From Chloroflexota bacterium (GTDB lineage Bacteria > Chloroflexota > Anaerolineae > Anaerolineales > UBA4823): 33,696 bases of DNA. The notes beneath the pieces are model-generated. The model was not told where the DNA came from and did not search any database. It worked only from the letters and a program-made list of their open reading frames with translations. This document shows positions 1 through 33,696 of the stretch, one piece after another. The position numbers and the translations under genes were made by a program. Each line of letters opens with the position of its first letter. The first letter of the stretch is position 1. The stretch is taken from positions 1 to 33,696 of the forward strand of contig JAAZNS010000475.1 of the NCBI GenBank assembly GCA_012798185.1. Reading direction: 5' to 3'.

Positions 1-1
1 G

Positions 2-304
2 ACGAAGGACGGCAATTGGCGTCCGGTAATTGCCTTATGGCTGGGTGCACTGCTGACAGCCTTCTTTTGGGAGATGTGGAATTTTTATTCCTACCCCAAA
101 TGGATTTACAATGTGCCAGGGGTGGATTTCTGGCACATATTCGAGATGCCTCTGTTGGGCTATGGTGGTTACCTGCCATTCTCACTGGAACTCTTTGCGC
201 TGTATCATCTGGCAACAGGCTTGTTGGGAGATAAAACGGGAGAGTATGTGAGGCTGGGGAAAAATGACCACAGTGGCGCAGAGATCGCGGAGGCTGAAAT
301 CTGA
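2..304 (+). CDS. C-terminal part of an integral membrane protein, truncated by the window start
   Basis: The 74..304 frame is open back to base 2 (TKDGNWRPVIALWLGALLTAFFWEMWNFYSYPKWIYNVPG...FEMPLLGYGGYLPFSLELFALYHL). Hydrophobic segments present; TGA stop at 302-304. Confidence 0.7.
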   Translation, partial: TKDGNWRPVIALWLGALLTAFFWEMWNFYSYPKWIYNVPGVDFWHIFEMPLLGYGGYLPFSLELFALYHLATGLLGDKTGEYVRLGKNDHSGAEIAEAEI

Positions 305-348
305 CCACTTTGCACCTACAGCATTCAGCCTATGGCTTACAGATCCTC

Positions 349-1290
349 TCAAATCTCCCCAAAAGTGCCTCCCTCGGGGATCTGCATTAAATCGTACGGC
401 GTGATCTGGTATACATAGTAATTCAGCCAGTTGGAGAAGAGCAGGTTGGCATGGCTGCGCCAGCGCACTACGGGTAGCTGGCTGGGATCATCGGCGGGGT
501 AATAGTTGCGGGGTATTTCGATAGGTAAGCCCTTATTGATATCACGGTCGTATTCGCTCTTTAGAGTGAGGGGATCATATTCGGAATGCCCGGTGACGAA
601 GAAGTGCCGCCGGTCACGCGAGGCAACGATGTATACCCCCGCCTCGTCTGATTCTGCCAAAAGCTCCACCTCCGGCACCTGCAGAATGTCAGCGCGGCGG
701 ATTTCGGTGTGGCGTGAGTGGGGTGCATAGAACACATCATCGAAACCTCGCAGTAATTTCTCGTTTTTAACTACCACACGGTGGGGGAAAACCCCGAACA
801 TTTTCTGCGGCAGGGGATATTTGGGAATGCCGTAATGGTAATAGAGACCAGCCTGCGCCCCCCAGCAAATATAGAATGTGGAGAAGACATGCGTCGTCTG
901 CCAGCGCATTAATTCGGTTAATTCGTTCCAATAATCCACTTCTTCGAAAGGCAGATTTTCTACCGGCGCTCCAGTGATAATCAGACCATCGAATTTTTGC
1001 GAGCAAATTTTAAAGAAGGTCTTATAATGCGCCAGCAAGTGCTCTTGGGGTGTGTTTTTTGAATCATGCGACTCCATGTGCAAGAGAGTAATATCCACCT
1101 GCAGGGCGGTATTGCTGATCAAGCGCAGCAGCTGGGTTTCGGTGGCGATTTTAGTCGGCATCAGGTTAAGGATTGCCAGCTTTAGCGGGCGGATATCCTG
1201 CCGAACGGCGCGCTGCTGTCCCATGATGAAGATGTTCTCCTTTTTCAAAATTTCCAAAGCGGGCAGAGTCTCAGGTATAGTGACAGGCAT
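349..1290 (-). CDS. metA: Homoserine O-acyltransferase (MetA family), predicted acetyl-CoA specific
   Basis: 313 aa with MetA-family motifs: [91 protein letters not shown]. Confidence 0.95.
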
Positions 1291-1482
1291 AGTAGACCTC
1301 CGTTAAGATAATAAAAGATTATTCACGAATCCACAGCAAGAATGTCTGTGGGATGAGAAGCGGGAAAGCAGAACAACAATTTTTTGTCATAGTTTGCTGC
1401 CTTGCATTATTTAGTGAATTATTATTGCGGGTAATTCCATAGCACTCAATTGATGTTCTTTTCGAAATGAACGCTATTCCAT

Positions 1483-1564
1483 TGTCATTTTGAGCGAAGC
1501 GAAGATGTTCTCTTATAGTCTCATAGATTCTTCGGTCGCCCTGACGGGCTCCCTCAGAATGACA
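1483..1564. repeat. Dispersed intergenic inverted repeat (TGTCATT-TTGAGCGAAGCGAAG ... CCCTCAGAATGACA)
   Basis: Ends TGTCATTTTGAG / CTCAGAATGACA are inverted. A related unit occurs at the right edge of the window (TGTCATGTTGAGCGTAGCGAAACATC). Confidence 0.7.
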
Positions 1565-1610
1565 ACACCTTTGGAGCGAGGAATGAGAGAAACGATCATT
1601 CAAACAAGGG

Positions 1611-1652
1611 TGCGATTGCTTCGATGCTGTGACAGGCTCATCGCAATGACAG
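1611..1652. repeat. Second dispersed inverted repeat (TGCGATTGCTTCG...CTCATCGCAATGACA)
   Basis: Outer arms TGCGAT/ATCGCA. Same style as the adjacent repeat, in the metY-metA spacer. Confidence 0.6.
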
Positions 1653-1726
1653 TTTGAGATTTTCCAGATAATTGGCTTTATATCCGTTAAGGGTATCCTT
1701 TCTCTAACAGATCGTTGGGGTGATTT

Positions 1727-3106
<1,380 letters not shown>

Positions 3107-3112
3107 TCAGCG

Positions 3113-3179
3113 CAGACGCATCATGGCGACGTGATGCGTCTGGCGAGGCGGGAAACAATCTCCCGTCGCAGACGCATCA
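3113..3179 (-). promoter_or_regulatory. Leader region with mutually exclusive hairpins (TGATGCGTCTG / CAGACGCATCA / TGATGCGTCTG)
   Basis: Plus-strand 11-mers CAGACGCATCA at 3113-3123 and 3169-3179 flank the reverse complement TGATGCGTCTG at 3132-3142. The middle element can pair with only one partner at a time. Confidence 0.55.
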
Positions 3180-3430
3180 TCATGGCCATAGAGAAAGAAT
3201 AGGGGCTCATACGCTATCGTTGCTGTATATTTTACGGAAGTGAATGAAAAAGTCAATTGGAATAAATGACAAAAATATTACCCAAATTTTGGGCAGGTTG
3301 ATAAGAGCTCGTCGAATATGGATTATTATTTTAATTTGGTTCAATTAACATTCAGTATTTTCTCGATATAATTAGTATTTCCAAAACTTGTAATTTCTCC
3401 GAATTTATAGATTTCTAAAAGTAAAAAACC

Positions 3431-4405
3431 ATGAAACCAAATGAAGATTTCCTCAAAATAAAAGTTGCCGTAGTGCAGGCTGCACCGATTCTCTTTGATC
3501 GTGAAGCGAGCGTCGAAAAAGCCTGCCGCCTGACCCGTGAAGCCGCAGGGCAAGGAGCTAAGCTGGTCCTGTTCCCCGAGGCGTTTATCCCCGCTTACCC
3601 GCGCGGGCTTAGCTTTGGCGCAGTGGTGGGCAGTCGCAGTGCAGAAGGACGGCGTACCTGGCAAACTTATTGGGCGAACGCGGTGGATATTCCCAGCCCG
3701 GCTACAGAAGCATTGGCAGAAGCAGCTCAGCAAGCCAATGTGTACCTGGCGATCGGCGTCATCGAACGCGATAGCCAATTCAGCGGCGGCACACTCTATT
3801 GCACCTTACTTTACTTCAGCCCCGAAGGGAAGCTGATCGGCAAACACCGCAAACTCAAACCGACCGCCTCCGAGCGGCTCATTTGGGGCGAAGGTGACGG
3901 CAGCACCCTCACCGTGCTGGATACCAGGATCGGCAAGATCGGCGGGTTGATCTGCTGGGAAAATTACATGCCTCTGGCGCGCATGGCGCTGTACGGCAAA
4001 GGCGTCGAAATCTATCTGGCGCCCACCGCCGATTCACGGGATAGCTGGCAGGCTACCATGCAGCATATCGCCCTGGAGGGGCGCTGCTTCGTGTTGGGCT
4101 GCAACCAGTATGTCACCAAATCCATGTATCCGCCCGACCTGGATGGCATCGAAGAGCTGGCAAGCCTGCCCGAGGAAATGTGCCGCGGCGGCAGCGTCAT
4201 CGTCTCTCCGATGGGCAGGGTGCTGGCGGGTCCGCTCTTTGGCGAGGAAGGCATGTTATTTGCTGAGCTGGATATGGCAGAACTCGCCCAAAGCAAATAC
4301 GATTTCGATGTCGCTGGTCACTACGCCCGACCCGACGTATTTCAACTGATTATCAATGACAAGCCATTGCCGCCGGTAAATTACCGGGCGAGGGACAAGA
4401 AATAA
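3431..4405 (+). CDS. Nitrilase / carbon-nitrogen hydrolase
   Basis: 324 aa: KVAVVQAAPILFDREASVEKA, LVLFPEAFIPAYPRG, GKHRKLKPTASERLIWGEGDG, GGLICWENYMPLARMALY. Nitrilase-type Glu-Lys-Cys triad context. Confidence 0.93.
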   Translation: MKPNEDFLKIKVAVVQAAPILFDREASVEKACRLTREAAGQGAKLVLFPEAFIPAYPRGLSFGAVVGSRSAEGRRTWQTYWANAVDIPSPATEALAEAAQQANVYLAIGVIERDSQFSGGTLYCTLLYFSPEGKLIGKHRKLKPTASERLIWGEGDGSTLTVLDTRIGKIGGLICWENYMPLARMALYGKGVEIYLAPTADSRDSWQATMQHIALEGRCFVLGCNQYVTKSMYPPDLDGIEELASLPEEMCRGGSVIVSPMGRVLAGPLFGEEGMLFAELDMAELAQSKYDFDVAGHYARPDVFQLIINDKPLPPVNYRARDKK

Positions 4406-4494
4406 AAGACGTGATAGGTAATCAGGTATTAGTCAATCAGGTAATTAGGAAATTAGGGAATTTATTTTAAATCATAGATTATATGGGGAATGAT

Positions 4495-4537
4495 AGCGAC
4501 GCCATTCGCCTCGAGATACGAGGCGAATGGCGTCGCT
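4495..4537. repeat. Perfect 19-bp inverted repeat with 5-nt loop
   Basis: AGCGACGCCATTCGCCTCG-AGATA-CGAGGCGAATGGCGTCGCT, no mismatch and no downstream T tract. Confidence 0.9.
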
Positions 4538-4718
4538 CAATTGGGCTAGTGGGTTTTCCGATTTGAGTGATGGTTTCAACAAAGGAAAAAATCACTGTTT
4601 ATGATTGATGTATAATTTAAGTATTGGGAGATATGGTTTAACGAAAATAGGTTTGAAAGCCTGCTGTTTTACAGTACAGTGAAAGTCTGTGATTTTTATA
4701 ATGATGTAATAAATTTCA

Positions 4719-6005
4719 ATGGACTACAAGATAAGAGACGGGATTGAAGTTGAAGATATGGTTGAAAACATCTGCACAAAGATGTTTTTCTCAGACTTCG
4801 TTGTGCGTAATCCGATGTATATGAAAATTGATGGGACACAAAAGGAAGCAGCGGATTTGCTTGTACCATTTAAAAACCACCTTTTAGTATTTCAGGTAAA
4901 GTCAAAGATTGAATACAAAAAAGCTAGCGAAAAATCGGAAATAGATTTTGGAAGAATCGCAAAAGTAACCAATAGTGCAATTAAACAGTTAAAAACAATA
5001 AAGAGAGCAATAGAAAATAATTGGTTGAAAGAATTAACGACTGTGAAAGGTTACAAAATTTCTTTTGTACCGAAAGACTATACTCAAATTATTGGGATTG
5101 TAGTTGTTGATTTAATCGGAGAAGAGAAATTTTCGTGGGATGAGCGTACAGGATTTGTCGGAAATTATCTATTTAGACATAATATGCCGATCCATATTTT
5201 TACGCGTGACGAGTTTGAAGCATTATCAACTGAACTCGATACACTCCCTGACCTTGTTACTTTCTTAGATATTCGGCAACTATTTATAGAGCGTAGGTTA
5301 TTTCTCTTACCAGTACCTATTTTAGATTTTTTGGTATTCTATAAAACTAAACCGGATGAAGTAGACCGGATATTAGAAAACAGAACCAATTTAATTCTGG
5401 AAGAAGGAATGTGGGAAACTTATCTTGACAAATTCGCGTCAGTAATAAGACGCAGGAATGAATTAAATAAGCCAAGATATCTTATTGACGCAATAATCGA
5501 TTATCTACATACATCTGTAGGATATACCGACTTTGATCATGTCGCAAAAGAACTAGGAATAACAGGACAAGGATCAATTGAAGGTTACCTGACATCCGCA
5601 AGAGAACTCGCTAGTCTATCCAGATTGGAGAGAAGAATCCTTGGCGAAAGATTGTTGCGATGTATGAAGAATGCTGAAACACAGGAACAGTCTTATTCAT
5701 TAGTAATGAACGAGAATGATGCAAGTGCATTCTTAGTTCTTTCCATGTCGGGTGATCGATCAAAACGCCAGTCAACACTCTATCTTTTATGTGCAATGGC
5801 CTATTGTTACTTAAATTTGAATCAAATTATTGGAATATCCACAGAATCTTTAAATGTCTCTTTTAGATCATATGATGTCTTTGGGTTAAAAGAAACAAAA
5901 ATTTTAAATCATGATGAATTAGCTGAGCAAGCAAAGAGTTTTTTTAGTAAACCTTATACACCTGAAGTTACCGAATATCAAGGCAGAATAGATCAAATTG
6001 ACTAA
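4719..6005 (+). CDS. Hypothetical protein, putative PD-(D/E)XK-like N-terminal domain
   Basis: 428-aa ORF, AT-rich compared with neighbours. N-terminal EVEDMVENICTKMFF...KEAADLLVPFKNHLLVFQVKSK resembles the E...D...(Q)xK arrangement. Confidence 0.75.
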   Translation: MDYKIRDGIEVEDMVENICTKMFFSDFVVRNPMYMKIDGTQKEAADLLVPFKNHLLVFQVKSKIEYKKASEKSEIDFGRIAKVTNSAIKQLKTIKRAIENNWLKELTTVKGYKISFVPKDYTQIIGIVVVDLIGEEKFSWDERTGFVGNYLFRHNMPIHIFTRDEFEALSTELDTLPDLVTFLDIRQLFIERRLFLLPVPILDFLVFYKTKPDEVDRILENRTNLILEEGMWETYLDKFASVIRRRNELNKPRYLIDAIIDYLHTSVGYTDFDHVAKELGITGQGSIEGYLTSARELASLSRLERRILGERLLRCMKNAETQEQSYSLVMNENDASAFLVLSMSGDRSKRQSTLYLLCAMAYCYLNLNQIIGISTESLNVSFRSYDVFGLKETKILNHDELAEQAKSFFSKPYTPEVTEYQGRIDQID

Positions 6006-6297
6006 TACCACTTGCATCGGAAGAGGCTTTCTCCGAGATGCAAAGCGGCTAGTCATGAGCCAACTAAGTTTGGGTTGGATGACGTCCCAAGTCAAAACTG
6101 ACGGTTGATGATGAAATCCTTCGGTGGCAAACCATCAAGCATAAAAACATTTTTTAGATTTTCACCATTCCTATCTCTACACATAAAAGTAAAATAGCCT
6201 TTTACTCAAAGGCTTAAACCGAGATGAAATCAAATTGGTCAGAGTATGAACAAGGAAAAGCAACAGGGAAAAAGAAAACGGAAGATGGGGTATTATC

Positions 6298-6420
6298 CAT
6301 GATGATGAATTGAATAAAAAAGCGCGAATTACTTTGGAGAAAGATGGCCAAGCTGTTTCTTTTTCAATAACTTGTGGTATCTATGGATGGATATTTCTCA
6401 CATGTTTTTTCTTAGCCTAG
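6298..6420 (+). pseudogene. Remnant reading frame of a small hypothetical protein
   Basis: Reads HDDELNKKARITLEKDGQAVSFSITCGIYGWIFLTCFFLA*, with no start. Apparent continuation upstream (EYEQGKATGKKKTEDGV) is in another frame. Confidence 0.4.
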
Positions 6421-6424
6421 ACAG

Positions 6425-6613
6425 ATGTTGAAATATATTAAATTATGTGGTATCAAGCCCCCCGACGCACTTCATATCGCTTTGGCGGAATCGGGAAATG
6501 CCGATTATTTCTGCACCTGTGACGATAAATTATTACGAAATGCAAAGAAGGTCAAAGACTTGGCGGTGAAAGTGGTGAATCCTGTCGATTTGGTTCAGGA
6601 GATTGAAAAATGA
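6425..6613 (+). pseudogene. C-terminal fragment of a PIN-domain toxin
   Basis: 62 aa: PPDALHIALAESGNADYFCTCDDKLLRNAKKV matches the PIN C-terminal half. The N-terminal half with the first acidic residue was not found upstream. Confidence 0.65.
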
Positions 6614-6822
6614 TTACAGACGTAAGACCTTTAATCGAAGTCAATCAGCAAGCAATCAGCCTTCTCTACAAAGAATTAGGTGTGGTCGACGCTGTGCGTT
6701 TTCTTAAGCAATTTACTCAAGGTTTCGGAAATTACACTCAAGAACGGGAAGTTATCTTTGCTGATAAATCCCTAGATGATATCGTGGATGAAATTAAAAA
6801 GCGGAGAAAAACGGAACAGTAA
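6610..6822 (+). CDS. Small protein, probable partner/antitoxin of the PIN fragment
   Basis: 70 aa MITDVRPLIEVNQQAISLLYKELGVVDAVRFLKQF...; ATGA overlap with the PIN fragment stop. Confidence 0.6.
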   Translation: MITDVRPLIEVNQQAISLLYKELGVVDAVRFLKQFTQGFGNYTQEREVIFADKSLDDIVDEIKKRRKTEQ

Positions 6823-6857
6823 GAAAATATTGATCGCCGTCGATTTTGAATAACAAA

Positions 6858-6895
6858 AAAGCTGCCCAAAATTTGGGCAGCTTTTGTTTTTACGA
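6858..6895. terminator. Bidirectional intrinsic terminator between convergent genes
   Basis: AAAAAAGCTGCCCAAAATTTGGGCAGCTTTTGTTTTT; stem flanked by A and T tracts, between the + antitoxin-like gene and the - gdh gene. Confidence 0.85.
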
Positions 6896-6906
6896 ACTAT
6901 TAGCGA

Positions 6907-8190
6907 CTAAACCCAGCCGCGCAGTTCCATGGCTTTCACGACACGGTCGATAGCTACCATATAGGCAGCGTCGCGCATGTAGACTTTTTCTTTCTTAGAC
7001 ATATCCAGCACAGCGTGGAAGGCAGAGGTCATCTTGGTGTCCAGTTTTTCCAATACTTCCTCTTTGGTCCAGTAGAAATTCATATCATTCTGGACGGATT
7101 CGAAGTACGAGCAGGTCACACCGCCGGCGTTGCACAGGAAATCGGGGATATCGAAGATTCCGTTCTTCTGGAAGTATTCATCGGCTTCGGGAGTGCAGGG
7201 TCCATTGGCGCCTTCGGCGACGATTTTCACTTTAGAAGAAATCTTCTTGACAGTTTCGGCATTGACCTGACCTTCGAGAGCTGCCGGGATGAGGACTTCG
7301 ACATCTTTGCTGATCCAGGCGTCACCCGGCTCGAGAGTATAGCCAGCCTTCTGCGCTTTAGCTTTATCGATGGTGCCGTATTGATCGACGATAGAAAGCA
7401 AAAAGCGCGGGTCGATGCCGCCTTCTTTGCTGTAGGTATAGGCTTTCTTATCATTGCGGTCCCAGCAGGAAACGCAGACCACTTTCCCGCCCAGCATTTC
7501 AACGAAACCGATAGCAGCATATTGGGCAACATTCCCGAAACCCTGAATGGCTGCGCTGCACTTTTTGGAATCCATCTTCAGGTGCTTCATGGCTTCGCGC
7601 ACGCAATAGATGACGCCGTAGCCGGTGGCTTCGGTTCTGCCCTGCGAACCGCCGCCGCCCAGGGGTTTACCGGTGAACACACCAGGGGTATATTCGCCCG
7701 TCAGCTTAGAATATTCGTCCATCATCCAGCCCATCATCTGCGGGGTAGTGCCCACATCCGGCGCGGGGACATCGTTGCGCGGACCGATATTCTTCCACAT
7801 GACATCGACCCAGCCGCGGCACAGGCGTTCTTTTTCGCCGGTGGAAAGGGTAGCGGGGTCGACCACGATGCCGCCTTTACCGCCGCCCAGAGGAATGTCT
7901 GCCACAGCGCACTTCCAGGTCATCCAGGTAGCCAGGGCGCGCACGGTATCGAATGTTTCGTTGGCTGCAAAGCGAATGCCGCCTTTGTTGGGTCCGCGGG
8001 CATCATTATGCTGCACGCGGTAACCCTGGAATACACGCAGGGAGCCGTCGTCCATGCGCACGGGAATGCGGAAGGAAAATTCGCGCAGTGGCCAGCGAAG
8101 GACTTCGCATACTTCGGGTTTGAGTTTTAGCTGCTTGGCAACACGGTCGAATTGCGCCTGTGCCATTTGAAATGCATTTAGTTCTGCCAT
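6907..8190 (-). CDS. gdhA: Glutamate dehydrogenase (Glu/Leu/Phe/Val dehydrogenase family)
   Basis: 427 aa: QGYRVQHNDARGPNKGGIRF, MTWKCAVADIPLGGGKGGI, GRTEATGYGV, AAIQGFGNVAQYAA, AEGANGPCTPEAD. Confidence 0.95.
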   Translation of the reverse strand: MAELNAFQMAQAQFDRVAKQLKLKPEVCEVLRWPLREFSFRIPVRMDDGSLRVFQGYRVQHNDARGPNKGGIRFAANETFDTVRALATWMTWKCAVADIPLGGGKGGIVVDPATLSTGEKERLCRGWVDVMWKNIGPRNDVPAPDVGTTPQMMGWMMDEYSKLTGEYTPGVFTGKPLGGGGSQGRTEATGYGVIYCVREAMKHLKMDSKKCSAAIQGFGNVAQYAAIGFVEMLGGKVVCVSCWDRNDKKAYTYSKEGGIDPRFLLSIVDQYGTIDKAKAQKAGYTLEPGDAWISKDVEVLIPAALEGQVNAETVKKISSKVKIVAEGANGPCTPEADEYFQKNGIFDIPDFLCNAGGVTCSYFESVQNDMNFYWTKEEVLEKLDTKMTSAFHAVLDMSKKEKVYMRDAAYMVAIDRVVKAMELRGWV

Positions 8191-8235
8191 CTATTTTTCT
8201 CCTATGGATATTTTATTTATTATTACAAAAAATAA

Positions 8236-8263
8236 ACGGGCATCCCGGTATGGTGCCCGCATG
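8236..8263 (-). terminator. Terminator-like hairpin upstream of gdhA
   Basis: Minus strand: CGGGCACCATACCGGGATGCCCGTTTATTTTTTG; 6-bp stem CGGGCA/TGCCCG followed by a U-rich run. Confidence 0.5.
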
Positions 8264-8530
8264 TAAGATTGCTTACGCAATGTATATGTTACCGACATAG
8301 CTCATGACGATAAAATTCCTCGCCGGTTTTACGGCAAGCTTAACCTTAATCCAACTCGTTCAATGAGTCAAGAGACGAAATGTTACATATGAATAGTGAC
8401 ATTTTTCACATTACCGCTTGAGTTTATCACATGAAAATACAGTCCGAGAAGGAGGCTGGCTGCCACTATGACGCATAATTTTCGCTACAAATTGGGATAA
8501 AGTGACAAGCTTCCTTGTCTTTATTTATCC

Positions 8531-8790
8531 CCATATACAAAAATTTTCCTTCTTTTAGCGCGATCGTAATGAAAAATCGGTGCAATATTTCCTGGAATTT
8601 CTTGGGGGTATAGATAAAAACATCGCCATCTCGATGAAGTATAACTGTGCTGATTTCCTACAGTAAACCATTATAACGATCGAAAAAGCGTTTGGAAGTT
8701 TTAGACCAATACTAAATCCATGTCGCTGTGCCGGCTGGCTTTTCCGTGTGCCAGCGATCCAAACAAGATGGCTTTTAGAATGTGGTGATC
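8531..8790 (-). pseudogene. Decayed minimal nucleotidyltransferase (MNT) gene, absent from the ORF track
   Basis: Minus strand reads DHHILKAILFGSLAHGKASRHSDMDLVLV, then after a frameshift KTSKRFFDRYNGLL*EISTVILHRDGDVFIYTPKKFQEILHRFFITIALKEGKFLYMG. It carries the GSxAxG...SDxDLxLV nucleotidyltransferase signature. Confidence 0.8.
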
Positions 8791-8836
8791 AATAAATATT
8801 AGAGAGAACATTTATTAAAATTCTCTGTCGTCACTA

Positions 8837-10333
8837 CTAATATCCATTATTTATCATCGCATTTAATTGCTTTTCCAGTTCCTGTCTTACTACCTGCGGG
8901 TTTGCCTGCCCCTTGGCAGCTTTCATCACTTGCCCGAAGAGCCATTGGGCGATGCCAGTTTTACCTGCCAAATAACTCTGTACCTGTTCAGGATTATTTT
9001 TCAACACCTGCTGCACCATGCCAGCGATAGCGCTGCTATCCGAAATTTGGCGCAAGCCGCGAGAGGCAATGATAGCTTCGGCGCTTTGCCCGCTGTGGAA
9101 CATTTCCGCCAGCACCACCTTACCGGTGCCCAGGTTGATCTCACCGCTGGTCACCAGGAAGATCAAAGCTGCCAGGGCGCGCGGCGTCACCGGGCATTCT
9201 GCCAAGGTCATCCCCGTCTGGTTGAGCAGGCTGAACAGCTCACCGCAAATCCAATTGGCGATTACTTTAGGAGCAACCTGTGGTGCAGCTGCGACTGCAG
9301 CTTCATAATAATCGGCGGTTTCCTGTTCGGCGGTAAGCACTTCGGCGTCATACGCGCTGAGCTTATATTGCTCTTGGAAACGGTGCAGCCGGGAGATGGG
9401 CAGCTCTGGCAAGCTAGCGAGAATTTCTTCCACCCAGGCGCGGTCCAACACTAGAGGGGGCAGGTCTGGTTCGGGGAAGTAACGGTAATCGTGTGCTTCT
9501 TCTTTTGAACGCTGTGTGACGGTAATGCCCTGGTCGTCGATCCAGCCGCGGGTTTCCTGCTCCACCACCTTACCCTCATCCAACAGCGCGCTCTGTCGGC
9601 GGATTTCAAAATCAACAGCCCGCTCCAAGCCGCGGAATGTGTTGAGGTTTTTTATCTCACAGCGCGTGCCAAAAGTCTGGCTGCCTGCAGGGCGAATTGA
9701 AATGTTGGGTTCGATACGCATAGCGCCTTTTTGCATATCACCGGAGTTGACTTTTAGATAGCGCAGCAGGCTGTGCAGAGCCCGGGCGTAGGCGCCCACC
9801 TCTTCGGCGGAATGCATATCGGGCTCGGAAACAATCTCCAAAAGCGGTACTCCGGCGCGGTTTAAATCGATCAGGGTATGTGCCGGACGGATTTCGTTGA
9901 TAGATCCATTGCCCGATTCAGCAATATGGGTCAATTTCCCGGTATCTTCTTCTAAATGTACACGGCGAATACGCACCACTTTTTCCCCCTGTGAAGTCAG
10001 AATAGTAAGCCTGCCATTTACCGCCAGGGGATTTTCGTATTGGGATATCTGGTAGCCTTTGGGCAGATCGGGATAGAAGTAATTTTTGCGGGCGAATAAA
10101 CTGGAAGGGGCAATCTCACACGCCAGCGCCAGCGCCACCCGCAGGGCAAATTCCACCGCCTTTTGATTGACCACCGGCAGCACACCCGGCATTCCGGCAC
10201 ATACCGGGCAGACCGCGCTATTAGGCTCTGCCTGGGTGGTATCCACTACAGGGCAGGCGCAGAACATTTTAGAGCGCGTTGCCAGTTCGGCATGCACTTC
10301 CAGGCCAATCACAGGTTCGTAGATGTTAGACAT
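8837..10333 (-). CDS. gatB: Asp-tRNA(Asn)/Glu-tRNA(Gln) amidotransferase subunit B
   Basis: 498 aa: YEPVIGLEVHAELATRSKMFCAC, CAGMPGVLPVVNQKAVE, FYPDLPKGYQISQYENPLA, HLEEDTGKL, DLNRAGVPLLEIVSEPD. Confidence 0.97.
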   Translation of the reverse strand: MSNIYEPVIGLEVHAELATRSKMFCACPVVDTTQAEPNSAVCPVCAGMPGVLPVVNQKAVEFALRVALALACEIAPSSLFARKNYFYPDLPKGYQISQYENPLAVNGRLTILTSQGEKVVRIRRVHLEEDTGKLTHIAESGNGSINEIRPAHTLIDLNRAGVPLLEIVSEPDMHSAEEVGAYARALHSLLRYLKVNSGDMQKGAMRIEPNISIRPAGSQTFGTRCEIKNLNTFRGLERAVDFEIRRQSALLDEGKVVEQETRGWIDDQGITVTQRSKEEAHDYRYFPEPDLPPLVLDRAWVEEILASLPELPISRLHRFQEQYKLSAYDAEVLTAEQETADYYEAAVAAAPQVAPKVIANWICGELFSLLNQTGMTLAECPVTPRALAALIFLVTSGEINLGTGKVVLAEMFHSGQSAEAIIASRGLRQISDSSAIAGMVQQVLKNNPEQVQSYLAGKTGIAQWLFGQVMKAAKGQANPQVVRQELEKQLNAMINNGY

Positions 10334-10339
10334 CAGGAA

Positions 10340-11524
10340 TTAACCATAGCGGCGCATGAAGGATTTCAAGCGGCGCAGCGCCTCCTCGATTTTCTCGTAA
10401 GCCGTAGCGTATGAACAGCGCACAAAACCTTCACCGCCAGCTCCAAATGCAGAACCCGGCACAACGGCGACCTTTTCCTCGTCAAGCAGGCGCTGGGCAA
10501 ATGTTTCTTCATCCAGACCGGTAACGCGGATATCGGGAAAGGCATAGAAGGCGCCGTGAGGTTCGAAGGTGGGTAACCCCAGCTCATTCAACCCACTGAC
10601 GATCAGCTTTCGGCGGCGGTCGTATTCCTGACGCATAATTTCCACTTCCTCAGCGCCATTTTTGATGGCTTCGATGGCAGCATCCTGCGCCATTGTAGGG
10701 GCGCACATGATGGTATATTGGTGGACACGCGCCATGCCAATAAGAATATCTTCCGGTGCCGCAGCAAACCCGATACGCCAGCCGGTCATGGCATAGTTTT
10801 TGGAAAAGCCGCCCAATAATATGGTGCGCTGGCGCATGCCCGGCAGTGACGCAAAGCACACGTGAGGAACACCATAGACGAGCTGGTCATAAAGCTCATC
10901 GGAAATCACGATCAGGTCGTGCTTTTCTGCCACTTCAGCAATCGCCATCAGTTCTTCGCGAGCTGCCACCGCGCCGGTGGGATTGTTGGGATAGCCAATC
11001 AGCAGGGCTTTCGTACGCGGGGTGATGGCAGCTTCCAGAGCATCGGCACGCAGGATGAAATTATCTTCAGCGCGGCAGGGCAATTCGACAGGTACACCAC
11101 CTGCCAGGATTGCTTCAGCCTGGTAAGCTACAAAGCAGGGAGTGGCGATAATGACTTCTTCACCAGGGTTGAGCAGGGCAGTCATTGCCAGGTAAAGAGC
11201 TTCGGATACGCCTACCGTAATGAGCATTTCGGCGCCCGGATCGTAGCTGACACTGTATAAACGGTTCAAATGCTCAGCGATTGCCTGGCGCAGCCCGATG
11301 CGTCCGGCGTTGGAAGTGTAATGAGTAGCGCCGCTTTTTAATGATCGTACACCAATTTCCAGAATGGAATTGGGGGTGGTAAAATCCGGCTCTCCAATGC
11401 CCAGCGAGATGACATCCTGCATGGTAGCAACAATATCGAAAAATTTACGGATGCCGGATGGTTTTAGGTTGACTACTTTTTCAGCCAAGTATTTTTTGTT
11501 CACGTGGTCTCCTGTTGTTGGCAA
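10340..11524 (-). CDS. PLP-dependent class I/II aminotransferase
   Basis: 394 aa: ISLGIGEPDFTTP, HYTSNAGRIGLRQAIAEHL, NNPTGAV, VISDELYDQLVY, LLGGFSKNYAMTGWRIGF. Confidence 0.94.
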   Translation of the reverse strand: MPTTGDHVNKKYLAEKVVNLKPSGIRKFFDIVATMQDVISLGIGEPDFTTPNSILEIGVRSLKSGATHYTSNAGRIGLRQAIAEHLNRLYSVSYDPGAEMLITVGVSEALYLAMTALLNPGEEVIIATPCFVAYQAEAILAGGVPVELPCRAEDNFILRADALEAAITPRTKALLIGYPNNPTGAVAAREELMAIAEVAEKHDLIVISDELYDQLVYGVPHVCFASLPGMRQRTILLGGFSKNYAMTGWRIGFAAAPEDILIGMARVHQYTIMCAPTMAQDAAIEAIKNGAEEVEIMRQEYDRRRKLIVSGLNELGLPTFEPHGAFYAFPDIRVTGLDEETFAQRLLDEEKVAVVPGSAFGAGGEGFVRCSYATAYEKIEEALRRLKSFMRRYG

Positions 11525-11599
11525 GAATTATCTGGATAGTCTAAGCAGTAAGCACAATACAGTTTTCTTAATGCACGCCCTTAGAATGATTAGATTTAT

Positions 11600-11812
11600 T
11601 CAAAGAAGATCAATTTTCCATTCATCGTGTAATTCGCTGTAAATTAGCCCGAAGATTTTTCCGTCAGTGGTACGAACACGAAACCTTTTACCTTCTGGTG
11701 TCAGCGAGGCTTCCAAAGTTTTATCGATCACCAAACGCTGCCCTTCCCAGACGACAGCTGTAGGTCGCTCAGCATATTGGCAATCAGAGCGGCATTCCAC
11801 CAGAGCAGGCAT
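11600..11812 (-). CDS. Conserved small hypothetical protein
   Basis: 70 aa immediately downstream (3 nt) of the nucleotidyltransferase stop on the same strand; compact and operon-like. Confidence 0.6.
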   Translation of the reverse strand: MPALVECRSDCQYAERPTAVVWEGQRLVIDKTLEASLTPEGKRFRVRTTDGKIFGLIYSELHDEWKIDLL

Positions 11813-11814
11813 CG

Positions 11815-12825
11815 TTATAAGATCACCATAGTTTGGTCGCCGGCGTTGATTCTTCCGGCGCGGCGGGTGATCTGTGCACGCCGCCCCACCAGCGAGCCTT
11901 CCAGGATCACATCGGTTACTTCTGCAGCATCGCCTAAGATAGTGTTGCGGACAATGCTGGAATGTACTTTACAATCTGCGCCAAGGGATGTAAACGGACC
12001 GATGACCGATTCCGTCACTACGGCTGAGGGATGGATGAACACCGGGGGAATGACTACAATTCTTTTACGCTTGCTGGCTATGGCAGAATTATCCATGCCG
12101 TGTTCCAAAAGGTAGCGGTTAGTTTCGAGCAGAGATTCGGGTGTGCCAGCATCTAGCCATACATCGACTTCCTTGGTGTTCATGCGTAAGCCGTTTTCCA
12201 GCATAATATTCACGGCATCTGCCAGGAAATATTCTCCTCCGGTTTGTATATCGCGCTTCATCTGCTCTTCGATGGCAGAAAGCAGTTTATGTGCATCGCG
12301 AAAGTAATAGAAACCTACCACAGCCAGGTTGTGTTCCATGCTGTTTGGTTTCTCGATCAGGCGTTCCACGTGCCCATTGTTGCCCAATACTGCTACACCA
12401 AAGCGGCGCGGGTCGGGAACAGGTTTAACCCAAGCAACGGCTTCCACCGAGTCATCTGCCAGACAAGCCAGGTCTGTTTCGATAAGTGTGTCGGCAAAGA
12501 CTACCAGCATTGGTCCATCTAAATATTCGCGCGCTAGATATATCGCGTGCGATTGTCCGCGAGGATCATCCTGAACCACGTAATGAGAGGTGATGTGCGG
12601 GTAATGTTCTTTGATATGCGCTTCTATTTGATCCCCAAGATAACCTACCACATTAACCAGCTCGAAATTTCGAGGATCAGGAAGGGTGTTGAAAGTGTTT
12701 AAAACATGATCGAGCACTGATTTTCCGGCAACATTCAGCAATTGCTTGGGAATACTCCAGGTGAGGGGACGCAGCCGTGTGCCCAACCCAGCCATTGGAA
12801 TGACGATTTTTATTGGTCGATTCAT
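11815..12825 (-). CDS. Sugar-phosphate nucleotidyltransferase with left-handed-helix-like C terminus
   Basis: MNRPIKIVIPMAGLGTRLRPLTWSIPKQLLNVAGKSVLDHVL. The provided ORF starts at 12906, but the MNRPIK start at 12825 fits the family. Confidence 0.9.
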   Translation of the reverse strand: MNRPIKIVIPMAGLGTRLRPLTWSIPKQLLNVAGKSVLDHVLNTFNTLPDPRNFELVNVVGYLGDQIEAHIKEHYPHITSHYVVQDDPRGQSHAIYLAREYLDGPMLVVFADTLIETDLACLADDSVEAVAWVKPVPDPRRFGVAVLGNNGHVERLIEKPNSMEHNLAVVGFYYFRDAHKLLSAIEEQMKRDIQTGGEYFLADAVNIMLENGLRMNTKEVDVWLDAGTPESLLETNRYLLEHGMDNSAIASKRKRIVVIPPVFIHPSAVVTESVIGPFTSLGADCKVHSSIVRNTILGDAAEVTDVILEGSLVGRRAQITRRAGRINAGDQTMVIL

Positions 12826-13031
12826 AAAGAAAAGAAAATCCCCAGATATTGTAGAATTTTTTTTATTATACCCGGTTCGGGTTGAGAATTCCGGTTTAGA
12901 CCGCACAATTTATCAAAAAAGAAAGAAATACGTAAGAGCAACTTCGTAAGGTCTGAAATGAGTTTATCGGGGATAGGCGTGCTGTGAAAAGGGATCATTT
13001 CTGGCAGGGAGTTACCCATTTTAAACAAACA

Positions 13032-13058
13032 AAACAGGATCCAGGATAAACAGGATGA
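13032..13058. repeat. Short dispersed intergenic motif (ACAGGATCCAGGATAAACAGGATGAA)
   Basis: The reverse complement TTCATCCTGTTTATCCTGGATCCTGT resembles 30690-30712 TATCCTGTTCATCCTGTG. Confidence 0.5.
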
Positions 13059-13109
13059 ATTATTAGATATTTATTATCCTATTTTTCCCGAATGTCCTGT
13101 TATTCTTTA

Positions 13110-13913
13110 TTATTCCTTTATATTTTGATTGATTTTCGCCAAAATTTGCGCATGTATTTGGGGATTTGCCGCCAGGATGGACATGGCTTTTCCCATCTGC
13201 AGAGGCTTACCTGTTGAGGCGGTTACTAATGCGCCGCTTTCACGGGCGATCAATATACCGGCAGCCACATCGTATGGCTCAATTTGCAATTCCCAGAAGC
13301 CGTCAAAGCGGCCAGATGCCACATAGCACAAATCGAGGGCAGCTGAGCCAAGCCGGCGCACCCCCTGTGATGACATCATCAGGCGGGCGTGATTATCGAA
13401 ATTGTTATCCGGGTTTGTGCGCACATCATAGGGGAAACCGGTCACCAGCAATGAATTAAGCAGCACATCCTGTTTCGAGACATGGATAGGCTCGCCGTTC
13501 ATCAACGCCCCTTGCCCTTTTTGAGCAGTGAAGCATTCATCCCTCATTGGGTCATAAACAGCAGCCAGTTGCAATTCACCGTCTTCTTCATAACCAATGG
13601 ATACGGCGAAGATGGGCACACCGTGGGCAAAATTGATGGTGCCATCCAACGGGTCGATATACCAGACAGAGCTTTGACCGTTGCTGTTATTACCGCTCTC
13701 TTCTGCGTATATCCCATGACCGGGGAAGCGACGGTTGATCTCGGTAATAAGATACCGTTCAGATTGGCGGTCGATATCGGTGACGAGATCGATATCGCCT
13801 TTATGTTCGATGGTCAAGCGGCGGCCATAACCCGGGCGAGGCTCGAAGCCGCTGCGAACGATCTCTCCGGCTGAACGAGCCAGAGTTTCAAGGTCTGAGA
13901 GAGAGGGAGTCAT
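13110..13913 (-). CDS. Inositol monophosphatase family protein
   Basis: 267 aa: DLVTDIDRQSERYL, IYAEESG, WYIDPLDGTINFAHG, YDVAAGILIARESGA. Confidence 0.93.
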   Translation of the reverse strand: MTPSLSDLETLARSAGEIVRSGFEPRPGYGRRLTIEHKGDIDLVTDIDRQSERYLITEINRRFPGHGIYAEESGNNSNGQSSVWYIDPLDGTINFAHGVPIFAVSIGYEEDGELQLAAVYDPMRDECFTAQKGQGALMNGEPIHVSKQDVLLNSLLVTGFPYDVRTNPDNNFDNHARLMMSSQGVRRLGSAALDLCYVASGRFDGFWELQIEPYDVAAGILIARESGALVTASTGKPLQMGKAMSILAANPQIHAQILAKINQNIKE

Positions 13914-13987
13914 GTGTTTATTCCATTACGGTTAAGAGATAGAATGAGAAGCTTTATTATAAGTCAGATAGAATAATTGTGGCTTTA

Positions 13988-14024
13988 AAATAAAAAACCG
14001 CCTTTTTTATATCAAAGGCGGTCA
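13988..14024 (-). terminator. Intrinsic terminator downstream of the exported-protein genes
   Basis: Minus strand: ACCGCCTTTGATATAAAAAAGGCGGTTTTTTATTTT. Confidence 0.85.
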
Positions 14025-14125
14025 TTATTTTCTCACTTCCAAACTACGGGTGTTAGTTAAATATCTCAGAACATCTTTGGGAGAGTATTCAAGCAAATAC
14101 TTTCTGAGCTTGTGATAATAAACGA

Positions 14126-14563
14126 TTAATGGTTCTCTGGCCACGCGAATTCGATATACTTTGTAGCTCCTCCATCTTTGTATTCATGCTTACCGGTAAC
14201 ACGTAATTTATGCCCTGAGCAAGTCCCTCTGATATTATCCGTGCCAGTTCCTTTTATGTACCAATCATTGTAATCCGCATCACCCCCATAATAATTCTGA
14301 TAATAGACCTGATCCCTACACCACTCTTGCGTATTAAAATACGTCCAGCCAATAGTCCCAATCGTGACACCTGACCCGGAGGTTTTACTCAATATCCATC
14401 CCGACCAGGTTGATGAAGAAGTGGTTATCCCCTTCTGAGCTTTAACAGCCTTTCCATTCACACTTCCGCTATGGATTGGGCTGCTGCTGGTTGCCATGAC
14501 AGTATTACTCGTGAATATGGCTATTATCGAAGCAAACAGGAAGCAAAACAGAATTTTTTTCAT
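14126..14563 (-). CDS. Small secreted hypothetical protein
   Basis: 145 aa; signal peptide MKKILFCFLFASIIAIFTSNTVMA; Gly/Trp/Tyr-rich mature part with two Cys. Confidence 0.8.
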   Translation of the reverse strand: MKKILFCFLFASIIAIFTSNTVMATSSSPIHSGSVNGKAVKAQKGITTSSSTWSGWILSKTSGSGVTIGTIGWTYFNTQEWCRDQVYYQNYYGGDADYNDWYIKGTGTDNIRGTCSGHKLRVTGKHEYKDGGATKYIEFAWPENH

Positions 14564-15408
14564 TTCGCTTTTTCCTTTTGCAAATAAGCTAAAATTTCTT
14601 CGCCGGGGTCTGCGGCTTCCAGCGTGATCAGTTCTTGAACCGAGCTTATTTGTTCCGTCCCGTCCGCAAATTGAACGATCATTTCCAGGCGGGTAACAAA
14701 TCCTGTTTCCGGGTCCACATAATATCGTTTTAACATGCCACTTTCCGCCTTTGAATAGGTATCCAGCTTTTGCGGTTCACCAAACTGGAGTAGGAGGTCA
14801 AATCGCCTGGAGGGTTTATCGTTGAAAACTGTTTCGATTTCGGTTAAGGTGGCTCCTTCACCGATGCTTTCGTTTACCGTTCGTTCAAATTCAAAATCAT
14901 AAACGAAATCAGATGGTTCAATAGGGAACTCAATGTCATAAGTGATATTCCAGGCGAGATTGTCTCGAGTAACCCCTTCCTGAATAATCTCTCCATCCTC
15001 GGTGAGGGTGAACTGCACATCTTCAAAGACCTGATTATTTTCATCCAGATGGTACCAGCTTTCGTGAATGGTCACAGGTGGGATGGGCCGTTGATCTGGG
15101 TAGGTTTTACCTTTTACCTCTTCCGGATTGATGGATGCCCTGGTCACGAAGTGCACCCATTCTGGCTTTGAAATCTGTTGTAAGGCGATATTTTTTAGCG
15201 TCTGCATATCTTCCAGCGCATCTGCTTGTGTTTTAAGCTCTGATGGACTATTGTTCTTCGCCGGATTTGTTGCTTTAGCGCCCACACCATTATACAGAAC
15301 AAGCGTTCCGGTAAAAATGGTGAGAACTAAGGCAATGATAAAGAGTCTTTTTTTCACAACATGCCTCCTTTTTTGTTTTGTTAGTTGCATGAAATGCTGC
15401 AATATCAA
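14560..15408 (-). CDS. Exported or membrane-anchored protein, possibly LolA/MucB-like fold
   Basis: 282 aa; N-terminal KKRLFIIALVLTIFTGTLVLY anchor; ATGA overlap with the downstream secreted protein gene. Confidence 0.75.
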   Translation of the reverse strand: MILQHFMQLTKQKRRHVVKKRLFIIALVLTIFTGTLVLYNGVGAKATNPAKNNSPSELKTQADALEDMQTLKNIALQQISKPEWVHFVTRASINPEEVKGKTYPDQRPIPPVTIHESWYHLDENNQVFEDVQFTLTEDGEIIQEGVTRDNLAWNITYDIEFPIEPSDFVYDFEFERTVNESIGEGATLTEIETVFNDKPSRRFDLLLQFGEPQKLDTYSKAESGMLKRYYVDPETGFVTRLEMIVQFADGTEQISSVQELITLEAADPGEEILAYLQKEKAK

Positions 15409-15460
15409 TTATATTTTTATAATATCCATCATTGTAAGGGCTGTCTATACCGGATTTCCG

Positions 15461-15667
15461 TTATCTTTCATTTTTCCCCTTAAGGAACAACCCAGCTGCT
15501 TCGGTGCGATTTTGGACATTTAATTTTTCATATATATTCTTTAAATGCTGCTCGACCGTATTTTCTGAAATCCCCAAAGAATCTGCCAATTCTTTATTGG
15601 ATTTTCCTTGAGAAAGGATTTCCAGAATCTCCAATTCTCTTTCTGTGAGATTATTCAAAATATCCAT
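15461..15667 (-). CDS. HTH-only LuxR/GerE-type transcriptional regulator
   Basis: 68 aa: LTERELEILEILSQGKSNKELADSLGISENTVEQHLKNIYEKLNVQNRTEAA. Confidence 0.88.
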   Translation of the reverse strand: MDILNNLTERELEILEILSQGKSNKELADSLGISENTVEQHLKNIYEKLNVQNRTEAAGLFLKGKNER

Positions 15668-16026
15668 AAAAACCCCATATATGGTTTATCTAAAAATCAT
15701 CGGATTTCATATACTAATCAATTTTGCATCGGATATTATCTTTCAATATCCCACCCAGTATTTAGAGCATAATAATTCTTGTGATTGTATTTCTAAATAT
15801 TATGATAATGTATCATTTTCATTTCATATTATTGTATCCTTGACCGATGAAGCTATCGGTTAGAGGATTTTTATGGAACCTGGCGGTTTTCCCAATTATC
15901 AAATCCAATTCACATTGTACCTTTCGCACAATGTATTGTCATTAAGCACTGATTAGCAAAATATAAGTGATAGTTAAGGATATTTTGCCCCCAATTGTTC
16001 GTATTTTATGAATTGTATTGAGAAAT

Positions 16027-16797
16027 TTATGGAATCTGCCGGTCGTTATCCGATGCACATTCCTCCACCAGGCGGTCAAAATAAGCGCACATGAAGCGGT
16101 GGCGTTCTTTGGCGATACGGCGCCCGGCGGAGGTGAAAAGGCAGTCTTTGATCTTGATGAGCTTGAACAGGTGCTCGTGGAAAGCGCTGTGAGCTTCGCC
16201 CGGTTCTAATTCTCCGGTTTTGATGAATTGCTGTGAGGCTGGGGCGTATGCGGGTTGGTTGGCGCGAGTGGCGTAGGCGATGGCACGGGCGACTCCGGTG
16301 GCGCCGATGGCATCCAGTTTATCGGCGTCGAACACTACCTGAGCCTCTAAAGTCTGCGGCGGCTCACGTTTATCGCGGAAGCGGTGGGCGCGAATGCAGT
16401 GGCACACCGCCGCTATTCTCGCCTCATCCCAACCCTCGGCGCGCAAGACCTCATCTGCAAACTCCGCTGCGTCCAGGTGATGATCCTTGCGCTTTTTCAG
16501 CCTCTTTTTGGGGTCATCCAAAAATTGATCCCGTGGGTCAGTTAATGCTGCCCGTTCAGGTCCATCTTCCTTTTCACCACTCACTACTTTCTGCTCACTC
16601 CCTGAAAACTGACTACTAAAAACTGTTACCTGATCACTTTCCACATCATGCAACAACACGGCTGCCCTGACGATTTCGATATCCGCGCCTTCGATTTTTG
16701 CAATATGTTCAGCCAGATGATAAACGCGCAACACATGGTCAAAACCATGCACCGGATCGTTGGGGTACCAGGTTCGGGCTTGTTCGATGGTGGGCAT
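16027..16797 (-). CDS. HD-domain phosphohydrolase
   Basis: 256 aa: HGFDHVLRVYHLAEHIAKIEGAD, AAVLLHDVE, AVCHCIRAHRF, VFDADKLDAIGATGVARA. Confidence 0.9.
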   Translation of the reverse strand: MPTIEQARTWYPNDPVHGFDHVLRVYHLAEHIAKIEGADIEIVRAAVLLHDVESDQVTVFSSQFSGSEQKVVSGEKEDGPERAALTDPRDQFLDDPKKRLKKRKDHHLDAAEFADEVLRAEGWDEARIAAVCHCIRAHRFRDKREPPQTLEAQVVFDADKLDAIGATGVARAIAYATRANQPAYAPASQQFIKTGELEPGEAHSAFHEHLFKLIKIKDCLFTSAGRRIAKERHRFMCAYFDRLVEECASDNDRQIP

Positions 16798-16806
16798 ATT
16801 GGTTGC

Positions 16807-18057
16807 TTAGTTGGGGTAAAATTTCCCCTTTTTTATCACCGACTGCACCAGGTTCGTGCCAAAGCGGTAACCCAGGTGGCGGTAATCGGGTATATCCAAA
16901 ATGAGCACGTCGGCTTGCTTGCCGGGTTCCAGCGAGCCGATGCGTTCGCTGCGACCAATGGCAGCCGCGGCGTTGATGGTGGCTGCGGCGATAGCTTGAG
17001 CGGGCGTTAAATGCAGGTAACGGCAAGCCAGGGCAATGGCAAATTGCATACTCTCACACCAGGCAGTACCTGGGTTCAGGTCGCTGGCGATGGCTAGCAA
17101 GCCGCCTTCTGCCAGGATTTCCCGGGCGGGGGTGTAATGGGTTTCTGCCAAACCAAAGGGGGTACAAGGCAATGCCACGGCGACCGTATTGCTATGCGCC
17201 AGGGTGCGGATATCCTCGGCGGAAGTGGTTACCAGGTGATCGGCAGAAACCGCCCCCAATTCGGCAGCCAGGGCAGCACCGCCAATATTTTCGAATTCGT
17301 CGGCGTGAATCTTGAGCGGGAAATTCAAACGACGCGCTTCCTCCAGGATTCTGCGGGATTGCGCCAAGTCGAACACACCCTTTTCGCAAAAAACATCCAC
17401 AAAGGGTAAGGTGTGGTAGGGAGCATGATTGCTCCACCATTGCTGGACCAAGGGCAGCATGGTGTTGCAAATCAAATCGACGTACTCGTCAGTTTTGCCC
17501 AGGTACTCGGGGGCAACAGCATGGGCACCCAGGAAAGTGGCAGCAATTTCCAGAGGACCTTCGGCATCGAGTTCTAATAATGCCAGCAGTATGCGCAGCT
17601 CAGCGGCGCTGTGCAGCCCATAGCCGGTTTTCACTTCGGCGGTGGTGGTGCCATAGCTGAACATGCGCCGTAAGCGCTGGCGGGTTTCATCGAGCAGCAC
17701 CTTTAGCGGGGCAGCACGGGTAGCGCGCACGGTGGAGGCGATCCCACCCCCGGCTGCCATAATTTCCATATACGTTTTACCCTGCAGGCGCATCTCGAAT
17801 TCGGCGGAGCGGTCGCCAGCCCATATGGCATGGGTATGCGGGTCAACCAGACCGGGCATCACCACTCTGCCGTTAACATCCAGGGACGATTCGTGGGGGT
17901 ATTTTTGGATCAATTCCTCGCTGGTGCCTACAGCAGCAATCGTCTCACCTTCAATGAGCACAGCGCCATTGGGAATGATGCCAAGCCTGCCCAAATCAGC
18001 CCCGCGTTGAGGAGCGCCGGCGATGGTAAGCAATTGGGAGGCAGAATGAATGAGCAT
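16807..18057 (-). CDS. hutI: Imidazolonepropionase
   Basis: 416 aa: MPGLVDPHTHAIWAGDRSAEFEMRLQGKTYMEI, STVRATRAA, FGTTTAEVKTGYGL-like YGTTTAEVKTGYGL, FPLKIHADEF, SDLNPGTAWCESMQ. Confidence 0.95.
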   Translation of the reverse strand: MLIHSASQLLTIAGAPQRGADLGRLGIIPNGAVLIEGETIAAVGTSEELIQKYPHESSLDVNGRVVMPGLVDPHTHAIWAGDRSAEFEMRLQGKTYMEIMAAGGGIASTVRATRAAPLKVLLDETRQRLRRMFSYGTTTAEVKTGYGLHSAAELRILLALLELDAEGPLEIAATFLGAHAVAPEYLGKTDEYVDLICNTMLPLVQQWWSNHAPYHTLPFVDVFCEKGVFDLAQSRRILEEARRLNFPLKIHADEFENIGGAALAAELGAVSADHLVTTSAEDIRTLAHSNTVAVALPCTPFGLAETHYTPAREILAEGGLLAIASDLNPGTAWCESMQFAIALACRYLHLTPAQAIAAATINAAAAIGRSERIGSLEPGKQADVLILDIPDYRHLGYRFGTNLVQSVIKKGKFYPN

Positions 18058-18232
18058 GTGATTTGATTATGCCATGGTTAAGAGGGATTGACAATGAAAA
18101 CAAGTAAAAGGTATTGGCAATAGGGTAGTAGATATTCGTGAATTGAAATTCGAGAATCGTGGTTGGTTGGCAGATATAAGCGGGGAATATAAAAAATATT
18201 ACTGGTTTTATGTTTTCCTGATGGAAAAGGTA

Positions 18233-20164
18233 TCAGGGATAATTTTCCTGTGGAACTATTTTTTCATATTGATCTTCTAATGATGAAACATCGAATCCAT
18301 TATCTTTTAGGTGATTGAGTATTAAACGAAATGCTTCTGCATTCGTGATTATGCTTCTTTCCTGGCAAGGCGCTGAATAATCATCCACATTCCCCGATTC
18401 CAACTTGAATAACTGTAAATCGATGGAATACCATTTCTGACAATAAACCAAGCCAATTTTACCGATATGTTCAAAATATTTATCTTGTGTCTTTACAACG
18501 AAATATCCGGTTTCATCTCTTTCAACGTCCGAATTATTTATGATATATATAGGCCTTTGCGATATATCGTTTACTAATAATGAGTTTCCCGGCATCCAAA
18601 CCGGTTTTTCTAACCCCAAGAAATCGAGTATGGTAGGTGCAATATCTATACTTTGCACATTTGATTCGATTCTTCCAGCGTATTGTCCTTTAGGAAAATG
18701 AATTATCAATGGAATTCTCTTCCATCCAATATGTTTCTGACCATGATCACTGCTTATGATTATTATTGATTTATCAAAAAGGTCAAATTTTTTTAATATA
18801 TCGATGATATCACCAATTTGTTTATCGAACGACAAAATGCTGTCATCGTAAAAATCTGTGTTCCATTCTTCTTGAGTTTCAATGTCTTGGCCTAACGAGA
18901 ACACCTGTTGCTGGGGAGAGAACTTAGGTCCATGGGTTACCATAAAATGAATATGAATGAATAACGGTTTTTTAGATTTACGGATAAGTTTTTTAGTATT
19001 ATCAGTTTTCGTTTGGTCAACCATATTATCAGGAGGTTTCATTACTAAATCATATGGATTTTCCATAACGTTTATGTAAAAGATATGTTTTAGGCGGTCA
19101 AACAATCGATTACTGATTTCATAAATAAAATATGCAAAATCGGCGGGAATAAATTTATTAATTCTCAATAATCGATTTCGAATTTTCATTGTCCTTCCAT
19201 TTGCTTCATCGAATCCATCTAATAGATTTAATGTATAGGCATCGCCATAATGTGGAACACTCATTTGTACAGTATAGTATCCCTGAGCCCGTAAAATTCC
19301 GGGAAGATGTTGGTAAGCATCCTCTTCTTTTAGAATATCCGGCGGGTAAAGGACTCTTGTGCTTGTCGGGTATTTCCCGGTAAGGGCAGAGATCAATGAG
19401 CCAGGGGTGCTTGAAGAGTTAGCGAATGCATTTTCAGCCACCAAGGAAGTATCAGCAAGTTCTCGGAGGTGCGGCGTGGTATCACGTTCATAACCATATA
19501 CAGACATACTGGCTGCATTCACTCCATCACCGGTAATAAAAAATATATAAGGGTAATTCTCCAGAAGTTGTGCTGTTTCATTTTCCCCAGCCTTAATATT
19601 GAAATCGTTCGAAGATAATGGAATTAAGAACAGAATTACTATCGATCCTGTGAGAAGGATAAGGGCTGTCTTTTCTAAATCCCGTTTTCTTAAAAATCGA
19701 CTGACAATTGGCAGGATTTTCACAATATGCCTGTGTCCATAACCTAAAACGACTAAGTATCCCACTGCATATAAACCGCGAACAATCCCCTTTGATGTGA
19801 CAATACCAAAGTGGAAAATTGTATAAGTAAAATTATCCACCATCAGGAGGATCATGGACGCCAAAATACCGGCAGGCAAGAATGCACCAAGTTTTATAAA
19901 AACTTCATGATAATTAGATAACCAGGGAATTAAACCGAGTAAAACCAGGATAAGCAAAAATAAAATGCACACCACTGCAATGAGTGAACTTGAGAATAAA
20001 AGCACCTCAATTTTTTGGGAGAACGTCAGGATGCTCAACGAAGATGGCTTTGTAATAAAAAATAACCATTCCATGAAAATATAAACCAATCCAGCAATAA
20101 TGGTATAAATAAACAAACTGCTCCATGAATTTAAAATCCGATTTGTTTTAGATTTTCGAGGCAT
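18233..20164 (-). CDS. Membrane-anchored alkaline-phosphatase-superfamily (sulfatase-like) protein
   Basis: 643 aa; N-terminal TM segments; FITGDGVNAASMSVYGYERDTTPHLREL, NSSSTPGSLISALTGKYPTSTRV, IIIISSDHGQKHIGWKRIPLIIHFP. Confidence 0.88.
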   Translation of the reverse strand: MPRKSKTNRILNSWSSLFIYTIIAGLVYIFMEWLFFITKPSSLSILTFSQKIEVLLFSSSLIAVVCILFLLILVLLGLIPWLSNYHEVFIKLGAFLPAGILASMILLMVDNFTYTIFHFGIVTSKGIVRGLYAVGYLVVLGYGHRHIVKILPIVSRFLRKRDLEKTALILLTGSIVILFLIPLSSNDFNIKAGENETAQLLENYPYIFFITGDGVNAASMSVYGYERDTTPHLRELADTSLVAENAFANSSSTPGSLISALTGKYPTSTRVLYPPDILKEEDAYQHLPGILRAQGYYTVQMSVPHYGDAYTLNLLDGFDEANGRTMKIRNRLLRINKFIPADFAYFIYEISNRLFDRLKHIFYINVMENPYDLVMKPPDNMVDQTKTDNTKKLIRKSKKPLFIHIHFMVTHGPKFSPQQQVFSLGQDIETQEEWNTDFYDDSILSFDKQIGDIIDILKKFDLFDKSIIIISSDHGQKHIGWKRIPLIIHFPKGQYAGRIESNVQSIDIAPTILDFLGLEKPVWMPGNSLLVNDISQRPIYIINNSDVERDETGYFVVKTQDKYFEHIGKIGLVYCQKWYSIDLQLFKLESGNVDDYSAPCQERSIITNAEAFRLILNHLKDNGFDVSSLEDQYEKIVPQENYP

Positions 20165-20206
20165 AAATTGACTTATAGAAATTAGTTTCGAATATTGATG
20201 GATGGG

Positions 20207-21595
20207 TCATTCTTTGGAAAACCAGTAGATGGTTCTACAGGTTCCCGGGATGGGAATCTGTTTTTGAAGAGTGAAATCATGTGTAAAGGCTTGTACAAAA
20301 CCTTCGATCGAATAATCTTTGAAAATATCCTGGCGAGAAGCAAGTAATTTCTTCACCTGGCTGTCTTCCTTCGGTACAAATTCAATAATAAGATTCTTCC
20401 CCAACGAAGCGAAAGTATGGGCAATATCTCGCAATGGGACATTGTTAGAAATCGCCAGGTGATGGATCAAAGCCAGGGCAAGCAAAAGGTCGACTGGTGC
20501 ACGACGGAAAAACGACTGCCGTTCGGTGTTCGACCAACCAATGGCGGGAGAAGGGTTGGCGAGATCGATCAACAAAGGCAATATATTTTTTATTTTTGCT
20601 TTCTTACTTTCCAGGTAGTTTAATTCTACGGCTCCCGGGTCGATATCTGTGGATATGATTTGACAGTCTTCGATATCCTTCCCTAAACGACTAAATTCAC
20701 CAGTATTTGCTCCAAGATCTAAAATTGATTGTGGGGCAAGATCTTGGATAAGGCGGTATACGATTTGCTTTTTTTGTTCAAAGGCTTCTTTTGAATAATT
20801 CGTTTCCTGATAATAATTAACCCAATCGGTATCGCTGGCTTTCCAAGTAAGTTTTTTTACGATCCTTGCAAGGCTTTCGATTAACCCCATCATGGCTTCT
20901 TTTCTCATCCGAATGTTTTTCTTTGCTGACGCCCCAGTTGGTGCAGAATAACGCTTTTGAGCATAAGCGTGCATGTGTATATGGGTGAGTATGCCCCCTT
21001 TTGTCCATGATGAGCGGGGCAGTAATTTACTGGCGAGATCAAGCGGGATGCCATCGATGTAAATTTGTAGCAATTTATTCAAGCGGATATCTGCCAAACT
21101 CATTAAAGCCAATGGGGCAAGAAAGTGCTGACAAAATTGGCGGTAAGCAACCCAGGGTTGTCCCTCGATATATCTTGTGAAGCTGAGGGTATCGATTAGG
21201 ATTGGCGATCCATGATGAAATTGGATATTATAAGCGCTGGCATCTTTCAGGATCATGCCTGATTGAAGGGCTGTTTTTTGAATTCTAAGAGTCTGCAGGG
21301 CAGCATCTTTTAATTGGGAAAAGGACCATTCATAAGGATAAGAAATGAAATTGACCTTTTGCGGAAGAATGATCTTATACGCGAGGTCCGGTACACATGC
21401 AGGCACATCCGATTCTTGATGAGGAAGCAGCATCTGCTTTTGAACCAGCTTTTCGTAAAGGCCACAAGACATCAACAGGTCATAATCGTCTTTATAGCAT
21501 GAATTGACCTGCCGGAATATTTGATCGTTCCGTTGAAAAAGAAAACCGCTTGGGTCACGAAAGGATGGCGCTAGTTTTTCAGTTGTCGAATTCAT
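20207..21595 (-). CDS. Class I SAM-dependent methyltransferase with N-terminal kinase-like region
   Basis: SILDLGANTGEFSRLG motif I; N-terminal GMILKDASAYNIQFHHGSPILIDTLSF. The ORF is called from 21634, but MNSTTEKLAP at 21595 is the likelier start. Confidence 0.85.
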   Translation of the reverse strand: MNSTTEKLAPSFRDPSGFLFQRNDQIFRQVNSCYKDDYDLLMSCGLYEKLVQKQMLLPHQESDVPACVPDLAYKIILPQKVNFISYPYEWSFSQLKDAALQTLRIQKTALQSGMILKDASAYNIQFHHGSPILIDTLSFTRYIEGQPWVAYRQFCQHFLAPLALMSLADIRLNKLLQIYIDGIPLDLASKLLPRSSWTKGGILTHIHMHAYAQKRYSAPTGASAKKNIRMRKEAMMGLIESLARIVKKLTWKASDTDWVNYYQETNYSKEAFEQKKQIVYRLIQDLAPQSILDLGANTGEFSRLGKDIEDCQIISTDIDPGAVELNYLESKKAKIKNILPLLIDLANPSPAIGWSNTERQSFFRRAPVDLLLALALIHHLAISNNVPLRDIAHTFASLGKNLIIEFVPKEDSQVKKLLASRQDIFKDYSIEGFVQAFTHDFTLQKQIPIPGTCRTIYWFSKE

Positions 21596-21758
21596 CGGGA
21601 GAAATATTATCGTCTTCGGTTTCAGCGGAGTCAATTGGGTTCTTTGTACCTAAGGAAGTAATTTTCTTCCAAATAATTCTAACGATAACACCAATACCCA
21701 ATAAACCTGCCAGAATTGTTTGTAATAGGACACTGCCTGAACCGGGATCAAGATACAT
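21579..21758 (-). CDS. 59-aa single-pass membrane protein, not in the ORF track
   Basis: Translated by hand: MYLDPGSGSVLLQTILAGLLGIGVIVRIIWKKITSLGTKNPIDSAETEDDNISPDEFDN*. It overlaps the methyltransferase start. Confidence 0.85.
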   Translation of the reverse strand: MYLDPGSGSVLLQTILAGLLGIGVIVRIIWKKITSLGTKNPIDSAETEDDNISPDEFDN

Positions 21759-21881
21759 GATAATTACCCTTTGAATGAACTTGAAATTATAGATTTTCGA
21801 ACAAAAATCCCTTAAAATCTCATTTGGGATAAATTATAACATCTAACTTATTTATCCTTTTTGACTTTAGCGATGATTGTC

Positions 21882-22574
21882 TCACCACCCCTCATTCTTC
21901 CAACCCCATTTACCTCGCAGGGGGACGAAAGCAACCGGCGTAAGCTCCTCGCTGACAAATTGATCACCTTGGCGGTACCAGCGTTCCAAGAGCTGGTAGG
22001 AAGGTCCCCCTACCGGAATGACCAGCCTGCCGTCCTGATCAAGCTGATCGAGCAATACCTGCGGTACTTTTGGGGCTGCAGCAGTGACAATGATTGCCTG
22101 AAAAGGCGCTTTATCGGGCAATCCCAGTGAACCATCGCCAACCACCACATGCACGTTCTGATAACCTAGGGATTGCAGAACGCTTTCTGCCTGCTGGGCT
22201 AGGCTGGCATGGCGTTCGATGGTATACACCTGACGCGCAAGCTGCCCGAGGATGGCTGCCTGGTAACCGGAACCTGTGCCTACTTCCAACACATTTTCCC
22301 CGCCCTTAAGATTCAGCATTTGCGTCATCAAAGCCACAATATAAGGTTGAGAAATCGTTTGCCCGCAGCCAATGGGCAATGGGCCGTCCACATACGCCAG
22401 GTGACGATGCTCTTCGGAAACAAAGCGGTGACGCGGAACTGCGCTCATGGCTTCCAAGACACGCGGATCGCGAATATCCCGCTTGCGCAGATGATCTTCG
22501 ATCATCCGCTGCCATTCCACCTGGTATTCGCTATCCGTTAATTCATTCAACTTGCGTTTTCTCTTCCGGAACAT
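21882..22574 (-). CDS. pcm: Protein-L-isoaspartate O-methyltransferase
   Basis: VPRHRFVSEEHRHLAYVDGPLPIGCGQTISQPYIVALMTQML, NVLEVGTGSGYQAAIL. ORF given from 22655; the internal MFRKRKRK start at 22574 is preferred. Confidence 0.94.
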   Translation of the reverse strand: MFRKRKRKLNELTDSEYQVEWQRMIEDHLRKRDIRDPRVLEAMSAVPRHRFVSEEHRHLAYVDGPLPIGCGQTISQPYIVALMTQMLNLKGGENVLEVGTGSGYQAAILGQLARQVYTIERHASLAQQAESVLQSLGYQNVHVVVGDGSLGLPDKAPFQAIIVTAAAPKVPQVLLDQLDQDGRLVIPVGGPSYQLLERWYRQGDQFVSEELTPVAFVPLRGKWGWKNEGW

Positions 22575-22746
22575 GCTTTCCTTGATTCCATCAGATATCA
22601 TTCCGGTATGATCAGCGAATATTCTCCACGATATAAAGGTGCTTTGTAAGCTCAAATTTACAGTTTGCAGTCATTTCAAGCACTGCAGCATTAGCGCCGT
22701 TGCAGATAATGGCAACGGATCGAGTATGCGAAAAAACCCTTCAGGA

Positions 22747-23814
<1,068 letters not shown>

Positions 23815-23846
23815 AATTCAGCCGCTATAAATAAAAAAGATTAAGA

Positions 23847-24272
23847 TTATTCTACTGCAAGGTTTTCAAATTCGGTAATTGCTTTACGCCAGGAATCCGG
23901 AATCGGAATGCTTTTCCTGGTGCGGTAATCATACGCTACTAGAATTACATTTCCAGTAGCTAGAACTTCTCCATCACGCGCATCTTCGATATCTTGTGCC
24001 ACTTCCAGGCTCTTATTACCCATTCGTACAATACGCACGCCCACTTTCACCGACATGCCAAATTCAACAGGCGCGCGGAAAGTCAGCCTCACCTCTGCCA
24101 TGATCACGCCCACATCCAAGAAAGAATCACCTCCCCACAACCCCAAATGCTTGGTATATTGGAGGCGTGCCTGTTCCATGTAGGTAAGATATTTCGCATT
24201 GTTTAGATGACCCTGGGCATCTAAATCGCCATAACGCACTTCGATAGGATGGTAAAAACGGAATTCTGTCAT
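23847..24272 (-). CDS. Acyl-CoA thioesterase (hotdog, 4HBT family)
   Basis: MTEFRFYHPIEVRYGDLDAQGHLNNAKYLTYMEQARLQY. ORF given from 24350; start at 24272 is more likely. Confidence 0.9.
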   Translation of the reverse strand: MTEFRFYHPIEVRYGDLDAQGHLNNAKYLTYMEQARLQYTKHLGLWGGDSFLDVGVIMAEVRLTFRAPVEFGMSVKVGVRIVRMGNKSLEVAQDIEDARDGEVLATGNVILVAYDYRTRKSIPIPDSWRKAITEFENLAVE

Positions 24273-24322
24273 ACTGCGATTATACACAAGGAACGGAAGT
24301 TGTGTGCGGTATAATGGTGCCC

Positions 24323-25474
24323 ATGGAAAATCAAAATCTAGAAGAAACAAGATCTACCCCCCTGCCGTCATTACCCGCCGATAATTCCGGTTTTGATGAT
24401 ACGATGGCAGTACCTTTGGAGAACGAAGGGGGAAGCAGGCTTCCCTCTCCCCCTGCTTCTGGCAAAAGAAAACCGAAACCATTGCGCATGGTTATCCTTT
24501 TGGGTATTGGAGGGCTTATTCTAGCTGCGGTAATCAGTGCTTTTGCCGGCTACCGCTCTGGCCTTTCTTCCCGCACGAGAGCTCAGGAAACGCAGGTTGC
24601 CAGTTCGTTGCAGCAGCAATACGATCTGGCTGTGCAAGAAATTCAAGAAAAGAATTATGAACGGGCTCATCAAAGATTGGAATACATTATTCAAATCAAT
24701 CCATCTTTTCCTGGGGTGACTGAAAAACTGGCTGAGGTAATTATGCAAATGAATATAACACCTACGCCAATACCCTCACCCACACCCGAGATGACCCCCA
24801 CGCCCGACCTGCGCGGCGCTGAAGAACTTTATTCCCAGGCGCAGCAATATCTGTATAACAGCGACTGGACGAAAGCCATCGATACTGCCCTCACGCTGCG
24901 CAAGAATAATATCGATTATCAACCAGTGTTGGTGGACGACCTCATTTATACTGCTTTGCTCAATCGCGGGAAGGATAAAATCTTAAAACTTCGAGATCTG
25001 GAAGGCGGCATTTACGATTTAACCCTTTCAGAACGTTTTGGTCCGCTCGATGCCGAATCAAAAAGTTACCTGACTTTTTCCAGGTTATACATTACCGGCG
25101 CCAGCTTTTGGGAATTGGATTGGGGACAGGCAGTTTATTATTTTGCGCAGGTAGCACCTTCATTGCCAAACCTCACCGACAATTCCGGCTGGTCGGCAAC
25201 GGAACGATACCGATTGGCATTGATCAACTACGGCGGTGTTTTGGCAAATCAAAAACAGTGGTGCCAGGCAGCAGAACAATATGCCACCGCAATTTCGCTG
25301 GGCTCTGCATCTGACGAAGTCAAAAATGCGTATAATAATGTGCTGCAAAAATGCGGCGGACCTGCTCAGCCAACTCAGGCGCCCGAAAACGTCACCAACG
25401 AGACTGTCGAAGCCCCTGAGCCCACCCCTGAAACTGAGGAACCACAAGAAACTGTTGAAGTTCCGCAGCCGTAA
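24323..25474 (+). CDS. Membrane-anchored TPR-containing protein
   Basis: One TM (MVILLGIGGLILAAVISAF), TPR-like segments (YDLAVQEIQEKNYERAHQRLEYIIQINPSFPG), P/T/E-rich linkers. ORF given from 24302; MENQNLEE at 24323 is likely. Confidence 0.85.
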   Translation: MENQNLEETRSTPLPSLPADNSGFDDTMAVPLENEGGSRLPSPPASGKRKPKPLRMVILLGIGGLILAAVISAFAGYRSGLSSRTRAQETQVASSLQQQYDLAVQEIQEKNYERAHQRLEYIIQINPSFPGVTEKLAEVIMQMNITPTPIPSPTPEMTPTPDLRGAEELYSQAQQYLYNSDWTKAIDTALTLRKNNIDYQPVLVDDLIYTALLNRGKDKILKLRDLEGGIYDLTLSERFGPLDAESKSYLTFSRLYITGASFWELDWGQAVYYFAQVAPSLPNLTDNSGWSATERYRLALINYGGVLANQKQWCQAAEQYATAISLGSASDEVKNAYNNVLQKCGGPAQPTQAPENVTNETVEAPEPTPETEEPQETVEVPQP

Positions 25475-25614
25475 AATCGCCCCAGAGGAAAATCTTTTCG
25501 GCTTTTTGGGTTGTCCAAGACGATGGCATAATCAGCTTGGTCAACCACCAGCAATGCCTGTTTTGTTATTTATTTTTTTTATCAATAAAGCAGGATTGTT
25601 AAGGAGAATACATA

Positions 25615-26355
25615 ATGAACATTAAAAAGAATTTAACGAAAGTTATTTCACTTTCTTTATTGGTCATGGTATTAGTTTCAGGTTGCAGTATATTCCCCAA
25701 GGCAGTTGAGCCGACACCTTTGCCCACAAACACAATTGCCCCTCTCCCGATGCCAACCAATCCTTTACCACCGCCCCCCACCGCAGAGCCTTCGCCCACT
25801 TTCACTGAAATTCCTCCCTCACCCATTCCACCCACCGAGACGGTCACACCGCTGCCGATAATGATGGAAACAGCCACACCTTTGCCGACCCAGGGAAGCG
25901 CCTCAAGCGGAACCAGCCGCTGTAATGGCTTGCATGGCAGGCTCGAAGTGCGCGTATATATCGGGGAAGCAGCCAGTGTGGGCATGGAAGCCTTCTCCAT
26001 TGGTGAAATACCATTTGGGGTCACCACCTCATATGCCCCATACCGCATCCAGGGAAAAGGCAAGCTTGTTCAAAAAGGTAAAACTGAAGAAGATTGGGGC
26101 TTTTATAAAGCGGATATTAACATGACGGGTTCGGTCTCCGGACAATGCCTGACCGGTGAGCATGACGGCGAGCTGCGCCTCAATGTGTCGTTAGCCGGCA
26201 ACCGTACGGTAACGGTACGGGCACGTGGATTTAACAAGACGTTCACACTATCGGGCGGCGATAATATGCCGATAACCATGATGTGGCAGGAGGGGTATTA
26301 TTGGGCGGCGAATGAATGGATATTCGTAATCCATAAGGGTCCGGGAGAGGATTAG
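25615..26355 (+). CDS. Putative lipoprotein with Pro/Thr-rich linker
   Basis: Lipobox LVSGC near the N-terminus (VMVLVSGCSIFPKAVEP), then a PTPLPTN...PPSPIPP linker and a C-terminal beta-rich domain. Confidence 0.82.
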   Translation: MNIKKNLTKVISLSLLVMVLVSGCSIFPKAVEPTPLPTNTIAPLPMPTNPLPPPPTAEPSPTFTEIPPSPIPPTETVTPLPIMMETATPLPTQGSASSGTSRCNGLHGRLEVRVYIGEAASVGMEAFSIGEIPFGVTTSYAPYRIQGKGKLVQKGKTEEDWGFYKADINMTGSVSGQCLTGEHDGELRLNVSLAGNRTVTVRARGFNKTFTLSGGDNMPITMMWQEGYYWAANEWIFVIHKGPGED

Positions 26356-26440
26356 CAGGATCATTCGTGTCTTCTGTTAATTTACAATGAAGCGAAATTT
26401 GGGTTTCCCTCGGTTTTTTCTACCGATTTTCATTTCCCTC

Positions 26441-27970
26441 TTACGGTTCGAATTCGATCAGCATAAAAGGCTGTTTGGGGAAATAGAGATACGCTTTGCG
26501 TTCAGGGAATGCCCGGGCAACGGCGGTATTCTCCTTTTCCCCCTTATTGATAACAAAGATGAACGGTGTATCCAGGAAGGCGTCTTGCAGCTCCAGCAGG
26601 GCGCCGTATTCAGTCCATTTATTGGGGTAGACAATCACCAATGCAGGGGTGAGTGCCCGGGCTTGTTCGGTGTAGAAAGGTTTAAGTCGTTCGCGGGTCA
26701 CGCCGTATAAACCGTACATGCTTTGCAGGCGCTGAGGGGTGTAATAAAGCAAGTTGACACTTACAAAAAAAACGACCACCAGCAAAGTGGAAAAGAGCCG
26801 CAGCCGGCGCCAGAGGTTATGCCGCGGAAGAATGTCATCAGGATACAACCGCCAGCCTGCCAGCCAGACGATACCCGCCGCACTGAGGATGGTCAATGAG
26901 AACAAGCCTTCGTAATAATAGCGCGGACCATACAGGTTTGCGCCAATCCAGTAAAAAATATACACAAACACCAGGCTGGGGAAAACAGCAATGGCGGGCA
27001 AAGCTTTCCAATTGCGTTTATGCAGCAGCGCCGCCAATCCAAAAGGCAGGAATAGCCACGAAGCCTTGAACCAGCCGAACAGATCTGTATAACCAACCCG
27101 CAGACTGAAACGGGTGTTGATCCTGGCAGAATGCAGTGTGTGACCGCCTTCTGCCCTGCCAAAACCTTCGCCAAAACCAACCTTATCGTATTGCCACCAC
27201 AATGTGTAGGGATTTAATAATGGATCGCCGGTGACGGCTGCCTGCCATAGGAAGAGTAATCCGGTGAATGCCAGCACCGCCAGGCAGTAGATAACCAGAC
27301 GCAGGCGATTTTTGTTCCCGCCTTGCACGAAAAGGTAAAGCCCGTGCAGGGCAAACGGTAATGACACTCCCACGGCAGTGAGCGGGCGGGTAAGAATAAG
27401 CAACCCCAGCGATATGGCTGAGACGGTCGGTGGCAGCCACCGCCATCGCTCTGGCAATGGGCTGGTTTCCGCTGGTTGCCAGGAATCCAACCAGCCCAAA
27501 ACGAAGGTCAGGCTGAGGAACAATCCAAAAGGGTGGGAGAGCAGCGAACCGGAGTTCATCAAGAAAAACGGGGAAACGAGCGTGAGTCCGGCAGCGAGCA
27601 ACCCTACAATAGGGCTGAACAAACGCTTGCCCAGGCGGTAGGTGAGCCACACACCTGCGCCAGCCAGCAGCGGATTGACCCAGCTCCGTGCATTCAAGAT
27701 CAATCCCAGTGCCAGCATAGCAGGCCAGCCGGGAGGATATTTACCAAAACGCTGCCCTTTGTAATCGACGACAAATGGCGTTAAGAAGGATTCGGGATAA
27801 GGCGGCGATGGCAAAGTCAGATGACCCCTGGCAATTGCCTGTGCCTGCCAGACATATGCCATTTCATCTTCCAAATGCGCCATCTGCTCGAAGATGCGGG
27901 AAGCCACAAAATAGCCTGCCAGTAAACCCAGCAGGCTAAAGCTTAATGCAATGCGGTCATAACGGGTCAT
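26441..27970 (-). CDS. Multi-TM glycosyltransferase (GT39/ArnT-like family)
   Basis: 509 aa polytopic; HLEDEMAYVWQAQAIARGHLTLPSPPYPESF N-terminal loop with acidic residues, KYPPGWPAMLALG. Confidence 0.8.
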   Translation of the reverse strand: MTRYDRIALSFSLLGLLAGYFVASRIFEQMAHLEDEMAYVWQAQAIARGHLTLPSPPYPESFLTPFVVDYKGQRFGKYPPGWPAMLALGLILNARSWVNPLLAGAGVWLTYRLGKRLFSPIVGLLAAGLTLVSPFFLMNSGSLLSHPFGLFLSLTFVLGWLDSWQPAETSPLPERWRWLPPTVSAISLGLLILTRPLTAVGVSLPFALHGLYLFVQGGNKNRLRLVIYCLAVLAFTGLLFLWQAAVTGDPLLNPYTLWWQYDKVGFGEGFGRAEGGHTLHSARINTRFSLRVGYTDLFGWFKASWLFLPFGLAALLHKRNWKALPAIAVFPSLVFVYIFYWIGANLYGPRYYYEGLFSLTILSAAGIVWLAGWRLYPDDILPRHNLWRRLRLFSTLLVVVFFVSVNLLYYTPQRLQSMYGLYGVTRERLKPFYTEQARALTPALVIVYPNKWTEYGALLELQDAFLDTPFIFVINKGEKENTAVARAFPERKAYLYFPKQPFMLIEFEP

Positions 27971-27983
27971 AAAAAATCAGCGG

Positions 27984-28988
27984 TTAATCACCCGACCAGG
28001 CGCCAATGGCATCCAGGGCTTTTAAGGCAGGGCGATGCAACAGCCCATTAGAGGCGCAGATGCCGCGGTTTTTCGCCAAAGTTCTGCCCTGGTTAAAATC
28101 CAGATTTTTGCCGAGAATATCGGTGATCCGCCCCCCCGCTTCTTCGAGGATGATCGAACCGGCGGCTTGATCCCATATTTTTTCCCGGTAATCGGGTTTG
28201 GCAGAGGAGAGCAAACGCAGCAAAAGGTCGCCCTTACCAGCTGCCAATACAGCGTATTTTGCCTGACTGTCCATCCGCAGCGGTTCGACGCTGATCCCCA
28301 TGATTTGTATAAATTCGTCAATCTGGGTGACATTGGTATGGCCAGATTCGAAGGAGCGCAGCAAGCGCGCCTGCGAAGGTTTGCTGCGCTGGGAGACATT
28401 CAAGGGTGAAAACTCACCCGGTGCATCGAGCGGGGTAACCCAGGCGCCTTGGCCGCGCGCAGCCACCACCAGCGAGCCGGTGCCGCACAAATCGGGGCGG
28501 TATGCATCGGTTAGATTAGGGCAGCCCAGAACGCCCAGCGCTACGCGCCCATTTTCAATGAGCGCTAATGCTACGGCATACTGGTCGCCGCGCAGGAAAC
28601 CTTTGGTGCCATCGATTGGATCCAAACACCAAAAACGTCCCGCTGGCTGCGCAGCACCTTTATCTACCCAATTGCACACGGTTTCGGGGGTGGATCGCTT
28701 AGTAAACTGCCTCACATAATACGTTACCATTTCGAGGGTTTGGCTGCTTTCCGGCTGCCGCAATGTTTCAGCATCTTCTTCGGCTACCAGGGGGTCGTGC
28801 GGAAAAACCTGCTCCAACAGCCAGGCAACCACTGCCTGAGAGGCGAAATCGGCAACTGTTACCGGCGAGCGGTCTTCTTTGGTTAGGGTTGAGGAAACCA
28901 GATCCGCCTGGATACGCTGCACCACCTGAGCAGCTTGCCTGACAGCATGCAGTGCGAATTTTATTTCAGGGTTGTTCAGGTCGATCAT
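27984..28988 (-). CDS. 3'(2'),5'-bisphosphate nucleotidase / inositol monophosphatase family
   Basis: SPVTVADFASQAVV, LVAEEDAE, FWCLDPIDGTKGFLRGDQYAVALALIENG, IWDQAAGSIILEEAGG. Start adjusted to MIDLNNPEIK. Confidence 0.92.
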   Translation of the reverse strand: MIDLNNPEIKFALHAVRQAAQVVQRIQADLVSSTLTKEDRSPVTVADFASQAVVAWLLEQVFPHDPLVAEEDAETLRQPESSQTLEMVTYYVRQFTKRSTPETVCNWVDKGAAQPAGRFWCLDPIDGTKGFLRGDQYAVALALIENGRVALGVLGCPNLTDAYRPDLCGTGSLVVAARGQGAWVTPLDAPGEFSPLNVSQRSKPSQARLLRSFESGHTNVTQIDEFIQIMGISVEPLRMDSQAKYAVLAAGKGDLLLRLLSSAKPDYREKIWDQAAGSIILEEAGGRITDILGKNLDFNQGRTLAKNRGICASNGLLHRPALKALDAIGAWSGD

Positions 28989-29156
28989 ACGCCACCTTGA
29001 TATATTGAGGTAATAAACGATAACACAAAAAGTCGAAGGGCTCAAGGATATTAAATAAAATTCACAGATCGAAACTTGGCATCTTGTTAAATCTATTCAG
29101 AGGATTTGCAGTAACGACTTCAAACATCGGTTTTTACAGAAAACGAAAACCTGAAA

Positions 29157-30527
29157 TCAACGGCTCGCTATTTCACCAGATAAATCATAGGTCATGGCGC
29201 CGGTAATGCGCACCGATACGATCTCTCCGAGGGGGGCTTCCCCTTCGATCAGTACCAAGCCGTCAATCTCGGGGGCATCACGATATGAGCGACCCAAAGA
29301 GATACGCTCATTATTCTCATTTCCAGAGATTTCATCTTCCACATTCCCTTGACCCTCAATCAGCACTTGCAGTGTCTTTCCGATAAAGGATTGATTGATT
29401 TCCAGGGAAATGGATTGCTGCATTTCCATGACCTGCTGGTAGCGTTGTTCTTTTACCTCAGCGGGGATGGGGTCACCCAGGGATTCGGCGGGAACGCCCC
29501 GCTCGAAAGAATATAGAAAAACCCCAAGGCGGTCGAAGCGGATTTCCCGGATAAAATCCAGCAGTGCCTGGAATTCAGCCTCGGTTTCACCGGGATAGCC
29601 GACGATAAAGGTAGTGCGCAATGCCAGCCCCGGCAGCGCTTTGCGCACCTTCTCCAAGGTACGTCTTACACTATCGATATTAGACGGGCGGTGCATGCGT
29701 TTGAGCGTTTCAGGATGGGCATGCTGCAAAGGCAAATCCAGGTAAGGGAGAATTTGAGGATGGTTTGCCATCACCTCGACCAGCCGATCGCTTACCAAAC
29801 CGGGGTAGGCATAAAGAGTACGCCACCAGCTGATCTTCGGTGCGGCTTCGACCAAGCCTTCCAGTAATTCCGCCAGTCCGTCTTGCATCCCCAAATCGTA
29901 GCCATAGCCGGTGGTATCCTGAGCGATCAGCACAATCTCTTTGATACCCCGCTCCTGAAGAAAGAGCGCTTCGTTAAGCAAAATCGGCATGGGGCGGCTG
30001 ACAGCGGAACCTTTGATTAGGGGGATGGCGCAAAAAGCGCACGGGTGGCGGCAGCCATCGCTGATCTTTAAATAGGCGCTGCCGCCCTGGATAGCAGCAC
30101 CGATGGCACCGCGTTCGTCCCTGCCTACATGGGGTGTCTCAGGAAGGTGGATTAAAGGTTTTGGCAGCCCGCTCAGGCGCAGTTTTCCCACCACGTCGAC
30201 GATATCCATCCAGCGGCGGGTGCCCAAGATGCCGTCTATGCCTGATATGCGCTGTGCCACCTCACGACCAAACCGCTGAGTGAGACAACCAGCAGCAATG
30301 AGAAGCTGGTTTCTGCGCTTATTCTCTGCCAGGTCTGCTAAAACTTCATAAGACTCTTCCCTCGCCAGGGCAATAAAGCCACAGGTATTGACCAACAATA
30401 CTCCAGCATCTTGGGGTGTTTCCACCAGCCGATAACCGGCTTTGGTGAGCAGCTGCGCCATACCATCGGAATCTACCGTATTTTTTGCACAACCCAACGA
30501 GACAAGGAAAACCGATTTATCGACCAT
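29157..30527 (-). CDS. rimO: Ribosomal protein S12 methylthiotransferase
   Basis: 456 aa: VSLGCAKNTVDSDGMAQLL, YLKISDGCRHPCAFCAIPLIKG radical-SAM CxxxCxxC, LPYLDLPLQHAHPETLKRMHRP. Confidence 0.96.
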   Translation of the reverse strand: MVDKSVFLVSLGCAKNTVDSDGMAQLLTKAGYRLVETPQDAGVLLVNTCGFIALAREESYEVLADLAENKRRNQLLIAAGCLTQRFGREVAQRISGIDGILGTRRWMDIVDVVGKLRLSGLPKPLIHLPETPHVGRDERGAIGAAIQGGSAYLKISDGCRHPCAFCAIPLIKGSAVSRPMPILLNEALFLQERGIKEIVLIAQDTTGYGYDLGMQDGLAELLEGLVEAAPKISWWRTLYAYPGLVSDRLVEVMANHPQILPYLDLPLQHAHPETLKRMHRPSNIDSVRRTLEKVRKALPGLALRTTFIVGYPGETEAEFQALLDFIREIRFDRLGVFLYSFERGVPAESLGDPIPAEVKEQRYQQVMEMQQSISLEINQSFIGKTLQVLIEGQGNVEDEISGNENNERISLGRSYRDAPEIDGLVLIEGEAPLGEIVSVRITGAMTYDLSGEIASR

Positions 30528-30725
30528 GGGAGAAATATTTTACATAAAAAATCGAAAAACAACAAAGAAGACAAAAAAGGAATTCATGAAGAAGCTAATA
30601 TACTAACTAATTATTGATAATAAATACAGTTCCTGCATATCTTACCTAAGTGCAAGTTATAAATACAAAAACTCATAATGGATATTCTGAGTATCCTGTT
30701 CATCCTGTGTTAATAGCAAACTATA

Positions 30726-31982
30726 TCATAGCTGCGGGGTTGGACTAGGAGAAGGGGTTATTCGCGAGGTTGGACTGGGCCGTAGGGTCTCTGTGGGGCT
30801 GGGAGTGATACTTGGGGTTGGCGCAAGAATACCTTCGACGGTGTAAATTTGGTCAATCACCTGACCAAAAGTTCCTAAGGTACCCATATCTTTCTGGTTA
30901 TATAGAACCTGTAATGCAGCTGCATTACCGGTTAGAATTTCCACCTGCTTCTCGCCGCTGAACTGATAAGCGGTGCCGGGGAGAACGCGCCCGTCGAATT
31001 CCACTTTACCATCCACCAGAATTCGCATCCAAGCTCGTTGATGGATAGTGATATTGACCTGCACCAACCCGGGTATAGTCACTGCCTGAGTCTCGAGGGT
31101 GGTGGTAATGGCTGGCTGATTTACGATAGCAGGCAGGGTCGCTGCAGACTGCGTGGCGGTGGGCGTTTCTGTTGCCGGGATTGCGCTGGGAGTTTGCCGC
31201 GCCAGTAATACATCGGCAATAGACGGTGCCGTGGGAGTAGGCTCTTCATCGGCGCTCATGGAAAAAATGCGGTTCATTCCCCATACAACAAATCCAATCA
31301 AAAAAGCAACCACGATAATGGTAAGGAACAATTCACCACTTAGCCAGCGATGTAATCCAAAAGGCAGGTGCAGCCCGCGTGGTAAAAAAGATTTCCGCCG
31401 CGGCTTGGCGGTTTGCCGGATGAAAAGGCGAGCCTGGAGGGCATCCGCAAAGCGCAGCAAAAGCGCTTCTGCATCCAAGCCGAGGAATATCGCATAGTTA
31501 TTCAACATACCGCGCCCTTGCACAGGCGAGGGCAATGAATCAAATTCGCCTTCTTCCATATGCAGCAATTGATGCTGACGAACCCGGGTATGCTTTTCCA
31601 CATCTTCCAGCGATAATCCCAAAAGCTCTCTTTGGCGGCGCAATTGTTGACCAATCTCCTTGAAAATCGCATCCACTTCTGATGGTGCGGCGCTAATTGC
31701 GCTGCCAGGCGAAGTTGCTTGAGACAACACGTTATTTGGCTTGATGGATTCCTGGCATGCACTCAGCGCAGCCAGCAGCGGTTCTGCATCCAAACCCAAG
31801 TACGAAGCATAAGCGCGGAGAAAACCGCGCGCCTGGGTAATGGAAGGCAAAGCATTGAAATCATCGCTTTCCAGGGCGCGTAAATACCCCACCCGCATGT
31901 ATGTTGCCTTGGAGGCTTCTTCCAGGCTTATCGAGCGTTTTTCACGCGCTTGCCGGAGTTTTTCACCGATCGATTCGTTCAT
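30726..31982 (-). CDS. RodZ-like HTH/TM protein with two HTH domains
   Basis: 418 aa: IGEKLRQAREKRSISLEEASKATYMRVGYLRALE and IGQQLRRQRELLGLSLEDVEKHTRVRQHQLLHME, one TM, then a DUF4115-like domain and a P/T/S tail. Confidence 0.88.
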   Translation of the reverse strand: MNESIGEKLRQAREKRSISLEEASKATYMRVGYLRALESDDFNALPSITQARGFLRAYASYLGLDAEPLLAALSACQESIKPNNVLSQATSPGSAISAAPSEVDAIFKEIGQQLRRQRELLGLSLEDVEKHTRVRQHQLLHMEEGEFDSLPSPVQGRGMLNNYAIFLGLDAEALLLRFADALQARLFIRQTAKPRRKSFLPRGLHLPFGLHRWLSGELFLTIIVVAFLIGFVVWGMNRIFSMSADEEPTPTAPSIADVLLARQTPSAIPATETPTATQSAATLPAIVNQPAITTTLETQAVTIPGLVQVNITIHQRAWMRILVDGKVEFDGRVLPGTAYQFSGEKQVEILTGNAAALQVLYNQKDMGTLGTFGQVIDQIYTVEGILAPTPSITPSPTETLRPSPTSRITPSPSPTPQL

Positions 31983-32017
31983 TGCTCTTTTGCGTAATTA
32001 GGGCGAAAAACCACAAA

Positions 32018-32053
32018 GGGCGGGTTTCTCCCATCGGGTAGAAAATCCCGCCC
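32018..32053 (-). terminator. Terminator-like hairpin after rplI
   Basis: Minus strand: GGGCGGGATTTTCTACCCGATGGGAGAAACCCGCCCTTTGTGGTTTTT. Confidence 0.6.
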
Positions 32054-32120
32054 CAAGGATCATGGGGTCGAAGAGAGTGATGGAAAAGCAATTCTGGCTT
32101 CCCACCACACGCATCCTGCT

Positions 32121-32684
32121 TTAGCTTTGTTCGGCAGGCGATTCCGCTTCTGCTTCTGTTTCTACCGAGGGCGCTGCTTCTTCTGGCTCTTCCACTGCGG
32201 GTTGCGTATCCTGAGGTATTTCAGCTGCCTCACCCTCGCGATGGACTATCACCATCACAGCAGGGATCAGGTCCAAAGTCAGACGCACATGCACTTTATG
32301 CTCGCCCAACACACGAATGGGTTGCATATCCAACTGGCGGCGGTCCACTTCAAAGCCCAATTTTTCCTTGATCGCTGAGGCGATCATCTGGGGTGTGATA
32401 GAGCCATAAAGTTTACCGGTTTCCCCGGCTTTTGCAGCAAAGGTTAATACCAATTTTTCTAATTGCTCGGCAACGCCGCTAAGTTCTTGATTTAGCTGAT
32501 TACGGGTTGCTGCAGCACTGGTGCGGATTTTTTCTATCTGCTTCAAGGCGCCAGAGGTGGCTAAAACCGCCAGCCCCTGAGGAAGCAAAAAATTCCTGCC
32601 ATAGCCATCGGCGACTTTTTTAACATCACCAGCCCTGCCAAGTTTGTAAACATCTTTCAACAACAGTACTTTCATATTGATCAA
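32121..32684 (-). CDS. rplI: 50S ribosomal protein L9 with acidic C-terminal extension
   Basis: MKVLLLKDVYKLGRAGDVKKVADGYGRNFLLPQGLAVLAT; tail PQDTQPAVEEPEEAAPSVETEAEAESPAEQS. Confidence 0.97.
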   Translation of the reverse strand: MINMKVLLLKDVYKLGRAGDVKKVADGYGRNFLLPQGLAVLATSGALKQIEKIRTSAAATRNQLNQELSGVAEQLEKLVLTFAAKAGETGKLYGSITPQMIASAIKEKLGFEVDRRQLDMQPIRVLGEHKVHVRLTLDLIPAVMVIVHREGEAAEIPQDTQPAVEEPEEAAPSVETEAEAESPAEQS

Positions 32685-32835
32685 GCCCTTTCGTAAATAA
32701 GATCTGTATGATACAGACCCGGGCGAAGGGTACCACGCCGCGGGCGAAGGGATTTTACCAGAAGGATTTCAGTGAGTCCAGAGGGGGATTTGTGAATTCG
32801 AGATTGATGAGTGGTGAAAAGGGTATAATCATTTT

Positions 32836-33624
32836 ATGCCAGCCCGGGAGCGTTCTTTCAAGGTCGAAGCCATTGTGTTGCGGCATAGCGATTGGGGGGA
32901 AGCCGATCGCTTGCTGAGCCTGTATACCCAATCGATGGGCAAGGTACGCGCCATCGCCAAAGGGGTGCGCAAGCTGCAATCGCGCAAAGCTGGTCACCTG
33001 GAGCCCTTTACCCGGGTAAACCTTCTGCTCGCCCGCGGCAGAGATATGTTCATCATTACACAGGCAGAAACGCTCGATGCACACCAACCCCTGCGCGAAA
33101 ACCTTGAACGCCTGGGCTATGCAGCCTATATCGTCGAATTGTTAGATCAATTCACTTTCGAAGAAGGCGAAAATATTAATCTCTACCGGTTGCTGGCGGA
33201 ATCTTTAGGGCGGCTGGATACTTTTCCTGATCCAGCGCTGGTAGTACGGTATTACGAAGTACGTATTTTGGATTTACTCGGCTTTCGTCCCCAATTATTT
33301 CGATGCGTTAGCTGCCAGGCAGAAGTAAAACCTGAAGATCAATACCTTTCGGCTGAGATGGGAGGAGTGCTGTGTCCGCGCTGCGGGGCGATAATACCCG
33401 GCGCGCAGCCCATTTCTATGACAGCACTAAAGTATTTACGTCATTTCCAACGCAGCTCATTTCAGGAGGCAGGGCGAGTCAGGCTTTCGCCCGGTATAAA
33501 CAAGGAAATGGAAATGCTGGTGGAAAATTATCTGACGTATCATTTGGAACGGGGGTTGAAATCACCTGCCGTTATCCGCCGGCTAAGAAATACGTTCCAG
33601 GGAGAGACTTCCTCGAAAGATTAA
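32836..33624 (+). CDS. recO: DNA repair protein RecO
   Basis: 262 aa: RSFKVEAIVLRHSDWGEADRLLSLYTQSMGKVRAIAKGVRK; CVSC...CPRC zinc motif. Confidence 0.94.
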   Translation: MPARERSFKVEAIVLRHSDWGEADRLLSLYTQSMGKVRAIAKGVRKLQSRKAGHLEPFTRVNLLLARGRDMFIITQAETLDAHQPLRENLERLGYAAYIVELLDQFTFEEGENINLYRLLAESLGRLDTFPDPALVVRYYEVRILDLLGFRPQLFRCVSCQAEVKPEDQYLSAEMGGVLCPRCGAIIPGAQPISMTALKYLRHFQRSSFQEAGRVRLSPGINKEMEMLVENYLTYHLERGLKSPAVIRRLRNTFQGETSSKD

Positions 33625-33647
33625 TGGGGCTGTCCTAAAAGTCGATT

Positions 33648-33679
33648 TTGTCATGTTGAGCGTAGCGAAACATCCCTTT
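33648..33679 (+). repeat. Partial copy of the dispersed repeat at the window end
   Basis: TTTGTCATGTTGAGCGTAGCGAAACATCCC, similar to 1481-1510. Confidence 0.6.
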
Positions 33680-33696
33680 TATGTAATGAATAGACC

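Follow-up and report, generated by a model that had tools for sequence, protein, structure and literature searches.

Three consecutive genes on the minus strand of a 33.7-kb contig probably add phosphate and methyl groups to a glycan that is secreted or exposed at the surface, and on balance we read them as a decoration cassette of the NoeA/NoeB type, acting on an envelope or secreted glycan or glycolipid. The contig, analyzed over its whole length of 33,696 nucleotides and referred to here as the window, belongs to an Anaerolineales-like Chloroflexota MAG. The genes encode a 59-aa membrane protein, a kinase-like/methyltransferase fusion and an alkaline phosphatase (AP)-superfamily enzyme. NoeA and NoeB have reportedly been known as host-range nodulation genes since 1995. 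Since the module spans Chloroflexota to Planctomycetota, their chemistry would belong to the biology of envelopes or glycans in general, not be an invention of symbiosis, and would be open to study outside plants. The small protein would be a concrete missing component of this system: it is nearly universal beside the enzyme and had no meaningful match to any Pfam or NCBIfam family.

The features of the locus are as follows.

21767..21772, minus strand: RBS-like AAAGGG, 8 nt 5' of the small ORF ATG, read directly from the sequence
21579..21758, minus strand: small bitopic membrane protein, 59 aa (MYLDPGSGS...), predicted N-outside, with one TM segment (residues 7-30) and a basic cytosolic tail
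21579..21595, minus strand: 17-nt overlap of the small ORF end and the NoeA-family gene start
20207..21595, minus strand: NoeA-family bifunctional protein, 462 aa from ATG, N-terminal kinase-like and C-terminal class I SAM methyltransferase
20831..21595, minus strand: kinase-like region of the NoeA-family protein (approximate), from secondary-structure order, invariant residues and the family assignment in PMC9758233
20210..20830, minus strand: methyltransferase domain of the NoeA-family protein (approximate)
18233..20164, minus strand: membrane AP-superfamily enzyme, 643 aa (PF00884, E 1e-35)
19613..20155, minus strand: N-terminal helical region of the AP gene, about five TM helices (model helices 4-38, 48-78, 83-117, 127-158 and 161-184)
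18569..19558, minus strand: AP-superfamily catalytic domain, with Thr253 at the nucleophile position and Asp213, His411, Asp473 and His474 as likely metal or active-site residues

All three ORFs described in an earlier note on this DNA were found at their places, and so were the two junctions it had pointed out. The small ORF stop overlaps the methyltransferase start, the ATG of the NoeA-family gene lying within the 3' end of the small ORF (ATGAATTCGACAACTGA), and the spacing between the methyltransferase and AP genes, given there as about 40 nt, measured 42 nt (20206..20165). An alternative start of the NoeA-family gene is a TTG at 21634. The gene 5' of the cassette (21882-22655) reads as a protein-L-isoaspartate methyltransferase, and nodL is not found there. 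The flanks of the window, this protein-repair methyltransferase and an imidazolonepropionase, offer no glycan context, and promoter scans gave matches at chance level.

By sequence, the second gene is a member of the NoeA family. Its product shares 34.6% identity over 97% with the annotated NoeA of pSymA in S. meliloti (E 8e-67), and NoeA was found by the family profile, A2, at 2.8e-114. Arg28, Asp118, Asn123 and Asp135 (30, 120, 125 and 137 in A2 numbering) are invariant in 23 relatives; the kinase-like residue pattern D...N...D is present, with Arg in place of Lys, and the order of strands and helices in the modeled N-terminal domain (pLDDT 85.8) fits a kinase. The SAM methyltransferase motif DLGANTG occupies residues 293-299. 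Methyltransf_23 was matched by 20 of 23 family members and Methyltransf_12 by 15 of 23, the window protein itself scoring below the curated cut-off. The kinase-like domain had no Pfam kinase match, and the 50 best Foldseek matches of the whole protein were methyltransferases, with no kinase among them; a match to WbdD extended over 210 columns only, the length of a methyltransferase. Because there was no independent match to a kinase fold, the kinase part rests on the motif, the order of structural elements and the assignment of this fold to the NoeA family in PMC9758233. The kinase-like/methyltransferase reading of this gene that had been proposed earlier is supported.

The small ORF is under purifying selection, as judged by comparison with a sister genome (L019; pN 0.21 versus pS 0.77; 14, 9 and 35 differences by codon position). 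All 77 family matches contain the motif Y[LIVM]DPxx[GA][SG] and show one 20-residue hydrophobic stretch, consistent with a single TM segment. The motif side carries a net charge of -1, with no K/R in the outer motif, and a mean of 5 K/R follow the TM segment; on the positive-inside rule, we read the protein as N-outside, and it is most likely a bitopic membrane subunit of this orientation. Its best-conserved part is the outer YxDPxxG motif together with the TM segment, not the inner tail. A hydrophobic stretch precedes the motif in 37/77 matches, and in 29/77 Ala is found at position -1 of the motif, as after a signal peptide. A literature search for the sequence motif DPGSGS returned nothing.

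For the AP-superfamily enzyme, the generic PF00884 profile was the best sequence match. The model (pLDDT 69, moderate confidence) places about five TM helices before the AP domain, and its Foldseek matches included sulfatases, PbgA and EptA. The nucleophile position reads T-P-G-S in the window, and in ten aligned sequences it is T (6) or S (4), with the sulfatase Arg in none. A Thr or Ser nucleophile without this Arg favors phospho-chemistry over the activity of a formylglycine sulfatase; the sulfatase reading was rejected for the window gene, which lacks a C/S-x-P-x-R motif and has Thr at the nucleophile position. NoeB, the window enzyme and most neighboring APs match PF00884 and have Thr/Ser, not Cys, at this position. 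NoeB matched the c1 profile A1 (1.8e-15), into which most neighboring APs also fall, and the window enzyme matched its own profile, A4. It does not qualify as a NoeB orthologue, the superfamily alone being common to both. Like EptA, LtaS and PbgA, it is modeled, at moderate confidence, with about five TM helices followed by an AP domain with Thr at the nucleophile; unlike EptA and LtaS, it scored far under their NCBIfam cut-offs (LtaS, 27 versus 970 bits; EptA, 24 versus 561 bits).

To examine conservation of the unit, loci were gathered in two ways, by small-protein search and by methyltransferase search, and removal of near-identical copies left 77 distinct loci. The small protein adjoins the methyltransferase in 75/77; the other two have one partial and one very divergent methyltransferase. 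An AP-superfamily gene lies within 1 kb in 54/77 loci (36 on the same strand, 18 on the opposite strand). These counts depend on the thresholds of the profile searches; in divergent lineages the AP calls were made by alignment to profile A1 plus a DHG motif, and at least one protein called in this way (L134) has no Pfam sulfatase match. No AP gene was seen within this distance in the remaining 23 loci (about 30%). Some AP-less loci lie at contig ends (e.g., L094 and L115). Among the 51 loci found via the methyltransferase alone, which are unbiased for neighbors, 49 have the small protein and 32 an AP gene within 1 kb. A scripted test placed the small gene upstream of the methyltransferase in 69 loci and downstream in 6. 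At least one of the latter, L117, seems to result from a parsing error, the small gene being upstream by another profile result; in L020, L022 and L023 the small gene is 3' of the methyltransferase and no AP was found. In relatives, the median distance from the small ORF stop to the conserved SFRDP segment of the methyltransferase is 30 nt.

Genomes of relatives hold only 0-20 PF00884 matches each, and against this background the frequencies of the pair and of the AP gene led us to reject a chance neighborhood. The earlier note had proposed a coupled module, inferred to modify a surface glycan, lipid or phosphodiester, and a neighborhood comparison across genomes, in which a lack of conserved co-occurrence would speak against it; co-occurrence proved conserved, and adjacency and order kept across six phyla support the module well. 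The AP enzyme as a fixed third partner fared less well. An AP-superfamily gene is often near, but its subfamily varies, and orthologues of the window AP adjoin the pair in only 6/77 loci, the window included, so that strict co-occurrence of three families with an orthologous AP was rejected. Elsewhere NoeB-like or other AP-superfamily enzymes fill the slot. Because different AP subfamilies occupy this position in different lineages, we term the window a variant.

The pair of small protein and methyltransferase was seen in Chloroflexota, Bacteroidota (a MAG, L025), Planctomycetota (a Singulisphaera plasmid), Gemmatimonadota (Gemmatirosa), Deltaproteobacterium Smac51 and Alphaproteobacteria (Sinorhizobium, Rhizobium and Novosphingobium), the sampling outside Chloroflexota being drawn from plasmids and a single pass over genome contigs. 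Every named example outside Chloroflexota has an AP-superfamily gene beside the pair; thus the trio occurs in Singulisphaera, Gemmatirosa, Deltaproteobacterium Smac51 and one Bacteroidetes MAG, and in Rhizobium sp. T1473 in the order nodL-small-MT-AP. In Novosphingobium, the trio has genes for polysaccharide export, a glycosyltransferase and mannose-1-phosphate as neighbors. A fusion to a GT4 glycosyltransferase occurs in one relative of the window AP, and L020-type loci have a Gfo/Idh oxidoreductase neighbor. These three observations suggest a glycan context for the cassette.

The earlier note knew of no described function for this combination of genes. A cassette of the noeA/noeB type has in fact been described from S. 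meliloti, in host-range nodulation, and surveyed in PMC9758233. That paper, a 2022 survey of the Legionella kinome, already presents the NoeA/NoeB family and its conserved neighborhood: Lani_1194/NoeA combines a kinase and a methyltransferase, Lani_1195/NoeB represents AP-fold neighbors, and Lani_1193, which may or may not correspond to the small protein, is a third conserved neighbor, present in 65% of 816 neighborhoods. The window resembles Lani_1192-1195, as presented there, in its kinase-methyltransferase fusion, AP-fold neighbor and further conserved neighbor. Unlike in our reading of the window, the Lani proteins are treated in that text as possible effectors.

A second comparison is with WbdD, the terminator of the E. 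coli O9a O-antigen, a kinase-methyltransferase that makes a methyl-phosphate on a polyprenol-linked glycan (PMC3482155). Like the window protein, it carries a kinase and a SAM methyltransferase in a single polypeptide, and its substrate is a membrane-linked glycan. Its order is methyltransferase, kinase and coiled coil, whereas in the window the kinase-like part comes first and the methyltransferase second, and no small protein or AP partner is described for it in PMC3482155. Because the domain order differs, we regard WbdD as a likeness and not as a member of the same family.

As the most likely mechanism we propose the following. The soluble NoeA-family protein would phosphorylate and/or methylate a membrane-linked glycan or lipid at the inner face of the membrane, and the product could plausibly be a methyl-phosphate, as with WbdD. 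The 59-aa protein, with its single membrane span, YLDPGSGS outside and basic tail inside, would recruit the soluble enzyme to the membrane, perhaps in a physical complex, and couple it to the outside. After membrane crossing, the multi-TM AP enzyme, with its Thr nucleophile, would hydrolyze or transfer a phospho-group on the same product.

Paralogues of the small protein bear on how the three parts are related. In 350 Chloroflexota genomes, 45/54 small-protein matches adjoin a methyltransferase. The other nine do not, and eight of them have an AP-superfamily neighbor. In six cases the small gene immediately precedes the gene of a PF01663-type enzyme (four identified by Pfam, two by near-identical N-termini); in the other two the neighbors are a PF00884-type enzyme and, on the opposite strand, a c1-type AP. 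These eight cases suggest that the small protein is tied to AP-superfamily enzymes independently of the methyltransferase, or else that it serves more generally to bring soluble enzymes to the membrane. Three of the PF01663 partners were checked and had no predicted TM segment; therefore, an extracytoplasmic location of the AP enzyme cannot be assumed for every system.

These paralogues, together with the conservation of the outer motif and TM segment rather than the inner tail, favor an alternative in which the main role of the small protein is that of a partner or activator of AP enzymes. The methyltransferase would be an optional client, and the cassette an AP system with an added NoeA-type modifier. 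We consider this unlikely: most small-protein matches in the phylum-wide search adjoin a methyltransferase, several pairs of small protein and methyltransferase have no AP gene nearby, and the PF01663 partners examined would reside in a compartment other than that of the outer motif. Another alternative takes the pair alone as the unit, with the AP enzyme a catabolic sulfatase or phosphodiesterase placed behind it by local accident. The AP gene is indeed less constant than the pair (54/77 versus 75/77), close relatives of the window AP are located elsewhere in genomes G004, G009, G013 and G031, and the same-genus sister genome G001 carries two tandem copies. Yet this position is taken repeatedly by AP genes of several distinct subfamilies, in many genera and across six phyla, despite the low genomic background of PF00884; the sulfatase motif is absent; and a single operon of nodL, noeA and noeB has been published for S. 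meliloti (Ardourel 1995, cited by PMC9758233 and PMC9048898). Together these points make an accident improbable.

In a further alternative, the module acts on a small secreted signal or lipid instead of a surface polymer, along the lines suggested for Nod factors. Modification of Nod factors by NoeA and NoeB, whose genes lie in the nodL operon, is a hypothesis put forward in PMC9048898, and on some Medicago genotypes poor or lost nodulation goes together with a natural truncation of noeA (PMC4053727). Nod factors are, however, not known from Chloroflexota or Planctomycetota, and both the polysaccharide region around the Novosphingobium trio and the GT4 fusion speak for a polymer; we hold this alternative to be very improbable.

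A broader proposal, which we put forward tentatively and would not yet favor, is that YxDPxxG[S/G] proteins form a widespread, as yet unnamed family of membrane subunits. They would work with AP-superfamily enzymes in at least two contexts that are unrelated to each other: the NoeA-type cassettes and the PF01663 loci that have no methyltransferase. If so, the classical nodL-noeA-noeB operon of S. meliloti would hold an overlooked fourth functional gene.

The operon on pSymA also supports the decoration-cassette reading, since it carries the whole trio. Between nodL and noeA there is a gene for a 71-aa "hypothetical protein", and noeB follows noeA. The hypothetical protein, a YLDPGTGS protein that reads ...SIVPAHAYLDPGTGSMLVQ..., is of the same family as the small protein of the window. 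The window resembles this operon (nod box n5) in the order of small, NoeA-family and AP genes, their location on a single strand and the overlap of the small ORF with noeA. It differs in having no nodL neighbor, an AP of another subfamily than NoeB, and a Chloroflexota MAG as host. The N-terminus of NoeB contains a YIDP-like stretch, given no weight as evidence here, which looked as if it may be a fused small protein.

The window-type AP gene, i.e., the subfamily of the 643-aa alkaline-phosphatase-superfamily enzyme, is present as two tandem copies in the same-genus genome (L019, 7587-11499), which share 57% and 55% identity with the window AP. At another locus (L129, 3378-7022), a single 1215-aa ORF encodes a GT4 glycosyltransferase followed by a window-type AP domain. 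Within the window itself, a membrane protein weakly resembling STT3/PMT_2-type glycosyltransferases (26441-27970) adjoins an inositol-monophosphatase gene and has no evident tie to the cassette.

In the N-terminal part of S. meliloti NoeB (L045, 6387-8048), YIDPRSDAGYAV precedes a hydrophobic stretch. This arrangement resembles the small protein, a likeness that could be due to chance. In Novosphingobium, a divergent small protein (L132, 5756-5983; AHAYLDAASASLALQ) is located upstream of a NoeA homologue, and both lie within a polysaccharide region.

Six solo YIDPxTGG small proteins of Chloroflexota, which lack a neighboring methyltransferase, have a PF01663 phosphodiesterase-like gene directly downstream (L135, L137, L138, L139, L141 and L142). 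The three partners examined for it have no predicted transmembrane segment, and several of the loci are clustered with genes for Tat-signal sulfatase-like, sulfotransferase and phosphoglycerate-mutase-like proteins.
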